DNA of 64,000 nt from Methanocorpusculum sp. (GTDB lineage Archaea; Halobacteriota; Methanomicrobia; Methanomicrobiales; Methanocorpusculaceae). The notes below the pieces were generated by a model. The model did not search any database. It was not told where the DNA came from and was given only the letters and a program-made list of their open reading frames with translations. Of the stretch, positions 1-64,000 are shown piece by piece. The stretch lies in assembly GCF_030655665.1 (NCBI RefSeq), contig NZ_JAUSPQ010000008.1, forward strand, positions 186,001-250,000. The letters are read 5' to 3'. The position numbers were made by a program, and so were the translations under genes. How positions within the stretch are numbered: position 1 is the first letter of the stretch; each line of letters starts with the position of its first letter.

Positions 1-96
1 ACGATCATCGTCCCGATCACCGAATCCGGCAACTATCTCCTCAATGTGATCTGTGACGGCGAGTGGTCTGTCATCGTCTCCGAAGAACAGGCATAA
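1..96 (+). CDS. C-terminal fragment of an unidentified protein
   Basis: An open frame runs from the first base of the window to a TAA stop at 94-96 and gives 31 residues, ending in Ser-Glu-Glu-Gln-Ala. The start lies outside the window. The fragment is too short for a family call. It reads as soluble beta-rich sequence with no membrane segment. A hairpin followed by a T-rich tract just downstream fits the end of a transcription unit, which supports this being a real gene end. Confidence 0.55.
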   Translation, partial: TIIVPITESGNYLLNVICDGEWSVIVSEEQA

Positions 97-105
97 CTTC
101 TTCCA

Positions 106-157
106 GCCGCCGCAGGATAAGTTCCTGAATAAACCGGCGGTCTTCTTTTTTTCTTTC
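106..157 (+). terminator. Putative terminator after the truncated first gene
   Basis: A six-base GC stem (CCGCCG at 107-112 with CGGCGG at 135-140) is followed at once by a T-rich run at 141-157. Archaeal terminators are mainly T-tracts, so the T run is the stronger part of the evidence. Confidence 0.4.
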
Positions 158-255
158 GACCGGTATCTATCCCTCCGTAGGGAAGCTACGCGTTCAGTTT
201 CGTTCCTGCCGTCAGGATACGTTTTTTTGCCTCCAAAACGCATATCATAGGTACT

Positions 256-1140
256 ATGAAAACCTTGCAGGAGTATCTTATCGCCTCACATGCCCCTGAG
301 GATTTGGGAAAAATAATCATGCTGATCGCGGATCAGGCAGGACCGATCCGTTCCGCATTTATCAGCAACCAGAATTATGCGGGTTCCACCAACTCTTCCG
401 GCGAGGATCAGGCAGAAATGGACACCTGGGCCGATACCAGAATCACCTCTGTTCTGCAGGAAAGCGGGCTTGTCCGTGCCGTTGCTTCCGAAGAGCAGGA
501 GGATATCACGCTGATGTCCCCTTCTGCGAAGTATTCAGTCGTGATGGACCCTCTCGACGGCTCCTCGCTGATCAAGGTGAACCTGAGCGTTGGAACGATT
601 GTCGGGATCTATGAGGGCGATGTTCTTCAGGCGGGAAACCAGCTTCGCGCCGCATTCTATATGCTGTATGGTCCGATGACCACCTTGACCATCTCGCTTG
701 GAAACGGGGTCTCCATCTTTGCCATGAACGCGGAAGGGACCTACGTTCTCTTAAAAGAGAACGTGAAAATCCCGGAAGGAACGCTCTGTGGGAGCGGCGG
801 TCTGCGTCCCGAGTGGACCGATAAACACATCCAGTACATGAATGAGATTGAGTGCGAGGGCGGAAAGAACCGGTATTCAGGTTCCTTCGTTGCCGACTTC
901 CACCAGATCCTGGAGTATGGGGGCGTGTATGCCTATCCGGCAACCAAAAAGTCGGCTTCCGGTAAACTACGGCTGGTCTTCGAGATCAACCCGATCGGGT
1001 TCCTCGCGGCCCAGGCAGGCGGGCGCGTCTCGAACGGCGAGTCCTCGACTCTGGATATCGTGCCGACGAAGGTCCACCAGAGAACGCCGGTGTATGTCGG
1101 CAGCTGCGGGATGATCGCGAAGATCGAGGCGATCCGCTGA
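256..1140 (+). CDS. fbp: Fructose-1,6-bisphosphatase, class I
   Basis: This 294-residue protein hydrolyses fructose-1,6-bisphosphate to fructose-6-phosphate, the committed step of gluconeogenesis in the cytosol. The class I signature DPLDGSS is at residues 98-104, inside the inositol-phosphatase fold. An Asn-Tyr-Ala-Gly segment near residue 40 and a Glu-rich metal-binding stretch around 79-82 precede it. The C-terminal part has Lys-Leu-Arg and Glu-Ile-Asn-Pro elements typical of the substrate pocket. The length is slightly below the roughly 330 residues of bacterial and eukaryotic enzymes. The ATG has a weak AGGT four bases upstream. The next gene begins two bases after the stop, so the two are probably co-transcribed. 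Class I enzymes are less usual in archaea, where the class V bifunctional enzyme dominates; the neighbour is a remnant-like relative of class V. Confidence 0.93.
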   Translation: MKTLQEYLIASHAPEDLGKIIMLIADQAGPIRSAFISNQNYAGSTNSSGEDQAEMDTWADTRITSVLQESGLVRAVASEEQEDITLMSPSAKYSVVMDPLDGSSLIKVNLSVGTIVGIYEGDVLQAGNQLRAAFYMLYGPMTTLTISLGNGVSIFAMNAEGTYVLLKENVKIPEGTLCGSGGLRPEWTDKHIQYMNEIECEGGKNRYSGSFVADFHQILEYGGVYAYPATKKSASGKLRLVFEINPIGFLAAQAGGRVSNGESSTLDIVPTKVHQRTPVYVGSCGMIAKIEAIR

Positions 1141-1142
1141 GT

Positions 1143-1802
1143 ATGCCTATCACGGTCTCGGTTTTTGCAAAATCGGTCGGCGGCGTTTGTGAAACGACCC
1201 GGGTCTTTCCCGACATCCTCCAGACGGCGGCAAAGATGCTCAAAAAGGCGGAAGGAGAGATCCTTATCGACTCGTTTGTGACCCACACGGCCGACCGGCT
1301 GGTCCTGATCACGACGCATGCGCCGGATGTCCAGCCGGATCAGCTGATCGAGGCGGCATTCTCCGCAGCTGAAGAGATCGCAGAAAAACGGCATCTGTTC
1401 TCTGGTTCCGATCCGGTCTCAATCTGCCGGATGACGATAGAGGAGCGGGAGAACGAGCCGCTTCTGGTGTTCCTCGCCGGATCGGATATGATCCCGTGGG
1501 GTGAGGTGATGATCCCGAATCAGAATACTCTCGCGGACGGAGTTTTGTTCCTTACCCGTGCCGGCGGGGAGTTCCCGTCCACGGCTGAGTTCTGTGAACG
1601 GTTCGCACGCCGCGGTCTGAATCAGCTGGGGGTCTGCCCGGTGAGTCTCTGTGATTCGTCGAATGTCAGAACAACGGTCATCCCGGTGGTCGGACTCGGT
1701 TTTTCTCTCTTCCAGGGAAAACTTACCGGACCGGTGGATCTCTTTGACACACCGCTTTTTGATGCTCCCAGGTTCTGGGCTTCGGATCGGCACGCTGAGT
1801 GA
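1143..1802 (+). CDS. Shortened paralogue of archaeal FBP aldolase/phosphatase, probably not catalytic
   Basis: This 219-residue protein is not a standard annotation target, but both ends can be read against the class V FBP aldolase/phosphatase family (usually 365-400 residues). The N-terminus (Ile-Thr-Val-Ser-Val, then Val-Gly-Gly) matches the family opening. A central Ile-Asp-x-x-Val-Thr-His segment, a Glu-Glu-Arg-x-x-Glu-Pro segment and the near-terminal Gly-Pro-Val-Asp-Leu-Phe-Asp segment also align. The metal-binding Asp and His of the N-terminal Lys-Ala-Asp-x-Gly...Gly-His signature are replaced. The Asp pair before the central Thr-His is absent. The part carrying the Schiff-base Lys and catalytic Tyr is missing. 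I infer a degenerate or regulatory paralogue, translated with fbp. A new function cannot be excluded. Confidence 0.6.
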   Translation: MPITVSVFAKSVGGVCETTRVFPDILQTAAKMLKKAEGEILIDSFVTHTADRLVLITTHAPDVQPDQLIEAAFSAAEEIAEKRHLFSGSDPVSICRMTIEERENEPLLVFLAGSDMIPWGEVMIPNQNTLADGVLFLTRAGGEFPSTAEFCERFARRGLNQLGVCPVSLCDSSNVRTTVIPVVGLGFSLFQGKLTGPVDLFDTPLFDAPRFWASDRHAE

Positions 1803-1879
1803 TCGTGTCTTCAAATCCGAATTTTATTTGGATAAATATCTCAAATATATTCTAATACCTCTATTTTTGCGCTGATGTC

Positions 1880-1894
1880 AATCTATATAATCTC
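1880..1894 (+). promoter_or_regulatory. TATA box for the hybrid-cluster protein gene
   Basis: CTATATAAT at 1883-1891 sits in a very AT-rich intergenic stretch, about 62 bases before the ATG. Transcription would start near 1913-1917 and leave a leader of about 40 bases that carries the GGGAGG ribosome site at 1941-1946. Confidence 0.45.
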
Positions 1895-1953
1895 AAAAAC
1901 ACATCTATCAATTATCTCTCGGTTTTCCTCCGTGAGACAAGGGAGGCTTGAAA

Positions 1954-3570
1954 ATGTTTTGTCAGCAGTGCGAAGAAACCGCGGGGAACCTTGGCTGTAC
2001 GGCCGGCGGCGTCTGCGGTAAAAGTAACGATACGGCATGTTATCAGGATGCAGTGAACTTTGTTCTCTCCGGGATCGCGTACCGAAGGATCCATCAGCCG
2101 AAGGGAGCAAAAATTCCAGCAAACACCTCCGCCCAGGATAAATTTGTGGTTGAAGCATTGTTTGCGACCCTGACGAACGTGAACTTCGATGAATCCCGGT
2201 TCGACGCATATCTGAAAGAGGGGGTCGCGTATCGTGACGCCTACCCGCAGATCCCGGGAGAGCCCAACGCGTGTTCATGGGTGCCGAAATCACGTGAGGA
2301 TATCATCACCCTTGACGGAGGGATCGGACTTCTTTCGATCGAGGATCAAAATGAACGTTCGCTCTTTTCCCTGCTTCTGTTTGCACTGAAAGGGATATGC
2401 GCCTATTATTCTCATGCGGAGGTGCTGGGAAAAACGGACCCGGAGATCGTGAACTTCATCTATAAGGCTCTCGCCACCCGGTTTGAGAAGCACTCGTTTG
2501 GGGAACGTGCGGCTCTCGTCATGGAATGCGGGAAAGTCGGCGCGAAGGTGCTGGCGCTTCTTGAATCGGCAAACAAACGGTACGGCGCAACCGAGATCAC
2601 GAAGGTGAACTGCGGGGTCGGAAAAAATCCGGGGATCCTCGTGACGGGTCATGATCTGCGTGATCTGTTTCTCCTGCTTCGGCAGACGAGGGGGGCCGGG
2701 GTGGATGTCTATACCCACGGCGAAATGCTGATCGCCCACGCCCATCCGTGTTTCAAGAAGTTCGATCATCTTATCGGGAACTACGGGACGTCCTGGGCGA
2801 ATCAGAAGGCGGAGTTCCCGCTGTTCAACGGGCCGATCCTGTTTACGACGAACTGTCTGGTTCCCCCGCCTGACACGTATAAAGGCAGGATCTTTACGAC
2901 CGGGTCCGTGGGTTTTCCGGCTGCCGTCCATATCCCGGAGAAGCCGGACGGCTCGAAGGATTTTTCGCAGATCATTGCCTGTGCGAAGAAGTGTGAGCCG
3001 CCGAAGGATCTGCAGTGCGGGGATCTGATGACGGGGGCGGGACATGACGCGGTACTTGCTCTGGTCCCGAAAGTTCTTGATCTGGTGAAGCGGGGGAAGA
3101 TCAGGCACTTCGTCGTGATGGCGGGATGCGACGGCCGGCACAAAGAACGTGAATATTACACGGAGTTTGCGAAGGCGCTGCCAGGTGACGTTGTCATTCT
3201 TACGGCAGGGTGTGCAAAGTACCGGTATAACCGTCTTGGTCTGGGCGATATTGAGGGGATCCCCCGGGTTCTGGATGCCGGGCAGTGTAATGATTCGTAC
3301 TCTCTTGTGGTGATCGCTCAGGAGTTAGCAAAGGCTTTGCATGTGGAAGTGGAGAACCTCCCGCTTTCGTTCAATATCGCCTGGTATGAGCAGAAGGCGA
3401 TCCTGGTGCTTCTGGTTCTGCTGGCGCTGGGCATCAAAAACATCATTATCGGACCGAATATGCCGGCATGTCTTTCGCCGGACGTGCTGAACATACTGGT
3501 AAAGAAGTTCGGGGTCCAGCTGATCTCGACGCCGGATGAGGATATGGTGAGTCTTGGGATCACGCGCTGA
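1954..3570 (+). CDS. hcp: Hydroxylamine reductase (hybrid-cluster protein)
   Basis: This 538-residue iron-sulfur enzyme carries a hybrid Fe-S-O cluster and reduces hydroxylamine, or nitric oxide in some organisms. It is thought to protect anaerobes from nitrosative stress. The N-terminal cysteines C3, C6, C15 and C21 form the proximal cluster motif of the strict-anaerobe class. Further Cys in Val-Asn-Cys-Gly, Thr-Thr-Asn-Cys and Ala-Gly-Cys contexts, followed by a Cys-Asn-Asp-Ser segment, match the ligands of the hybrid cluster. An upstream TTG at 1948 is in frame. I chose the ATG at 1954 because GGGAGG at 1941-1946 is seven bases away and the family starts Met-Phe-Cys. The gene stands alone, with its own promoter and a hairpin after the stop. 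Confidence 0.95.
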   Translation: MFCQQCEETAGNLGCTAGGVCGKSNDTACYQDAVNFVLSGIAYRRIHQPKGAKIPANTSAQDKFVVEALFATLTNVNFDESRFDAYLKEGVAYRDAYPQIPGEPNACSWVPKSREDIITLDGGIGLLSIEDQNERSLFSLLLFALKGICAYYSHAEVLGKTDPEIVNFIYKALATRFEKHSFGERAALVMECGKVGAKVLALLESANKRYGATEITKVNCGVGKNPGILVTGHDLRDLFLLLRQTRGAGVDVYTHGEMLIAHAHPCFKKFDHLIGNYGTSWANQKAEFPLFNGPILFTTNCLVPPPDTYKGRIFTTGSVGFPAAVHIPEKPDGSKDFSQIIACAKKCEPPKDLQCGDLMTGAGHDAVLALVPKVLDLVKRGKIRHFVVMAGCDGRHKEREYYTEFAKALPGDVVILTAGCAKYRYNRLGLGDIEGIPRVLDAGQCNDSYSLVVIAQELAKALHVEVENLPLSFNIAWYEQKAILVLLVLLALGIKNIIIGPNMPACLSPDVLNILVKKFGVQLISTPDEDMVSLGITR

Positions 3571-3582
3571 AAGGATTGGTGT

Positions 3583-3602
3583 GCCGGGTTTTTTTACCCG
3601 GC
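3583..3602 (+). terminator. Hairpin after hcp
   Basis: GCCGGGT at 3583-3589 pairs perfectly with ACCCGGC at 3596-3602 across a loop of Ts. It lies 13 bases after the hcp stop codon and is the only strong stem before the next gene. Confidence 0.5.
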
Positions 3603-3767
3603 GATAAATCTCCTCACCTACATATTATCTTATCTTACGCTGTTTCCCTCTTTTCTCATCGCTTTTATATGTCTTCGTTACCCATATTCTGCTAATGATG
3701 CCGCGTGATCTGTCGATCCATAGAAGATGGTGTTTATCAGAGGGCTGGATAACCCGGAGCGTATGGT

Positions 3768-4106
3768 ATGACTGATGAAAAAAATGCAATTAAGATTTTT
3801 CAGGATAGGAAGATACGTTCGATTTGGCATGCGGAGGAGGAACAATGGTATTTTTCGATCGTGGATGTTATTGCCGTATTGACGGAAAGTGTGAATCCGA
3901 ATAATTACTGGAAAGTTCTGAAATCACGGCTTATTAAAGAAGGTAATCAGTCGGTTACAACCTGTAACCAACTGAAAATGGCGTCGTCGAAAGACTGGGT
4001 CGAAAACGCCTCCGGAGAATTGCGATCCGTCAGAATCTTACCGATGTGTATTGCCGGAGGATGTTTCTTCGTCCTAATTTTGTTAATAATGATGCAAAAT
4101 AGTTGA
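3768..4106 (+). pseudogene. Truncated BRO-N / DinD-like protein
   Basis: The first 75 or so residues read as a BRO N-terminal domain of the kind found in phage antirepressors and damage-inducible D proteins. They include a Trp-Tyr-Phe-Ser-x-Val-Asp-Val core, a Tyr-Trp-Lys-Val-Leu-Lys-Ser segment and a Thr-x-Cys-Asn-Gln-Leu-Lys-Met segment. After about residue 75 the similarity stops and the frame runs through unrelated sequence into a hydrophobic tail of 112 residues in total. Family members are about 270-300 residues, so roughly two thirds are lost. It lies at the edge of an AT-rich islet and was probably cut by the same event that brought the downstream gene. The truncated product may still be made, since it has a clean ATG and TATA-like sequence (TTTTATATG near 3665), but I treat it as broken. 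Confidence 0.6.
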
Positions 4107-4128
4107 ACCCAAATGTGAATTAAAGTCA

Positions 4129-6252
4129 ATGCAGGAATATTACTATCCAATATACGTGGTTGAAAAAACCAGTACAGAGTCTGAAGCACATCTCGCTCTC
4201 CCAAACTTTACTTGCAGTGTAAAAACAGAAACACCTTTTTCGGCTGTAGTTCTTCTATCCAATATCCTAGTAAGTGAATTCAATCAGAGATTATCAAAAG
4301 GGGAAAAACTGCCAGTGGGCATGGACAAACCATCATATTTGCAGCCTCCATCAAATCGAAATGATGTTACATTATTTTGGATTCCTTTCTCTATCGATAA
4401 TTTATACCTACCAGTAAAGGTACCTGGATCTTACCACTACAAAGGTGGGAATACCCATTTTTGGGTATTACCTCTAGAAAATATCTGGACAGAGGGTGGG
4501 ATAAACGACCTTGCAAACAGAGCACAAAGGAATGGTAAAACTTTGGATGTTCATGGGAAATATCCATTCCTTCATCCAGGACGCAATGGATTTAATTTGC
4601 CGGTTTTACATCCAATCAATTTTGATCTCCTCTTGCAGGAAATGACAACCTTCTGTCAAGCATACAATTCGGATTATAACATAGGTACTGTTCTTGAAGA
4701 TGCAGATAAAATAAATCAATTTATTGAGTTTATGTGTTCAAAGACGTTAGAAGGTTTGAAGGAAAATCTACATAAATATTCAATATTAGCGATACTTAAA
4801 TTTGTTTTAAGACAGCACGAACTCATAACGTATCTGATCTATCATCAGCGGGAGGATTTGGCTATGAGTCGTTATTCAGGTCTCCGCTCAGCAGATATAC
4901 ATGCTATGTATCATACCGAATCTGATAGAACACGTGCTCAGATATCCCTCGCTTTATGTCAATTATTAGAAATGTCTGTTGCTGAAAACCCTCAGGGAAA
5001 GGAAAGATTGACTGAAAGTGGGGTTGATACCCTCTTGGTATTATCATCACTAACTCGGGGTATGTGGGCTTTAAAGAGTAGAATGAGACTATTACGTCCC
5101 CTTCCTTCATTGGTTATCTGCCCCTCCGGGTTAGCTGACTCTGGATTGCGTGGTGACCCTTGCACATTTGAAAATAAGATATGGCATGAATATATGTTGG
5201 AACGACTCGAAGATGCCAGAGAAAGAGAAACCGGTGGATATCTCAAATATACTGTTCCTGCAACAACTCGATATGAAAATTTATGTGGTGACAAACGTGA
5301 GCAAGCGTATTTAGATGAATTCAACCTGACCTATACCCAATTACGTGAGTTTAGAGACACTCTTCTTAAGCTATGTTTCAAAACCTCCAAAGCCTATCAT
5401 ATTATTCCAGAATCAAAAATTTGTAAAGAATTAACTAGGGAATGTGGGTGGACGGAGGCTATGGGAAAAATAGCTTTGAATTTATTTTGTTTAGAGCCGA
5501 GAGGACCATGGGAGCAAGTCCCAGATGGTTATGAATGGATAGATATAGATCCTGATAATCAATATGGGCGATTATCTGCATTACGACGTCCACTTATTCG
5601 ACTTCTCAATCAGAATGGGGAACTGATTATTTTTATCGGAGAAAGATGGTGGGTAAATGCATTCGATTATTTTGAATCAAGAATCAGAGATGACAAGTAT
5701 CCCACAAAAGAGAATTCTGAATTAGATAAATGGATAAAGCGTTGTAGGGGAGAAGAAGCGAAAGCATTTGTAAAAACGGTTCAAAATTGGTTCAAAATGG
5801 AAACAAAGATGTCTACACACCTCAGTGTGAAATTGCACGGGATTCTTAATTTGCCAAAAGATATTGGAGATATAGACATCGCGGCAGTAGATTTCGACAA
5901 TAGTATTCTCTATTCTATTGAGTGTAAAAATATTACTCATTCTCGTACTGCTAATGATATGACTAATGAATTCAATAAATTTGGAATTTTACCCAAAAAC
6001 AATGATTTCATGAATAAACATCTTAAACGTGATGAGTATTTGCGAACTCATATCGGTAAAATTCAAACTCATTTTAGATTCGCCACTTCTCCGATGATCG
6101 TATCTTTAATTATAACTAGTGATACCATACTTGCACCGTTTATTACAAAGAATCTGCCCCTTCCTGTAATCTCATTCCATCGATTAATGAAGGATGGAGA
6201 GGGAGCTTTGGAAAAATGTCGTTTGCATTCCATCAATGTTGACGATCTGTAA
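4129..6252 (+). CDS. Large protein with a C-terminal PD-(D/E)XK-like nuclease domain, unknown function
   Basis: I do not recognise the family of this 707-residue protein. The first 570 residues are soluble and mostly helical, with no motif I can name. Near the C-terminus a Gly-Asp-Ile-Asp at 580-583 is followed by a strand pair ending Glu-Cys-Lys at 598-600. This D...ExK spacing is that of PD-(D/E)XK nucleases such as restriction endonucleases. Strands and a helix after residue 620 could complete the fold. Codon use is far more AT-rich than hcp or fbp, and the gene lies between a truncated phage-type gene and an insertion sequence. The setting suggests a horizontally acquired defence or mobile-element nuclease, but no partner gene (methylase, helicase or toxin) is adjacent. 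The ribosome site is weak, so the exact start is uncertain. Confidence 0.6.
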   Translation: MQEYYYPIYVVEKTSTESEAHLALPNFTCSVKTETPFSAVVLLSNILVSEFNQRLSKGEKLPVGMDKPSYLQPPSNRNDVTLFWIPFSIDNLYLPVKVPGSYHYKGGNTHFWVLPLENIWTEGGINDLANRAQRNGKTLDVHGKYPFLHPGRNGFNLPVLHPINFDLLLQEMTTFCQAYNSDYNIGTVLEDADKINQFIEFMCSKTLEGLKENLHKYSILAILKFVLRQHELITYLIYHQREDLAMSRYSGLRSADIHAMYHTESDRTRAQISLALCQLLEMSVAENPQGKERLTESGVDTLLVLSSLTRGMWALKSRMRLLRPLPSLVICPSGLADSGLRGDPCTFENKIWHEYMLERLEDARERETGGYLKYTVPATTRYENLCGDKREQAYLDEFNLTYTQLREFRDTLLKLCFKTSKAYHIIPESKICKELTRECGWTEAMGKIALNLFCLEPRGPWEQVPDGYEWIDIDPDNQYGRLSALRRPLIRLLNQNGELIIFIGERWWVNAFDYFESRIRDDKYPTKENSELDKWIKRCRGEEAKAFVKTVQNWFKMETKMSTHLSVKLHGILNLPKDIGDIDIAAVDFDNSILYSIECKNITHSRTANDMTNEFNKFGILPKNNDFMNKHLKRDEYLRTHIGKIQTHFRFATSPMIVSLIITSDTILAPFITKNLPLPVISFHRLMKDGEGALEKCRLHSINVDDL

Positions 6253-6530
6253 TGTGTTTTTCACGATATTTACTGATTATTGGATATAATGGGTTATGTG
6301 AATCATGTTATTTCTGTAGTTCATCTCGATCCGTCAGATGTTTTATGTGGTAGCATCACGGTAATAAAATGAAGGAGTTATCTGATGAATGCACAGGAAA
6401 AAGGAGACGGAGAAGGAACTCGGTCACCCTGTTTCTTCTCCAGAAAATTATTTGAGTGAAAAACCAAAGAAGCGGCTGAAGGATATGGATGAGTAAGGCA
6501 ATTTGCATTGTCCGTACTTTCTCATTGATA

Positions 6531-6929
6531 TCACCCCTCCGCACTCTCCTTCTGTCTCGTGATCAGCAGTTCCTGGGTCAGAATGCCGTCGATCTCCCGC
6601 TCCAGAGCCCTAAGCTTCGTCGTCAGATAGGTCGTTTCCTCGATCAGCCGCTGCGAACGGAGAAGTGTTTCTTTCGACGCCCCCTCCTGTCGCAAATCAA
6701 AGATTTGCTCGCAAGTTTTCTTCGAAAACTTGCTCGGCTGAGGTCGTCTGCTTCGCCTCCGACCCGCCTCCGCTGAGGGCGAGCCTTGCGGCTCACCCCG
6801 CTTCATCAGTTCGAGCTGGAGTTTTCGCATTTCTTTTCCCTTTTCGCAGAGCTTCCCTGAATAAACGTCCATTTTGAGAAAGAGCGGCTTAAGTCGTTCC
6901 TGAAGTATGAGAGGAATATCATTCATCAT
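6531..6929 (-). CDS. Small coiled-coil protein with an in-frame repeat insertion
   Basis: The frame could open earlier, but a GGAGGT on the minus strand (6935-6940) lies five bases before the ATG at 6929, giving 132 residues. Residues 1-44 and 84-132 are charged, Leu-rich and probably helical (many Glu, Lys, Arg and Leu heptads). The middle (about 45-83) is Pro, Arg and Ser-rich and is encoded by a copy of the modular hairpin repeat at 6691-6800. The repeat therefore seems to have inserted without breaking the frame, adding about 39 residues to a protein of about 93. No family is recognised. The gene sits between the putative nuclease gene and an insertion sequence. The 278 bases between 6252 and 6531 hold no convincing gene. 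Confidence 0.5.
   Translation of the reverse strand: MMNDIPLILQERLKPLFLKMDVYSGKLCEKGKEMRKLQLELMKRGEPQGSPSAEAGRRRSRRPQPSKFSKKTCEQIFDLRQEGASKETLLRSQRLIEETTYLTTKLRALEREIDGILTQELLITRQKESAEG
6691..6800 (+). repeat. Modular hairpin repeat, copy A
   Basis: GCAAATC-AAA-GATTTGC at 6692-6708 is followed by a second hairpin with arms GCAAGTTTT and AAAACTTGC (6711-6733), then GGCTGAGG and further GC-rich stems ending near 6800. The same modules recur at 8718, 19013, 19716, 20536 and 25079. This copy lies inside a coding frame on the other strand. Confidence 0.75.
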
Positions 6930-7043
6930 ATCTGACCTCCTGATCCCGAGTATCCCTGAATGTGTAATCAACCTACGACCCGACGCAATATAAATCCCGA
7001 ACCGTGAGGCGGCGGACCGTCCCGAATTGAGCAAGGTTTTTCC

Positions 7044-8717
7044 TTGCGACCTGACTTTGACAGTTGGCAACTCCCCCCGCCCTTTAGCGCTCTCGCTCTT
7101 CACCCTTCCAGAAAATGGAAAAATAGAATTTGACAGTTGCCTCTTCTCCCCCTATCCAGCCTCACCCCGCCCCGTATTTTAGCCCGAGTATCGCCGTATT
7201 CAGCGCATCAAAATTGGAAAACAGACATCTGCGCCCTCCCTGTTTCCCCTTCATCATCGTAACTGTCAAATTCATCAGCGAATATTTGATGAATTTTGTA
7301 GCCACATGCTGTGCTTCCGGCACCTCATATCGAACCAGAGACACAAACAGCTGTGCCAGAAACCCTATCAGAATTGCGCCTCGAATACTATTCTCCGTCC
7401 ATACTCTCAGCGGTTTAATCTCGATCTCATTCTTCAGCGAATGAAAGATCTTCTCAATCGAATCCTTTTTTCGGTAGCGTTCAAGCGCTTCTGCAAGTGT
7501 CAAATTCCTGCTTGAAGTTAACGCGAAAAATCCCCCTCTTCCGGTATTCAGCCTCTCCCGAAGATAGGCCAGTGCTTCCTCTTCTGACATCTGCACGAGC
7601 TTTGTCTGAACAGAATAGGTTATCTTCACCAGCGGATTTGAGATACCGATCTTCTTCGGCAGCTTTTTCTTTCGGGAAATACACTCCTGAATCATCTCCG
7701 CCTCCAGGAACTGCCGGTACACTTTTCGCGACAGTGTATCCAGATTCTGCGCCTCGAGCCCCTCAGAGAAATAGAAATAGTTCACACTGCCGGGTTTCAC
7801 GATTTTGATACCATATACGCCTTGGTTTGGCTCTTTCTCCTCCGGATTGATCTTGATCGGATCCCTCTGCCAAAACGTTTCGATGATCTTATCGTCACTG
7901 GTGTTCAGTTTCTTTGCGGTCAAATAGTCATGCCTGCATGCTCCAACGAGTTCCAGATTTTGTTTTGATCCAGCTCCTTTATCGAAGATAACCAAGGAAC
8001 CTTGGGTGAGTTTTTTCTGAGATTGCAGGAACGTTGACCGGAAGTGAGTGACGTCATTCACATTTCCGGGTTTCACCGTTACGCCGATCGGTACATTGAC
8101 GGGGTGAGCGAGTTCAGTAATTCCAAGAGTAATCTGCTGTTTATCCGGCCGATGATCACGACTGTAGCCGTATTTTCCCAAAGGTGAGGCACTGCCGTGA
8201 AGAACAAGGCTTGTCCAGTCGAGATTCACATCGGTGTGCGCAAAATGATACCGGGAAAATATTCTGTCCTGCAGTCCGGAGATGATGAATGCGCTGTTTT
8301 TACCGAGGATTTCCAGAAGACGATACAGTGTCTTTTCGGTGAATGAAGGGAGGTTGTACCATTCCCGGGTGTCAGGCTGCATGAGCCAGGTGTGAGCATG
8401 TTTGATGCTGAAGTTGTCGGTGAGTTTGTATGCAGTGAGGGATTTGATCAGTGTGGAGATGTCGATTCCTTTCTTTTTCAGCGGGGAGAAGAGAGAGGGG
8501 AGATCAAGGGCGGTGAACATTTTTTCACTGAGGAGAAGAGGCCCAATCGGAAAAGATATGTGAGTTGTGGGAGCAATACTGAGTGTCTCTGTGCGTCTGT
8601 TGGTTTTCATTGTGCAAAATTAAATTGACGGCTCACGGGGACTAATTTTCTCTTTTGCTTCGTTTACGGGATGTCTGGATGAAGGATATTTTTGCAACTG
8701 TCAAAGTCAGGTTGCGA
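7044..8717 (-). mobile_element. Insertion sequence, IS1634/IS4-type, about 1.67 kb
   Basis: Imperfect 24-base terminal inverted repeats bound the element: 7044-7067 and the reverse complement of 8694-8717 agree at 21 of 24 positions and share the core CTGACTTTGACAGTTG. A third, internal copy of the TTTGACAGTTG core occurs near 7130. One transposase gene on the minus strand fills most of the element. I could not identify a clear target-site duplication. Confidence 0.75.
7162..8610 (-). CDS. Transposase, IS1634/IS4-type DDE
   Basis: This is a 482-residue transposase that cuts and rejoins the insertion sequence. The DDE residues can be placed by eye: Asp in the Val-Asn-Leu-Asp-Trp-Thr segment (about residue 130), Asp in Val-Ile-Phe-Asp-Lys-Gly (about 210), and Glu in the Asp-Ser-Ile-Glu-Lys-Ile-Phe segment (about 405). 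The last fits the YREK-type signature of the IS4 superfamily, with a trailing Lys in Ser-Leu-Lys. A Trp-Thr-Glu-Asn-Ser-Ile-Arg-Gly segment after it is typical of IS1634 members. The frame is intact and near full length, so the element may still be active. It lies between its own terminal inverted repeats. Confidence 0.88.
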   Translation of the reverse strand: MKTNRRTETLSIAPTTHISFPIGPLLLSEKMFTALDLPSLFSPLKKKGIDISTLIKSLTAYKLTDNFSIKHAHTWLMQPDTREWYNLPSFTEKTLYRLLEILGKNSAFIISGLQDRIFSRYHFAHTDVNLDWTSLVLHGSASPLGKYGYSRDHRPDKQQITLGITELAHPVNVPIGVTVKPGNVNDVTHFRSTFLQSQKKLTQGSLVIFDKGAGSKQNLELVGACRHDYLTAKKLNTSDDKIIETFWQRDPIKINPEEKEPNQGVYGIKIVKPGSVNYFYFSEGLEAQNLDTLSRKVYRQFLEAEMIQECISRKKKLPKKIGISNPLVKITYSVQTKLVQMSEEEALAYLRERLNTGRGGFFALTSSRNLTLAEALERYRKKDSIEKIFHSLKNEIEIKPLRVWTENSIRGAILIGFLAQLFVSLVRYEVPEAQHVATKFIKYSLMNLTVTMMKGKQGGRRCLFSNFDALNTAILGLKYGAG

Positions 8718-8775
8718 AGGGGCGGTCTCAGCTGAGCAAATCTCTGATTTGCGAATCGATAATGCCCCCCGCTCT
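8718..8775 (-). repeat. Modular hairpin repeat, copy B (partial)
   Basis: GCAAATC-TCT-GATTTGC at 8735-8751 preceded by CTCAGCTGA matches the GCAAATC hairpin and GGCTGAG modules of the repeat family in inverted orientation. It abuts the right end of the insertion sequence. Confidence 0.55.
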
Positions 8776-8915
8776 GGGAAAATCGGCTATGTCACTCAGA
8801 GAGATGGGTTACGAAAATCGGGGGATTTTGTTTTATCCGGGGGAACGTCGGTCAGGAGAAATAATATACTTGCACGTGAGAGTATTCTCCTAATGATTGT
8901 GTGTGGAGTGGTCAT

Positions 8916-10112
8916 ATGATTCTAAAAAAACCGATATTCGTGATCGTGCTGCTGTTTTCTCTTGTTATCGCAGCCGGATGTATAACAGCCATCCCCGTTT
9001 CGCCGCCGGAAAACCCTGAGATGACCTTCGTTTCGTCCTTTGAAGGCGGCGACCGGTATCTTGCCGGGAACTATACCGTTATTCTCCTTGAAGGATCCTA
9101 TCGTGAGATGGGCCGGCAGTACGGCGGTCTTATGAAAACCGAACTTCTCGCCGAGTATGCAATGCTCACCGGCGCCCTCGAAGACCGCGGATACACGATC
9201 GATTATCTCCGCAGGTATGCGGCATCCGGCACGCCGTTCCAGCCTGAGCGGATGAAGGAGATCACCCGCGGGATGGCCGAGACGACCGGTCTCTCAGAAG
9301 AGGATATCTCGATCCTCTACTATGGTCCGGTCCTCTATCTTACCATGCCGGCAGGCTGCTCCTACCTCACTGTCTGGGGTGAATACACAACAGACGGCTC
9401 GGTCATCGTTTCGCGGAACTGGGATCTGCCCGATTTCGTGGAGCCGTTCAATTCGTATTACGTGCTTGCCGTGTACCGGCCGACGGACGGAAGCAACGGT
9501 GTTGCGACCTTCGGTCCTGCGGGTTCCCGACCGGAGACCCTGATGAACAGCGCCGGGCTCTTTATCGCGGATGACAACTCAGGTCTCGATCCCGTGGGAC
9601 AGGATGACCGCCCGGATCTGATCTCGGAGTTTTTCCGCCTGATGCTCGACTACTCGGATCTTGCCGGTCTGAAAACGGGGGTTTTCGCGACCCGTCCGAA
9701 TCTTGCCTGGATCGTGGATATCGCGGGACCAGAAGGAGCCTATGTCTTTGAGGTCGGGCTTAATGAGACGAAGGTGCGGACAGGCGACGGGGTAGTTGCC
9801 GCGGCGAACCACTTTGTCGATCCGAGCTGGGATCTTACGACCCCGCCGGCAGCACACTCGGTGAGCAGATATACGAATCTGCTGAGCCAGGCTGCGGCGG
9901 CAAAGGGAACGATCGATGCAGAAAAAATGACGGAGATCCGTGATGTGCTCTTAGAGGACGGCGGGGCGACCTTCCGTCACTCGATCCTTGAAGGATATCT
10001 CTACTCCTCGAACCATCAGGTGGTGTTCGTTCCGGCAGATGGGACTCTCTGGATGAAGGTTATCGATCTGGACTGGCAGAAGGTGGAGCTCGCTCCGCTG
10101 TTTGCGATGTGA
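8916..10112 (+). CDS. Secreted lipoprotein, acyl-CoA:6-APA acyltransferase-like Ntn hydrolase
   Basis: A GTG at 8901 is possible, but a GGAG at 8905-8908 is seven bases before the ATG at 8916, giving 398 residues. Residues 1-21 form a lipoprotein signal peptide ending in Ala-Ala-Gly with Cys22 as the lipid-modified residue, so the protein should be anchored outside the cytoplasmic membrane. A Met-Gly-x-Gln-Tyr-Gly-x-Leu segment at 65-72 and a Cys-Ser-Tyr centred on Cys148, followed by an Arg-Asn-Trp-Asp segment, match the C45/acyl-coenzyme A:6-aminopenicillanic acid acyltransferase family. In these, the Cys becomes the N-terminal nucleophile after self-cleavage. The substrate is unknown; family members hydrolyse or transfer amide-linked acyl groups. 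The gene is single and ends at a strong hairpin. Confidence 0.72.
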   Translation: MILKKPIFVIVLLFSLVIAAGCITAIPVSPPENPEMTFVSSFEGGDRYLAGNYTVILLEGSYREMGRQYGGLMKTELLAEYAMLTGALEDRGYTIDYLRRYAASGTPFQPERMKEITRGMAETTGLSEEDISILYYGPVLYLTMPAGCSYLTVWGEYTTDGSVIVSRNWDLPDFVEPFNSYYVLAVYRPTDGSNGVATFGPAGSRPETLMNSAGLFIADDNSGLDPVGQDDRPDLISEFFRLMLDYSDLAGLKTGVFATRPNLAWIVDIAGPEGAYVFEVGLNETKVRTGDGVVAAANHFVDPSWDLTTPPAAHSVSRYTNLLSQAAAAKGTIDAEKMTEIRDVLLEDGGATFRHSILEGYLYSSNHQVVFVPADGTLWMKVIDLDWQKVELAPLFAM

Positions 10113-10145
10113 GAGAGATCGTCGATCTCTCCTTCTTTCTTTTTT
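10113..10145 (+). terminator. Terminator after the acyltransferase-like lipoprotein
   Basis: A perfect nine-base inverted repeat (GAGAGATCG at 10113-10121 and CGATCTCTC at 10123-10131) begins at the stop codon and is followed by a T-rich stretch ending in six Ts. Confidence 0.65.
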
Positions 10146-10333
10146 GAAAAACAGCCTGTATAAGTAAAATGCAGAAGAGGTTTATGGACAATTACTAATT
10201 TGACAGATATTAGTAATAGATTAGTAATTGGGAGGGATGCACCCCGCCTCGCTTTTTTGGCTATGGAACTACTTTTTCAAAAGATACTGAATTACAGCAC
10301 AGTATTTAGAATATAGAAAACAGTATATTATTC

Positions 10334-11260
10334 ATGCCTGAAGAAGAGTCCTGTCCTATTTGTAATAGCGAATGTGAAGTAACTGAAAGCGGCTTTAACA
10401 AAAATATTAACTGCCCCTCTTGTGGTCCATATTCTATAAGTAAAATCCAGGGATGTCCGACATTCCCTCAGAATACTCAGCATCTTATTGCAGGATATCT
10501 CTATGAGACAAAAATGCATATAGTTGACTTAGTTAAGAGCGGTGCAACGGAGGGATTAGTTCTTAATGAAGGGACTATACAAGAAATACTCTCAGATCCT
10601 TTAATCCCGAAGAGAGCCATGCAGTATCTTGATAAGATCATCCTGAATCTGTACAAAAGGAACGAGGGATTTCTTACTATGGTAAAAGCAGATTGTTTCA
10701 TGCCCGCTATGGGTTATGCAAGGAGCAAACAAGAACTCGTGATGATGTTTAACGCCCTTCGGGGATTAGGCTATCTAGATGAGCGGAATATACTGACTAT
10801 AAAAGGTCTCCAGTATGCAGAATCGCTTCTCACCTCCAACAGAAATTCCACCAATGTATTCATCGCCATGAAATTTTTTGATGAACTCAAAGCCCTCAGA
10901 GAATCAGCCATCAAACCCGCCTGTCAAAAATGCGGGTTTACTGCTTTCACCGTTGATGAAGAAGAACATAACGACGATATCCCGGATAAAATCATTTCCG
11001 GGATCAAAACCAGCCGGTTTGTTGTCGCTGACTTTACTGAAAATAATCTGGGTGTTTACTATGAAGCAGGATATGCGAAAGGACTCGGGCTGCCTGTTAT
11101 CAAAACATGCAAAAAAGAATGGTTTGATAAGATAGATGAGAGTGGAAACAGGGAGAATAAACTTCACTTTGATATTGAACACGACAATCTCATCTTATGG
11201 GTAGATAGTGACGACTTTGCCAAAAAACTAGAAGCAAGAATCAGGGCGACCATACTTTAA
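10334..11260 (+). CDS. Zinc-ribbon protein with a C-terminal deoxyribosyltransferase/TIR-like domain
   Basis: The N-terminus of this 308-residue protein has two Cys pairs (Cys-Pro-Ile-Cys at 7-10 and Cys-Pro-Ser-Cys at 27-30) that should bind zinc. A helical middle follows. From about residue 175 there is a Rossmann-like domain with Val-Phe-Ile-Ala-Met-Lys-Phe, a Val-Asp-x-x-Glu-His-Asn segment, a Ser-Arg-Phe-Val-Val-Ala-Asp segment and a Tyr-Tyr-Glu-Ala-Gly-Tyr-Ala segment. These are hallmarks of the nucleoside 2-deoxyribosyltransferase-like group, whose members include nucleotide-cleaving effectors of defence systems. The conserved Glu in the last motif is the expected nucleophile. AT-rich codon use and a mobile element starting two bases after its stop mark it as accessory DNA. 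A role as a stand-alone immune effector is inference. Confidence 0.65.
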   Translation: MPEEESCPICNSECEVTESGFNKNINCPSCGPYSISKIQGCPTFPQNTQHLIAGYLYETKMHIVDLVKSGATEGLVLNEGTIQEILSDPLIPKRAMQYLDKIILNLYKRNEGFLTMVKADCFMPAMGYARSKQELVMMFNALRGLGYLDERNILTIKGLQYAESLLTSNRNSTNVFIAMKFFDELKALRESAIKPACQKCGFTAFTVDEEEHNDDIPDKIISGIKTSRFVVADFTENNLGVYYEAGYAKGLGLPVIKTCKKEWFDKIDESGNRENKLHFDIEHDNLILWVDSDDFAKKLEARIRATIL

Positions 11261-11261
11261 A

Positions 11262-11754
11262 TAGGACTTACGCGGTGTGCTCTCAATCAAAAAGTTGACG
11301 TACATGTAAGATGTAATTTGATTTCGTGTACGGGATATTTTTTGATACATGAGAAATAACCAACCGCGAATCGGCGCGAATCCCGCCCTTCGGGCTTCCA
11401 GAATCGGATTTGCTGTTCCTCACTCTCGCAATACAGCTTCGCTGTCTTGCTCGCCCCTCATCGGGAGCGTTTGGGCAAATCCTGTCGCCGCCCCAGCGGC
11501 TCCCAATAACAATTTCTTCCCCTCTCTTCCCAAAAACGATTATCCGAAGATTTCTCTCACGAGAGGCGCTGGGGCGCCGACAGGATTTGCCCGAACGTTC
11601 CCGATGAGGGATGAACCGGCGGGTCCTATCGACCCGGCGAGTTCAAGTGAGGGTCAGCAAATCCGATTCTGAGAGCAAGCCAAAGGCTTGCGAGATTCGC
11701 GCCGATTCGCGGTTGGTTATTTCTCATGTTTCCACACCACCAACACCTCCTATT
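11262..11754. mobile_element. ORF-less element forming a 381-bp nested hairpin
   Basis: The element opens with ATAGGACTTACGCGG, the same end as the small element at 39295-39466. Inside are three nested inverted-repeat arms: 11348-11382 with 11694-11728 (35 of 35 bases), 11399-11415 with 11655-11671 (17 of 17) and 11455-11498 with 11567-11610 (41 of 44). The loop is about 68 bases. The right outer end near 11731-11754 resembles the right end of the 39.3-kb element with a short deletion in its inverted repeat. No frame in it looks coding. It may be a miniature transposable element, or a structured RNA locus if transcribed. Confidence 0.7.
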
Positions 11755-11769
11755 GGAATTCTAAAATAT

Positions 11770-11804
11770 CCGTCCAAACGAAAGCGTCATTTTAGTTTGG
11801 ACGG
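11770..11804 (-). terminator. Hairpin after addA
   Basis: CCGTCCAAAC at 11770-11779 and GTTTGGACGG at 11795-11804 form a perfect ten-base stem a few bases beyond the addA stop codon on the minus strand. It is probably the terminator of the addB-addA unit. Confidence 0.5.
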
Positions 11805-11808
11805 GTAT

Positions 11809-14800
11809 TCATGTACTCAACCCATCCCGCTCCCTAATTATCTTCTCCACCAGCAGCTTCGCCCGCCCCTCATCCATCTCCACCATCCGGATCTCTCCCG
11901 CATCAGCGAAATACAGACACACCCCTGGATCCGTTCCGAACAGACGTTTTGCCCACAGGAAATACACCGCGAGCTGCATCTCGTATCTCTCCATCTCTTT
12001 CTTTGATGGCCGCCCCGTCTTGTAATCGATGATCATCCAGCTCCCGTCTGCATACTCCACGAGCCGGTCGATCACGCCGTTCAGCGGCGTTCCCTCAAAA
12101 GAATATGCCGCCTGCTGCTCGCAGATGCTTTGCACTACGTTCTGCATAATCGGCGACGCAAGAAACGCCGCATACTTCGCCGCAAACTCTTCTGCCGCCA
12201 CGGGGGGGAGTCCGTAGCGTTGTACCGCCGCATCGACCGGCTTTCCCTCGAACACCTCGTGAAGAGCCGTTCCCCGAAGCATCGCGGCCTCTTCCGCCGC
12301 CGACGGGGCACGGTTTTTCACGGCCGCGGTCAGGCTTTGCGTGGCCTCCTCCTCCTTTGCCGGCAGAGGAGTATCCGTCCACCCAGACGGGGTCTTCGGC
12401 CGAATACGGCAGAGATCACCCGGCTCCACGATCACATCGGTGATCTGCTCCGGCTGATACGGGCAGCCGCCGATCCCCTCATCATACATCGCCAAAAACG
12501 AGTTCGCCGCCGGTCCGTTTTTCCCGTCGGTTCCGCAGATCACCAGATGATCACATGCCCGTGTCATCGCCACGTAAAACAGCCGTTTCCGTTCGGCAAG
12601 CAGCTTTGCTTTCATCTCGGGCTTCAGGCACTCGATCACAAATGACATTCCATCCTCCTCACCCGGGAGTTTTATCGGGATCCCGACACCGAGTTCCGTA
12701 TCGAACACCGGCGCCGAAACCTTCAGACCGTTCCCCGTCCCGGCAAAACAGAGTGCGAGAATCGGATACTCCAGCCCCTTCGAGGCATGCACCGTCAAAA
12801 TTTTCACCCGGTCGTCCTCTTCGCTCGTGACCGTCCCTTCCCGCTCATCGAACCCTTCGTCCATGCAGGTGTCCAGGATACGGAGATATTCATACACCGA
12901 AAACGGCCGGTTCATGGAGCGTGATCGGGCGATCGCGACCAGCTTCTCCAGATTGGCGGTTGCTTCCCGCCCGAACGGGAGCCCTCCGTAAACTGCCATG
13001 ATCCCCGACTCTGCGATCAGGTGGGAAAGGAACGGGACAAGCGGCTCTTCCTGGATCTCCGCATGCCAGCGGGCAAGGTTCTCGACTGCTCTTTTGATCT
13101 TCGAATCGGGATTCGCGGCCGCGTATTTCTGCAGTCTCCACATCAGCGTCCAGCCGCTGCCGGCGGCGGCTTTGCAGAGTTCCGCGTCCGAGATCCCGAA
13201 GTAGGGGGATCGTAGAACGCCGTAGAGCGGGATGTCCTCCTCGGGATAGACGATCGCCTTCAAGAGATTCGTGAAGTCGAACACCTCCTGCTTTTCGTAG
13301 AAACTGAATCCCTTCTCCTCGGTATATGGGACCCCGTATCTCTCCAGAGCGTTCCGGAGTTTGTCCATGTGGGTCCGTGCCTCGATGAGGACCGCGATGT
13401 CCCCGAACTTCGCCGGCCGGCCGGTTCCGTCCTTATCGTAGACGGTCAGTTTTCCGGTTGAGACCGCATCATGGATCCAGGATGCGAGGGTTCGTGCCTC
13501 CTTTCGCATCGTTTCCGCCTGGGTCTCGCTCATTTCGAGCCGGATCAGAGTCACTGTTCCTGAGTGCTCAGCCCGGTGGGCGGTGAGTTCTCCGTAGCTT
13601 GCTTCCCAGATCTCTTTCGGGTCCGCAAACACGGACGTGAACACATGATTGACCAGCCGGATGATCTCGGGCACGGTCCGGAAACTCGTGTCGAGTTCCA
13701 CCGGCTTTTTCGCAAAAACGGTCTGGAACGCGTTGAAGCCGGAGACATCCGCTCCTCTGAAAAGATAGATCGACTGCTTTGCGTCGCCGACGATGAACAG
13801 CCGGTTGTTTTCCTTCGGGTCGCCGCAGAGGATCCGGATGATCTCAGTGAGGATCGGATCATTGTCCTGGACCTCGTCAACGAGAATATACCGGTATCTG
13901 GTGTTCAGCGTTCTTTGGATACGGTCATTTTTGATCAGATCACGGGTCTTTTTGATCAGGTCGTCGAAGTCGAGCACGCCTCTCTGCTGTTTTTCCCGGA
14001 CCGTTTTTTCATACACCGCGGAAGCGACCCGTCCGAGGGCCGTGAGTATTTTCAGGGTTATCCGCGTCCGCGGGTCGGATCCGTCCGGGCGCTCGGGATA
14101 CTCTTTGAACACCTCGCGTTTTTCTTTGAACCGTGCCATGCTGCCTTCCGGGAGCACGGCCTTGTAGGTGCTCGCGTTTATACCGGCAAGGCTCTTTCCG
14201 GCAGCATACATCTCCGCCGGCTTGTTTGCATCCGAGAACGCCGCAAAAGCCGCCGGTCCCTGTTGGAAGAGCTCGCCTTTTCGGTCGGAAAGGGCACGCA
14301 GTTCGTTCATCAGGGCCCTCACGAGTTCGTCATCTGCGAGATCATCGCGATATGCCGTGATCTCGTCATCCCATGCCTTCTGCCAGACGGCGACGACGGC
14401 CGAGGGGTCCTTTTCCAGCACAGAAAACCAGTCCTTTGCTTCTTCCCAGATCCGGATCGTGGTCCTGAGGTATTCGGCGATCGTCGTCTCCCGCAGATGA
14501 TCGAAGAGGGTGACCACATCCTCAAAGAGTGCGGCGGGAGGATGCTCCAGCATCTCATGGATCGTCCCGGTCACGAGTTCGTGGGTGTCGAGTTCGTCCA
14601 TCACGGAAAATCCCGCGTCGAGTCCTGCCTCGTAGGCGAACTCTTTCAGGAGCGAGAGGCAGAATCCATGGAACGTGCTGATGCTGCACCGCGAAAAACT
14701 CTCCCACACTTCTTCAAGACCCGGATCCTCCACCGCCGCTTTCCTGAGTTCCCGTCCGATCTTCGTCCGCATCTCGGCCGCCGCCTTGTCGGTGTAGGTG

Positions 14801-14973
14801 AGGGCGAGGATGTCGCCTGCCCCGGTGTGCATCGTCTCCCGCCGGTAGGTGAGCGAGGCGAGATACCGCTGGGTCAAAAGGAACGTCTTTCCGGTCCCGG
14901 CCCCTGCGGTCACGCAGACACTTTCCTCCATAAAGAGTGCCCTTCTCTGGGCATCGGTCAGTTTGGCGGTCAT
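11809..14973 (-). CDS. addA: ATP-dependent helicase/nuclease subunit A (AddA-like)
   Basis: A 1054-residue UvrD/Rep-type helicase fused to a RecB-family nuclease. In bacteria, AddAB resects double-strand DNA ends for recombination and destroys foreign DNA. Walker A (AGAGTGKT) is at 23-30. The Walker B form Asp-Glu-Val-Gln-Asp, the Gly-Asp-Ala-Lys-Gln-Ser-Ile-Tyr-Leu-Phe-Arg-Gly motif III and a Val-His-Ala-Ser-Lys-Gly-Leu-Glu motif V follow in order. The C-terminal nuclease has Asp969, Asp983, Lys985 and Gln1000. The frame can open earlier, but the ATG at 14973 overlaps the addB stop (ATGA) and has a CCTCC complement seven bases away at 14981-14985. AddAB is a bacterial system and rare in archaea, so an ancestral transfer is likely. 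Length and motifs are intact. Confidence 0.9.
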   Translation of the reverse strand: MTAKLTDAQRRALFMEESVCVTAGAGTGKTFLLTQRYLASLTYRRETMHTGAGDILALTYTDKAAAEMRTKIGRELRKAAVEDPGLEEVWESFSRCSISTFHGFCLSLLKEFAYEAGLDAGFSVMDELDTHELVTGTIHEMLEHPPAALFEDVVTLFDHLRETTIAEYLRTTIRIWEEAKDWFSVLEKDPSAVVAVWQKAWDDEITAYRDDLADDELVRALMNELRALSDRKGELFQQGPAAFAAFSDANKPAEMYAAGKSLAGINASTYKAVLPEGSMARFKEKREVFKEYPERPDGSDPRTRITLKILTALGRVASAVYEKTVREKQQRGVLDFDDLIKKTRDLIKNDRIQRTLNTRYRYILVDEVQDNDPILTEIIRILCGDPKENNRLFIVGDAKQSIYLFRGADVSGFNAFQTVFAKKPVELDTSFRTVPEIIRLVNHVFTSVFADPKEIWEASYGELTAHRAEHSGTVTLIRLEMSETQAETMRKEARTLASWIHDAVSTGKLTVYDKDGTGRPAKFGDIAVLIEARTHMDKLRNALERYGVPYTEEKGFSFYEKQEVFDFTNLLKAIVYPEEDIPLYGVLRSPYFGISDAELCKAAAGSGWTLMWRLQKYAAANPDSKIKRAVENLARWHAEIQEEPLVPFLSHLIAESGIMAVYGGLPFGREATANLEKLVAIARSRSMNRPFSVYEYLRILDTCMDEGFDEREGTVTSEEDDRVKILTVHASKGLEYPILALCFAGTGNGLKVSAPVFDTELGVGIPIKLPGEEDGMSFVIECLKPEMKAKLLAERKRLFYVAMTRACDHLVICGTDGKNGPAANSFLAMYDEGIGGCPYQPEQITDVIVEPGDLCRIRPKTPSGWTDTPLPAKEEEATQSLTAAVKNRAPSAAEEAAMLRGTALHEVFEGKPVDAAVQRYGLPPVAAEEFAAKYAAFLASPIMQNVVQSICEQQAAYSFEGTPLNGVIDRLVEYADGSWMIIDYKTGRPSKKEMERYEMQLAVYFLWAKRLFGTDPGVCLYFADAGEIRMVEMDEGRAKLLVEKIIRERDGLST

Positions 14974-17684
14974 GCCTGTTCCTCCCGGAACGGAACGAAC
15001 CGGCAGATCCGCCGGTATTGACAGTAGGCGTCCGGGCAGTCTTCCGTGGAAACGACGGCACATTTTCCTGCTTTCATGTTCTCCCGCGTCTCGCGGCAGA
15101 ACCCGAAAGCCGCGTCTTTGACCTCCTCAACGCTTTTCTGCTGTTTCCCTCTGACGAGGTAGGGATTTTCGTCCTTCACCATGTCCGGGGCTATTTTGAG
15201 ATAGGTCCCGGGCAGCGGGCTGCACCCGGTCATCTGACGGACGGCCTCGGTATAGAGCGGGATCTGAAGCGCGGTCCCTCCCTCGAGATCCTTCCATTTT
15301 TTTACGTTCCCGGTCTTGTAGTCGATGACCGCGAACTCCCGGGTCTGTTCGTTGAACATCACCCGGTCGACCCATCCGGAGATGGTGAACGGCTCATCCC
15401 CAGGGATATCTGCCGATACTTTTTGCTCCAGCCAGTCGGCGCTGGTTCGAAATCCTGCGGCGTAAAATCCGGTTTCCATTTGGATGATCGCCTCGCAGCT
15501 GCTTTCAAGGCCGCCCTCGCCGAGGTATCCGTTCAGCATCGATCTCCAGGAAGGCGTCGTTATGCGTCGGTTGGAAAACTCCTCTGTGACGATCGTTTTG
15601 AGGAAGGCGGTCGCTTCCTCCTCGTTTTCCGTGGTGAGGGGGCGTGTGTATTCACAGAAGAACCGCTCCATTGCTTTGTGCATGACGGTCCCTACAATGA
15701 TCCGCTCCGCACTGAAATCCGCGGGGTTTTCCAGGCGGAGGTGGTCGGTGAGGTACCATTTGAAGGGGCATTCCCGGTATCGTTCGAGCACGGTCGGCGC
15801 GAACTCGGTCTTTTTCGTGTAGGCGGCGGCGAACGCTTCGGCGAGCGGATCGCCTGCAAAGTTCGCGTCGTAGATGCCCGGCGTTCCGGTTCGGTCCACG
15901 GTTTCGATCCCGATGATCTCTGCCGCGGTCTCGAGGGAGGGGGTGCCGAAAAGACCGGCACACTCGTTTTCTCTGCCGGCGGCGAGCAGTTTGCCGGCCC
16001 GGGTCTGGTTTGCGGTCGTCGAATGAGCGAGGAAACCGGAGCTTTTTGGTTCCGGCTCGGCGAGGCGGGTGAGGTACGGGGACGGGGTCAGACTTTTTTC
16101 GCCGTCGTGGCCGGCGCAGGAAAGGATGAGCTGTTTTTCCGCGGTGAGGGCGGCGGCGTGGAAGTAGTATCGGCTTGCATCGAGCAGGTTCTGGACCCGG
16201 TCGGGCTGGATGCGGGCGGTTTCCTGAGCGTTCAGGAGAGGGATGGCTGCTTCGATTTTCGGGAGCCGGTCGGATGAGAGGCCGGTGATGAAGACGTAGG
16301 GGATCTTTGTGCCGGCGACGGACCGGAGATCTCCCGCGAAGAAGGCGGTTTCCGATTCTCTATAGCTGATCTTGGTGGTTTTTTCACAGAACCGGCAGAG
16401 CATGGCGTAGAATTCGCGGACGGTGTATCTCCTCTCCGCAAGAGAGGTGAGGGCGAGTTTGTCGAGCAGGCGGAGGAAGGCGTGACGGGCGGCTTCGTCC
16501 TGCGGTTTCATCTGGATACTCGTCCATCCAAGGGAGGAGAGGTCGGCTTTGAGAGCAGTGCAGTGTTCAGCAAGACCGGCGGCGGGTTTGAAATTTTGGT
16601 CCAGCCGGTCAAGGAGCCGGTCGAGACTCGCCTGGAATGCGGCGTCCTGTTCGGCGACGGTCCGCCAGACGGCTCTGCCTTTTTCGGTTTTCGTGATTAT
16701 GCCGGCTTTTTCGAGTTTGCCGGCGGTGAGCCTGTCGGTTTTGAGGGTAAAATACGGGCTGTCGATGATGATCTTGAGGTCTTCTATTTTGCAGTCGAAG
16801 GCGAATGCCGAGAGCCAGGCAAGGGCACAGCGCACAGGCGGGAGGTTTTCGATGGGGATGTCTTCGCCGGCGGTGAACCGGAGGGGGTGCCGTGTTCCGT
16901 CCCGGAGGATGCTGAAGTCGGGGACGAGTTCGTCGAGGAGAGGCAGAGCGGAGGTGAGGGAGGGTGCAAGGAGGGCGATCTCTTTTGGGCTCGTGCCGGA
17001 TTCGATGAGGGCGGCGATGGATTCGAGGACGGAGCGAAGTTCGGTCCGGGTGTCGGTGTATTGATAGACGCCTTTGCACGGTTCGGGGAGGACGGTGAGG
17101 TTTTCGTTTGCGGGCGGCCGGGTTATGATGGTGCCTTTGAGGGCGAGGAGGAGGTCGCCTGCGAGGGGAGAGGGTTTGTATAATGCATAGCAGAGGACGG
17201 TGCCTATGTCCATTTCTCCGGCGATCCTGGCGGCACGTTCGATGGCGAGGATGGAGTCGCAGCAGTTTTCTTCTTCACAGAATTGTTCATATTGCCGGAA
17301 TATTTCCCGGAAGTCGTTGAATTTGTCTTCGCCTGTTGGCAGGACGAGTTTGTTGGTTTTGAGGGTGATGAAGAGGTTGACGAGGTTTTCGGTCTGGGTG
17401 TCGGTGATGCGTTTTTTTCCGAGCACGTCTGCTCCTTTGCGAGCGAAGATGAGGTGTTGTTCTTCGGGGTCGATGATGCGTGCGGCAGGGGAGAGGGAGC
17501 GGAGGATGCTTTTTGCAAGGCCTTTGATGGTGGTGATGTGGTCGGGGAGGATGGCTCCTTCGTCCCGGAGTTTTTTGACGGCGGCGTTTGCGAGATCGGT
17601 ATTTTCAAAGAGGATCCAGGTGCGAAGTGGGTCGATTTTCGCGAGGGTGGTGTATTCGGAGAGGATGGCGGAGAAGGTGTCCAT
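14970..17684 (-). CDS. addB: ATP-dependent nuclease subunit B (AddB-like) with Fe-S nuclease domain
   Basis: About 904 residues; the partner of AddA. The N-terminal half is a degenerate helicase-like region without a clear Walker A. The C-terminal RecB-family nuclease has Asp773, Asp788, Lys790 and Gln807. Four Cys (639, 883, 888, 894) bracket the domain, as in AddB proteins that hold a 4Fe-4S cluster. Two starts are possible: ATG at 17696 or the fifth codon at 17684. A TATA box (TTATATAA, 17709-17716) lies only about 16 bases before the first and about 28 before the second, so I favour 17684 with an almost leaderless transcript. The gene overlaps addA by four bases. A second copy of its 5' end lies 5.5 kb to the right (23164-23219). 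Confidence 0.88.
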   Translation of the reverse strand: MDTFSAILSEYTTLAKIDPLRTWILFENTDLANAAVKKLRDEGAILPDHITTIKGLAKSILRSLSPAARIIDPEEQHLIFARKGADVLGKKRITDTQTENLVNLFITLKTNKLVLPTGEDKFNDFREIFRQYEQFCEEENCCDSILAIERAARIAGEMDIGTVLCYALYKPSPLAGDLLLALKGTIITRPPANENLTVLPEPCKGVYQYTDTRTELRSVLESIAALIESGTSPKEIALLAPSLTSALPLLDELVPDFSILRDGTRHPLRFTAGEDIPIENLPPVRCALAWLSAFAFDCKIEDLKIIIDSPYFTLKTDRLTAGKLEKAGIITKTEKGRAVWRTVAEQDAAFQASLDRLLDRLDQNFKPAAGLAEHCTALKADLSSLGWTSIQMKPQDEAARHAFLRLLDKLALTSLAERRYTVREFYAMLCRFCEKTTKISYRESETAFFAGDLRSVAGTKIPYVFITGLSSDRLPKIEAAIPLLNAQETARIQPDRVQNLLDASRYYFHAAALTAEKQLILSCAGHDGEKSLTPSPYLTRLAEPEPKSSGFLAHSTTANQTRAGKLLAAGRENECAGLFGTPSLETAAEIIGIETVDRTGTPGIYDANFAGDPLAEAFAAAYTKKTEFAPTVLERYRECPFKWYLTDHLRLENPADFSAERIIVGTVMHKAMERFFCEYTRPLTTENEEEATAFLKTIVTEEFSNRRITTPSWRSMLNGYLGEGGLESSCEAIIQMETGFYAAGFRTSADWLEQKVSADIPGDEPFTISGWVDRVMFNEQTREFAVIDYKTGNVKKWKDLEGGTALQIPLYTEAVRQMTGCSPLPGTYLKIAPDMVKDENPYLVRGKQQKSVEEVKDAAFGFCRETRENMKAGKCAVVSTEDCPDAYCQYRRICRFVPFREEQA

Positions 17685-17709
17685 ATGTGATTCCATTGGG
17701 TGTGGAAAT
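17654..17709 (+). repeat. Left copy of a direct repeat formed by the addB 5' end
   Basis: These 56 bases cover the first codons of addB and the bases up to its TATA box. The same sequence recurs in the same orientation at 23164-23219, exactly 5510 bases away, at about 48 of 56 identical positions. Most differences are transitions. The segment between the copies is accessory DNA. Confidence 0.7.
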
Positions 17710-17974
17710 TATATAATGTGTTTGAAGTCTTGGGATGCTTCTTATATTACGTATCTCTTTTTTGTTGGGCGTACTCTGACTTCGTGTAAGGTATTCTTTG
17801 GAACTATAATATATTCGCGAAGGGATTTCTCATCTACCCACACGTAACCAACATATTTACACCACTTTTTCTAGGTCTTCAGATCGCGAGAACTGATTGT
17901 AAAGGGGGCTAAAATATGGGGTATTTCTATGTCAGTCGTTATGATTATTAGTATTAAAAACAATTTATGTAATT

Positions 17975-18355
17975 ATGGGGTGGCGTCGAGATAATTTAAA
18001 AGAGAAATTTTTTGATGATATGTATTATGTTATGATAATAATTTCTACAACATTTGCGAGTTTTATTGGAGCTGTGGCAATATTACTCGCGTCAAAAGGT
18101 TTTCTTTGGCTCGCTGCAATTCTTGGATTTGATAATGAGTGGTGTTTTGTAGGGATTAATCTCTTTTCGAGCATTGGTTCTTTGTTGATTTTCCTATTAT
18201 TTACTGGAGTAGGTATTATAGTCATGTACAAAGAGGCGAAGACCACCCTTAAAGAAGCTTTTGCTAAGAGTAAAGAGAAAGTGTCACAAGACAGAAGCCT
18301 TAATGGGATTGAAGACAAAGATACTAATATTGTAACCACAAAGACGGAGGTGTAA
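17975..18355 (+). CDS. Small membrane protein, two transmembrane segments
   Basis: The 126 residues have no family match I recognise. Two hydrophobic stretches, about residues 18-42 and 59-86, should span the membrane. A highly charged tail from about 88 (Lys and Glu-rich, possibly coiled coil) is likely cytosolic. AT-rich codons set it apart from addB next door. The next gene follows five bases after the stop and is also a small membrane protein, so they form a pair. Such pairs are seen among membrane-acting accessory genes, but no specific role can be claimed. The 290 bases between addB and this gene hold the addB promoter and no further gene. Confidence 0.55.
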   Translation: MGWRRDNLKEKFFDDMYYVMIIISTTFASFIGAVAILLASKGFLWLAAILGFDNEWCFVGINLFSSIGSLLIFLLFTGVGIIVMYKEAKTTLKEAFAKSKEKVSQDRSLNGIEDKDTNIVTTKTEV

Positions 18356-18360
18356 TCATT

Positions 18361-18738
18361 TTGTTAAAAGATACTATTAAAGCATACGTGATGTTATCCG
18401 CCTATTTCATAACATTATTCGCACTTTGTTTGACAGTGACAATTGTACTTACCACAATATTTGGATATGTGGGGAATCTACAGGCACTTCAAGTCATGGG
18501 AACACTGGTATTTCTGTTACTGGGAGGTGTAGACTTTATCTTAATTTTCAAGGGAAAAGTTTCACCCACTCTCATAGTTTGGTCGATTCCAGTATTATTC
18601 TATGTTATATATCGCAACATGCGGAAAAAGAAACCAACAATTAATTATGATGCAATGGTTACGGAGTCTCCGGGATATGTAAGAGATACTATGCAAAATC
18701 TCGTTAGACCACCGACGAGAGTATCAGCACGGGTTTAA
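18361..18738 (+). CDS. Small membrane protein, two to three transmembrane segments
   Basis: This 125-residue protein starts at a TTG. GGAGGTG at 18346-18352 is eight bases upstream and supports that start; the first in-frame ATG is ten codons later. Hydrophobic stretches at about 9-34, 42-64 and 68-84 are followed by a basic, soluble tail ending in Arg-Pro-Pro-Thr-Arg. It has no recognised family. It is co-transcribed with the preceding gene and shares its layout of N-terminal membrane segments and a soluble tail. Both may act together at the membrane; the function is unknown. Confidence 0.55.
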   Translation: MLKDTIKAYVMLSAYFITLFALCLTVTIVLTTIFGYVGNLQALQVMGTLVFLLLGGVDFILIFKGKVSPTLIVWSIPVLFYVIYRNMRKKKPTINYDAMVTESPGYVRDTMQNLVRPPTRVSARV

Positions 18739-19012
18739 CCCCCTATTTTTAATACAGCCTCATTTAAATTCACATATCAAATAATCTCCTTTAAGTGCAT
18801 TAAATTAGATTTTATTGGAGCAATCAAAATCATATCCCCTCTCTTATTTTCCCCGTATAACCTATGATGGGACTGAAAATAGTTAATTATACGCATATCA
18901 TCCATCCAACCCAAAACATGTCCCACACAAACTCAACTATTCCCCACCGTTCAAACATATAGGATTACAATACTCTAAATAAAAAAGAAAACTGAGGGTG
19001 AATTTCTTCACC

Positions 19013-19162
19013 CCGATTGCAAATCAAAGATTTGCTCGCAAGTCTATCGACTTGCTCGGCTGAGGTCATCGACTTCGTCGCCAACCCGCCTTAGCAGAGG
19101 CAGCCCCTTAGGGGCAGCCCGCCTCAGCTAAGGGCGTCTGCTTCGCTTCCGCCCCGCCTCCC
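19013..19162 (+). repeat. Modular hairpin repeat, copy C
   Basis: This is the longest copy. GCAAATC-AAA-GATTTGC (19019-19035) is followed by GCAAGTC-TATC-GACTTGC (19038-19055), GGCTGAGG, and a GGCAGCCCCTTAGGGGCAGCC stem. It then has a GCCTCAGCTAAGGGCGTCTGCTTCG block. It fills the space before the toxin-antitoxin pair. The rest of 18739-19012 is AT-rich with no gene seen. Confidence 0.75.
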
Positions 19163-19220
19163 AAATATTTATCGTCAGGTGTCACGATATATTATGTATA
19201 ACACTGAGGTGTCATGCAAT

Positions 19221-19451
19221 ATGGGGACGTCAACTATTTCTATTCCAAGTGATCTGAAGGTCCGGCTGAATGCAATGAAGATCCATCAGCGGGAGACCTA
19301 TGCAGATATTATTGTCCGCCTGATCAGCTGTGCAGAGGATGCGGAGCCTTTGAGTGAAACGGAGATCGCTCAGCTTGAAGAGGCAGTTGATGATATGAAG
19401 GCAGGGCGTCTGATTTCTGCGAAGGATCTGCGTTCTGAGCTTGGCCTCTGA
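19221..19451 (+). CDS. Antitoxin of a RelE-type toxin-antitoxin pair
   Basis: I place the start at the ATG at 19221, nine bases after GAGGTG at 19206-19211, giving 76 residues; an in-frame GTG at 19179 would add 14. The N-terminus has a short beta strand (Ser-Thr-Ile-Ser-Ile-Pro) followed by helices, as in ribbon-helix-helix or VapB-like antitoxins that bind their own promoter. The C-terminal acidic helix (Glu-Glu-Ala-Val-Asp-Asp-Met) is the usual toxin-binding part. The stop overlaps the toxin start by one base. Two direct AGGTGTCA copies at 19177-19184 and 19208-19215 precede the gene and could be operator half-sites; this is inference. Confidence 0.75.
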   Translation: MGTSTISIPSDLKVRLNAMKIHQRETYADIIVRLISCAEDAEPLSETEIAQLEEAVDDMKAGRLISAKDLRSELGL

Positions 19452-19714
19452 TGTATTCTGTTCAGTATACACAGAGGGCTGCGAAAAGTATCAAAAAGTT
19501 GCCGCGGGATGTCCAAATACGTATTCTGGACAGTATTGATGATCTGGCGAAAGATCCCGCTGCACATATGAAGCGGCTAAAAGGGGAACGCGACGTGCCG
19601 ATTTTTTCTCATCGCATGGGGGAATACCGGGTGTTGTTTACGCTGAGTAATGCGCAGCTCGTGATCCTTGTTCTGAATGTTGGAAACCGGCGTGACATCT
19701 ATAAAGAATTGTGA
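19451..19714 (+). CDS. relE: RelE/ParE-family toxin
   Basis: An 87-residue basic protein of the RelE superfamily; members cut mRNA on the ribosome or poison gyrase. The N-terminal strand (Tyr-Ser-Val-Gln-Tyr-Thr), a helix with Lys-Ser-Ile-Lys-Lys-Leu-Pro, a Leu-Lys-Gly segment, and the Gly-Glu-Tyr-Arg-Val-Leu-Phe core with a late Gly-Asn-Arg-Arg-Asp-Ile-Tyr end are typical of RelE. Length is normal. The ATG overlaps the antitoxin stop by one base, which fits tight translational coupling. The gene ends right at a modular hairpin repeat (copy D). Confidence 0.85.
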   Translation: MYSVQYTQRAAKSIKKLPRDVQIRILDSIDDLAKDPAAHMKRLKGERDVPIFSHRMGEYRVLFTLSNAQLVILVLNVGNRRDIYKEL

Positions 19715-19715
19715 G

Positions 19716-19834
19716 CGGGTCGGACGCTGAAAGCGGACGACCTTAGCGGAGGCGGGGTGAGCCGTCAGGCTCGCCCTCAGCTGAGCAAATCTTTGATTTG
19801 CGAGTGTGGGGGGTGAGTCGATAGATTTGCGACC
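19716..19834 (-). repeat. Modular hairpin repeat, copy D (inverted relative to copy E)
   Basis: It starts two bases after the toxin stop. Read on the minus strand it contains GCAAATC-AAA-GATTTGC, CAGCTGAGGGCGAGCC and a block reading CGCTAAGGTCGTCCGCTTTC. The last is almost identical over about 35 bases to copy E at 20536-20660, but in the opposite orientation. Confidence 0.75.
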
Positions 19835-19983
19835 GCAGTTTTATTTCACTCATATTTTCCGGCCATCTATTTTTCATCCAAACAGACCACTCTTCATCTC
19901 GTAATACTATAGTTCCACACGAAAACCACCTTTTCCACTCCAAAAACACCCCTCATCCAACTGGTAAATACCACACCTCAAAC

Positions 19984-20358
19984 TGAAAATACGCTCAATC
20001 CTGCCGATTTACCCGGTAAAACACCAAGACTATATAAATAAAAACGCAGGCGCCTGAAAAAAACGATAACCCCGGGCAGACTACCTACCTACGTAGGTAG
20101 CTACAGCGGAACAAAATCTCTCATCAATCACTTTTTATTTAGGCGCCTAGAGGTATTATTATTATTATTTTATGTACAGTACAGAAGAGAGAGAGAGAGA
20201 GAGAGAGAGAAAAACCAAAATGAAAATTACTACTATATAAATTACTAACTACGTGGGTAGGTAGTCTGTCGGGGGTTATCGTTTTTTCCAGGCGCCTACG
20301 TCTTTATTTATATAGTCTGACCTCTCAGAAATGAAAATACGTCGAATCCTGCCGATTT
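19984..20358. repeat. ORF-less nested palindrome bounded by direct repeats
   Basis: A 70-base imperfect inverted repeat (20027-20096 with 20249-20318) surrounds about 150 bases of low-complexity DNA. That core contains an ATT run, an uninterrupted GA tract near 20184-20210 and a GTACTGTAC palindrome. AGGCGCCT sites occur in both arms and in the core. Outside the arms are 27-base direct repeats, 19984-20010 and 20332-20358, identical at 24 positions. Copies D and E of the hairpin repeat flank the whole. No gene is visible from 19715 to 20807. It could be a miniature mobile element, a replication or partition site of a former plasmid, or a regulatory site. Confidence 0.7.
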
Positions 20359-20535
20359 TCATTTTTACCCACCAAAAATAATCATAAAAAATTCGTTAAA
20401 ATCCATCAAAATCGATCACCGAAGACTCAAAATTGAATCGAAATGCCTATTTGCGAGTGGAAAGTAATCGATTTTTGCACGCTAAGATTGGATGCTTCAT
20501 TACCGACCCACTATCGACATGACGATTCACCCTGC

Positions 20536-20660
20536 CCGGTCGCAAATCAAAGATTTGATCGCAAGTCTATCGACTTGCTCCGCTGAGGCTACCCCTACGT
20601 GGTAGCCCGCCTCAGCTAAGGTCGTCCGCTTTCAGCGTCCAACCCGCCTCAGCTGATGGC
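20536..20660 (+). repeat. Modular hairpin repeat, copy E
   Basis: GCAAATC-AAA-GATTTG, GCAAGTC-TATC-GACTTGC, CGCTGAGG, a GGCTACCCCTACGTGGTAGCC hairpin and a GCCTCAGCTAAGGTCGTCCG block follow each other. It is an inverted partner of copy D across the palindrome at 19984-20358. Confidence 0.75.
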
Positions 20661-20807
20661 ATGCCCATGTCCCCCGCCCGCAGCCTATTTTTCTGCATTT
20701 TTCGTAACGTATCTCTCTGAGTGAGAGCGGTATTTTCGCCCTGTCTCGGGGCATTATCGCACCGCGCGGTTCGGGGTATAAATACCGGCGGATAAAAATA
20801 TAGGAAT

Positions 20808-21119
20808 ATGGATAATCCATTTCATTTGAAGAAAAAACTAGGTATGCGGGGACTTCTGAATCCTTTCACAAAGAAACCATCTGTGCTGCATTTCCGTCTA
20901 ACGACGGAACATAAGAAGCGGCTGTATGCAATCAGCAGTGAGACAGGATTGTCGATCGATGAAGTGCTCTCGGTAATTTTCGATCTGGGGCTTGCGTGTG
21001 AAAAAGATAAGAAGGGGCGTACGGATAAAGTGTATTATGATCCGGATATGGACTGTAATGATTATTATCACGCACTTTTGATCAAGGGACTTGCGGCGTA
21101 TGATACCGGGAAGAAATGA
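20808..21119 (+). CDS. Small putative DNA-binding protein, first gene of a three-gene operon
   Basis: This 103-residue protein is basic at the N-terminus (Lys-Lys-Lys then Arg-Gly-Leu-Leu). A stretch from about 25 (Leu-His-Phe-Arg-Leu-Thr, then a helix, Gly-Leu-Ser-Ile-Asp-Glu-Val-Leu) is what a ribbon-helix-helix strand and helices would look like. The C-terminus is acidic and Tyr-rich. No named family is recognised. It overlaps the next gene by four bases (ATGA), so translation is coupled. The position ahead of a YhcG-like nuclease gene suggests a regulator or antitoxin-like partner; that is inference. Its upstream region carries copy E and a GTATAAATA box near 20776-20784. Confidence 0.6.
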   Translation: MDNPFHLKKKLGMRGLLNPFTKKPSVLHFRLTTEHKKRLYAISSETGLSIDEVLSVIFDLGLACEKDKKGRTDKVYYDPDMDCNDYYHALLIKGLAAYDTGKK

Positions 21120-22147
21120 TTGATCTGCCGGATACGGAGGTTCTTGCGGATACCTATGATTCTGTCCGGAGAACCGTCCTTGCAGCTCATTCATCGGTTT
21201 CCCGTGCAGTGAATTCCGCGATGGTCTTTGCGTACTGGGATATCGGCCGGCAGGTGGTAGAGGCCTCAGGCGGGAAGGAACGTGCCGAGTACGGTGAGGG
21301 GCTGCTGAAGTATCTTTCAAAACGGCTCACGGCGGAGTTTGGAAAAGGCTTTGATGTGTCGAATCTGCGTCACATGCGCCAGTTTTATGTGATGTTTCCA
21401 AAACAAGACGCACTGCGTCTCGAATTGAGCTGGACGCATTACCGGCTTTTGATGCGGGTAGAGAATGAGAAGGCACGGGCGTTTTATCTGGATGAGTGCG
21501 TGAAGGCGAACTGGAGCACCCGCCAGCTGGAACGGCAGATCACGACGTTTTTTTACGAACGGCTTTTGGTGAGTAAGGATAAGGACGGGATCAAAGAGGA
21601 GATCGGCCGGACAGAACCGAAGCCTGAGTATGAGAAGATTCTAAAAGATCCGTATGTTCTGGAGTTTCTTTGTCTCCCGGCTGAACCGGGTTTTTATGAG
21701 AAGGATCTTGAGTCGGCTCTTATTTCGAATCTGCAGAAGTTTCTTTTGGAACTTGGCAGAGGGTTTTCGTTTGTGGCACGGCAGAAGCGTATCAGTTTCG
21801 ACACTGAGAACTTCTACATCGATCTGGTGTTTTACAATTATATTCTGAAGTGTTTTGTTCTGATCGATCTGAAAACAGGGAAGCTGACGCATCAGGATCT
21901 TGGTCAGATGCAGATGTATGTGAATTATTATACGCGGGATATGATGAACGAGGGGGATGATCCGCCGATCGGTATCGTTTTGTGTGCGGATAAGTCGGAG
22001 ACGCTTGTCCGATATACCCTTCCGGAGGGGGAATCGCAGATCTTTGCGTCGAAGTATATGCTTTGTCTGCCAAAGGAGGAGGAGCTTGCACAACTCATGG
22101 CAGAGTGGGTCGTGCGGGAGGAGGAGATGCGTTATGAGCGAAGATGA
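21116..22147 (+). CDS. YhcG-like PD-(D/E)XK nuclease (DUF1016)
   Basis: This 343-residue protein belongs to the DUF1016/YhcG family. The N-terminal domain (residues 1-150) has the family hallmarks Ala-Tyr-Trp-Asp-Ile-Gly-Arg near 42-48, Leu-Arg-His-Met-Arg-Gln-Phe-Tyr near 84-91 and a Leu-Ser-Trp-Thr-His-Tyr segment near 102-107. The C-terminal domain has Phe-Tyr-Ile-Asp-Leu-Val-Phe-Tyr, then Ile-Asp-Leu-Lys-Thr-Gly, matching a PD-(D/E)XK fold with Asp and Lys in place and Asp at the usual Glu position. Family members are tied to mobile DNA and restriction loci; their substrate is poorly known. The gene is coupled at both ends: four bases overlap upstream, 14 downstream. Confidence 0.85.
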   Translation: MIDLPDTEVLADTYDSVRRTVLAAHSSVSRAVNSAMVFAYWDIGRQVVEASGGKERAEYGEGLLKYLSKRLTAEFGKGFDVSNLRHMRQFYVMFPKQDALRLELSWTHYRLLMRVENEKARAFYLDECVKANWSTRQLERQITTFFYERLLVSKDKDGIKEEIGRTEPKPEYEKILKDPYVLEFLCLPAEPGFYEKDLESALISNLQKFLLELGRGFSFVARQKRISFDTENFYIDLVFYNYILKCFVLIDLKTGKLTHQDLGQMQMYVNYYTRDMMNEGDDPPIGIVLCADKSETLVRYTLPEGESQIFASKYMLCLPKEEELAQLMAEWVVREEEMRYERR

Positions 22148-23060
22148 GGGGGTATTTCGTCCCTCCCTGGATCTTGAGTGGACCGAATGGACCGCATTCC
22201 AGAACGCACGTCCCCGCCGGTCGAAACTGCCGAAAGGCGGCGGGTTCATTCGGATCCGCCCGATAGATACCGATCTGATCATATCCCTCACGCTCGCGAA
22301 CTCGGCGCTGGTCAATACGTTCGGCGTGATTATCCAGTATCGGCAGAACGAGTACGTCGAGGCAGGTCCACCGCTGATGAAGCAGAATCCGGCGGCGTGT
22401 TTGTGGACCATGCGGAATGCGGCCGGCGTGGAGTTTGAGTATTCCTGTTCGGCGTCTTCCTACGAAGGTTACACGAAGAAGGCGGCGGCGAAGCTCCGAA
22501 GAGGACATCTTGCCGCCCTTCTCTGGGAATACCGGGTGAAGAACGGCCGCTCGCCGCTGTGTAATTTTATCGAGATGGAGCCGGATCTGGTTCTCGCAGG
22601 GATGCGGAAAAATATTTCTTCTCCTGTTTTGCGGCTCGAAGGTGAGCCGGCGGATCGGGACTGGATGGGGCTTGACTGGTGCGAGCCGTTTCCGGTTGGC
22701 GAAGAGCGGTTCAGGTACGGGGATGCGGGTTTGATCAAGGTTATTCTGGACGGGGAGGTGACGCATATTTCGGAGAGGCAGCATCTTTTCGGGACCCTGG
22801 TTCCAAATGCCCTGGAGTGGTATGGGGAAGGAGCGATGATCTCGGTGGCTCTGCGTGATCCGGATATGCCGAGGTATCAGGCAGCGGAGATGTTGAGCGA
22901 TCTTATGGGTGGGTATTATGCGGCGAAGGGCGTAGTTCCGGAAACGCAGCTTCGGGGGATGTCGGGTCAACATGCACGCAAGCCGGCGGCATCCCGGGGA
23001 TATGTGACGTGTTTGGAGGAGGTTCGTCCGAGATGCGAGTTCGGGTGGGAGGGGTATTGA
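22134..23060 (+). CDS. Unknown protein, third gene of the YhcG operon
   Basis: The ATG at 22134 has GAGGAGGAG seven bases upstream (22118-22127), inside the end of the YhcG-like gene, so I use it rather than the longer frame. The 308 residues are soluble and mixed alpha/beta. I see no catalytic motif. A Phe-Ile-Arg-Ile-Arg-Pro-Ile-Asp start, a Tyr-Glu-Gly-Tyr-Thr-Lys-Lys segment with a basic helix and a C-terminal Arg-Asp-Pro-Asp-Met-Pro segment stand out. It has several isolated Cys but no zinc motif. Translation is coupled to the nuclease gene, which argues for a shared role. It matches nothing I can name. Confidence 0.6.
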   Translation: MSEDEGVFRPSLDLEWTEWTAFQNARPRRSKLPKGGGFIRIRPIDTDLIISLTLANSALVNTFGVIIQYRQNEYVEAGPPLMKQNPAACLWTMRNAAGVEFEYSCSASSYEGYTKKAAAKLRRGHLAALLWEYRVKNGRSPLCNFIEMEPDLVLAGMRKNISSPVLRLEGEPADRDWMGLDWCEPFPVGEERFRYGDAGLIKVILDGEVTHISERQHLFGTLVPNALEWYGEGAMISVALRDPDMPRYQAAEMLSDLMGGYYAAKGVVPETQLRGMSGQHARKPAASRGYVTCLEEVRPRCEFGWEGY

Positions 23061-23398
23061 GCGGTGGGATATCTCATGCTTCCGCACCCTGCCCTCTTCT
23101 TTTCATCAGTTATTCCCACCGATTCAAGCGAGGGTCGACGTCGGAGGCCTCACCGCAATTTTAATTCGGAGAGGACGGCAGAGAAGGTATCTAGACGTGA
23201 TTCCGTTGGGTGTGGAAAATATTTATGGTGTGGGTATTTTTGCGTAGGCTATATGCTGAGTTTATTATTGGATGTCTTTTGGACAGGTATTTAGAAAATA
23301 ATGGGAAATCATATAATGAGATCCCTGGCAATCTCAAAAATGATAAAAATATATATAGAGAAGATAGAATTAACTAATATGTCTAGTGAGGTTTTGGG
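23061..23398. other. Gap after the YhcG operon with an addB relic
   Basis: No gene is seen in these 338 bases. Positions 23164-23219 are a degraded copy of the addB 5' end. The sequence then becomes AT-rich, with TATA-like stretches near 23345-23355 that could serve the next operon. A frame across 23064-23294 exists only because it mirrors the frame opposite addB. Confidence 0.5.
23164..23219 (+). repeat. Right copy of the addB-end direct repeat
   Basis: This matches 17654-17709 at about 48 of 56 bases, same orientation. The codon corresponding to the first addB ATG is changed (the CAT at 17694-17696 is CGT here), so this copy is not a functional gene start. Confidence 0.7.
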
Positions 23399-24187
23399 AT
23401 GAGTAATTATAATGGAATAAAATATAAGAATAATTTTATTAAAAAAGTAATTTGTCGAGTGGATTTTGTTGAAACATTGTCAAATGAGAGCATTTCCGAT
23501 CAAAAACTTGATCTATCTATCAAAGAATCATACCAATATAAAAAAATGGATCAACGTGTCCGAGTTAATTTAATTGATATAATGAATGATAATCCTGGAG
23601 AGGAATTGGCTATTAAGAATCATTCTCAAGAAGGTCTTCAAAAGACCTATCTCGATGAAGATGGAAATAAGTTGATATTATCTAATACATTTTTCGTTGT
23701 AGAATGTACTCATTATGGGACTTTCGAGTCATATGTTGCCTCTTTTAAGGCATTTCTTAATGAATTATTTCTCAAAAATAATATTAATACAATGAGAATT
23801 GGGTTAAGATATGTTAATATTTTAGATGCAAACACAATAAAAATACAAAAAAATTTCTTTGTCTCTCCTATTTCGGGTGCGGCCCAACGTAACGCATTCG
23901 AAAAATCAGACCTAGTTAAGCTGGTGCGTTCCATTCAAACAACTGAGTATGTATATGGAGATTTAAGGTTAAATTTCCGGTACGGATTCATTAATGAAAA
24001 TTATCCTGCACCCATTTCTAAAAATGACTTTGTATTGGATTTTGATTGTTTCTCTCCAGAATCAATGAATACAGCTGATGATATCATTACTACTCTTACA
24101 AATTGTCATAAAATAATTCAGGAATTGTTTGAAACTTCCATCACTGATAAATTAAGGTTGGAAATGAATAATGGAAAGACAAAATAA
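23399..24187 (+). CDS. TIGR04255-family protein, unknown function
   Basis: The 262 residues match the sporadically distributed TIGR04255 family by pattern. They have an N-terminal Tyr-Lys-Asn-Asn-Phe then Val-Ile-Cys-Arg-Val-Asp-Phe, a central Phe-x-x-Val/Phe-Lys-x-Phe helix, Met-Arg-Ile-Gly-Leu-Arg-Tyr-Val-Asn, a Leu-Asp-Phe-Asp-Cys segment, and a terminal helix with Phe-Glu-x-Ser-Ile-Thr-Asp-Lys-Leu. Family length is about 250-270, so it is complete. These genes are patchy in bacteria and archaea and often lie in accessory regions; no biochemical role is settled to my knowledge. AT-rich codon use points to transfer. The next gene overlaps by 17 bases in another frame. Confidence 0.8.
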   Translation: MSNYNGIKYKNNFIKKVICRVDFVETLSNESISDQKLDLSIKESYQYKKMDQRVRVNLIDIMNDNPGEELAIKNHSQEGLQKTYLDEDGNKLILSNTFFVVECTHYGTFESYVASFKAFLNELFLKNNINTMRIGLRYVNILDANTIKIQKNFFVSPISGAAQRNAFEKSDLVKLVRSIQTTEYVYGDLRLNFRYGFINENYPAPISKNDFVLDFDCFSPESMNTADDIITTLTNCHKIIQELFETSITDKLRLEMNNGKTK

Positions 24188-24443
24188 TCTTACAGAATCT
24201 CAAACAGATGTTTACTTATCAACTTTCTCTTCAACAGAAATCCCAACTCAAGTTGGAGATTATGTAGTTGATAAGCAAATAACAGATGTCCCAACTCAAG
24301 TTGTAGATTATGTAGTTGATAAGCAAACAACAGATGTCCCAGGTACACTTCCTCCAAGAATTTCCAGTACAAAATCTGTTGAAAAAGAAGTATATGGTAT
24401 GAATAAAATTGTGACAGTTAAACGTTATAGGGTAAAGAAGTAA
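24171..24443 (+). CDS. Small protein with an internal tandem repeat
   Basis: The start at 24171 lies within the end of the TIGR04255 gene, so the pair is translationally coupled. The 90 residues contain a direct duplication: two near-identical units of about 17 residues (Pro-Thr-Gln-Val-x-Asp-Tyr-Val-Val-Asp-Lys-Gln) span about 26-57. The DNA repeat is nearly exact too, which suggests recent slippage. The C-terminus is basic (Val-Lys-Arg-Tyr-Arg-Val-Lys-Lys). The protein may be largely disordered, a linker between partners. No family is recognised. The next gene starts eight bases after its stop. Confidence 0.55.
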   Translation: MERQNNLTESQTDVYLSTFSSTEIPTQVGDYVVDKQITDVPTQVVDYVVDKQTTDVPGTLPPRISSTKSVEKEVYGMNKIVTVKRYRVKK

Positions 24444-24450
24444 TCATTAC

Positions 24451-25029
24451 ATGTCAACCATCTCAAAATCAAAAACAGTTCCTATCACCGATAAATTGTG
24501 TCAAGGTGATGTGTTTCAGGACGTCAAATATTGTTATATTGATTCTGAAGACGAGGAGGGACTAGATATTATTGAATATACATTTCCCTATGCAATAATT
24601 ATTAGTCAGGCATGTGATACAACAAGTGCAAGTGATTTGGTATCCTCTAAATCTGGTAAAGCTACAAAATATATGCCCTCACTTCTCCTATGTCCGATAT
24701 ATGATGAGCAATCGACAATAAAAACTGAACATCTTGAAAAAATATTTGAATCAGAGGATCTTTCTATAGTTAAGGAGGGCATGTTCAATAAAGATGAAAG
24801 ACATATTGCCCAACTGGATATGCATTATCGATTTCATAATTTAACAATTAAGAAAAACGATAACTCTGATCTATTAATAGGACTTATCGATTTCAAACAC
24901 TATTTTACCCTCCCTGTCAAACACTTATTAAATAATAGAGATAAACGTCTTGTTCGTCTTGAGGATATATTTGCTGAACAAATCACTCTAAAGTATTGTG
25001 CGTATCTCGCAAGAGTGGCGATTCCCTAA
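24451..25029 (+). CDS. Unknown protein, third gene of the TIGR04255 operon
   Basis: This 192-residue soluble protein has a Gln-Gly-Asp-Val-Phe segment near 19-23 and an Ile-Ile-Ile-Ser-Gln-Ala-Cys-Asp segment near 49-56. A Gln-Gly-Asp then Ser-Gln-x-Cys-Asp pattern recurs in small uncharacterised bacterial proteins I have seen only as unknowns. The rest is mixed alpha/beta, ending with a Leu-Lys-Tyr-Cys helix. The Cys and the acidic residues could form a site, but nothing shows catalysis. It shares AT-rich codons and tight spacing with the two genes before it, so the three probably work together. Confidence 0.6.
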   Translation: MSTISKSKTVPITDKLCQGDVFQDVKYCYIDSEDEEGLDIIEYTFPYAIIISQACDTTSASDLVSSKSGKATKYMPSLLLCPIYDEQSTIKTEHLEKIFESEDLSIVKEGMFNKDERHIAQLDMHYRFHNLTIKKNDNSDLLIGLIDFKHYFTLPVKHLLNNRDKRLVRLEDIFAEQITLKYCAYLARVAIP

Positions 25030-25078
25030 CACCTGAATATATATGCGTTGGAGTGGTTCTAAGGTCCCTGCCCACACT

Positions 25079-25131
25079 CGCAAATCATAGATTTGCTCAG
25101 CTGAGGCCGCCCCTATGGGGCAGCCCGCTCA
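25079..25131 (+). repeat. Modular hairpin repeat, copy F (short)
   Basis: GCAAATC-ATA-GATTTGC (25080-25096) is followed by TCAGCTGAGG and a GCCGCCCCTATGGGGCAGCCCG stem. It marks the right edge of the accessory island, just before rio2. Confidence 0.7.
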
Positions 25132-25171
25132 ATCATCTATTTGTCCCATCACCGCCAAACGTATATCACCA

Positions 25172-26032
25172 ATGCCCATCGATGCAGACATCATAAAATC
25201 TCTCCATAAATACGAAATACGCATCCTCCACGCCCTCGAGCGGATGATGAAGCACTACCGCTGGGTCCCCGAAGACGACCTCCGTGCCGCCGTCAAGCTC
25301 TCACCCACTGAAATGAAATATCGTCTCGGCAACCTCATTCACCGGGATCTCATCCGCTCCGACTCCGTTCCTTACAAAGGCTACACCCTCGTCTTCGCCG
25401 GCTACGACGCCCTCGCCCTCTCCGACCTCGCCGGCAAAAAGACCATCTCCGCCCTCGGCAGCATGGTCGGCGTCGGCAAAGAATCCGAGATCTACGAAGC
25501 GCTCGGCTTTGGAATCGTCGTCCTCAAACTCCACAAAGTCGGTCAAAGATCCTTCCAGACCCTCAAAACCAACCGTGAATACATGCCCGGCGAAGGACAC
25601 TGCCCCTGGATATTTGCCTCAGCAAAATCAGCAGAACGGGAATATGAAGCTCTCAAAGCCTTAAACGGCAAAGTCAACGTACCGGTCCCCATCGACATAA
25701 ACCGGCATATCATCGTCATGTCCCATGTCCCCGGCGCGAACCTCTTCCGCTGCGTCCTCGAAGACCCCGACACCATCTATGCCGACATCCTGACCGAAGT
25801 CAAAAAAGCATACGCCGCCGGATTTATTCACGGCGACCTCTCCGAATACAACATCATGTGTGACGGAGAAACCGTCTGGCTCATCGACTGGCCCCAGTGG
25901 GCCCCGCCCACCCATCAGAACGCCGACGCCACCCTCCGGCATGACCTTGACACCGTCATCACCTACTTCGCAAAGAAATACCAGACAAAATACGACCTCG
26001 AAGAGGCCGTCCGCTTCGTAACGAGCCCATGA
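25172..26032 (+). CDS. rio2: RIO2-type serine protein kinase
   Basis: A 286-residue cytosolic atypical kinase/ATPase; RIO2 acts in maturation of the small ribosomal subunit. Residues 1-85 form the RIO2 winged-helix domain. The nucleotide loop Gly-Val-Gly-Lys-Glu-Ser-Glu-Ile-Tyr is at 100-108, the catalytic loop His-Gly-Asp-Leu-Ser-Glu-Tyr-Asn at 220-227 and the metal-binding Ile-Asp-Trp-Pro-Gln at 238-242. An earlier in-frame start at 25115 would fall in hairpin repeat F, and the family starts near Met-Pro-Ile-Asp, so I use 25172. It overlaps the DUF460 gene by four bases, and thiL follows, giving a three-gene operon. Confidence 0.93.
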   Translation: MPIDADIIKSLHKYEIRILHALERMMKHYRWVPEDDLRAAVKLSPTEMKYRLGNLIHRDLIRSDSVPYKGYTLVFAGYDALALSDLAGKKTISALGSMVGVGKESEIYEALGFGIVVLKLHKVGQRSFQTLKTNREYMPGEGHCPWIFASAKSAEREYEALKALNGKVNVPVPIDINRHIIVMSHVPGANLFRCVLEDPDTIYADILTEVKKAYAAGFIHGDLSEYNIMCDGETVWLIDWPQWAPPTHQNADATLRHDLDTVITYFAKKYQTKYDLEEAVRFVTSP

Positions 26033-28341
26033 ACCCGCTCGTCTTCGGCATCGACAAAACCAAAGGCTCCTCTGCCCGCTCACCCGACGGACTCTATGCT
26101 CTCGTCCGGGTAGTCGACCGCCGGATCGAATCCGAAGAACGGAACCTCACCCTCCAGCGTCTTCTCCATCTCATCAATGCCGAAAAACCCGGGATCATCG
26201 CGGTCGGATCGCTCCGCGATATCGTCCCCGAAACCGGATCACTTTTTACCCTGACCGAAGCTTTGCCGTTTGGCACGAAACTCGTTCTCATCGCCTGCAT
26301 CGGTGCAAAGATCGCCCCCCTCCCGAAACTTGCCGAGCGGTATAATCTCCGCTTCGACGCAGAGAACCCTATGGAGCAGGCAAAGATCTCGGCTCTCATA
26401 GCCTCCTTCGGCGGAGGATACGAGGTCCAGACCTTCGACGGGGTCACGACCATTACCGTGTCCCGGGCACGACCACAGATCCGCACGCATAAGGGCCGGT
26501 ATATCCGGCACATGCAGGGATCCGTCATGTCCTTTTCCCGCGAGATCGAGGCGGGTCTTCTCGCAAACGGGCTCATGTTCTCCTCCTCCATGTCCCGATC
26601 GTCCCGGGGTGAACGGATCGTCAAATTTACCGTATCCGCTCCCCGTCATGACGTGCCGGCATCTTCCCGCACATCTGCAGGTGTTTTGGTCCGGGTCACC
26701 GGAACGAAAAAAGAGCATCCCTCTTTTGTCCCGCTCTCGAAGCGGCCCGCCTACCTGATCGTCGGCATCGTTCCGGGCACGACTGTAGGGATCGCCGCAC
26801 TGAATCTCGACGGCGATCTGATCCATCTCTCCAGCTCGCATGCTCTCGGTCAGGCCGAGATCATCGCGTCCATCTCAAAGATCGGGAGACCCGTTCTGGT
26901 CGCGACCGACAAAGCCGCGATGCCGTTCGGGGTCGAGAAGGTCAGACGTGCCTTTTCTGCGATTGCCTGGACTCCGGCGAGGGATGTGCAGGTCAAAGAG
27001 ACGTACGAGCTTACCGAGGGGTATGACTTTGCGAACGATCACGAACGCGACGCCCTCTCGGCCGCGGTCCTCGCCTACCAGAGTTATGCGAACAAGTTCG
27101 AGGCCGTTCAGAAAAGGATGCCGCCAGGGACCGATATCGACATGGTCCGTGCCGGGATCGTTCGCGGACTGTCCCAGGACCAGATCCTCGAAGCGCTGAA
27201 GAATCCTGAAGAAATGCCCGAAGAGCCGGTGATCATCGAAGAGGAGCTTGTTCCCGACGAAAAGGATGAGCGTATCGCGAAGCTCGAAGAAGAGGTTGCG
27301 AATCTTCGTATAGCTACTGGCAGTTTATCGGAAGAAGTTGAAGTGAAGGATAAGGCAATAGCCTCCCTCCAGAAACAGCTTGTTTTCGAAAGAAGGGCTC
27401 ATGAGGCGGAGATCCTCTCCTCAAGGAAGATCCCTCCCCGCGACATGGAACCTGTCCCGAAGAAAGATCCAAGAACAGAGGTCCGCGGGAGTAAGGACCT
27501 GCAGGGCCTACAGGCCCTGCAGATCCGGCTGGAGCGGTTGAAAAATTTCATCTCCCTGCAGGCAGGAGAAGGCAGCACTGCGTTGAAAGTGCTCCCGCTG
27601 CTTGCAGATGATTCTGTCAAGGCCCTTGATGACGAAATGGGGGTCGGGGAGGAGGATATCCTGTATGTTCTCACGATCGACGGGTGGGACAGACCGGTGA
27701 TCCGGGATCTTGCCGAGGCAAAGATCGGGGCGGTCATTCTGCCGCGGCTGACGTATCAGCGGGCACACAGCCAGCATTTGATCGAGGAGTTCCGCGAGGC
27801 GAATGTCCCGGTTCTGGACGGTGCGAACCTTTCGCCCCGGGTGAAAGGAAAGATCGGTGTGGTCGACACCGCGGCATTCGAGTCCGCTCTTGCCGACTGG
27901 AAAACGACGCAGGCGGTCTATAATAACGAGAAGAAGAGCGGCGTGATCCCCCGGGCGGCGAAGGAACAGGTCGAGCGGCCAAAGCCTGCGCCGGTCCAGG
28001 CTCCGGTCCCGGCAGCAAAGCCGGAGCCGCCGGCAAAGGAGAAGACGGTGTTCCGGGCAAAACCGGTTGCTCCGATCCCTGTGCCGAAACCAGCGCCAAC
28101 TCAGGCCCCGGTCTCAAAGCCCGTTCCGAAGCCGGTCCTGGCCCTTGCTCCGAAACCGATTCCAAAGCCAATTCCAAAACCGGTTCCCAAACCTCTGCCC
28201 GCAGCAAAGCCGGCGCCGAAAAAGGAAGCACCGAAGAAATCTGCTCCTTCACAGAAGGCCGAGTCCGGATCCGCGGAAAAAATACTGTTCGGGGTGCTCT
28301 CCGAGTATCGTGAAGAACGCAAAAAGGAGATGAAGAAGTAA
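26029..28341 (+). CDS. DUF460-family protein with a Pro-Lys-rich tail
   Basis: A 770-residue archaeal protein of the DUF460/COG2433 family, whose role is not established. The N-terminal half holds two RNase H-like stretches (Val-Phe-Gly-Ile-Asp at 5-9 and a later Ile-Val-Gly-Ile-Val-Pro-Gly near 247-253, followed by an Asp-His-Glu-Arg-Asp-Ala segment). A coiled coil follows at about 405-460 (Lys-Leu-Glu-Glu-Glu-Val-Ala-Asn-Leu). A second globular part runs to about 640. The last 130 residues are low complexity, with many Pro-Lys-Pro units, and probably disordered. The gene overlaps rio2 by four bases and thiL by one. The linkage with rio2 hints at ribosome or RNA work; that is inference. Confidence 0.85.
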   Translation: MNPLVFGIDKTKGSSARSPDGLYALVRVVDRRIESEERNLTLQRLLHLINAEKPGIIAVGSLRDIVPETGSLFTLTEALPFGTKLVLIACIGAKIAPLPKLAERYNLRFDAENPMEQAKISALIASFGGGYEVQTFDGVTTITVSRARPQIRTHKGRYIRHMQGSVMSFSREIEAGLLANGLMFSSSMSRSSRGERIVKFTVSAPRHDVPASSRTSAGVLVRVTGTKKEHPSFVPLSKRPAYLIVGIVPGTTVGIAALNLDGDLIHLSSSHALGQAEIIASISKIGRPVLVATDKAAMPFGVEKVRRAFSAIAWTPARDVQVKETYELTEGYDFANDHERDALSAAVLAYQSYANKFEAVQKRMPPGTDIDMVRAGIVRGLSQDQILEALKNPEEMPEEPVIIEEELVPDEKDERIAKLEEEVANLRIATGSLSEEVEVKDKAIASLQKQLVFERRAHEAEILSSRKIPPRDMEPVPKKDPRTEVRGSKDLQGLQALQIRLERLKNFISLQAGEGSTALKVLPLLADDSVKALDDEMGVGEEDILYVLTIDGWDRPVIRDLAEAKIGAVILPRLTYQRAHSQHLIEEFREANVPVLDGANLSPRVKGKIGVVDTAAFESALADWKTTQAVYNNEKKSGVIPRAAKEQVERPKPAPVQAPVPAAKPEPPAKEKTVFRAKPVAPIPVPKPAPTQAPVSKPVPKPVLALAPKPIPKPIPKPVPKPLPAAKPAPKKEAPKKSAPSQKAESGSAEKILFGVLSEYREERKKEMKK

Positions 28342-29201
28342 TGGACGACCGCGCCCTTCTTGCCTCCATCCGTCATCTGATCGGCGAAGACGAGACGGCG
28401 GACGACTGCGCCGGATTCGATCTTCAGGACGGCAGGATCCTCGTATCCAGCACCGACATGCTGCATGAAACGACCGATTTCCCGAAAGGCATGACCGAGT
28501 TTGAAAAAGGCTGGATGAGTGCCGCGGTCACGCTTTCGGATATCGCGAGCTGCGGGGCCCAGCCTATTCAGATCCTGGTGGCTATCGGTCTCGACGATCC
28601 GTCCCGGCTCGTTCCGTTCATGGAAGGCGCCGTTTCCTGCGCAGAACGCTTCGGTGCGAAAGTTGCCGGCGGGGATATCGACAGTCATACTGAACTCACC
28701 GTCGTGACCACTGGTATTGGGATCGTCGAGAAAGCTCATTACTGCCGGCGGTCCGGCGCATCGCCTGGCGATTTAGTATGCATTACCGGGACGCCGGGTC
28801 GTGCCATGGCGGCGCTCGAAGGGGACGAACGATATCGGGAAAATCTGCTCACTCCGATCCCGCAGGTCGAAGCCGGGATAAAAATCGGACGTGCCGGAGC
28901 TTCCTCTATGATGGATGTATCAGACGGTCTCGCGATCTCGCTGTATGATATGTCGGACGCGTCCGGCGTCGGATTCGCGCTCGATTCTGCGAAGTTTACG
29001 CTTCCCGCGGTCCGTTTCGGCTCCGCTATGGAGTATTATCTCTACGGCGGCGGGGATTTTGGTCTTTTGTTCTGTATACCGCCGGCGCGTTTATCGGCCC
29101 TTGATACGGACCACACCGTTATCGGGACGGTCGTCAGAGAAAAAGGGGTATGGTGTGACGGGGAAATTGTAGAAAAGCGGGGCTATGCTCACACGTGGTG
29201 A
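28341..29201 (+). CDS. thiL: Thiamine-monophosphate kinase
   Basis: A 286-residue enzyme that phosphorylates thiamine monophosphate to thiamine pyrophosphate, the last step of cofactor synthesis, with ATP. It shows the AIR-synthase/PurM-like fold. A short N-terminal Asp-Asp motif (Asp21-Asp22), Ser-Thr-Asp-Met-Leu near 37-41, a Leu-Ser-Asp-Ile-Ala segment near 66, a Gly-Gly-Asp-Ile-Asp segment near 110 and a Met-Asp-Val-Ser-Asp-Gly-Leu motif near 193 are the metal and nucleotide binding sites. The length is a little short of the usual 310-330. Its ATG overlaps the DUF460 stop by one base. The 3' end overlaps the convergent UPF0146 gene by 13 bases. Confidence 0.92.
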   Translation: MDDRALLASIRHLIGEDETADDCAGFDLQDGRILVSSTDMLHETTDFPKGMTEFEKGWMSAAVTLSDIASCGAQPIQILVAIGLDDPSRLVPFMEGAVSCAERFGAKVAGGDIDSHTELTVVTTGIGIVEKAHYCRRSGASPGDLVCITGTPGRAMAALEGDERYRENLLTPIPQVEAGIKIGRAGASSMMDVSDGLAISLYDMSDASGVGFALDSAKFTLPAVRFGSAMEYYLYGGGDFGLLFCIPPARLSALDTDHTVIGTVVREKGVWCDGEIVEKRGYAHTW

Positions 29202-29587
29202 GCCCGAACATATCTGTGGAGCATCACTCCCTCAGTGATGATCCGTTCCCCGCCGTTTTCGTACAGCTCGAAGCCCAGATGATACACGATGAGGTCTGCT
29301 CCTACGTTTTTTGCAAGATCGATCAGTGCCGGCACTATCTCGGTGCCAGGGCGGATCGCGTAGATAACGTCTGCCTGATAGAAAGATAACGTCGGCTCGA
29401 CACAGTCATCGACCACCGCGGGCACCGGTCCGTCGGCGTATGCGTGCACATCCGTACAGAGAATTGGGATCCCTGCCGCCTGCACGATCTCTGCAGCCAC
29501 GGTTTTTCCGCCGAATCCCACTTCCACGGCCGAATGATATTTTCCCGCGATGTACCTTCCAACGGCTTTCTCGATGCTGTCTCTCAT
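29189..29587 (-). CDS. UPF0146-family protein
   Basis: A 132-residue archaeal protein of unknown function. A GTG at 29608 would add seven residues. I prefer the ATG at 29587 because an AAGGT lies about ten bases upstream. The sequence has a Rossmann-like opening (Val-Glu-Val-Gly-Phe-Gly-Gly, followed by a helix and Thr-Asp-Val near 40-46), reminiscent of methyltransferases. It also has the family Pro-Glu/Gly-Thr-Glu-Ile-Val-Pro-Ala-Leu and a late Leu-Tyr/Phe-Glu-Leu-Tyr segment. It is convergent with thiL and divergent from the archaemetzincin gene. Confidence 0.85.
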   Translation of the reverse strand: MRDSIEKAVGRYIAGKYHSAVEVGFGGKTVAAEIVQAAGIPILCTDVHAYADGPVPAVVDDCVEPTLSFYQADVIYAIRPGTEIVPALIDLAKNVGADLIVYHLGFELYENGGERIITEGVMLHRYVRAHHV

Positions 29588-29633
29588 AGAATAAGGTACC
29601 TTTATCACTTTGCATAGAGAAATACCTATACAA

Positions 29634-30242
29634 ATGGGGATACATCTTTTCTGGGACAGCCGTGTCCCTGTGGGTCTTTCGCGTCCGGTTTCCGAGGAGT
29701 TGTCCGCGGTCCTTGAGATGCCCGTCTCAAGGATCGATGACGGGATATTTTCGCTCGAAGGCTTTGATCCGGCACGAAATCAGTATGATGCCGTGAAGAT
29801 CCTGCGAAAACTTGACATGTTCCGGAGAAGGATGCCCCAGATTTTCAAGCCTGCCGATATGGAGCTTGACTATTATAATAAATTCAATCATCTCCACGAA
29901 AAGATCCTGCTGGTCACGCCGGGCGATATCTATGAACCTCTGGCGGACTTTGTGTTCGGTCTTGCCTATCCGAAACTCGGGGTCGCGATCGTCTCCCCGT
30001 ACCGGCTCAGAAACGAGTTTTACGGAAAATATGAAGACGACTCTGCCCTTATCGACCGGATCGTCAAAGAAGGCGCTCATGAGATCGGGCATCTGTTTGG
30101 TCTTGGTCACTGCGATAATCCCGGCTGTATCATGTACTGCCCGCGGAATCTGGATGAGCTGGACCGGAAACGCAAATACTTCTGCGGGAAATGCCGGGTC
30201 CAGCTGAATGGCGACAAGTCGGAGGATGAGCTCTTCTCATGA
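29634..30242 (+). CDS. amzA: Archaemetzincin, zinc metalloprotease
   Basis: A 202-residue metzincin-type protease, probably cytosolic. The zinc-binding His-Glu-Ile-Gly-His is at 149-153, followed by Gly and the third ligand His159. The archaemetzincin-specific Cys set (160, 165, 184, 187), with a Cys-x-Met turn, should bind a second zinc. I use the ATG at 29634 because the family starts Met-Gly-Ile-His-Leu-Phe-Trp; a TTG at 29610 would add eight residues with no ribosome site. Physiological substrates are not known. The stop overlaps the ATG of the Cas1-like gene by two bases (ATGA), so the two are translated together. Confidence 0.93.
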   Translation: MGIHLFWDSRVPVGLSRPVSEELSAVLEMPVSRIDDGIFSLEGFDPARNQYDAVKILRKLDMFRRRMPQIFKPADMELDYYNKFNHLHEKILLVTPGDIYEPLADFVFGLAYPKLGVAIVSPYRLRNEFYGKYEDDSALIDRIVKEGAHEIGHLFGLGHCDNPGCIMYCPRNLDELDRKRKYFCGKCRVQLNGDKSEDELFS

Positions 30243-31171
30243 TCCCCTGGGTAACGGTGTGGGGCTACGGCGCCGAGATCAAGTCGACGCAGGATTCGCT
30301 CCTCGTCCGGCAGAAGGGCACGCAGACCAGATATCCACTGGACGGCATGCGGCATCTCCTGATCGCGGGGGGGCACACGCTCCATACCTCGGTCCTGGAA
30401 CGCCTCGCGGATCGCGGTATCGCGGTATCGTTTTTCACGGCGCACGGCAAACCGGTCGGTGGACTGTACGGGAAAAGCGGTCCCTCGCTTGCGGCAGTCC
30501 AGCGTGATATCCCGATCCACAAGTTCGCGATGGCCTCGATCCGTTCCTCTCTCGACGCACGGCTGAGATATATCAACGAGCTTGCCGAGGTGGATCCTGA
30601 CGGTCTGTATTTAAAAGGCGAGTTTGATATCCTCACCGCCGCACGAAGTGAACTGGATTTCCTGATCACCCTGCCGGAGATCGGCCGGGCGTTCTCTCTA
30701 ACGAAGACGATGTATTACGAGATCCTGAGTAGGACCCTGCCGAAGACGCTTGGATTCCGCAGACGGACCCAGCCCCCGTTTATGGATCCGGTGAACGTGA
30801 TGATGTCCCACGGATATGCCGTAATGTATGCGACCTTCGCCGTTGCCTGTACGGGTGCGGGTCTCGATCTCTCCCGAGGGGCACTGTACGGCGGGATCGT
30901 GCCGGTGATCGGCGGCAAGGGAGGCTGCGTTCTTGATCTTATGGAGCCGGCGACTATTTCGATGGTGGACCGGGTCATCGTGCAGATGGCGAAAGAAGGC
31001 CGTCTTGACGGGGCGTATGAGGTCACGACCCGGTGTCTTCTCTCGAATGAACTCAAAGAGGAGTTCATGACACGGCTGAACGGTTCGATCGATACAGGTC
31101 TGATCCAGGAAAATGTGAGCCGGTACGCCGAGGCAGTGAGAGATGGCGGCGAGATCATATTTCATTACTGA
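30239..31171 (+). CDS. cas1: Stand-alone Cas1 homologue lacking the active-site His
   Basis: A 310-residue protein of the Cas1 integrase family. The N-terminal beta domain (1-90) is followed by the alpha domain. The landmark Arg-Arg-x-x-Pro-Pro-x-x-Asp-Pro-Val-Asn is at about 175-186, Gly-Leu-Asp at 208-210 and Leu-Asp-Leu-Met-Glu-Pro at 232-237. Canonical Cas1 has a Glu, a His in a Gly-x-Leu-His motif and an acidic pair. Here Glu147 is a candidate first ligand and Asp233/Glu236 are kept, but Gly-Ala-Leu-Tyr places Tyr217 at the His position. No cas2, other adaptation gene or CRISPR array is seen in the window. It is coupled to the archaemetzincin gene. Solo Cas1 lineages are known in methanogens; whether this one still integrates DNA is doubtful. 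Confidence 0.85.
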   Translation: MIPWVTVWGYGAEIKSTQDSLLVRQKGTQTRYPLDGMRHLLIAGGHTLHTSVLERLADRGIAVSFFTAHGKPVGGLYGKSGPSLAAVQRDIPIHKFAMASIRSSLDARLRYINELAEVDPDGLYLKGEFDILTAARSELDFLITLPEIGRAFSLTKTMYYEILSRTLPKTLGFRRRTQPPFMDPVNVMMSHGYAVMYATFAVACTGAGLDLSRGALYGGIVPVIGGKGGCVLDLMEPATISMVDRVIVQMAKEGRLDGAYEVTTRCLLSNELKEEFMTRLNGSIDTGLIQENVSRYAEAVRDGGEIIFHY

Positions 31172-31243
31172 TTCCAAAAGCATAAGAGTCCATCGCCCTA
31201 AATTATAATTCAGAGATACCTCCCATACAAGGAAAGATATACT

Positions 31244-32416
31244 ATGTTACAAATTGCTCTCGCCGGAAAACCAAACTGCGGCAAATCAACGTTTTATAAA
31301 TCGCTGACGCTTGCAAATGTTGATATCGCGAATTATCCATTCACAACCGTAAACCCGAACAAAGGCGTTGCCTATGTCCGGACAAAATGCCCATGCAAGG
31401 AGCTAGGGCTTGAAGGATGTACTGAATGTATCGACGGAAACCGGTTTATTCCGGTCGAACTTATCGATGTTGCCGGTCTTGTGCCCGATGCACACTTAGG
31501 CCGCGGTCTTGGAAATCAATTCCTTGATACCCTCCGCGAAGCCGATGCGATCATCCAGGTCGTTGATGCTTCGGGCAGTACGGATGCTGAAGGAAATCCG
31601 GTCGATGTCGGGTCAAGGAATCCAATCGAGGATGTCGAGTTTCTGCGGTACGAGTTTGCCATGTGGATGGCGGGGATCGTCGAGAAGCACAGGGCCAGAC
31701 TCGTCAGACAGGCTCAGGGCAAAGATCAGGTCCTGATCGATCTCCTTGGAGAAGCACTCGCCGGTCTTCGGATCAACGCGATCCAGATCAGAGAAGCTGT
31801 TGACGAATGCGGCATCAATCTTGCCAAAGCAACGCCGGAAGACATCGAGAAGATGTGCGAGGTCCTGTTCCGTGTTTCAAAACCGATGCTCATTGCAGCA
31901 AACAAAGCCGATCTTGCATCCGATGAAAATATCAAAGCACTGAAAGAACTTGGCGCAGTTCCGACGATCTCGGCAGGCGAACTTGCTCTCAAGAGCGCCG
32001 CACATGTAAAGATCCTGAAATATCTCCCGGGTGATGCGACCTTTGCTCCGGTCGAAGGGGCAAAACTTTCCGCACCTCAGGTAAAAGCCCTGACGATCAT
32101 TGCTCAGAACATGAAGAAGTTCGGGAGCACCGGAGTTCAGGAGATCCTGAACAAGATCGTCTTTGAGGAGATCAATATGATCGTCGTCTATCCGGTCGAG
32201 GATGACAATAAATGCTGTAATGCAAAAGGGCAGGTATTACCGGATGCATTCCTTATGCCGCTCGGTTCAACGCCGAAAGATCTGGCATTCCGTGTACACA
32301 CCGATATCGGGAACGGATTCTTATACGCTGTTGATGCCCGCACAAAGATGCGGATCAAGGATACGACGGAACTGAAAACCGGCGATATCATCAAGATCGT
32401 CAGTACCGCAAAATAA
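31244..32416 (+). CDS. ychF: YchF/Obg-family GTPase (archaeal type)
   Basis: A 390-residue redox/ribosome-associated GTPase of the Obg superfamily. The G1 motif Gly-Lys-Pro-Asn-Cys-Gly-Lys-Ser is at 8-15, the switch Tyr-Pro-Phe-Thr-Thr at 31-35, Asp-Val-Ala-Gly-Leu (G3) near 75 and Asn-Lys-Ala-Asp (G4) near 220. A short Cys cluster (Cys-Pro-Cys near 49-51, then Cys59 and Cys62) is typical of the archaeal form. The C-terminus has a TGS domain (Asp-Ala-Phe-Leu-Met-Pro then Gly-Asp-Ile-Ile-Lys-Ile-Val). The gene is single and ends in a T-tract (32420-32426). Confidence 0.93.
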   Translation: MLQIALAGKPNCGKSTFYKSLTLANVDIANYPFTTVNPNKGVAYVRTKCPCKELGLEGCTECIDGNRFIPVELIDVAGLVPDAHLGRGLGNQFLDTLREADAIIQVVDASGSTDAEGNPVDVGSRNPIEDVEFLRYEFAMWMAGIVEKHRARLVRQAQGKDQVLIDLLGEALAGLRINAIQIREAVDECGINLAKATPEDIEKMCEVLFRVSKPMLIAANKADLASDENIKALKELGAVPTISAGELALKSAAHVKILKYLPGDATFAPVEGAKLSAPQVKALTIIAQNMKKFGSTGVQEILNKIVFEEINMIVVYPVEDDNKCCNAKGQVLPDAFLMPLGSTPKDLAFRVHTDIGNGFLYAVDARTKMRIKDTTELKTGDIIKIVSTAK

Positions 32417-32430
32417 TCCCCTTTTTTTGG
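32417..32430 (+). terminator. T-tract terminator after ychF
   Basis: CCCC followed by seven Ts lies right after the stop codon, an archaeal-type oligo-T terminator. Confidence 0.4.
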
Positions 32431-32470
32431 CAAATCTATATAATGGATAACTCACCAATGTAGAATACTT

Positions 32471-32788
32471 ATGGGAAGCGAAGTCTATCAGGCACAGATC
32501 CTCCGGGCGTTCTTCGATACTATTACGGGAACCGACCGGAATCTGACACGTATCTATATGTGCGTGATTTCGCTTGCCAAGCTGAGAATGGAATCTCCGG
32601 AGCGGCTGCGATTCCTCGTTGAGCAGATGCAGGTCAGCAAAACAAAACGCGAACTCTCGATCGATATTCTGGATTATATGGTCGAGTCAGCAAATTCCCT
32701 TGATTCCTGGGCAGGTCAATCCGCGTTCGGTATCACGACCTCGCAAAAGTCTGATGATTTCGGCAGCGTCTCACTTGATTCTCTGTGA
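32471..32788 (+). CDS. Conserved-looking small helical protein, unknown function
   Basis: This 105-residue protein is not recognised. It appears all-helical, with an N-terminal Tyr-Gln-Ala-Gln-Ile-Leu-Arg-Ala-Phe-Phe helix and a central Glu-Ser-Pro-Glu-Arg-Leu-Arg-Phe-Leu-Val-Glu-Gln-Met helix. The tail is Ser and Asp-rich and probably flexible. GC content and codon use resemble the core genes on both sides, so it is likely a native gene. It has its own promoter-like TATAATGG upstream (about 32438-32446), and a T-tract lies 50 bases after the stop. Confidence 0.65.
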   Translation: MGSEVYQAQILRAFFDTITGTDRNLTRIYMCVISLAKLRMESPERLRFLVEQMQVSKTKRELSIDILDYMVESANSLDSWAGQSAFGITTSQKSDDFGSVSLDSL

Positions 32789-32835
32789 TCTCTCTCACGC
32801 ATTCTGACGGTTTTTCCCGGATACAAAGAGAATAA

Positions 32836-32862
32836 ACCCTTTTTTTTGAAAAAATATTTTTG
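32836..32862 (+). terminator. T-tract terminator before the symporter gene
   Basis: Eight Ts at 32840-32847 and a further T-rich patch follow the 105-residue gene. The spacing fits transcription ending here before the independent symporter promoter. Confidence 0.35.
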
Positions 32863-32913
32863 AGACCCAAATACTACGAGTTAATTATCCATTATAGAGA
32901 AACGCTTTAACTC

Positions 32914-34371
32914 ATGAGTGTTTTAGAGGTCATTAACGATACCGTTGCTTCCGTCAACGGGGTCGTCAATACGTATGCATGGTATCTTGCATTCGTATTC
33001 CTTATCGGTATTGGTCTATACTTTACCGTAAAATCGAAAGGCGTCCAGATCAATCGTCTGGGTGAATCATGCAGAGTTGCGTTTACCGGTTTACGCGCAC
33101 AAAAAGGTAAACAGACCATCTCATCGTTCCAGGCATTCTGCGTCAGTATGGGTGCCCGTATCGGTGTCGGAAATATCGCCGGTGTCGCCGTCGCAATCGT
33201 CATGGGTGGTCCCGGTGCTGTTTTCTGGATGTGGATCTTTGCCCTGATCGGCGCGGCAACCAGTTTCGTTGAAACAACGGTCGGTCAGATTTACAAAGAA
33301 AAGAAGGATGACGGCCATTTCCACGGCGGTCCGGCATTCTACATTAAGAACGGTCTCGGCAAACCAAAGTTCGCTGCTTTCATCGCAATTCTGATCATCA
33401 TCACCTACGGTCTGATGTTCATTGGTGTGCAGGCAAACACCGCAACTCTCGCCTTTTCCAACGCATTTGGCACTGAACAGATCGTCTTTGCAGTGATCAT
33501 CACCATTCTTGCAGCCTTAGTCGTTTTCGGCGGTATCAGACGTGTTGCAAAAGTTTCAACATGGCTTGTTCCGGCAATGGCAATCATCTGGCTCCTTCTG
33601 TGTCTTATGATCGTCCTCGTGAACTTCACCCAGGTCTCTCTTGTTATCCAGACGATCTTTTCCTACGCATTCGGCGTTCAGGCATTTGTCGGCGGAGGAA
33701 TCGGAGCAGCAATCATGTGGGGTCTGAAGCGTGGTGTGTTCTCGAACGAAGCTGGTATCGGTTCTATCCCGAACGTCTCCTCGTCCGCAGATGTTAAACA
33801 CCCGGTAAAGCAGGGACTTATGCAGTCTGTCGGTGTCTTAATCGATACACTCGTGGTTTGTTCCGCAACTGCCTTTGTCGTCATCATCTACACGAATGTT
33901 GCATACCCCGGATACTCCGGCATCCCGGTTTCCGGAGCAGCCCTCGTTCAGGAAGCGATGAGCGCAACCTTCCTTGGAGCAGCAGGTCCGTATGTCATCG
34001 CCGTCTTCATGCTGGTCTTTGCATTCAGCAGTCTGATCAGTTACTACTCCATGAGTGAAACGAACACCAAGTTCATCACTGAAAAGAAAGGAGCAGTTGT
34101 TGTTCTCCGTGTTGCGATCGTTGCAATGGTCTTTATCTCATCCATGATGTCGATGGGTCTTGCATGGGATCTCGCAGACACGTTCCAGGCACTTATGGGT
34201 ATCTTCAACATGGGTGTCTTACTTCTTCTGGGTAAACATGCCTTCGAAGCACTCAAAGACTACTTTGACCAGAAAGCTGACGGAATCGTTGATCCAGTCT
34301 TCAACGCATCCTGCCTCAGCGACTCAACAGGTGTTACCTGCTGGTCCGGCGAAGACGAAGAGAAGAAATAA
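32914..34371 (+). CDS. Sodium/alanine symporter, AGCS family
   Basis: A 485-residue integral membrane protein with about 11 hydrophobic spans. AGCS carriers import alanine or glycine with Na+. Family signatures include the early Gly-Ile-Gly-Leu-Tyr-Phe-Thr segment, a Gly-Asn-Ile-Ala-Gly-Val-Ala-Val-Ala segment near 88-96 in the Na+ site, a Trp-Met-Trp segment, a Phe-His-Gly-Gly-Pro-Ala-Phe-Tyr segment near 136-143 and an Asn-Glu-Ala-Gly-Ile-Gly-Ser-Ile-Pro segment near 277-285. The C-terminal tail is short and acidic. The gene stands alone, preceded by an AT-rich promoter region and followed by a T-tract. Confidence 0.92.
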   Translation: MSVLEVINDTVASVNGVVNTYAWYLAFVFLIGIGLYFTVKSKGVQINRLGESCRVAFTGLRAQKGKQTISSFQAFCVSMGARIGVGNIAGVAVAIVMGGPGAVFWMWIFALIGAATSFVETTVGQIYKEKKDDGHFHGGPAFYIKNGLGKPKFAAFIAILIIITYGLMFIGVQANTATLAFSNAFGTEQIVFAVIITILAALVVFGGIRRVAKVSTWLVPAMAIIWLLLCLMIVLVNFTQVSLVIQTIFSYAFGVQAFVGGGIGAAIMWGLKRGVFSNEAGIGSIPNVSSSADVKHPVKQGLMQSVGVLIDTLVVCSATAFVVIIYTNVAYPGYSGIPVSGAALVQEAMSATFLGAAGPYVIAVFMLVFAFSSLISYYSMSETNTKFITEKKGAVVVLRVAIVAMVFISSMMSMGLAWDLADTFQALMGIFNMGVLLLLGKHAFEALKDYFDQKADGIVDPVFNASCLSDSTGVTCWSGEDEEKK

Positions 34372-34402
34372 TCCTTCGGGATTTCCTCTCATTTTTTTAT
34401 TT
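34372..34402 (+). terminator. T-rich terminator after the symporter gene
   Basis: Seven Ts (near 34394-34400) follow the stop in an otherwise pyrimidine-rich stretch. Confidence 0.35.
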
Positions 34403-34475
34403 GCTTTTCCCCGCAGGACAGGCCATCACCAAAATCCTTGGGTCTTTTTCTCTTAGTAAATCCAATACTGTATCA

Positions 34476-35318
34476 ATGGATTGTGTCCTTCTTGCAAGCG
34501 GCAGTAAAGGAAACTGCATCTATGTTGGCAATGATTCCGATTCGATCGTAATTGATGCCGGTCTTGGATATCTTATGCGGACACTGCAGAGTCTGCACCT
34601 GAATACCGATAATCTCCGCGGGCTTTGTGTTACCCACGAACACTCGGATCATGTCAGGTCTGCGAAAGCGTTTGTAAAAGCTGCGCGTGTTCCGGTTTTT
34701 GCTTCAGGCGGGACACTGAACGCCCTTGAGGAAGGAAATATAATTCCCGCTTCCGCAAAGCGGATCCTCTGTCATGAACATATCCCGGTCGAAGCCGGCG
34801 GTCTGAAGATCACCACGTTTCGGGCATACCATGATGCGGCCGAGCCCACAGGTTTCGTCATCGACGACGGGGATTCAAGGATCGGGATATGTCTTGATAC
34901 CCACGAGGTTTCGGATACGATGAAAACGATCCTTTCAGCCTGTGATGCCGTTGTTCTGGAGAGTAACTACTGCTCTGAAGCAATGAAATCGGATCGGTTC
35001 CCGGAATGCGAAATGTGCCGGTCGTGCGGGGCGGAATGTCAGGGAAACAAATGTGTGCTCCGGGTGTATCCCAGATACCTCAAAGACCGGATCCAAAATG
35101 ACGGGCATCTCTCGAACGAGGATTCGTCAGCATGCATCGCAGAGCTCTCGAAGGATGTCGGGATCATCGCGCTTGCCCATCTTTCGGAAAATTACAATCG
35201 TCCAAACATCGCCCGTGAGATGGCCTTGGCGGCAGCAGGCGAAAGCGGAACGAAAATATTTGTCAGTGATCAGCTTGCAGAATACCGGGAACGCCGGCTC
35301 GTAAAGTTTCAGGTGTAG
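34476..35318 (+). CDS. Metallo-beta-lactamase-fold hydrolase (YycJ/COG1235-like)
   Basis: I place the start at the ATG at 34476 because the family opens with a Leu-Ala-Ser-Gly-Ser-Lys-Gly-Asn segment, here at residues 6-13; the longer frame has no support. The 280-residue product has Thr-His-Glu-His-Ser-Asp-His at 53-59, the metal site of the fold, and further His and Asp ligands (His119 region, Asp146). Between about 183 and 197 there is an unusual Cys-rich insert with five cysteines (Cys-x-x-Cys-x-x-Cys...Cys...Cys) that could bind zinc or Fe-S. DNA ligase follows five bases after the stop, so a DNA or RNA processing role is plausible. Confidence 0.85.
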   Translation: MDCVLLASGSKGNCIYVGNDSDSIVIDAGLGYLMRTLQSLHLNTDNLRGLCVTHEHSDHVRSAKAFVKAARVPVFASGGTLNALEEGNIIPASAKRILCHEHIPVEAGGLKITTFRAYHDAAEPTGFVIDDGDSRIGICLDTHEVSDTMKTILSACDAVVLESNYCSEAMKSDRFPECEMCRSCGAECQGNKCVLRVYPRYLKDRIQNDGHLSNEDSSACIAELSKDVGIIALAHLSENYNRPNIAREMALAAAGESGTKIFVSDQLAEYRERRLVKFQV

Positions 35319-35323
35319 GAAAT

Positions 35324-36964
35324 ATGCAGTTTGTTGAGTTTGCAGCTATCTGTAATACCATCGAGGAAACTTCCTCGCGTCTTGCCACGGCAGATATTCT
35401 GGCCGAAAAGTTCCCGAGCCTCACGGAGGAGGAACTGCCTGTCTTCGTCAGATTCATGCGCGGGAAACTGTTTCCCGACTGGTCATCCGAGAAACTCGGG
35501 TTCGGCCCGAACCTTCTGTATGATGCCCTCGCCTACGTTATCGGCAAAAAACGGGATTATGTGGTCTCGGCAATAAACAACTCAGGCGACGTCGGAAAAG
35601 TTGTTGAGAGTCTTCTCGAAAAACGTGAACAGACGATGTTCTTCTCGGAAGAACTTGATCTGCTGGATGTGAACGAGCGTTTTCTGCTGATGGCAAAATC
35701 CTCCGGCAGAAGATCCCAGCAGGAACGGCTCAGATCCGCCCAGTATCTTCTCTCGAATGCGACTCCGCTGGAAGGAAGATACCTTGCACGACTCATGCTC
35801 GAAGAGATGCGGATCGGGGTAGGGGAAGGAGTCGTCAAGGATGCCGTTGCAAAAGCATTCGGCGTCCCGGCAGACGTGATCGAGCATGCCCACCAGGCCC
35901 TCAACGATCTGGGTGAAGTGGCCACCCTCGCAAAATCCGATCCAGGCAGACTCACCGAGGTCCATATCACGGCTTTTAGGCCGGTGAAGATGATGCTTGC
36001 CCAGCAGGGATCCATCACCTCCATGGTCGAAACCCACGGAAAACTCGCTGCGGAAAATAAATACGACGGCAGCAGATTCCAGTTCCACAAATCCGGGGGA
36101 AAATGTGCGATCTACTCCCGGCGGCTGGAAGAGATGACGGCTTCTCTTCCTGACGTGGTTGAGATGCTGGATGCGGCAACAACGCATGACGTCATCATCG
36201 ACGGCGAAGTGATCGCCATCATGAATGGAAAACCCATGCCTTTCCAGACGATCCTCCGACGGATCCGCAGGAAGCACGATATCGGGGATGCCAAAGAAGC
36301 GATCACCCTTCTTCCCTGGGTGTTTGATATCCTGGCGGCCGACGGCGAGACCCTGATCGATCAGCCGTTCTTCCGCCGCCGGCAGATCCTCGAGTCGGTG
36401 ATGACCACATATATCGCTCCGCAGATCGTCAGCGATTCCGCAGAAGAGATCGAAGCGTACTATCATGCCTCGCTCGACAGCGGCAATGAAGGGATCATGC
36501 TTAAAGTTCTCGACTCGCCGTATCTGCCGGGAAACCGGGGCAAGCTCTGGATTAAGATCAAGCCGGAGGTCGATACGATTGATCTGGTGGTCACGGGCGC
36601 AGAGTGGGGAGAAGGAAAACGTGCGAAGATGTTCGGCTCGTTCCTTCTTGCCTGTCAGGATGAGAACGGCGATCTCCTGGAGATCTCGCGTGTGGCGACC
36701 GGCATCGATGACTCGATGCTTTCGACCCTGTATGATCTGTTCAAGGAAAAGATCATTGCAGAAAAAGGAAAGACGGTTTCGTTTGAACCGGATGTGGTGT
36801 TTGAGGTGGGGTATGCCGAACTCCAGAGGAGTACCAATTACGCGGCAGGATACGCTCTTCGGTTCCCGCGTTTTGTCAGACTGCGGGATGACAAGGATGT
36901 GTATGAGATTGAGACGCTGGAGAGCCTGACCCGCCGGTATTCTCTCCAAAACAAGGAAGAGTAA
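35324..36964 (+). CDS. lig: ATP-dependent DNA ligase
   Basis: A 546-residue archaeal replicative-type ligase that seals nicks, joining Okazaki fragments. The N-terminal DNA-binding domain (1-210) is helical. The adenylation motif Lys-Tyr-Asp-Gly-Ser-Arg starts at Lys246, the residue that accepts AMP. Motif III (Asp-Gly-Glu-Val), motif IV (Glu-Gly-Ile-Met-Leu-Lys) and motif V (Lys-Ile-Lys) follow in order, and an OB-fold closes the protein. Length is close to the usual 550-600. It is tightly spaced behind the MBL hydrolase gene. Confidence 0.95.
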   Translation: MQFVEFAAICNTIEETSSRLATADILAEKFPSLTEEELPVFVRFMRGKLFPDWSSEKLGFGPNLLYDALAYVIGKKRDYVVSAINNSGDVGKVVESLLEKREQTMFFSEELDLLDVNERFLLMAKSSGRRSQQERLRSAQYLLSNATPLEGRYLARLMLEEMRIGVGEGVVKDAVAKAFGVPADVIEHAHQALNDLGEVATLAKSDPGRLTEVHITAFRPVKMMLAQQGSITSMVETHGKLAAENKYDGSRFQFHKSGGKCAIYSRRLEEMTASLPDVVEMLDAATTHDVIIDGEVIAIMNGKPMPFQTILRRIRRKHDIGDAKEAITLLPWVFDILAADGETLIDQPFFRRRQILESVMTTYIAPQIVSDSAEEIEAYYHASLDSGNEGIMLKVLDSPYLPGNRGKLWIKIKPEVDTIDLVVTGAEWGEGKRAKMFGSFLLACQDENGDLLEISRVATGIDDSMLSTLYDLFKEKIIAEKGKTVSFEPDVVFEVGYAELQRSTNYAAGYALRFPRFVRLRDDKDVYEIETLESLTRRYSLQNKEE

Positions 36965-37013
36965 CTGGAATATTTGTCATCACCCATATCATTTTCCCTG
37001 AAGAGAGAGTAGT

Positions 37014-37820
37014 ATGAATATGCGAGTCTTTGTACTGCTGGCGATGATGTCTCTCATTATGCTGTCCTGTTTTTCGGCAGGATGTGTTGAACAGACACCT
37101 TCTCAGAATGATATTTTGGCAGATGTGATCTCATCGCTGCACGAAACCCTCACTACGACGGCAGACGAGGCACGATCCGCAGCCGAGTTCTATGCTGCCG
37201 ACCCGACTCCTGAGAACGGCCGTCAGGCTCTGGCGACCCTGTATCAGAGGACAACACTGACCCATGACCTGTTGATCGCCGATGAGAACGGGATCGTGCG
37301 TGCAGTCTATCCAAATAACATCATAAGTACACTTGGTCAGAACTTGAGCAGCTATCCGCCAAACAAAGAGATCTTTGCCGGGACAGATGTGTATGTCTCC
37401 GACTATATGGTTCTGGAAAACGGAATGGAGGCATATCTTCTCTCGGTCCCGATCGAAATTTCCAATGAATATGCCGGGTATATCAGTCTGAGTTTCGATC
37501 CGTATCGTCTCTTTGGCCCGGAAGAGCAGAAAGTCTTTGAAAAAGGGTACAACCTCTGGGTCATGCAGATGAACGGCGTTCAGGTGTTCGATGCGGATGT
37601 TTCGGAAGCCGGCGTCAATCTCCTGACCGATCCGGATTATGCGATGATCCGGGAAATGGCAGAGCTCGTCGCAGCAAACTCTTCGGGTGAGACGAAATAT
37701 GTCTATACAGCCGATATAGGTACAGATGTTGTTGAAAAAACAGCAGTATGGGACACTCTCTCATTTGGCGAGAAAGACTGGCGTGTTGTCCTGACGAAGT
37801 CGGATGCGGGATCAAGCTAA
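37014..37820 (+). CDS. Membrane-anchored lipoprotein with a Cache-like sensor domain
   Basis: The 268 residues begin with a signal peptide ending Ser-Ala-Gly before Cys24, a lipobox, so the protein should be displayed outside the cell. Residues 30-260 resemble an extracytoplasmic PAS-like (Cache) ligand-binding domain: a long first helix, then Leu-Leu-Ile-Ala-Asp-Glu-Asn-Gly-Ile-Val-Arg, a Val-Ser-Asp-Tyr-Met segment, a Leu-Ser-Val-Pro-Ile segment and a Tyr-Ala-Gly-Tyr-Ile-Ser-Leu strand. There is no transmembrane or output domain after it, unlike chemoreceptors. It may bind a small ligand and act with another membrane protein. It is the last gene before tRNA-Gln, which is on the other strand. 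Confidence 0.65.
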   Translation: MNMRVFVLLAMMSLIMLSCFSAGCVEQTPSQNDILADVISSLHETLTTTADEARSAAEFYAADPTPENGRQALATLYQRTTLTHDLLIADENGIVRAVYPNNIISTLGQNLSSYPPNKEIFAGTDVYVSDYMVLENGMEAYLLSVPIEISNEYAGYISLSFDPYRLFGPEEQKVFEKGYNLWVMQMNGVQVFDADVSEAGVNLLTDPDYAMIREMAELVAANSSGETKYVYTADIGTDVVEKTAVWDTLSFGEKDWRVVLTKSDAGSS

Positions 37821-37864
37821 AAACGTAGGGAAAAAAGAACGTCCGGCGGAAAAAAATATCAGAT

Positions 37865-37936
37865 ACTCCTGGGCGGACTCGAACCACCGTCTCCGGCTCC
37901 AAAGGCCGGAATGATTGACCACTACACTACAGGAGT
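37865..37936 (-). tRNA. tRNA-Gln (anticodon TTG)
   Basis: On the minus strand the 72 bases fold into a cloverleaf. The acceptor stem ACTCCTG pairs with CAGGAGT. The anticodon stem CCGGC/GCCGG encloses the loop CTTTGGA with anticodon TTG. A GGTTCGAGTCC T arm is present. CCA is not encoded. Confidence 0.93.
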
Positions 37937-38321
37937 TCGTGTCTCACAGACTAATACACTTCTCATTTTATGAGAGGTTCTTACTGGGAACCTTCTAACA
38001 CGCTGCTCGCGTGAATGGGAAAGGAACTATCTTCTCCAGACATGTCGGTCTGGAAAGTATTTGTAGATTTCCGAATTTTCATCGGCAGTCTCTCAAATAA
38101 GATGGTTTCAATGGAGTTGAATCATCGGGTGATGTTTCGCGGCGTTCCTCCTATTACTTCTTTTTTTGTGATGACATTGGATTCTTTTTGTTGCTACTTT
38201 GTAGATGGGGAGAGATGTGCTTGTCAAAATTCTTGCAGGTTGAACGCTATATTAGGATGATCTATCAGAGATAATCTCATGGAGAAAATCTATTATCTCA
38301 CACCTCCCATTATTTTATATC
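37937..38321. other. Gene-poor gap between tRNA-Gln and the HicA-like pair
   Basis: A frame across 38015-38260 has no family match, many rare-looking Cys and Phe, and no ribosome site; I do not accept it. The end (38285-38320) is AT-rich and likely contains the promoter of the following pair. Confidence 0.4.
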
Positions 38322-38765
38322 ATGCAGGCAGCTGAGACAAGACCACAGCGGGCGACCATTTCTATCTCTTCTGAGATTAAGGAGCGGGTTATCCAGCGCA
38401 AGCGGGGTCATCAGACGTATGATGATGTGTTGGGACAGATGCTTGATATGCTGGATGTGGGTGATGAAGGGACTGCGCATGGGGTAGTGTTTCTTTCTGA
38501 GGTCCCCATTGGAAAAGATAACGAGATGAAGAAGTTGAAAATACCCATTCCTCTTCAATTGCATATCGACCAGAAAAACGGGTTTATTGATCTGGCAAAT
38601 CCCGAATTTAAGATTCTTGTCTCCTGTGAAACATTGGAAGAGGCTTTAGAGGAGGCTGGATTACAATTTTCCGATAGTTTTGACCAGTATAATGATCCTG
38701 ATGTTTCAATGACAGCGGCCTCAAAAGAGTTTGGGAAAAAATTGCGGGATGCTGTGTGGCTCTAA
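38322..38765 (+). CDS. Putative antitoxin with an N-terminal RHH/VapB-like segment
   Basis: The first 45 residues of this 147-residue protein (Arg-Ala-Thr-Ile-Ser-Ile-Ser strand, then Ile-Lys-Glu-Arg-Val and a Tyr-Asp-Asp-Val-Leu-Gly-Gln-Met-Leu helix) match archaeal ribbon-helix-helix or VapB-like antitoxins that bind DNA. The rest is a separate acidic domain with beta strands (Ile-Pro-Ile-Pro-Leu-Gln-Leu, then Phe-Lys-Ile-Leu-Val-Ser) and helices. The next gene is a HicA-like toxin one base after the stop. Pairing an RHH-type protein with a HicA-like toxin is less usual than HicB, so the classification is tentative. Confidence 0.55.
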   Translation: MQAAETRPQRATISISSEIKERVIQRKRGHQTYDDVLGQMLDMLDVGDEGTAHGVVFLSEVPIGKDNEMKKLKIPIPLQLHIDQKNGFIDLANPEFKILVSCETLEEALEEAGLQFSDSFDQYNDPDVSMTAASKEFGKKLRDAVWL

Positions 38766-38766
38766 T

Positions 38767-39054
38767 ATGATTTTGAAGGCTGATGAAGTCACGAAAGCTT
38801 TGAAAAAGAAGGGATTCGAGCAGGTTTCCGGGAGGCAGAAACACCCGCGTTATACGTTTTATGCTAACGGAAAGAGAAGCCCAGTTACGACGCATGTAAG
38901 TCATAACAAACAGGAACTCAATGATTTTCTTCTGGCAAAAATGGCTGAGCAAACGTATCTATCCAAGTCTGAGTTTCTGGAGATGATCTCCTGCACGATC
39001 GGTCATGAGGATCTGGTGAAGCGGTATGCCGATCTTGATCTCGTGAAGGAATAA
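38767..39054 (+). CDS. HicA-like (YcfA superfamily) toxin candidate
   Basis: The ATG at 38767 follows the antitoxin stop by one base and gives 95 residues; a TTG further upstream would overlap the previous gene. The N-terminal Lys-Ala-Asp-Glu-Val-Thr-Lys-Ala-Leu-Lys-Lys-Lys-Gly-Phe, a Lys-His-Pro-Arg-Tyr strand and the Val-Thr-Thr-His-Val-Ser-His with the putative catalytic His recall archaeal HicA-type mRNA interferases. The C-terminal helix (Leu-Ser-Lys-Ser-Glu-Phe-Leu-Glu-Met) is a common extension in that group. The neighbour suggests a toxin-antitoxin pair. The following 66 bases hold no feature. Confidence 0.6.
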   Translation: MILKADEVTKALKKKGFEQVSGRQKHPRYTFYANGKRSPVTTHVSHNKQELNDFLLAKMAEQTYLSKSEFLEMISCTIGHEDLVKRYADLDLVKE

Positions 39055-39120
39055 CGAACCACGCTTTTTTCCATTCTATCACCCATTCTCTATATCTATT
39101 CCACTTGCGAATAGTCATTT

Positions 39121-39360
39121 ATGAACGAAAGAGAATGGGGTTGGGTACGATCACAGTCTACACGCAGTCGTTCTATCATGACAACATTAGGTGTATTGAT
39201 TACTCTATTTGTGACCCTGTTTCTTGCAGTAAATAACCTGCCGGAAACTTCTACTCTACTGAAAATAAACGAAAAAACTCTACAGATTACTGATATAGGA
39301 CTTACGTGGGGTTATCCTCAATCCAATTCGGGAAGGGTATTACTGGGTATGGATATCTGA
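39121..39360 (+). CDS. Small membrane protein, 3' end replaced by a mobile element
   Basis: The 79 residues have one transmembrane segment at about 20-41 after a basic, Arg and Ser-rich N-terminus. From about residue 59 the protein is encoded by the small mobile element that begins at 39295, so its last 21 residues (Gly-Leu-Thr-Trp-Gly-Tyr onward) are element-derived. The original C-terminus is unknown and the gene is probably damaged. It has no family match. An upstream TATA-like stretch (near 39088-39095) could drive it. Confidence 0.4.
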   Translation: MNEREWGWVRSQSTRSRSIMTTLGVLITLFVTLFLAVNNLPETSTLLKINEKTLQITDIGLTWGYPQSNSGRVLLGMDI

Positions 39361-39466
39361 GATAAAATCAACCGCGCCGATTCGCGGTTGGTTTTTTCCC
39401 TCGTGTTTCCTCCTCCTCCCACCACCTTCCCTTATTGAATCCACACCCACACCGCGTAAGTCCTAT
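39295..39466. mobile_element. 172-bp miniature element with 15-base terminal inverted repeats
   Basis: The ends are ATAGGACTTACGTGG (39295-39309) and the reverse complement of 39452-39466 (ATAGGACTTACGCGG), 14 of 15 identical. The inner part has a hairpin with arms AACCGCG and CGCGGTT, followed by GGTTGG. It resembles the right arm of the element at 11262-11754, which has the same left end. It encodes no transposase, so it would depend on an enzyme elsewhere. Confidence 0.75.
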
Positions 39467-39563
39467 TAAAAATAAATCTCAAATATTCTACATAATATCT
39501 GATTATGGGGTGCGGGAAAAGTATATTTTCCAACTGCCAAATTCAGGTTTGATTACCTTTCCC

Positions 39564-40436
39564 TTACTCGAATAGGCTCAACTGTCTATCATGCCGTTTT
39601 TCTTCAAACGCGTTCAGATATTCGAATATCTGTTTGTTATCATGGACGATACCGTTTTGTTCGCATTTTTGATGATACAATCTCATGAGTTCTGCGCTGT
39701 TTGGACTGTCTATTGCGTATTGATTCCCATATCTCTGCATATACTTCTCTTTCAGGTGCGGAAACAGCAGATCGAGCTGATGGTAAAAGTATTCCCGGTT
39801 TCCCTCACGAAGTGTCAATCCCATGCCAAAAGAAAGAACACCATATACTTTTGCTTCTATGCAGTAATCCAAAATCCCTTCGATGTTCTCTTTTGTATCA
39901 TTGATAAACGGCAGAATCGGGCAAAGCCATACAACCGTGGGTATTCCTGCATCCCGCAGTTGTTTCAGAACGTTGAAGCGTTCCCTTGTTGTGCTTACGT
40001 TCGGCTCGATTTTTCTGCAGAGATCTTCATCAAAGGTAGTCAGCGTCATCTGGACTACGCATTTCGTTTTGTCGTTTATTTTTTTCAGTAGGTCAATATC
40101 CCGCAAAATGCGGTTCGATTTTGTTATAAGCGTACACCCAAAACCGTATTGCTCTATCAAAAACAGTGCTTTTCTCGTGTTTTCAAGCTCCAGTTCAAGC
40201 GGAATATAGGGGTCCGTCATAGACCCGGTGCCTATCATGCATTTTTTCCTCTTGCGTCTCAGTGCTTTGTTTAGTAATTCGACAGCATTTTCCTTGACTT
40301 CGATGTCTTCAAACGCGTGTTCGATATGGTAGCACCTGCTTCTCGAATCACAATAGATACACCCGTGGGAACACCCGCGGTAGAGGTTCATCCCGTTATT
40401 GGCCGATAAGATCCCTTTGGATTTTACATAGTGCAT
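39564..40436 (-). CDS. Radical SAM protein, spore-photoproduct-lyase-like (SPL family)
   Basis: A 290-residue radical S-adenosylmethionine enzyme. Cys22, Cys26 and Cys29 form the CxxxCxxC motif for the 4Fe-4S cluster. The TIM-barrel continues with Gly-Thr-Gly-Ser-Met-Thr-Asp-Pro-Tyr near 70-78, a Thr-Lys-Ser-Asn segment and a Pro-Ile-Leu-Pro-Phe-Ile-Asn-Asp segment. It resembles the short SplB-like family common in Firmicutes, whose substrates are mostly unknown. It is co-oriented with, and 27 bases downstream of, a SAP-domain gene. Base and codon use is lower in GC than the archaeal core, which suggests a bacterial origin. Confidence 0.82.
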   Translation of the reverse strand: MHYVKSKGILSANNGMNLYRGCSHGCIYCDSRSRCYHIEHAFEDIEVKENAVELLNKALRRKRKKCMIGTGSMTDPYIPLELELENTRKALFLIEQYGFGCTLITKSNRILRDIDLLKKINDKTKCVVQMTLTTFDEDLCRKIEPNVSTTRERFNVLKQLRDAGIPTVVWLCPILPFINDTKENIEGILDYCIEAKVYGVLSFGMGLTLREGNREYFYHQLDLLFPHLKEKYMQRYGNQYAIDSPNSAELMRLYHQKCEQNGIVHDNKQIFEYLNAFEEKRHDRQLSLFE

Positions 40437-40463
40437 GGTACAATCATCTCGACAAACGCAAAG

Positions 40464-41039
40464 TTATCCATCCAATGCTCCAAGGTCTGACCTTTCATAA
40501 CGGTTGTGACCTGGCAACTGCTTTTTGTATTTCCAACATATAATGGCTTCTTCTAAGGTTTTTCCTTTGTTGTCTGCAAAAAAATCACGGATATAGGTAT
40601 TGTACTCGAACTGCTTATCAATGACTGTTTCTCCTTTTCTCTTCTCTTCCATAATGTCAAAATAAGCGGTAATTGCGTCTTTATACGTTCTACCCTCATT
40701 GCTTTTTAGCCATTTCTGAAAAGTGACATTGAAAGAAAAACTCTTTCCAATATGCTCTTTAAAAAACGCTCTGTGTTTTTCAGAACAAACAAAATCAGAT
40801 TCAATTTTTGTATCTTCGCAAATATTTGACAGTATTGCGGCTCTTTTCTTTGCTGTTGATGCCGACAATACTTTGCCTGTATCAAGAAAATAAGCAATTC
40901 TGTCCGTTATTTCTATTTTGCCGCCAGAGACAGGTAGACGGTATTTTCTGCAAAAGTCTATCAACTCTTCTTTCAAGTAATAGAACTCGCGAAATGTTTT
41001 GCTGTCTAAATGGTTATCTAAAACGGGTCTTTTGGTCAT
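40464..41039 (-). CDS. SAP-domain protein
   Basis: Residues 15-55 of the 191 (Phe-Tyr-Tyr-Leu-Lys-Glu-Glu-Leu-Ile-Asp-Phe-Cys, then a Pro-Val-Ser-Gly-Gly-Lys-Ile-Glu-Ile turn) read as a SAP helix-loop-helix, a fold that binds DNA or RNA. The rest is helical and basic. A repeated pattern of Tyr-Lys-Asp-Ala-Ile then Gly-Lys-Thr-Leu-Glu-Glu-Ala-Ile-Ile suggests two related helical units. AAGGA eight bases before the ATG supports the start. It precedes the radical SAM gene in one transcription unit. Low GC points to acquisition from a bacterium; the role is unknown. Confidence 0.65.
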   Translation of the reverse strand: MTKRPVLDNHLDSKTFREFYYLKEELIDFCRKYRLPVSGGKIEITDRIAYFLDTGKVLSASTAKKRAAILSNICEDTKIESDFVCSEKHRAFFKEHIGKSFSFNVTFQKWLKSNEGRTYKDAITAYFDIMEEKRKGETVIDKQFEYNTYIRDFFADNKGKTLEEAIICWKYKKQLPGHNRYERSDLGALDG

Positions 41040-41226
41040 TTGTATTTTCCTTGACTTCGTTTAGGTAGCGTTCGTTTCGCCATCACTCTTTTGATTTTAT
41101 TGGTGTATGCATAAATCTTTCTTTCCCATTGAATACGGTGAAAAAATGATGTGAGATGAAGACCGCAAACTACTGATGTATTTCCGCTCTCTTTTTTATG
41201 TAAGAGCATCTAATGTAATAGGGTAG

Positions 41227-41310
41227 GCGAGGGTAGCCAAGCCAGGCCAACGGCGCCAGACTTAAGATCTGGTCTTCAGTAGTTCATGGGTTCGAATCCC
41301 TTCCCTCGCA
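41227..41310 (+). tRNA. tRNA-Leu (anticodon TAA)
   Basis: The 84 bases fold as a class II tRNA. The acceptor stem GCGAGGG pairs with CCCTCGC, with discriminator A. The anticodon stem CCAGA/TCTGG encloses CTTAAGA (anticodon TAA). A long variable arm with GTCTTCAGTAGTTC and a T arm GGGTTCGAATCCC are present. It sits in the middle of a block of bacterial-looking genes. Confidence 0.94.
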
Positions 41311-41361
41311 TTTTTCTGAATCAAATGAATAACCTAAACATATTTGTTAAGGGAGTTTATC

Positions 41362-42129
41362 ATGAAAATATTTTATTTTACGGGCACTGGAAACAGTTTA
41401 TATGTTGCTAAAAGATTTGAAGGAGAGCTCTATTCCATACCAAAGGTGCTAAGAAGTAATGAATTGCGCTATCAAGATGAGAAAATTGGCATCATATTCC
41501 CATGTTATGGATTAGCTGCTCCGAAAATTGTACGTGAATTTGTAGAGAAGGTGACACTGGAAAGTCCGTATATCTTTGCTATTTTAACATACGGTAATAT
41601 GATAGCAAATGGGGTTGGCTGGTTCACAAACTACGCAAAAAAGAATGGCATATCTATACACTATGCAAACAGCCTGCTAATGGTTGATAATTATCTGCCG
41701 ATTTTTGACGTTGAAGAACAGAAAAAAAAGCAGAAGAACATAGAAGAAAATTTGCGCGTCTTAATAAAGGATATTTCTGAAAGTAAGGAATATATCAATA
41801 AAGGTTCAGTATTAGACGTCATTTTAACGAGTGGATTTCAACAAGTGACAAAGGTACTTCCTGAGTATAATTCACCAAAAAAATTCTCTATTAATGATGA
41901 CTGCAATAATTGCGGGACATGTATCAAGGTATGTCCACGAGATAATATTTCAATTGACAAAGAGCAGGTAAACAGTAAACCTATTCATGGAGATACGTGT
42001 GAATTTTGTCTTTCCTGTATTAATCTCTGTCCGAAGAAAGCAATTAAACTAAAATCCGAGAAGAATCCGGATTCCCGGTTTAAAAATGAACATGTGACTC
42101 TAAAAGAAATAATAGAGTCTAATAGCTGA
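41362..42129 (+). CDS. EFR1-type flavodoxin-ferredoxin fusion
   Basis: A 255-residue predicted electron-transfer protein. The ATG at 41362 has GGGAG six bases upstream (41351-41355); a TTG at 41344 is less likely. Residues 1-150 form a flavodoxin-like domain with Thr-Gly-Thr-Gly-Asn-Ser near 8-13 for the flavin phosphate. The C-terminal part has two 4Fe-4S motifs (Cys-x-x-Cys-x-x-Cys-x-x-x-Cys-Pro around 184-195 and again around 214-225). EFR1 proteins are common in anaerobic bacteria. Immediately after the gene comes a broken aldo-keto reductase, a frequent EFR1-like neighbour in clostridia. Low GC fits transfer. Confidence 0.85.
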   Translation: MKIFYFTGTGNSLYVAKRFEGELYSIPKVLRSNELRYQDEKIGIIFPCYGLAAPKIVREFVEKVTLESPYIFAILTYGNMIANGVGWFTNYAKKNGISIHYANSLLMVDNYLPIFDVEEQKKKQKNIEENLRVLIKDISESKEYINKGSVLDVILTSGFQQVTKVLPEYNSPKKFSINDDCNNCGTCIKVCPRDNISIDKEQVNSKPIHGDTCEFCLSCINLCPKKAIKLKSEKNPDSRFKNEHVTLKEIIESNS

Positions 42130-42166
42130 AATTATAGATAAGCATCGAAAAACAGGTGAATGAAAC

Positions 42167-42289
42167 ATGTTATACAGAAAAATGCCAAAGAATGGAGACA
42201 AACTTTCCCTACTTGGATTTGGGTGCATGCATCCTTCTTTAAAAGAGGATGGTAGTATAGATGAAAAAAAGAGCCACGCATTTTTATGA
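42167..42289 (+). pseudogene. 5' remnant of an aldo-keto reductase gene
   Basis: The 40 codons from the ATG at 42167 read Met-Leu-Tyr-Arg-Lys-Met-Pro-Lys-Asn-Gly, then Leu-Ser-Leu-Leu-Gly-Phe-Gly-Cys-Met, Leu-Lys-Glu-Asp-Gly-Ser-Ile-Asp. That is the opening of bacterial aldo-keto reductases that normally run 370-380 residues. The frame stops at 42287-42289, in the next gene's ATGA. Base composition switches from AT-rich to core-like at about 42275, so this is a recombination junction where the rest of the gene was lost. Confidence 0.75.
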
Positions 42290-43212
42290 AACCGATTCGT
42301 TTACGTGATTTTGTTATGACCGAAGACGGCTGTCTTTACGCCGTCTCCGGGTATGAAAATGATTCCCGCGCCGAATGCGTGCTGCGTTATGTCCCGATTC
42401 CTGATGGGGACCGGACGGCTCCTTCGGGAACGAGATACAAGAAATATGATTTTGCCGACGCATTTGCCTGGGTCAAGGAACACAAACCCGAATATCTTGA
42501 TTTGGTCCACCGCGTCCCGCTTGCAGACATCGTCCGCGTGCTGAAGCCCGAGGAAGAGGCGGCAGGCATCGCTGCCAGAAACCCCCAGGTCGCGCGGCTG
42601 TTTTCCCACTTCGATCTGCCGCCGATGAGTTATGGCTGCACGGGGTCGCTCGTCGCCGGTCTCGAAAATTCTGCATCCGACATCGACATGGTGGTGTACG
42701 GCTCGGCCTGGTTTTTGGCCCGCGAACAGCTGATGGCCGCGGTGAAGGCAGGAAAGATCCCCGCGATGAGCGAAGAGATGTGGCAAAAGGTCTACAGAAA
42801 GCGGGTGCCCGACATCAGTTTCGATGATTTCGTTCTGCATGAAAGCCGGAAGTTCAACCGCGGAGAGTTTGAGGGGACCTACTTCGATCTGCTTTACTCA
42901 CGTGGATATGACAATCTCCACTCGGTCCCGCCGATCACGCTTGGCGAGAAGACGGGCGTGATGACGATCGAAGCAAAGGTCACCGATGCAAGTCTTGCAT
43001 TCGATTCGCCCGGGATCTACAAAGTCGACCACGAAGAGATCGACCTGGTCCTCTCGTTTACGCATACCTACTGCGGTCAGTGTTTCACGGGCGAGACGCT
43101 GGAAGCAAAAGGCGTTGTCGAGGAACACGGGGATCAGACCTGGCTTATCGTCGGGACGACCCGGGAAGCCCACGGCGAGTATATCGTTTCGAGAACTCTG
43201 CTCGATCAGTAA
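42286..43212 (+). CDS. Predicted nucleotidyltransferase (Pol-beta-like)
   Basis: A 308-residue protein with a nucleotidyltransferase core. Gly-Cys-Thr-Gly-Ser-Leu near 116-121 is followed by Ser-Ala-Ser-Asp-Ile-Asp-Met-Val near 129-136, the Gly-Ser...Asp-x-Asp motif that binds metal and nucleotide. A third acidic residue may be in Phe-Asp-Leu-Leu near 200. The C-terminal 80 residues look like a beta-rich accessory domain. The family is archaeal and of unknown target, perhaps RNA or protein. The gene starts right at the junction with the transferred aldo-keto reductase fragment, so its promoter may now be foreign sequence. Confidence 0.7.
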   Translation: MKPIRLRDFVMTEDGCLYAVSGYENDSRAECVLRYVPIPDGDRTAPSGTRYKKYDFADAFAWVKEHKPEYLDLVHRVPLADIVRVLKPEEEAAGIAARNPQVARLFSHFDLPPMSYGCTGSLVAGLENSASDIDMVVYGSAWFLAREQLMAAVKAGKIPAMSEEMWQKVYRKRVPDISFDDFVLHESRKFNRGEFEGTYFDLLYSRGYDNLHSVPPITLGEKTGVMTIEAKVTDASLAFDSPGIYKVDHEEIDLVLSFTHTYCGQCFTGETLEAKGVVEEHGDQTWLIVGTTREAHGEYIVSRTLLDQ

Positions 43213-43379
43213 CATTCCACCTGAAAAATCCCATCCGTTCTTTTTTCAATTGTTTTAAGCTCCTTCATCTGCGCCCTTATCCGTATATTTGTTCTCCGTT
43301 GCGGAGGTTACGGCCGTATTTGCCGTCCTATTTTTTCGGGAGGGTAATCTTCATACACTCTCCGCGGCAATGTTTGGTT

Positions 43380-44075
43380 ATGCACTTTATGGATGGGTTT
43401 CTGCCCATTGGCTGGTGTGTTTTCTGGGCCGTGCTATCAGCTCCGTTTCTCATCTACGGTATGTGGAAAATAACGAAAATGATCAATAAGGACAGGCGTA
43501 TCCTTCCTTTGATGGCAGTTTGCGGAGCGTTTATATTCGTGATTTCCTTAGTGGATATTCCGTCTCCGACCGGGAGTTGTTCCCATCCAACCGGGACGGG
43601 TCTCTCTGCCTCGTTCTTTGGACCGGCCGTCACTTCGGTTCTCGGTCTGATCATTCTGGTGTTTCAGGCACTTCTGCTCGGACACGGCGGATTTACGACT
43701 CTTGGCGCCTCTGCTTTTTCCATGGCGATTATGGGGCCTTTGGCGGCATGGCTGGTTTTTACGGGCTTGAGAAAAACCAGGCATGTTTCTCTTGGCCCGG
43801 CGGTTTTCTGTGCGGCGGTTGTTGCCAACTGCGTGACCTATCTCGTAACCTCTCTGCAGATAGCGCTGGCATATCCGGTCGAGGGCAGCGTTCTCACTGC
43901 TTTTATTGCGGCCGCGGTCGTTTTTGCCGTCGTTCAGATCCCTATCTCGATCATCGAAGGAATAATCAGCGGACTTGTCGCGACGTATATCGCCCGCATA
44001 AAACCGGAGATCTTGAAGGGACTTGGGATTATTACTGATGAAGAGATCAAAAAGATCCTGGGCGAGAAAGCATGA
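43380..44075 (+). CDS. cbiM: CbiM-like cobalt/nickel ECF transporter component
   Basis: The family starts Met-His-Phe-Met-Asp-Gly-Phe-Leu-Pro, and the ATG at 43380 gives exactly this, so I reject the longer frame; the product is 231 residues. His2 and the N-terminus coordinate the metal in CbiM/NikM. There are about seven membrane spans, with Gly-Pro-Ala-Val-Thr-Ser and a Leu-Gly-His-Gly-Gly-Phe-Thr-Thr-Leu-Gly-Ala segment near 98-108. No cbiN, cbiQ or cbiO follows, so the energising subunits must lie elsewhere or be shared. Confidence 0.88.
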   Translation: MHFMDGFLPIGWCVFWAVLSAPFLIYGMWKITKMINKDRRILPLMAVCGAFIFVISLVDIPSPTGSCSHPTGTGLSASFFGPAVTSVLGLIILVFQALLLGHGGFTTLGASAFSMAIMGPLAAWLVFTGLRKTRHVSLGPAVFCAAVVANCVTYLVTSLQIALAYPVEGSVLTAFIAAAVVFAVVQIPISIIEGIISGLVATYIARIKPEILKGLGIITDEEIKKILGEKA

Positions 44076-44200
44076 ACATGCTCTCCGGTATGATCCGCGA
44101 ACCACATCAAGCACATATATCGTTTGGAGAATCCCGACGGGAATCCTCTCAATCGTGAGAAAAGAGGTAATTATATAATCTTTTGTGGAGATGTATCTCT

Positions 44201-44485
44201 ATGTTCAATCTGTTTAAGAAATCCGATGCCAAGCAGAAGTCCGAAGAGGATGAGGTTGATGCGTATGATGAGGAAAATGTTGTCACCTGGGAGCGGTACA
44301 ACACCGAGACCGGTGAAGTAGAGGAGATCCTTGACCTTGAATGCTACGATGAGGACGGGCTTGAAGCGATGGAAACGCTCACCGACGTGAAAAAACCAAA
44401 TGGTGAATGGCAGGGATACCGGTATGTGTACATCTCAAACGGCGTGGAGAAACACATCCGCCCAAAAGACAACAAATATCCCTGA
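44201..44485 (+). CDS. Small acidic protein, unknown function
   Basis: The ATG at 44201 follows a GGAG at 44187-44190 by ten bases, giving 94 residues. The N-terminus is basic (Phe-Lys-Lys-Ser-Asp-Ala-Lys), the middle very acidic (Glu and Asp-rich from 15 to 60) and the C-terminus beta-like (Gly-Tyr-Arg-Tyr-Val-Tyr-Ile-Ser). No family is recognised. A TATA-like TTATATAATC (44171-44180) lies about 25 bases upstream. Composition matches core genes, so it is likely native. Confidence 0.55.
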   Translation: MFNLFKKSDAKQKSEEDEVDAYDEENVVTWERYNTETGEVEEILDLECYDEDGLEAMETLTDVKKPNGEWQGYRYVYISNGVEKHIRPKDNKYP

Positions 44486-45100
44486 TTTTTTCCAGGAGCA
44501 ATTTTTTTTCATAATCGTGTGTATTTCTCACTCTATTCTCGTAATAATTTCAAAAATGAATATGAACCCTCAGAAATTATACTTTGACCGCGTCAGGGAA
44601 CTGTTGGAAAATGTTAACATACTTGGTCTGGCAACCGTCTTGCGGCACGAAGTAAGTTAAGGCTAGAGAACTATTATATAACATCGCGGGACGTTCCCGG
44701 GAAAATGCATTGAGAGATCCACGCACGAACCACTATGCCGTCATGCGGGGTCTGGTATTTGAAAAAGCGTTCTCGAAAGCTAAGAACGGGCAAAGAGAAA
44801 AATATGACAGAGTTCACTTCAACCTTACAAGCACAAATTAAGCGGCAGAAGCCCTCCACGAAAACCCCTGGACAGTCTGCCAGAACCATTCGCCGGAAAT
44901 ATGAACTCATCGAACAATCAAAAGAATCGAGATGATGAGAAAACCCCCGTCGTTGTGTGCAGGGGCGGGTATCCTTTTTTGAGCTTCGTACAATGACAGT
45001 ACGCCATTCTCTTCACTGACCGGCAGACCCGGGTCAGGAATTCCGGAAGCAGATAGAATTGTTATCGTGAAGAAGACTCGGAATAAAAACGTAAAAAAAG
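44486..45100. other. Gap with gene fragments before tRNA-Thr
   Basis: Only short frames occur, such as one of 34 codons from 44557 and one of 43 codons from 44804 that is Lys and Arg-rich. Neither has a strong ribosome site or a family match. I read the stretch as decayed coding DNA plus promoters and do not call a gene. A CCCGGGAACGTCCCG-like stem occurs near 44685-44701. Confidence 0.4.
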
Positions 45101-45172
45101 AGCCGTCGGAGGGACTTGAACCCTCGACCTGCTGATTACGAATCAGCCGCTATACCGCTAAGCCACGACGGC
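45101..45172 (-). tRNA. tRNA-Thr (anticodon CGT)
   Basis: On the minus strand the acceptor stem GCCGTCG pairs with CGACGGC. The anticodon stem GCTGA/TCAGC encloses TTCGTAA (anticodon CGT). A GGGTTCAAGTCCC T arm is present and the length is 72 bases. Confidence 0.93.
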
Positions 45173-45223
45173 ACATTATGTGCTTAAACACATTGCCTGT
45201 TAGACAATAAATAGGTTATTGAT

Positions 45224-45517
45224 TTATGAATATCCCTGCAGAGTCGGCGTATCGGTTCCTTCGGCATGCGCTCCGCTGGTGATCTGTCCAAACTTCGCCT
45301 CGTAATCATTCACACTCTTCTGCAGAGCTTCCAGAAGTTTCTTTGCATGTTTCGGGCTGATCGCGACAATTGCCTTTGCTTTTGCCTGATTTGCCACCGG
45401 AAGCTGGTGTAAAAACATCATTGTGAACTCATCATCCTTGAATGCGATCTGAATCATATTACTGTAAACCGGGTCAAGGTTCTGAGGGATCTGAATGTTG
45501 AGTTCGTTGCCTGCCAT
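45224..45517 (-). CDS. DUF3467-family protein
   Basis: I place the start at the ATG at 45517 because the family opens near Leu-Asn-Ile-Gln-Ile-Pro, here at residues 6-11; the longer frame would run into the divergent Cas4-like gene. The 97 residues contain a beta-rich core with Tyr-Ser-Asn-Met-Ile-Gln-Ile, an Asp-Asp-Glu-Phe-Thr-Met-Met-Phe segment and a Ala-Ile-Val-Ala-Ile-Ser-Pro-Lys-His-Ala-Lys helix start. DUF3467 proteins are small, widespread in archaea and bacteria, and of unknown function. The intergenic space to the divergent gene is about 45 bases. Confidence 0.85.
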   Translation of the reverse strand: MAGNELNIQIPQNLDPVYSNMIQIAFKDDEFTMMFLHQLPVANQAKAKAIVAISPKHAKKLLEALQKSVNDYEAKFGQITSGAHAEGTDTPTLQGYS

Positions 45518-45562
45518 AATTATTAATAGTGTGCTGAACGAACTTATGTCTATTGAGTCATT

Positions 45563-46246
45563 ATGCCGGACGAGAAAATCTCTGTAACAGATGTGGTGAA
45601 AGCAGGCACTTGTCCCATGCAGCTCTACCTGGCAAAATCCATTGATATCCCCTACGAAGAACCGATCGCATACACGGTCGCAAAACAAATATCCTATTAT
45701 CTTGGTGATATCCTCTCGGCTGAGGATATCTGGGAGGGGGGGCTGAAAAACCTGGTGCATGAGGATCAGCCCGCGCTCTCATACCTCGAAAAGATGGTCG
45801 CTGCCTGCAGCAAAGTGACCTGGCGTCAGGCTGAACGGTATGATGTGTCGGTTTTCTCTGAAAAATACGGTATCTTCGGGAAAGTCGACCGGTTCTTTGA
45901 TGACAGTTTTTCCCTCGTAAAAAGCGGATCGGCCCCCACACGCGGCGTCTACCTTTCCGACCGGCTTCGCGTGGTCTGCTACGCGATCTGTCTGGAAGAG
46001 ATGTTTGGAAAACCCTTCTACGGGCGCGTTGAATATATCGGCTCGGGAACTATACGCAGTGTTGTTGTAGAACCAAAAGACAGACGTGCTCTGTTTCTGG
46101 CACTACGGGCAGCAGAAAAAGTAACGAAAGGGGGGATTCCGAAAGTTGTCCGGGGTCCATACTGTTCCTGGTGTAAATTCGTGGAGACCTGTTCCGCTGT
46201 TGAAAAACCCAAATCTCTCTTTTCCAAAATGATGTCAAAGGCATAA
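45563..46246 (+). CDS. Cas4-like RecB-family protein with altered active site
   Basis: The architecture of this 227-residue protein is that of Cas4. Cys17 sits in an N-terminal Gly-Thr-Cys-Pro-x-x-Leu-Tyr motif, and Cys201, Cys204 and Cys210 at the end complete a 4Fe-4S set. The nuclease core should show Gly-x-x-Asp, Glu-x-Lys and a Gln helix. Here Gly-Lys-Val-Asp (Asp109) is present, but the expected Glu-x-Lys reads Leu118-Val-Lys120 and the Gln helix reads Asp-Arg-Leu-Arg. Catalysis is therefore probably lost. No CRISPR array or cas operon is adjacent; the next genes are for ferrous iron uptake. Solo Cas4-like proteins are common in archaea. Confidence 0.75.
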   Translation: MPDEKISVTDVVKAGTCPMQLYLAKSIDIPYEEPIAYTVAKQISYYLGDILSAEDIWEGGLKNLVHEDQPALSYLEKMVAACSKVTWRQAERYDVSVFSEKYGIFGKVDRFFDDSFSLVKSGSAPTRGVYLSDRLRVVCYAICLEEMFGKPFYGRVEYIGSGTIRSVVVEPKDRRALFLALRAAEKVTKGGIPKVVRGPYCSWCKFVETCSAVEKPKSLFSKMMSKA

Positions 46247-46282
46247 CTTAGATATTCTGAGAAAAAAGATACTAAGATAGTA

Positions 46283-46978
46283 ATGACCTTTGAACTCTCA
46301 GAAGATATTCTCGAAGCAATACTCAATACCGGAAAAGAAACGGTAAAGGTTTCGAATCTGGAAGATCTGGCACACGGTGACACTGAAGGGCTCAGCAAAG
46401 CGGTCACCTGTCTCAAAGACAAAGGGTATCTCACCGAGTCTGCCCGTGGACTTTCTCTCACAGATAAGGGAACCGTGAAGGCAGCGCAGGTTGCGCGCAA
46501 ACATGCGGTCCTGACCAGTTTTCTCACCGACGTTCTTGGTACCGAACCGGATCATGCATCAAAAGAGGCATGCCTCATGGAACACAGCATCTCCTCGGAG
46601 ACGATCGAGCGTCTCGACACGTTTCTGGAAAAGCGCGGTCCGGGACACAAAACTGGTCGGGGAAGAGGGTGGAGGCGTGCTGCCCATCTGGAAACGAGCA
46701 GTCCAGTCGAGCATGAAGGACATGCCGGACTCACGAAACGAAATCCCATCGTCTCCCTATCTGAGTGCGAGGAAGGTTCCCTCCTGCATGTTTCCATGAT
46801 CCGGTGCTTTGCCAAACACCGTCGTCTCATTGATCTCGGGGTCATTCCCGGCGAACTGATAACACTCAGACGCAAGCTCGACAATAATGCGGTCGTAATA
46901 ACCGTCAAAGGATGCGATATCGCCTTAAGTCCCGAGGTCGCCGAGAATATTATGGTCGAGCGGTGCAACACGCAATGA
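46283..46978 (+). CDS. feoA: DtxR-like regulator fused to a FeoA domain
   Basis: Residues 1-75 of the 231 read as a winged-helix domain (Leu-Glu-Asp-Leu-Ala then Val-Thr-Cys-Leu-Lys-Asp-Lys-Gly-Tyr-Leu and Leu-Thr-Asp-Lys-Gly). Residues 76-115 include the metal-linked dimer helix of DtxR/MntR proteins (Ala-Ser-Lys-Glu-Ala-Cys-Leu-Met-Glu-His). Residues 155-228 are an SH3-like FeoA domain with Leu-Ile-Asp-Leu-Gly-Val-Ile-Pro-Gly and a terminal Ile-Ala-Leu-Ser-Pro-Glu-Val-Ala. It should sense Fe(II) and regulate or assist FeoB, whose gene overlaps by four bases. A His and Arg-rich linker lies between the domains. Confidence 0.82.
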   Translation: MTFELSEDILEAILNTGKETVKVSNLEDLAHGDTEGLSKAVTCLKDKGYLTESARGLSLTDKGTVKAAQVARKHAVLTSFLTDVLGTEPDHASKEACLMEHSISSETIERLDTFLEKRGPGHKTGRGRGWRRAAHLETSSPVEHEGHAGLTKRNPIVSLSECEEGSLLHVSMIRCFAKHRRLIDLGVIPGELITLRRKLDNNAVVITVKGCDIALSPEVAENIMVERCNTQ

Positions 46979-48849
46979 TGCGCCGGGCAGTTCTGATCGG
47001 GAACCCCAGTGTTGGGAAATCCCTCATCTTCAACCACCTGACCGGTCTTGGTGTTGAGGTGAGCAATTATCCGGGAACCACTGTCGGCCTGATGACGGGT
47101 ATTGTCCGCTACAACGAGACGGAGTTTTCTCTCACTGACCTCCCGGGCATCTATTCTCTTTCAGGAAGATCCGATGAGGAAAAACTCGTCAGAGAGTATC
47201 TGGTCACCGGAGACGCGGATCTCATCGTGGCGGTTTTGGATGCCAAACATCTCGAGCGGAATCTGTATCTTCTGTTGCAGGCAGCCGAGATCAGAAAACC
47301 TCTGGTGATCGTGCTCAATATGATGGATGATGCCCGGTCCGCCGGGAAGATCATCGATGCCGATGCGCTTTCGAAAAAGTTCGGCGTTCCGGTGATCGAG
47401 ACAATTGCGACCGAAGGAAAAAATCTGGAAAAAATCGCCGACTATGTGATCGGTGATAAACTTCCGGTTCCCGGGATCGTTCCGCGATACGATCATCACA
47501 TCGAAGCGGCGGCAAAAAGCCTGCAGAAGTATCACAATCTTTCGGAAGCAGAGTCAATGTTTGCTCTGGAAAATGTTCCTCTGAGCACTCTTTCCCCCGA
47601 GGTGATGGAAAGTGCCGCGGTCATATCATCCGAGATCGAAAAACGGCACATGATGTCGCCCGATCAGATCATTGGAGCAAACCGGCACAACACGGCAAAG
47701 ACCATCTCCGAAGAGGTGACGACCTTATCTCCGCCAAAGAAACGCCGCGATCTCGACTCCCTCTTAACGAGGGGATTTCCCGGTGTTCCCATTTTGATCA
47801 TCACGATGGTCGGCATCCTTGGGGTCGTTTTTCTTCTGGGAGGATTTCTGGAAGAAGCTATCATAAGCGTGATGACGACGTATCTTCTGAATCCGTTCCA
47901 CGCTCTGAACCTGGCGCCGTTTCTGGATACGGTGGGCAGTGCAGTGATTCTCGCCCTCATGTCGGGTCTTGGAATTGCGTTTCCCTATGTGTTTCTGTTC
48001 TACATCTTCATCTCGATTTTAGAGGACACCGGATATCTGACCAGAGCCGCGTTCCTTGCGGACCGGGGAATGCACAGGCTCGGTCTCCATGGTCAGGGGC
48101 TCATCCCGCTCGTTCTCTCTTTTGGCTGCAGTGTCCCTGCGATCATGAGCACACGTTTTCTCCCGACCAGGCGTGAACGTGTCATTGCCTCTGTTCTTGT
48201 GACGATGCTTCCCTGCTCAGCGAGGACCGTTGTGATATCCGGGATCGTTGCTTCCTTCATTGGGTTCGGCGCCGCATTTTCCATCTATGGGATCGTTTTC
48301 ATTCTGGTTTTTGTTCTCGGCTGTGTTCTTTCCCGGATCACACCGGGTGAACAGTATGGAATGATCCTCGAGATGGCTCAGCTTCGCCGGCCGATTCCGA
48401 AGTATGTTGTCCGAAAAGCATGGATGCGTGTCAGCGAGTTCCTGTACATCGCTATGCCGCTTTTGCTGATCAGCAGTGTGTTTCTGGGGATCTTCGAGTA
48501 CCTGGGACTTGTCACGATGTTCGAGTCGTTCATCGATCCGATCTCCACCGCAGTCCTCGGGCTGCCCGGATTTGCGTTCACCGCTCTCATGTTTGGGATC
48601 CTTCGAAAAGAGATGGCCTTTGAAACACTCGCGATCATGGGGGGAACGACCGATCTTGCCTCCATCCTTTCGAGCAGTCAGCTCTATATTTTCGCTCTGG
48701 TGTGCGTTCTCTTCGTTCCGTGTATCTCTACGATAGCCGTTCTCATGAGGGAAATTGGGGTAAAAGCGGCCGCTCTTATCACGGTGTTCACTCTTTTGCT
48801 CGGCACTTCCCTTGGGGCACTTCTGCATTTTGTTTTCATGCTGTTTTGA
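46975..48849 (+). CDS. feoB: Ferrous iron transport protein B
   Basis: A 624-residue Fe(II) transporter with an N-terminal G domain. The ATG at 46975 overlaps the feoA stop. The P-loop Gly-Asn-Pro-Ser-Val-Gly-Lys-Ser is at 9-16, Asp-Leu-Pro-Gly near 55-58 and the Asn-Met-Met-Asp base-recognition motif near 116-119. About 8-10 transmembrane spans follow from residue 260. They include two Gly/Cys-containing gates: Leu-Ser-Phe-Gly-Cys-Ser-Val-Pro-Ala near 380-388 and a Leu-Pro-Cys-Ser-Ala-Arg segment near 412-417. It forms one operon with the DtxR-FeoA gene. Confidence 0.95.
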   Translation: MMRRAVLIGNPSVGKSLIFNHLTGLGVEVSNYPGTTVGLMTGIVRYNETEFSLTDLPGIYSLSGRSDEEKLVREYLVTGDADLIVAVLDAKHLERNLYLLLQAAEIRKPLVIVLNMMDDARSAGKIIDADALSKKFGVPVIETIATEGKNLEKIADYVIGDKLPVPGIVPRYDHHIEAAAKSLQKYHNLSEAESMFALENVPLSTLSPEVMESAAVISSEIEKRHMMSPDQIIGANRHNTAKTISEEVTTLSPPKKRRDLDSLLTRGFPGVPILIITMVGILGVVFLLGGFLEEAIISVMTTYLLNPFHALNLAPFLDTVGSAVILALMSGLGIAFPYVFLFYIFISILEDTGYLTRAAFLADRGMHRLGLHGQGLIPLVLSFGCSVPAIMSTRFLPTRRERVIASVLVTMLPCSARTVVISGIVASFIGFGAAFSIYGIVFILVFVLGCVLSRITPGEQYGMILEMAQLRRPIPKYVVRKAWMRVSEFLYIAMPLLLISSVFLGIFEYLGLVTMFESFIDPISTAVLGLPGFAFTALMFGILRKEMAFETLAIMGGTTDLASILSSSQLYIFALVCVLFVPCISTIAVLMREIGVKAAALITVFTLLLGTSLGALLHFVFMLF

Positions 48850-48912
48850 GGGAGAGATTCCCTCTCCTTCTCAATAAAAATAACATGGACGAGAGCCAAC
48901 AGATGAGTAACA

Positions 48913-49671
48913 ATGCTGACTTTTATCGGGCTTGGCCTCTTTGACGAATCTGACGTATCGGTCCGTGGTATGGATGCTATCAAATCCGCCGACACGGTGT
49001 TTCTGGAAGTGTATACCTCGGTTCTGACCGGTGCCCCGATCGAACGGCTCGAAGCGTTCTACGGAAAAAAGATCACGCCTCTGTACCGGGAAGATGTGGA
49101 GATCCATGCAGATAAGATCCTCGATGCCGCCGAGTTCGGACACGCGGTTTTTCTGACTGCCGGCGATTCAATGATTGCGACGACCCATTCGGATCTTCGT
49201 ATCCGGGCGGCTGATCGAAACATTCAGACAAAAATCATTCACGGTGCCTCGATAACGACCGCGGTCTGCGGTCTTTCCGGTCTGCAGAACTACCGGTTCG
49301 GCAAATCCGTTTCTGTTCCCTTCCCGTACGGGAAATGGTTCCCGATGACCCCGATAGAGGTCATTTCGGCAAATCTGAAGGAAAATCTCCACACACTGGT
49401 GTTTCTTGATATCCAGAAGGACAAGGAACGTTACATGAAGATTTCCGAGGCCGTCGATCTGTTGGAAGAGCAGGCACGCCGCGTGGGTGCCGAAATCCCG
49501 TTATATGTCGGTATCGCCCGTGCGGGTTCTCCCGACCCGGCGGTCCATGCAGGAAGTGCCGAGGAGATGAAAACCTTTGACTTCGGCTCCCCTCTGCATA
49601 TTCTCATTGTCCCGGCAAAACTTCACGATATCGAGCGGGAGTATCTTGAGAGGTTTGCGGGTCTATGCTGA
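48913..49671 (+). CDS. dphB: Diphthine synthase
   Basis: A 252-residue methyltransferase that trimethylates the modified histidine of elongation factor 2 on the way to diphthamide. It has the Gly-Leu-Gly-Leu-Phe-Asp start (6-11), an early Glu-Val-Tyr-Thr-Ser segment near 32-36, a [11 protein letters not shown] segment near 82-92 and a Phe-Pro-Tyr-Gly-Lys-Trp segment. These are the tetrapyrrole-methylase-like DphB signatures. Length is normal. Its stop overlaps the start of the DUF357 gene by seven bases. Confidence 0.94.
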
Positions 49672-50225
49672 TCGATGCATACGGGAAAGTCTTTGCTAAG
49701 GATTCCGGTTCTGAGAAGACCGTTCCAAACAACACGGTTCTTGGACAGACCGCGGACGAGATCGCTAAGATGGTCTCCTGTTATGCCTCGGACGGCAGAG
49801 TTTTTTTCAAAAAAGGTGATCTGGTGAACGCGGCTGCCTCGTTTGCGTACGGGTACGGCTGGCTGGACGCGGGACGCTGTCTCGGGTACCTTGCGGGTTC
49901 GCCGTCGGCTCCTCCCGAGATCGACGAAAGCCTCCCGGAATCTCTTGCCGAGCATCTGACCGAGAAAACCTACCGGTATCAGAGAATGCTCACGAACGCG
50001 TTGGATGGAGTTACCCCCGCGCCCGATCCGGAGACCGCGATGTATGCTGCGGCCTCAACGATCCATGCGACAGGACACGCATATCTGACCCGGGGGACAA
50101 CTCATCTCCCGGACGACCTCATCAATGCTCTGGTGCTGTTTTCCTACGGATACGGCTGGCTTGACTGCGGGGTTCGTGCCGGTCTGTTTTCGATTTCCGG
50201 AGATCGGCATCTCTTCACCATTTAA
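49665..50225 (+). CDS. DUF357-family protein
   Basis: A 186-residue archaeal protein. Two related units can be seen: an [13 protein letters not shown] segment near 59-71 and [13 protein letters not shown] near 157-169. An internal duplication of a helical unit is therefore likely, one unit being the known DUF357 domain. Function is unknown. It is translated with dphB. Its 3' end overlaps the convergent aldehyde dehydrogenase gene by four bases. Confidence 0.8.
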
Positions 50226-51565
50226 AACAGCATTTTACGCCACTTTTTTACGAGCTTCAGCGTTTTTTCGGTATACGGCGGATACCGGATTTTCGGGTCG
50301 GGTTTTGTTTTCCTGATGACGACCGTGCGTTTCCGGGTGAATGTTTCCAGCGAGTCCGTCTCGTGATATTTTCCCATCCCGCTTGTTCCGACTCCGCCAA
50401 AGGGTGCGTTCTGGTTTGCGACCTGCATCATAACATCATTGATGCAGGCTCCGCCTGACGGGTGATGATCGAGGAGGGTGTCACAGAAGGTTTTGTTCTC
50501 GGAAAAAATGTACAGAGCCAGCGGATCCTTTTTGATCAGCTGTTCAAGTTCATCTTTCCTATCCCAGGTGAGGACCGGAAGGATCGGACCGAAGATCTCA
50601 TTCTGCATGATCGTGTCGGACATACCGGCGGACAAAATCGTCGGCGCGACCTTTCTTCCGTTTGGATTGTGCTCTCCGGCACGGAAAATGAGATTGTCCG
50701 GTGTTTCAAATGAGACCAGACGGTCATATGCATCCATAGTGACGATTTTCCCATAGTCATCGTTTGTTGCCGGATTACTTCCGTAGAGGGTGACGATCTC
50801 TTCTTTGAGTTTTTTCACGAGTTGGTCCCGCATGGATATGTGTACCAGCAGATAGTCCGGGGCAATACAGGTCTGTCCAGAATTTGCAAACTTCCCCCAG
50901 GCGATCCGTTTTGCGGCTACAGGGATATCTGCCGTTTCATCGACGATACAGGCATTTTTCCCGCCAAGTTCCAGGGTCACCGGTGTGAAATGAGCCGCCG
51001 CCTTTTCAGCGATCATTTTTCCGGTATCTTTCCCTCCGGTGAAGAAGATGTAATCATACTGCGCATCCAGATCGACCTCATCCTCTACACTGACCCACTC
51101 TTCGGGGAATATTTCCGCAAGGATCGTCCTGATGATCTTCCCCGTCTCCGGGGATCTTCGGGATGTTTTTCCGATAATGACATTTCCCCCGGCGATGATA
51201 CCCGCAAGCGGGAGCATAAAGAGATTGAACGGATAATTCCACGGAGACAAAAGGAGAACAAGACCGAACGGGTCGTGACGGATAACTGTTTTTGCCGGGA
51301 AAATCAGCAAGGGGGAACGTACCTTATCCTGTTTCAGGAACTTTTTCGTGTGCTTGATCAGATAATCGATCTCGTGAAGGACAGGAGCTATCTCAAATGC
51401 GTATGCCTCGAAGGGACATTTCCCAAGATCAGCAAAAAGAGCCGCTGTGATCTCAGGTTCATGAGCCTCTATGGATGCCCGGAGTTTTTGCAGAGCGAGG
51501 AGTCTGCGCTGGATCGGGAGAGTATTGCCGGTGTTAAAAAAATACCGGTGAGCTTCAATAGACAT
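50222..51565 (-). CDS. Aldehyde dehydrogenase
   Basis: A 447-residue NAD(P)-dependent aldehyde dehydrogenase. The ATG at 51565 is preferred over a GTG at 51574, which has no ribosome site. The catalytic Cys233 lies in Phe-Ala-Asn-Ser-Gly-Gln-Thr-Cys, and Glu199 in Thr-Leu-Glu-Leu-Gly-Gly-Lys is the general base. A Ser-Pro-Trp-Asn-Tyr-Pro segment at 107-112 binds the cofactor, and Glu-Ile-Phe-Gly-Pro occurs late. It resembles the class 3/fatty aldehyde group in length and in lacking the N-terminal extension. A role in detoxifying aldehydes is inferred. It is a single gene. Confidence 0.92.
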   Translation of the reverse strand: MSIEAHRYFFNTGNTLPIQRRLLALQKLRASIEAHEPEITAALFADLGKCPFEAYAFEIAPVLHEIDYLIKHTKKFLKQDKVRSPLLIFPAKTVIRHDPFGLVLLLSPWNYPFNLFMLPLAGIIAGGNVIIGKTSRRSPETGKIIRTILAEIFPEEWVSVEDEVDLDAQYDYIFFTGGKDTGKMIAEKAAAHFTPVTLELGGKNACIVDETADIPVAAKRIAWGKFANSGQTCIAPDYLLVHISMRDQLVKKLKEEIVTLYGSNPATNDDYGKIVTMDAYDRLVSFETPDNLIFRAGEHNPNGRKVAPTILSAGMSDTIMQNEIFGPILPVLTWDRKDELEQLIKKDPLALYIFSENKTFCDTLLDHHPSGGACINDVMMQVANQNAPFGGVGTSGMGKYHETDSLETFTRKRTVVIRKTKPDPKIRYPPYTEKTLKLVKKWRKMLF

Positions 51566-51603
51566 ATGTTTCACTTTGTTTCACAAAAATAAAAAGGAAT
51601 CTA

Positions 51604-51825
51604 TCATTTTTCCAGAGCTTTGTGCAGAGAATGGATTCTCTGCCGGGCTGCTATCGTTTCCTCCTCTTCTTTTTCAAATGAGAGGGAGAGGATGTCGCCG
51701 ACGTTTGTGCCTGCCGGCAGGTTTTCCAGAGGAAAAATCCCAAGGGGTCTCTCGCCTTCTGGACCGCGAAGAAGGAGCGCGGCTTTGTTGTTTTCTATCT
51801 CATCCACGGTCACGAGCAGTTTCAT
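51604..51825 (-). CDS. DUF3006-family small protein
   Basis: This 73-residue protein shows a short beta-barrel-like pattern (Val-Thr-Val-Asp-Glu-Ile-Glu, then Ala-Ala-Leu-Leu-Leu, Gly-Asp-Ile-Leu-Ser-Leu-Ser-Phe) that matches DUF3006. Members are usually encoded next to a ComEC-like hydrolase, as here. The start overlaps the end of the hydrolase gene by four bases. Its function is unknown, perhaps an accessory to the hydrolase. Confidence 0.75.
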   Translation of the reverse strand: MKLLVTVDEIENNKAALLLRGPEGERPLGIFPLENLPAGTNVGDILSLSFEKEEEETIAARQRIHSLHKALEK

Positions 51826-52832
51826 ACCCGGACCCCGTCTCCCGACACGAGAATATTTTCTGCGATATGTTCGTTTCTGGTGACAACGGAGTAGACCGAT
51901 CCGTCGGTCGTCACGACCACATCACCGTCAAGATCGGTCCGGTAGATGTGGTCGGTGTATTTTGCGAACAGTGTCAGGGCTTCGATATGCGGATGACCGT
52001 AATCGTTGTCTGCACCAAGACTCATGACGATAACGTTCGGGCTGACTGCTTTGAGGAACGCATCGGTGGATGAGGTGGAGCTTCCGTGATGACCTGCCTT
52101 GAGTATCTCCGCATCAACTGCCGTGCCTGTAGAGAGAATATATGCCTCGGCTTTTTTACCGGCATCCCCGGTGAGAATAAATGAGACATTACCGTAAGTT
52201 ACGTTGAGAACGATGGAATTTTCGTTGATATCGGGAGAAGCTCCGGTCATGATGAGATCATGCGGGGGTGAGACGATCTCGATCGTTACGCCGTACCAGG
52301 GATTCGTGATCTGATCCCCTTCTCTGACGATAGTATAACTAATATTTTCATCAGAGATGTACTGCTGGAGATTTTCATACGTCGCGGATGTATGTTCAAC
52401 CCCGTTGTCATAGACAACGCCGACGTCATAGGTCGCGAGAACATCCTTTGCCGAACCGATATGGTCATAGTCCTGATGGGTGATCAGCAGAAACTCTAAT
52501 CTTTCGACGCCAAGCGAATCAAGGTAAGCGAATATCGCCGAGCGCGATTCGCGGATCGAAGGGGACATTGTCTCACCTGCGTCAATCAATGCATACATTC
52601 CGTCTTTGGAGAGAAGGATAGCATCTCCCTGTCCGATATCGATGACATGCATGGAAAAGGCGTGCTCATCGGTGACCAGCGGTGCGAGCGGGGTCGAACT
52701 GCCATATCCGCTGAGTTCAGCTCCTCCATAGATCACCACAACTGCGATAATAAGCAGACCGCAGATGAGGCTGGTGATCTTCTTATGGGTCGTACCGGAT
52801 GAACTTCGTTTTTTGCCTGATCTCTTTGCCAT
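51822..52832 (-). CDS. Secreted or membrane-anchored MBL-fold hydrolase (ComEC-like domain)
   Basis: A 336-residue protein with a basic N-terminus and one transmembrane span (about 19-37), so the catalytic part is outside the membrane or anchored to it. The metallo-beta-lactamase site is seen as Thr-His-Gln-Asp-Tyr-Asp-His at 118-124, with an earlier Gly-Gln-Gly-Asp-Ala-Ile at 67-72, a Thr-Gly-Asp-Ala-Gly segment near 221 and Gly-His-His-Gly-Ser near 247-251. This is the free-standing relative of the C-terminal ComEC domain, thought to act on nucleic acid. DUF3006 is encoded downstream with a four-base overlap. Confidence 0.85.
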   Translation of the reverse strand: MAKRSGKKRSSSGTTHKKITSLICGLLIIAVVVIYGGAELSGYGSSTPLAPLVTDEHAFSMHVIDIGQGDAILLSKDGMYALIDAGETMSPSIRESRSAIFAYLDSLGVERLEFLLITHQDYDHIGSAKDVLATYDVGVVYDNGVEHTSATYENLQQYISDENISYTIVREGDQITNPWYGVTIEIVSPPHDLIMTGASPDINENSIVLNVTYGNVSFILTGDAGKKAEAYILSTGTAVDAEILKAGHHGSSTSSTDAFLKAVSPNVIVMSLGADNDYGHPHIEALTLFAKYTDHIYRTDLDGDVVVTTDGSVYSVVTRNEHIAENILVSGDGVRV

Positions 52833-52886
52833 ATGTGGTAAGAGTATGAACGCGGAAGAAAAAAAGAGCGTGGTTGAGATTATGGG

Positions 52887-54473
52887 TTACGCGTTTTTAC
52901 GTGATCCCGCGGTCCAGGAAAAGATCATCGCGAGGACTAAAACGACGAGTGCGGCAATAATGGTCCCGTCCATCATCTGGAGGAAGGAGGCCGCGTAGTC
53001 GTCCGAAACTCCTGCAAGGAAGATGTTTTTCAGAATGGAAACGATACCGATCGAGATCGCCATTCCAAGCATCCTGGTCGTAGAAAGGGTCCCGGACGCC
53101 ATGCCGAATTCCTGATGCGTCACCGAGTTCATGATCGCCGTACTGTTCGGCGTGACGAATATGGCGATACCCACACCGAAGAATGCCTGAACGGCGATCA
53201 TACTCCAGATCGCAGTCTCGGTCCCGCAGGTGAGAAGAACGATCATTCCTATACTGATGATGAGAAGTCCCGTGGTCGTTGCATATTTTGGCGGGGCATG
53301 TTTGATGAGCCGGTCGATTGTGGTGAGGATCAGAGAGCCGATACCAAATGCTGCGATACTTGCACAGAGGATCGCACCGATCAACCAGACCGGTTCAGCG
53401 GAGGCGGCACCCATAAAGAATGCTCCTGCAATACCGACAATGGTGAGAAGTGCGCCGAATACGAGAAGCCATCTGGGCAGAAGGTGATCATAGAATCTGC
53501 CTGCCACGATCGTGAAGAGCACAAGGATCAGTCCCTGCGTGGTGACGATGAGAGCACGGGGCAGTGCGTCCGTGATCCCCCAGACATTTGTCATATAGAG
53601 CGAGACAAGGGAACCCATTGCATAGATCGCCACATAATACAGCAGGTTTGCGGAGTTATTGAAGGTGAATCCTCTGTTGTGGAGGATCAGGTTGATTGGA
53701 ATAAGGGGATTCGCATTTCTCTTTTCATAGAAGAAGAAGGCAATCAAAAGAAAGATCCCGGAGATAAGAAGTGCGAGTGCTTCTGTGTTGGGCTGTTTGG
53801 AAAATCCGTAGAGGGCAAGACCCATGCCCACCATGAAGAGGATCGCGCCGATCCAGTCATATCGTCCCGTATCTGTCGGGTGGTCTTTTGGAATGAAGGG
53901 AATTGCAAGAATGAAGGAAAGAAGTGCAACCGGACAGAGGATAAGATACACCATCGACCAGCCGAAGACATCGGTAAGGGCCCCGGCAAGCAGAGGTCCG
54001 GCGAGTTGTCCCATGAATACTCCGGTCATGGCCAATCCGATCGCGGTACCACGGAGTTCGACTTTCACTGCCGAAGCAAGCAAAGCTATCGCGGTTCCAA
54101 ACATCAGCGCATTTCCGATTCCCTCGATTGTGCGCATGGCAAGGACCATTTCGCCTGAAGTTGACATGCCAACACCGAGAGATCCTATGCCGAGCAGAAG
54201 GACACCTATGCAGAAGAACCACTTCTTGCTGAATTTATCGGCAAGTCTTGCCGCAGGAATAAGAAAAATCGTGGACGTGAGCAGGTATACAGTAAGGATC
54301 CAACCGTAAAGACCCCAGTAGTCTGGTCCCATCGTATATCCCAGCCCATTAAGCATATTTGGGAGGGCGATGTTTGTCGCTTCTCCGATAAACGGGGGCA
54401 AAAAACAGGCAATTCCGACTGTTATTGCAATTAAATATTGTTTTGCACTCAGACGTAATGTTTCCATATACAT
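52887..54473 (-). CDS. MFS drug-efflux transporter, 14-span (DHA2-like)
   Basis: A 528-residue membrane protein with about 14 hydrophobic segments, typical of the DHA2 drug:H+ antiporter group. The conserved loop motif Ala-Arg-Leu-Ala-Asp-Lys-Phe-Ser-Lys-Lys near 74-83 follows the second span. A Gly-Pro-Leu-Leu-Ala-Gly-Ala segment (motif C-like) is near 160. The start may be the third codon (ATG at 54467). The substrate cannot be told from sequence. It is a single gene between the MBL and zinc-finger genes. Confidence 0.88.
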   Translation of the reverse strand: MYMETLRLSAKQYLIAITVGIACFLPPFIGEATNIALPNMLNGLGYTMGPDYWGLYGWILTVYLLTSTIFLIPAARLADKFSKKWFFCIGVLLLGIGSLGVGMSTSGEMVLAMRTIEGIGNALMFGTAIALLASAVKVELRGTAIGLAMTGVFMGQLAGPLLAGALTDVFGWSMVYLILCPVALLSFILAIPFIPKDHPTDTGRYDWIGAILFMVGMGLALYGFSKQPNTEALALLISGIFLLIAFFFYEKRNANPLIPINLILHNRGFTFNNSANLLYYVAIYAMGSLVSLYMTNVWGITDALPRALIVTTQGLILVLFTIVAGRFYDHLLPRWLLVFGALLTIVGIAGAFFMGAASAEPVWLIGAILCASIAAFGIGSLILTTIDRLIKHAPPKYATTTGLLIISIGMIVLLTCGTETAIWSMIAVQAFFGVGIAIFVTPNSTAIMNSVTHQEFGMASGTLSTTRMLGMAISIGIVSILKNIFLAGVSDDYAASFLQMMDGTIIAALVVLVLAMIFSWTAGSRKNA

Positions 54474-54539
54474 CTTTATTGTTTTTTGGATGTATTAATG
54501 GATATTCATTTTGTGTTGTTACTCAAAAAAGAGTTGTTG

Positions 54540-55343
54540 TTAATAATTTCTGCGTCCATTACTGATGATGTCGTCAGCACGTTTCTCATCCAGGCCGGGC
54601 GAAAGAGATCGCCATTCGCTTTTGATCTCCCGTTCATCTGCAGGATCACGGTATTTCATCAGCGTTGTTACGGCACGCATGCAGGTTTTACAAAGGGGAA
54701 CGGTGTTCTCCGTATCCGACTCGCTCCCGAATCTGAACTGCGGATGCGGGACCGCCGAATCCGCTCCACACAGGTAACAGACGTTTGGGTGATATCTCAC
54801 CGTCAGTTTTTTTGGTTTCGGTTTTTCTTCGACGAAGAAATGAGCCGGTTCTTCTGCTGATCTTCTAATCTTCGGTTGGTCTGCGATGAACGGTTGAGAC
54901 TTCGGATATTTTTCTTCAAAGGATTCTGCATCGGGAATTGCCGGCTCGTTCATCTCCAGAGGTTCTACCTCAAAGATGTCATCTTCATGGATATCCGTCC
55001 CCGCATGATAGTATTTTTCCGTATCAGGTATCCCGGAATCATCTATGATCGGGAAGTTATTCTCATATCCGGATTTCTTTGCCGGACCGGACGCTTTTGG
55101 CGATTTCTTCTGCCCGAAGATCCCTGAAAAAAGTCCTCGTTTTTTTGGTTTGTCCGATGCTCCGCTTGCCGTCAAAGCATCGGTATAGCCGTCAGATACG
55201 GGTGTATAATCCATTTCATCGTAGACACTCGATGAACCGGTATGTCCTTTCGACCCGAGAACCGTATTGTCTTTCTTCGCCTTTTTTGGTTTTTCACTGC
55301 CAATCGACCCGCCTAGCGGATCAAACTCTTTTTTCCGTGCCAA
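54540..55343 (-). CDS. Protein with disordered N-terminus and C-terminal zinc-binding segment
   Basis: The 267-residue product starts at TTG; AAAGGAGGT at 55349-55357 lies five bases before it, so the unusual start is well supported. Residues 1-180 are rich in Lys, Asp, Ser and Pro and likely unstructured, with repeated Lys-Lys blocks. Residues 190-235 contain two CxxC pairs (Cys-Tyr-Leu-Cys near 191-194 and Cys-Lys-Thr-Cys near 220-223) that should bind zinc in a small HNH-like or treble-clef finger. There is no family name I can give. It is divergent from the ABC transporter genes. Confidence 0.6.
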   Translation of the reverse strand: MARKKEFDPLGGSIGSEKPKKAKKDNTVLGSKGHTGSSSVYDEMDYTPVSDGYTDALTASGASDKPKKRGLFSGIFGQKKSPKASGPAKKSGYENNFPIIDDSGIPDTEKYYHAGTDIHEDDIFEVEPLEMNEPAIPDAESFEEKYPKSQPFIADQPKIRRSAEEPAHFFVEEKPKPKKLTVRYHPNVCYLCGADSAVPHPQFRFGSESDTENTVPLCKTCMRAVTTLMKYRDPADEREIKSEWRSLSPGLDEKRADDIISNGRRNY

Positions 55344-55495
55344 ATGATACCTCCTTTGTGTGATGATATTTATTCCCGAGGTATTAATACCTCACCCAGA
55401 GAATCTCCCTCTCATTTTGTTAATAGTACCTGTTTAACTTTTCAGAATTGACTGTGAATACTTAATATCTCTTTGGGATGTAAATATTATGACTT

Positions 55496-56629
55496 ATGTC
55501 GGAACCTGTTGAATTTCTGACCGTTCGGAATCGGAAACAACCAAACTATAAACTTAGATTCATACTTCTCATTCTTGCAGCAGTGGTATGTATTCTGATT
55601 TCCTTTGTTGTCGGGAGATTCACCATATGCATTGGTGATGTTCTTCAGATTTTGATATCGGCTTTCTTATCGGCCATCTATGGCTGTATCTCCTTTGTTT
55701 TAAGTCCCTTCCCTGATATCCAGAATACCGTTCTGGGTTTTCTGTCCCAGTTTATCGTGAGTATTGATACATGGGATTATGCCATGTACAGTGTTGTAAT
55801 AAATATCCGTCTTCCCCGTATCCTTGCTGCACTCTTAGTAGGGGCCGCACTTTCCACAGCGGGAGCTGCGTATCAGGGAATGTTCCAGAATCCGCTGGTC
55901 TCTCCGGATATTCTCGGAGCTTCGGCAGGCGCGGGATTTGGTGCATGTCTTGCCATTTATCTGTCGCTTGGGAGCGGAATGGTCACCATCCTTGCCTTTG
56001 CCGGCGGGCTGATCGCTGTGTTGGTCGCCTATATGGTCAGCCGTATGACAAAAGGGAGTGCCACCCTGAGCATGGTTCTTGCAGGTATACTGGTAGGGAG
56101 TCTCTTCTCCGCATCGACGTCATATATCAAACTGGTCGCTGACACGAACGAACAACTTCCGGCGATCACCTACTGGCTGATGGGAAGTCTTGCCGGTGCG
56201 ACGATGCATGATGTGATTTTTGCCGGCATCATCATTATTCTCGGAACGCTCCCGATTTTCCTTCTTCGCTGGAGAATGAACGTTTTGACGTTGGGTGAGG
56301 ATGAGGCGAAGAGTATGGGGGTAAATACTCACAGACTCCGGTTTGTAGTCATTGTCTGTGCCACCCTGATAACCGCCGTTGCCGTATCAATTTCCGGAAT
56401 CATCGGCTGGGTTGGTCTTGTGATTCCGCATTTCTGCCGGATGCTTTTCGGGTATGATTATCGGAAGATTGTTCCCGCCGCTATTATCATGGGTGGTGGA
56501 TTCCTGCTGCTTGTGGATGATTTCTCCCGGACTATTGCAACGACGGAAGTTCCGATCGGGATTTTGACTGCATTCATCGGAGCGCCGATTTTTGCCTATC
56601 TTCTGATGATGGGAGGAAAACGTTCATGA
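55496..56629 (+). CDS. FecCD-family ABC transporter permease
   Basis: A 377-residue integral membrane protein with about ten spans. Family features include Arg-Leu-Pro-Arg-Ile-Leu-Ala-Ala-Leu near 104-112, Ala-Gly-Ala-Ala-Tyr-Gln-Gly-Met-Phe-Gln-Asn-Pro-Leu near 122-134, a Gly-Ala-Ser-Ala-Gly-Ala-Gly-Phe-Gly segment near 141-149, a Trp-Leu-Met-Gly-Ser segment and the cytoplasmic coupling segment Gly-Leu-Val-Ile-Pro-His. Such permeases move iron-siderophore, heme or cobalamin. The ATPase gene overlaps by four bases. No solute-binding protein is encoded here, so it may be supplied elsewhere. Confidence 0.92.
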   Translation: MSEPVEFLTVRNRKQPNYKLRFILLILAAVVCILISFVVGRFTICIGDVLQILISAFLSAIYGCISFVLSPFPDIQNTVLGFLSQFIVSIDTWDYAMYSVVINIRLPRILAALLVGAALSTAGAAYQGMFQNPLVSPDILGASAGAGFGACLAIYLSLGSGMVTILAFAGGLIAVLVAYMVSRMTKGSATLSMVLAGILVGSLFSASTSYIKLVADTNEQLPAITYWLMGSLAGATMHDVIFAGIIIILGTLPIFLLRWRMNVLTLGEDEAKSMGVNTHRLRFVVIVCATLITAVAVSISGIIGWVGLVIPHFCRMLFGYDYRKIVPAAIIMGGGFLLLVDDFSRTIATTEVPIGILTAFIGAPIFAYLLMMGGKRS

Positions 56630-57450
56630 ATCTCAGTGTGAACGATCTGAGTTTTTCCTACGGGAAGCATCTTCCTCTCGTACTGGACGCTATATCTTTC
56701 TCTGCGAAGGGAGGGGACCTTCTCGCCGTTCTTGGTCCGAACGGTGTCGGAAAAAGTACGATGTTCCGCTGTATTCTCGGGTTTCTGAGAAATTATTCCG
56801 GAGAGATCATCTTAAACGGCGTCAATATCAAATCCCTTACGCATAAACAGATCGCAAAACATGTTGCCTACATTCCTCAGTCAACATATCCGGTTTTCAA
56901 CTACACTGTGTTGGATGTGGTCCTTATGGGCGTTACCAATCAGCTCAGTCTTTTGTCTGCTCCAAATCAGGATCATATCAACGAGGCATATGCTGCGATG
57001 CAAAGTCTGGGTATTGCTCATCTGCGTGATGCCGGTTATGGTGAGATAAGCGGCGGGGAACGTCAGCTCACTCTTATCGCCCGTGCTCTTGTGCAAAAAG
57101 CAAAGGTCCTCATTATGGATGAACCGACTGCAAATCTGGATTACGGCAATCAGTTCAGGGTGATGTGCCGGATCTCCGATCTTGCAAAGGAAGGTTACAT
57201 CATTATTCTCTCAACGCACAATCCGGATCATGCTTTTTTGTATGCAAATCGTGTCCTGACTATCCAGAGAGGAAAAGTGATTGCAGATGGGAGTCCTGAT
57301 GATGTTTTGGACGCAAAACTGATCAAGGATGTTTACAATGTGGATGTCCACATCGAGGAATTTCATTCAGCGACCCGTCATCATAAACTTTGTATTCCAA
57401 TAGAAGGCGGAGTCCGATGTGAGACTGAATTACTCCAGATGAAAAAATAA
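56626..57450 (+). CDS. FepC/BtuD-like ABC transporter ATPase
   Basis: A 274-residue ATP-binding subunit. Walker A Gly-Pro-Asn-Gly-Val-Gly-Lys-Ser-Thr is at 38-46, the signature Ser-Gly-Gly-Glu-Arg-Gln near 143-148 and Walker B (Val-Leu-Ile-Met-Asp-Glu-Pro) near 160-166. A Ser-Thr-His-Asn-Pro-Asp-His switch follows. It pairs with the permease, which it overlaps, as the energising part of a siderophore, heme or cobalamin importer. The C-terminal 40 residues carry His-rich sequence (His-Ser-Ala-Thr-Arg-His-His). Confidence 0.93.
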   Translation: MNLSVNDLSFSYGKHLPLVLDAISFSAKGGDLLAVLGPNGVGKSTMFRCILGFLRNYSGEIILNGVNIKSLTHKQIAKHVAYIPQSTYPVFNYTVLDVVLMGVTNQLSLLSAPNQDHINEAYAAMQSLGIAHLRDAGYGEISGGERQLTLIARALVQKAKVLIMDEPTANLDYGNQFRVMCRISDLAKEGYIIILSTHNPDHAFLYANRVLTIQRGKVIADGSPDDVLDAKLIKDVYNVDVHIEEFHSATRHHKLCIPIEGGVRCETELLQMKK

Positions 57451-57500
57451 TTGGATGTGAAATCATTCTCCCGTTTTTTTCAAACGGGTTTTGATTTCCT

Positions 57501-57935
57501 CTATTGTATGGCGCAGGTCCCGACGCACGGTTCCTTCTCCGGCACGACCAGACGGTAGGCATTTGCGAGGACCGATGAGTTTGCGAGAAGACCTGCGACC
57601 AAAACCGCCTCTAAGATCTCCTCATTCGTGATCCCCATCTTCTTTGCGACCTGCATATGGTAGGAGGTACAGTGATCACAACGTAATGCCGCTCCGACTG
57701 CAAGGCTGATGAGTTCAACGGTCTTCGGCGGCAGTGCTCCAGCCTGCGTCACGGCATTTTTGTACAAAAGATGTGAGATGAGAGCTTCGGGACAGTCCTC
57801 CAGTTTTTTATAGATCAGAGGCGATGTTCCGTACTCTGCTTCGATCCTTCCAAGCCACTCGGCGGCTGTAAGTTTCGCTCCGTTCTTTTGTACTTCGGCG
57901 ATCGCCTCTTCAAAATTCATGTCGATATCTACCAT
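57501..57935 (-). CDS. Carboxymuconolactone decarboxylase-family protein (AhpD-like)
   Basis: A 144-residue protein with the AhpD-like Cys-Asp-His-Cys at about 85-88, followed by Thr-Ser-Tyr-His. This is the redox-active pair and His of the family, used in alkylhydroperoxidase-type reactions. A C-terminal Cys-Val-Gly-Thr-Cys adds another pair. A start at Met-Asn-Phe, five codons later, is possible. It lies three bases after the mmp7 stop and so may be read through from the methanogenesis marker operon. A thiol redox or oxidative stress role is likely. Confidence 0.82.
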   Translation of the reverse strand: MVDIDMNFEEAIAEVQKNGAKLTAAEWLGRIEAEYGTSPLIYKKLEDCPEALISHLLYKNAVTQAGALPPKTVELISLAVGAALRCDHCTSYHMQVAKKMGITNEEILEAVLVAGLLANSSVLANAYRLVVPEKEPCVGTCAIQ

Positions 57936-57938
57936 GAT

Positions 57939-58877
57939 TTATACCACTATGTTTGTTTCCGAAAGCGGCTTTATGCGGATCAGAATATAATCCCGCATAC
58001 GTGAAGGCAGAACGTCTGCCACATCGCCGACTTTTACTTCATCCTCGATCACGAGATCCCGGACTTTTTGTGCATATGTCGGGTAAGAAAGTTTTACCCG
58101 CAGGCCATTGAGCTGGACTGCGATCGGGGAGGGGGAGTAGACCTCCTCGATCTCCGGCAACTCCTGCTTGATGAGCGCCTGGAGTCTTGCGGGCGAGACC
58201 GAGAGGGGATCGTTTGCAATCTCCTGCCGACGCATCTCCACGACTTTTATCACCTCGTCGATCACCAGATCGAGCCGATGAATATCCGCTTCCGTTTGGG
58301 TCCGGTGCATAAACCGTCCGAGACCTCCGACGTATCCGGCAACAGGCGGGTTGGTCTGTTTTTCGAGGATCTCCCGCTCAGGCCCCCCGGTCAGAATGAT
58401 CGGGACAGTGATGCCGGGTCGAAACTTCGGGAATTTCGTTTCGATACAGGAGGCAAAGTTGCCAAGCACGAAGATCGCGAGATCATGTTCGTTGATCAGA
58501 TCACGTTCCTCGTCATTCATCTGGGCGATGCGTTTTCCAAAACCGCGTGCCATGCCGAGCATGTTCGATTTCGATCCATGGCTTCGCAGATATTCGGCTA
58601 CGTCGCATGCTGAATGAGGAAGGTGGTGGATCTCGAGACTTGGAATGACAACCGCGATTTCGGTTCCAACAAGCGGAGACTCCAGGATCTCTCCTGCGAG
58701 TGGTCGGGAGAAGGTGATGAGCCGTTTGATATCCTCCTTCGGCATGAGGACCTGAAGAACGACCTCGCTTGCAATGTTATGTCGCTGGACGATATAGCCG
58801 CCGAGATCCTCGATGTAATCGATGATCTCGTCAAGACGGTACACCCCTCCTTTGTAGGTGATCGGTACAAGGATCAT
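57939..58877 (-). CDS. mmp7: Methanogenesis marker protein 7
   Basis: A 312-residue protein of the marker 7 family, found only in methanogens and relatives. The N-terminus (Met-Ile-Leu-Val-Pro-Ile-Thr-Tyr-Lys-Gly-Gly-Val-Tyr) and the Leu-Pro-His-Ser-Ala-Cys-Asp-Val-Ala-Glu-Tyr-Leu-Arg segment near 86-98 are characteristic. A Gly-Asn-Phe-Ala-Ser-Cys-Ile-Glu-x-Lys segment holds another conserved Cys. Family members have been found with the complex that activates methyl-coenzyme M reductase. It is the last marker gene of the operon and overlaps mmp17 by four bases. Confidence 0.93.
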   Translation of the reverse strand: MILVPITYKGGVYRLDEIIDYIEDLGGYIVQRHNIASEVVLQVLMPKEDIKRLITFSRPLAGEILESPLVGTEIAVVIPSLEIHHLPHSACDVAEYLRSHGSKSNMLGMARGFGKRIAQMNDEERDLINEHDLAIFVLGNFASCIETKFPKFRPGITVPIILTGGPEREILEKQTNPPVAGYVGGLGRFMHRTQTEADIHRLDLVIDEVIKVVEMRRQEIANDPLSVSPARLQALIKQELPEIEEVYSPSPIAVQLNGLRVKLSYPTYAQKVRDLVIEDEVKVGDVADVLPSRMRDYILIRIKPLSETNIVV

Positions 58878-59455
58878 TTCAGTGCCTCCTCCATTTTCGC
58901 GAACCGGTCAGCGATGATCTTATCGACAACTTCCGCCGGGATGGTGTTTTCGCTTGCGGCAAATGAGAACCGGTTCTTTCCGTAGTTCTCCCGCCGGACC
59001 TTGAAGCCTTCGGGGGCGATCACCTGGATCGCATAGATCAGATCTTTGAAGAGTGACTGGGTCGGGTCGATGACCACCCAGTCTCTCAGATTCTTTGGGA
59101 TCGCCACATTTTTGATGATGACGGTGAATCGGTCTGGCTGATCGACATTGTCGTGTCCGAGTTTGAGCCACAGCATTTTCAGCATCGCGGCAAGATAGGT
59201 TTCATCTCCGACCGCGATCGTTGCCTGATTGTCCTGAATCAATACGTTGCCTACATCCGAGATCTTTATTGCCGAACGCGGCGGGCGGATGAATCCGGTT
59301 GCCACAAAAAGGGGATATGCCGGGTCGATATAAATGTGCAGTCCTTCCACGATACTGAGCAGATTGTGGTCCTGCAGTACGGTGGTCGCGATTTTATTGT
59401 AGTTGTCCGACCCGTCTTCGGTGCATTCCACCTCGAAGTAGTCCAAACCTGCCAT
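58874..59455 (-). CDS. mmp17: Methanogenesis marker protein 17
   Basis: A 193-residue marker 17 protein. It begins Leu-Asp-Tyr-Phe-Glu-Val-Glu-Cys, with later Ile-Tyr-Ile-Asp-Pro-Ala-Tyr-Pro-Leu-Phe-Val-Ala and Phe-Lys-Asp-Leu-Ile-Tyr-Ala-Ile-Gln-Val-Ile-Ala-Pro-Glu-Gly segments typical of the family. There is one Cys near the N-terminus and no classical catalytic motif. It is part of the same minus-strand operon, adjoining mmp15 without a gap, and is thought to belong to the McrA-activation machinery. Confidence 0.92.
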   Translation of the reverse strand: MAGLDYFEVECTEDGSDNYNKIATTVLQDHNLLSIVEGLHIYIDPAYPLFVATGFIRPPRSAIKISDVGNVLIQDNQATIAVGDETYLAAMLKMLWLKLGHDNVDQPDRFTVIIKNVAIPKNLRDWVVIDPTQSLFKDLIYAIQVIAPEGFKVRRENYGKNRFSFAASENTIPAEVVDKIIADRFAKMEEALK

Positions 59456-60718
59456 TTACGCCTCCTTCACCTTCTTATCGACAAAGCCCGAGGAGATCAA
59501 TGCTCCGCCGACTGCCCCGATATATTGGGAATATGGAGGGACGACGATCTCTGTTTTGAGCATTCGACCCATGGCACGGACGAGTCCCTGAATGAGCGAT
59601 GATCCCCCGACCATGATGACCGGCTCTTTGATATCGACTTCCTGGAGCTGCTGTTCGTACACCTGCTGGGCAACGCTGTGACATGCAGCGGCTGCAACAT
59701 CTGCGGGTTTAAATCCCGCCGCAAGGGCATTGACCAGAGACTGTGTGCCAAAGACGATACAATAACTGTTCATCGGCACATTCTCCCCGCCGTCGCTTTC
59801 CATAGATAATGCACCAAGTTTGGTGATGTCGACGCCAAGACGCTTTGCGGTCATCTCAAGGAACCGTCCGGATGCTCCGGCGCAGATGCCTCCCATCGTG
59901 AATGATCCGGGCATCCCGTCGTTTACACTGATTGCTTTGTTATCCATACCGCCGATGTCGATGACGGTCGCAAATCCTTTTTGGGCGTTTGCAAGGTAGA
60001 CCGCACCTTTTGAGTTGACGGTGAGTTCTTCCTGGATGAGATCCGCTTTGATGTGTTTGCCGACAAGGAATCTTCCGTATCCTGTGGATCCTGTGGCTTC
60101 AATGTCGGAGATTTTGAGTCCGGACTCTTCAAGTGCGAGAGCGATGACCTCGTCCGCACTGTTCAGAACATCGGTGGTCGGTCTCCATCCGGTCCCGATG
60201 ATCTTGTTGTCCTGCATGATGATGCATTTGGTGGTCGAAGAGCCTGAGTCCACACCCATTGTTGTTCCGACCTGGACCTCACGCGCCATAAGGGCACGGC
60301 GTTTTGCGATGGTTGAAAGGGCTTCAAGTCTGGTCAGAAGAGTGGATGCGCCGGTTCGTTCGTTGAACGAGTAGGATACAACCGGAATCTTTGAATTCTC
60401 TAGGATATATCTGCGGAGTTCGTTTCGAACGATAGCCGCTTCTGCGCAACGGAAGCAACTTGCAATGAAGATTCCGTCCGCCTCGATCCTTCCCTCTACG
60501 ATTGCCTGGGCACGAGCGATCGCAAGTTTCAGATCCGGACTTTTCACCGGAAGACCAAAGTCCTTGTAGGCGCGTTTTACATCTTTCAACGCAACATCAG
60601 GGTAAAACATCTTTGCCCCAACGGTCTCTGCTGCGGACGTGATTTCGTTTTGGATCCCGCTGTATTCTGCCCCGCAGGTGATCTGGGCGATCCGTACCGG
60701 TTGTTCTTTTGCACTCAT
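59456..60718 (-). CDS. mmp15: Methanogenesis marker protein 15, BcrA/BadF-type ATPase
   Basis: A 420-residue protein. The ATPase part starts near 155 with [10 protein letters not shown], the ASKHA phosphate loop seen in activators of 2-hydroxyacyl-CoA dehydratases. It continues with Gly-Ser-Thr-Gly-Tyr-Gly-Arg, an Asp-Ile-Gly-Gly-Met-Asp segment near 258 and a [11 protein letters not shown] segment with a likely Fe-S Cys. The first 150 residues are an extra domain with Cys-Phe-Arg-Cys. By analogy it would couple ATP hydrolysis to low-potential electron transfer during Mcr activation. It overlaps mmp5 by four bases. Confidence 0.93.
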
Positions 60719-61161
60719 TCTTTGACCTCCAGATCTTTTAGGAACTGTTTGATTTTTGCGACAAACGTCACACCTTCTTCTTTAGTTGCCGGATACCTCA
60801 GTTCAAGTCTCGGGATGTCTTTTTCCCGGAGCATGAATACCAGAAGCTCGTTTGTTCGTGCACAGCCCATACAGCCGAATGCGAGATCCGGCTCATCGAT
60901 AATTATCGCAGCTTCTGCCTCTTCTACGAGAGGGCCATACAGGGCCATCCGCCCCCGGATCCCTGACGGCACTTCGACCGCTGCCCATTTCAGACCTTTC
61001 TGCGGATCTTCCGAGGTCATCTGGATCGGCGGTGAATCAAAACCCGGTGTCTGGACATGTTCGCGGATCGAAAGAGCCGAACCGAGTGGTTCGTGACCGT
61101 ACCTCGCTACAAGGTCGGATAAGATGAGGCTGGTTGCCGGATAGATGAATACTTTTGCCAT
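60715..61161 (-). CDS. mmp5: Methanogenesis marker protein 5
   Basis: A 148-residue marker protein with a Cys-Met-Gly-Cys pair near 96-99, flanked by Asp-Leu-Ala-Phe-Gly and Ala-Arg-Thr-Asn-Glu, which is the family hallmark. The N-terminal [13 protein letters not shown] is also typical. It overlaps mmp15 by four bases and adjoins mmp6 with a one-base overlap, consistent with coordinated expression. Confidence 0.92.
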
Positions 61162-61622
61162 TATTTTTCCTCCGAAAAGAGTTTTTCGAGCACATCCGCA
61201 TCGAGCGGTTCTTCAAGCGGCAGAGCTTCCCCTGCAGCTTTTTTGAGTGAGGTCTTGTTCATCCCCTCGGTCTCTTCCAGTCCGTGGGAGATATATCTGA
61301 TAAAACTCATTTCGTATTCGTGCCCGAGATACCCGGGTCTCGCACCGCCGAGATCGGCGCGGCATCTCCGTGAATCTCCCGGAGGAAATCCCCTGTCTTT
61401 TATGAAGATCCGATAGGGATCGAGAATACGCAGATGTTCAACGATCCGGTCGACATCTTCCGGGGAACCGGTGATCTGACACCCAAAACAGGTCTCTTTG
61501 ATCATAACACCCTGGGCGATCTCGTATGCGGCCGTTGCAATATCCTGGGGTGTGGTGTTTGGAGAATCCACGAACACATACTTCGTTACGGTCCCGACAT
61601 ACTCGGGGACATAGGGTTTCAC
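61161..61622 (-). CDS. mmp6: Methanogenesis marker protein 6
   Basis: A 153-residue marker protein. Val-Phe-Val-Asp-Ser-Pro-Asn-Thr-Thr-Pro near 16-25, a Lys-Glu-Thr-Cys-Phe-Gly-Cys segment near 42-48 and Arg-Asp/Asp-Arg-Gly-Phe-Pro-Pro-Gly-Asp-Ser-Arg-Arg near 76-87 are family features. The paired Cys mirror those of Mmp5. It overlaps mmp3 by four bases. Confidence 0.92.
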   Translation of the reverse strand: MKPYVPEYVGTVTKYVFVDSPNTTPQDIATAAYEIAQGVMIKETCFGCQITGSPEDVDRIVEHLRILDPYRIFIKDRGFPPGDSRRCRADLGGARPGYLGHEYEMSFIRYISHGLEETEGMNKTSLKKAAGEALPLEEPLDADVLEKLFSEEK

Positions 61623-63163
61623 TCTTTGACCTCCCTGAAGTAGATAGTCCCGCCTTCCTTCATGAGAGGAAGCTTTTCCATGTCGATTATAGTTCCGATG
61701 ACGTTTGTTCCCCCAAATGGCTCTCCGGTCGGCCCGTACTCTTTGTTTTCGACCACCCGGACGCCGACCATACCGACAGCCTGCCGCGAGTCGTTCGTCA
61801 GTGCGAGAGTATTGGTCTTGACCGGTTTTTTTGGGGTGTTCTCCGGGATGATGTTCGTGCCTGTCGAGAACGGCGGCTTGAAGAGGTACATCTCATCCTC
61901 AAGATTGTAAATAAACGGCATGGTCCCGACTGCATATTTCTTCAGTCCGGTGACCCGGCGGAACAGATCGACCGATTGCGGGGCTTTTTTATAATCAAGC
62001 GAGATGTCGATGACATTCTCTAGACCCATGGTAAAGAGCGAGACTTTTCCCTCTTTCAGGACCTCGAGTGTCGTCTCAGGTTTCTGACTGATGACGACCC
62101 TCCCGGTCACATCCTTGTTGTCTGCCATCACTTTCAGTCCGCGTTTCTTTGCAAGACTGACTGCTTCTCCGAGAGGGAGGCCGCGCAGGTCAAGGAGTTC
62201 CGGGACCGGTCTGACGGACAGAACTGTTTTTTCGGTTGAAAATTTGGCGAGCTCTATTCCCCGCGTGACCGCTCCGGTCCGCGTGTGATGCTGATTGCTT
62301 TGGACGTCGCGTGTGTAAATATACAGGCCGCCCGAGCCTTTTCCGGCTGTTCGTACCGTAATCGTCCCTTCTCTTCTCGGTTTCTGGCGTTCCTGAAGAA
62401 CGTAGAGTTTTCCTTCTGTATGGTCCCTGATGTAGGTGGACGCGGTCCGGTCGATCCGGAATGTGTTTTCCCGCAGGCAGAATAGCATATGCTCGACCGA
62501 GTCTGTGCACGTACAGTCGATCTCGGCATGATTTTCCTGATATCCTTCTGCGGTGATGATCAGTTCGGAAAAGATCTGCATCCCCTCCTTCACCTCCGTC
62601 GAGAGGTCCGAGGTCACCTTCGCATTGGTCGAATCCGTGCTGGAAAATACCTGTTCTATCCGGGTAATGGTGTCGCCGTGTTTCCAGCGGTTCATGATCC
62701 CAAGACCGTAGATGACTTTCCCTAAAATCGCTCCGCCTTTTGCGGCTCCGTGATCGCCCATATGTTCCCTGCGGGAAAATGTGAGGTAGGCGTTCTTCGA
62801 ATCATAGCCGCCGGAACCGAGACATACGACGCCTCTTTCATAACGGTATGGTGTTTTGTCGGGCGTGAACTCCTGAGGGAATGGTCCAAACGATACCGCA
62901 TTTCTGTCTTCGAAGTGGACACGCAGATTCTGATCGACCTCTCCCGTAGGCAGAGGGAAGGGTGTTTTTTTCGCAAGTTCGATGACGATGTCCCCGGCGC
63001 TTGTGGTCAGGCGGAGATGCGGCGTCATTTCCCGGGAAACGCTTCCGGGTAAAAGAAGAACGACAGAGGTCCCTTCCGGCTGTTCCGGGAGGAGATCTTT
63101 GAGGGTTGTTGTTTCTGGAACGGTTTTCTGCTCGCCATTGAGAAAAATCCGGATGTCAGTCAT
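61619..63163 (-). CDS. mmp3: Methanogenesis marker protein 3
   Basis: A 514-residue protein. The first 60 residues have a ubiquitin-like pattern (Ile-Arg-Ile-Phe-Leu-Asn-Gly, then Thr-Leu-Lys-Asp-Leu-Leu). A large beta-rich body follows, with Leu-Gly-Ser-Gly-Gly-Tyr-Asp near 115-121 and a peptidyl-prolyl-isomerase-like stretch (Gly-Gly-Ala-Ile-Leu-Gly-Lys-Val-Ile-Tyr-Gly near 143-153). The end reads Gly-Glu-Pro-Phe-Gly-Gly-Thr-Asn-Val-Ile-Gly-Thr-Ile. These match marker 3. It lies nine bases after the atwA stop and is the second gene of the operon in transcription order among those visible. Confidence 0.93.
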   Translation of the reverse strand: MTDIRIFLNGEQKTVPETTTLKDLLPEQPEGTSVVLLLPGSVSREMTPHLRLTTSAGDIVIELAKKTPFPLPTGEVDQNLRVHFEDRNAVSFGPFPQEFTPDKTPYRYERGVVCLGSGGYDSKNAYLTFSRREHMGDHGAAKGGAILGKVIYGLGIMNRWKHGDTITRIEQVFSSTDSTNAKVTSDLSTEVKEGMQIFSELIITAEGYQENHAEIDCTCTDSVEHMLFCLRENTFRIDRTASTYIRDHTEGKLYVLQERQKPRREGTITVRTAGKGSGGLYIYTRDVQSNQHHTRTGAVTRGIELAKFSTEKTVLSVRPVPELLDLRGLPLGEAVSLAKKRGLKVMADNKDVTGRVVISQKPETTLEVLKEGKVSLFTMGLENVIDISLDYKKAPQSVDLFRRVTGLKKYAVGTMPFIYNLEDEMYLFKPPFSTGTNIIPENTPKKPVKTNTLALTNDSRQAVGMVGVRVVENKEYGPTGEPFGGTNVIGTIIDMEKLPLMKEGGTIYFREVKE

Positions 63164-63172
63164 GATCCTGAC

Positions 63173-64000
63173 CTACATCTCGAACATTTCGTCGGTGGTT
63201 TCATGCAGGGCTCCCTCGGTCGCTTCTGCCTCAGGGGCTCCTCCTGCAAGGGTCACCTTTTTCGGGATCCCGGTTTCTGCCCGTGCCCGTTCCTTCTCGA
63301 CCGCATTTCTCATAACGATCTTTTCATCCTCGGAAAGGTTGTTCAGCACTTCGTGGGTCGGACCAATGGCGATGATCTTTCCGCCGCGCATGAACATGCA
63401 CCTGTCACAGACATCACGCACGAATTCCATGTCGTGGGAAACGATGACGAACGTTTCTTCCATCTCTTCTCTCGCATGCATGATGGAGTGCTTGACATCG
63501 ACTTTGGTGATGGGATCCATCGTTCCTGTTGGTTCGTCGAGGAGAATGATGCGCGGTTCACGGATAAGGATCTGTGCGAGAGCGACTCTGTGCTTCTCCC
63601 CTTCTGAAAGGCTTGCCGGCAGTCTGTGAAGAACATCTTTTGCCTTCTTATCGGTGAATCCTGCCATCCGAAGGGTGATGAGTGCTTTGCGGGTCGCAAG
63701 TTCTTTGGGGAACTCTAAGCCGATCGCGTCGGTCAGGTTGTCGATGATCGTTCTGTGGGGATAGAGATCGTATTCCTGGTGAAGGAGTCCGATGTATTGT
63801 TTTGCCCTTCCCCGGAAGAGATATCCGGGTTTTGACATATCGACCCATTCGTCGCCGACCCTGACTTCGAGTTTACCGGATGTCGGCTCGTAAAGACCGG
63901 CGATCATCTTTGAAAGGGTGGTTTTACCTCCGCCGGATACGCCGATGATGCCAAAGATCTCCCGTTCATTGATCTCGAAGGTGATATCGTTTACCGCGTT
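63173..64000 (-). CDS. atwA: Methyl-coenzyme M reductase component A2 (AtwA), C-terminal part
   Basis: The reading frame is open from the window edge to the stop at 63173 and gives at least 275 residues, the second ABC ATPase domain of the usual two (full length about 540). Walker A Gly-Val-Ser-Gly-Gly-Gly-Lys-Thr-Thr is near the edge (63913-63940). The signature Ser-Leu-Ser-Glu-Gly-Glu-Lys-His replaces the classical Ser-Gly-Gly, as expected for this family. Walker B Ile-Ile-Leu-Leu-Asp-Glu-Pro follows. AtwA supplies ATP-driven activation of Mcr. The Ala-Thr-Glu-Gly-Ala C-terminal tail is typical of the family. The first domain lies outside the window. Confidence 0.9.
   Translation of the reverse strand, partial: NAVNDITFEINEREIFGIIGVSGGGKTTLSKMIAGLYEPTSGKLEVRVGDEWVDMSKPGYLFRGRAKQYIGLLHQEYDLYPHRTIIDNLTDAIGLEFPKELATRKALITLRMAGFTDKKAKDVLHRLPASLSEGEKHRVALAQILIREPRIILLDEPTGTMDPITKVDVKHSIMHAREEMEETFVIVSHDMEFVRDVCDRCMFMRGGKIIAIGPTHEVLNNLSEDEKIVMRNAVEKERARAETGIPKKVTLAGGAPEAEATEGALHETTDEMFEM

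Follow-up and report, generated by a model that had tools for sequence, protein, structure and literature searches.

The cas1 locus and its neighbours

The 64-kb stretch of DNA analysed here (the window) carries at 30239–31171 (+ strand) a gene for a 310-aa protein (P0001), which the ORF call, Pfam, an AlphaFold2 model and a fold match together identify as a Cas1-solo group 1 protein. It matches the Cas1 family profile PF01867 (Cas_Cas1, Pfam) over residues 7–280 with 126.5 bits against a cut-off of 22.3, and this near-full-length match makes it a member of the family; its NCBIfam name is Cas1 endonuclease. We built an AlphaFold2 model of the protein with 77 orthologues (pLDDT 93.6, pTM 0.92), and the top match to the model among solved structures is AfCas1 (4n06; TM 0.83, 18% identity), so that a full-length Cas1 fold is predicted with confidence. 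The initial annotation had read the Asp-Pro-Val-Asn and Leu-Asp-Leu-Met-Glu signatures as intact and the Gly-x-Leu-His motif as altered; we find DPVN at residues 183–186, LDLME at 232–236, and GALY, which ends in Tyr217.

Directly upstream on the same strand lies amzA (29610–30242, +), which passes the archaemetzincin cut-off and encodes an intact HEIGHxxGxxHC motif. The gene is listed from a TTG at 29610 that is probably not real; the likelier start is the ATG at 29634 (MGIHLFW...), where the conserved sequence begins in relatives. The cas1 ATG (30239–30241) does overlap the archaemetzincin stop (TGA, 30240–30242), as had been noticed, and the two share an ATGA at 30239–30242 (+). A candidate ribosome-binding site for cas1, GGAGG at 30221–30225 (+), lies within amzA, 13 nt ahead of the ATG, and the closest relatives likewise have GGAGG before their cas1 ATG. 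On the far side of amzA is a UPF0146 gene (29189–29608, − strand), which the comparison of loci shows to be paired divergently with amzA order-wide. The near neighbours of cas1 are genes for a DUF460 protein, an AIR-synthase-related protein, UPF0146, AmzA and an Obg-like GTPase; the DUF460 protein (26029–28341, +; 770 aa) has a long proline/alanine/lysine-rich C-terminal part. Two tandem 48-nt copies at 24233–24328 are 92% identical and, with a length that is a multiple of three, are possibly a coding repeat.

The pairing with the protease gene, described initially as unexplained, is real in the Methanocorpusculaceae but absent elsewhere in the order. In this family, cas1 directly follows amzA on the same strand in 28/28 scorable loci. 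The overlap itself is a trait of Methanocorpusculum, where the stop and start share 1–4 nt in nearly all members (ATGA, TTGA, GTGA or TAATG-type), while in the sister genus of the family the two genes are 78–104 nt apart. Across the order amzA is present in 105 of the 106 genomes checked, and outside the Methanocorpusculaceae it is not beside cas1, the two genes being about 50–95 kb or more apart in single-contig genomes; there, UPF0146 adjoins amzA in 19 of 20 sampled loci (divergent in 18, on the same strand in one). Because the two genes are conserved independently and adjacent only in the Methanocorpusculaceae, we regard amzA–cas1 as a lineage-specific join. An ancient amzA–cas1 unit is ruled out, since in the rest of the order cas1 lies away from amzA, whose partner there is UPF0146, and the divergent UPF0146–amzA pair is a better functional lead for the archaemetzincin than cas1 is.

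Family membership, selection and relation to CRISPR

The window gene is a member of Cas1-solo group 1, a family already described. The group was reportedly first set out by Makarova et al. in 2013. It has been found in Methanomicrobiales only, with no CRISPR association and no sign of horizontal transfer, and none of its proteins has a full active site (Krupovic et al. 2014, PMC4046053). The clade of the window gene, which we assigned by this published description, agrees with every group 1 feature examined. An orthologue is present in 217 of 232 Methanomicrobiales genomes, in 133 of the 135 good-quality ones, in 38 of 40 genera and in six families, and the genomes missing it are mostly fragmentary assemblies. 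In a tree restricted to the solo group and 37 CRISPR-type Cas1, 50 solo rows fall on one side of a single branch with support of 100/100. A profile search of 392 genomes of the phylum separates the clade (lowest score 352.6 bits) from the best of the rest (164.1 bits) and reveals only one such clade within the order; a search at class level gives the same result, the class holding one order. Among the matches listed in a GTDB scan, the named genomes belong to the Methanomicrobiales, with the exception of a few MAGs that carry no label beyond ‘Euryarchaeota’.

Close relatives have pairwise dN/dS values of 0.05–0.13, which show that solo cas1 is under strong purifying selection. Outside Methanocorpusculum, an acylphosphatase gene usually lies downstream of cas1 in convergent orientation, often followed by a gene for a protein of about 1200 aa with repeats and by a phosphomannomutase gene, and this arrangement occurs in loci of the other five families as well as in the sister genus of the Methanocorpusculaceae. 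The convergent acylphosphatase in all six families favours vertical descent at an ancestral locus. Conserved operon partners gave no lead to the function, as these order-wide neighbours (acylphosphatase, repeat protein and phosphomannomutase) are all convergent. The repeat protein, which is convergent to solo cas1 in many genera (for example L071:1057–4671 and L084:6222–9779), has no family match above cut-off and a weak resemblance to TT21 ARM/TPR-like repeats. In the literature searched, we found no functional study of Cas1-solo group 1.

The initial annotation had stated that no cas2, other adaptation gene or CRISPR array lies in the 64 kb. This holds for the window, in which we found no CRISPR-like repeat family, but not for the genome, whose contig C4 carries a complete cas4–cas1–cas2 module with 26 repeat units. 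The Cas1 encoded there has its Glu, His and Asp/Glu all intact, and this other Cas1 match and the only Cas2 matches of the genome sit on a contig other than that of the window. The annotation had also named cas2 and an array elsewhere in the genome, with the window gene as the functional Cas1, as one finding that would speak against it. Both are present, but they accompany a different, intact Cas1, so that the window gene as a true Cas1 with a distant array is ruled out. Because a separate intact cas4–cas1–cas2 module and array exist, the window gene is not the CRISPR integrase of this genome, and its own locus has neither the adjacent cas2 nor the array of a functional CRISPR Cas1. The same independence is seen more widely, as 21 of 75 genomes with a completeness of at least 98% have no Cas1 match besides the solo protein, and no match to the Cas2 profile PF09827 was found in those 21, although this profile is not universal for Cas2 and failed in an E. 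coli control. We therefore consider the independence from Cas2 to be strong but not absolute. In the tree, the CRISPR-type Cas1 of Methanomicrobiales genomes are spread over several distant clades.

The NCBIfam equivalog TIGR00287 (‘CRISPR-associated endonuclease Cas1’) matches 77/77 solo orthologues with E-values of 1e-5 or better, and the window protein passes its cut-off. Since this model matches solo Cas1, automatic annotation can call CRISPR adaptation genes that do not exist, a systematic misannotation by which solo genes could be counted as adaptation genes in genomes without any.

Replaced catalytic residues and new conserved positions

We compared the active site over 79 orthologues and, separately, between 47 group members and 37 CRISPR-type Cas1. 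The initial annotation was right that the catalytic His is replaced by Tyr217 (codon 30887–30889, +), but it overlooked that the catalytic Glu of the ‘EGxxxxxYF’ helix aligns with Phe152 (codon 30692–30694, +) and that Gly153 beside it and Arg239 of CRISPR-type Cas1 are also missing. The remaining two catalytic-type acidic residues, Asp233 and Glu236, belong to the Asp-Leu-Met-Glu of codons 233–236 (30935–30946, +). Two of the four catalytic positions are thus gone from the window protein, which thereby lacks the Glu/His/Asp/Asp-or-Glu set of a functional CRISPR Cas1, and no other His was found in its catalytic site. For E. coli Cas1, a statement cited in PMC4046053 has it that Ala at any of the four catalytic positions kills the nuclease activity.

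The lost positions are unconstrained in the group. While CRISPR-type Cas1 have the catalytic Glu in 37/37 and the His in 37/37, the 47 group members have chiefly H, F, Y, Q or E at position 152 and chiefly H, Y, N, R or S at position 217. Over the 79 orthologues, Glu152 is retained in three and the commonest residue at this position is His (38/79); at position 217, His is found in 30 and Tyr in 19, the rest being N, R, S, F, K, Q and rarer residues. Arg239 is mostly Lys in other group members. The acidic positions are kept to a greater extent, with Asp233 in 74 of 79 orthologues and Glu in the other five, and with Glu (49/79) or Asp (25/79) at position 236. We checked whether the Tyr is fixed across the clade and found that it is not: all 19 Tyr217 orthologues belong to Methanocorpusculum, the genus of the window, and even there Tyr217 occurs in 19 of 24 sequences, the remainder having Phe or His. 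As the residue varies even within the genus, Tyr217 is neither a signature of the clade nor a plausible new nucleophile, and a fixed nucleophile at this position is ruled out. The active site is incomplete in the window protein and in 78 of 79 orthologues. The sole exception (L083:4973–5893, − strand) has all four catalytic-type residues (Glu, His, Asp, Glu); in the four species of its genus (L083 and L203–L205) Glu is back at position 152, and His217 is present in L083 only. A revived active site in this genus is ruled out by the three sister species without the His.

A different set of positions is invariant or nearly so in the group and variable in CRISPR-type Cas1, including W4, H39, R108, G127, E128, E147, R150, M158, E161, R165, R175, R265 and C266. 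Among these, Glu128 (codon 30620–30622, +) is invariant in 79/79 orthologues. Five of them form a stripe (Glu147/Arg150/Met158/Glu161/Arg165) on the catalytic helix (codons 145–165, 30671–30733, +; modelled as 145–164 and stretched to 165 for the stripe analysis), which by alignment and model would face away from position 152. The five positions share one helix face (resultant 0.87; compared with randomly chosen positions, P = 0.003), with the stripe directed 156 degrees from position 152. The comparison shows a shift of conservation to new invariant Glu/Arg residues, and the model places five of the new positions opposite the old active site. If the stripe is an internal salt-bridge network rather than surface, it would point to stability rather than partner binding. 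The charge of the protein has shifted too, the group having a median net charge of −5 and pI of 6.2 against +6 and 8.9 in CRISPR-type Cas1, and the window protein having a net charge of 0 and a pI of 7.1. That the solo group is far less basic argues against a simple DNA-binding role.

Interpretation and comparison with known systems

The explanation that we consider very probable is that the window gene, passed down vertically as a housekeeping gene, encodes a domesticated Cas1 that is catalytically dead and has a non-integrating role in binding or as a scaffold. Under this explanation, a Cas1 would have become detached from the CRISPR adaptation machinery earlier than the last common ancestor of the Methanomicrobiales, the integrase/nuclease site would then have been lost, and the gene would have been passed on vertically. 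The protein would work by binding rather than by cutting or joining DNA; what its conserved Cas1 body and the new Glu/Arg site would hold is most likely a protein partner, alone or together with a nucleic acid, and the binding may serve some constant task of the cell, for instance genome maintenance. In the Methanocorpusculaceae the gene would have come to sit behind amzA, and in Methanocorpusculum the junction would have shrunk to the 1–4-nt overlap, which may give co-expression there and is no part of the basic function. Two observations stand against the explanation. The acidic residues are largely kept (Asp233 in 74/79, Glu or Asp at 236 in 74/79), by which a weak metal site could persist, and positions 152 and 217 both have His more often than any other residue (38/79 and 30/79), so that other families could conceivably have an altered metal site, but not the window protein itself with its Phe152 and Tyr217.

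A narrower version of this explanation is that the protein still binds branched or duplex DNA, as Cas1 does, and acts as a non-cutting accessory factor in repair or replication, which we hold to be a reasonable but minority possibility. Cas1 is reported to act on branched DNA (PMC4574026), and in agreement the fold is intact and the arginines R108, R150, R165, R175, R176 and R265 are conserved in the group; against it, the charge has dropped sharply (median −5 versus +6), Arg239 is lost in the window protein and mostly Lys elsewhere, and no repair gene is conserved as a neighbour. The initial proposal of a solo Cas1 lineage that is probably non-integrating agrees well with the group 1 assignment and the unconstrained positions 152 and 217, but its ‘DNA-binding’ part fits poorly with a pI of 6.2 versus 8.9. 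Its alternative, an integrase with a different chemistry, is in our estimate quite unlikely. Asp233 and Glu236 remain, and the group-specific, invariant or near-invariant Glu128, Glu147 and Glu161 are close in sequence, so that Tyr217 might serve as nucleophile or Glu147/Glu161 as metal ligands, for example; yet Tyr217 gives way to His and Phe in close relatives within the genus, the residues found in place of the lost ones show free variation, position 152 is on the other face of the helix from Glu147 and Glu161, and Glu and His are both back in just one of the four species of a genus.

A functional unit with the archaemetzincin, in which Cas1 would be an AmzA substrate, adaptor or regulator, is quite unlikely: the adjacency in 28/28 family loci and the nearly genus-wide overlap favour it, but outside the family amzA, found in 105/106 genomes, is apart from cas1 and paired with UPF0146 in 19/20 loci. 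We find it very unlikely that the protein modulates CRISPR adaptation, whether by mixing as an inactive subunit with active Cas1 or by keeping Cas2 sequestered. Many genomes, including that of the window, do carry an intact cas1 module as well, but the solo protein is the only Cas1 in 21 of 75 near-complete genomes, Cas2 was found in none of the 21, and the CRISPR-type Cas1 with which it would have to work belong to several distant clades. Such solo genes were earlier thought to be probably vestigial (PMC9755687), and the active site is indeed broken; a decaying relic without function is nevertheless extremely improbable, given the dN/dS of 0.05–0.13, the near-universal retention in six families and the new invariant residues. 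Returning to the domesticated Cas1, its near-universal presence, its selection and its retention in genomes in which no other Cas1 and no Cas2 was found imply that some cellular process probably depends on a dead Cas1, and genetic work in culturable methanogens offers a way to look for this process. It is possible, though we hold this part tentatively at somewhat below even chances, that a Cas1 fold has become a core cellular factor of the whole order, with a new site behind the catalytic helix and a task unrelated to CRISPR or transposition. The family was already known; new are its status as a core gene, the finding that it is independent of CRISPR, the shift of the conserved site and an explanation for the amzA pairing.

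Compared with Cas1-solo group 1 by its published description, the window gene is alike in restriction to the order, lack of CRISPR association, incomplete active site and absence of signs of transfer, and no difference excludes it. With CRISPR-type Cas1, as represented by AfCas1 (4n06, TM 0.83), it has the whole fold in common, and Tyr159, Arg176, Asn186, Asp233 and Asp244 are shared between the solo group and CRISPR-type Cas1; unlike these, the group does not keep Glu152, Gly153, His217, Phe238 and Arg239, has Glu at position 236 in about half of its members, is far less basic, has a new invariant set, and its gene has no adjoining cas2 or array. The fold is also alike in casposases / Cas1-solo group 2 (6opm, TM 0.80), in which the four catalytic residues are all retained and whose genes lie in PolB-containing transposons (PMC4046053). 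The window protein, in contrast, has an incomplete catalytic set and its gene is not in a PolB transposon, no PolB, HNH or HTH gene having been found among its near neighbours. The archaemetzincin (AmzA, M54), with its intact motif, is the product of the upstream neighbour; it is a protein in its own right, paired with UPF0146 across the order.
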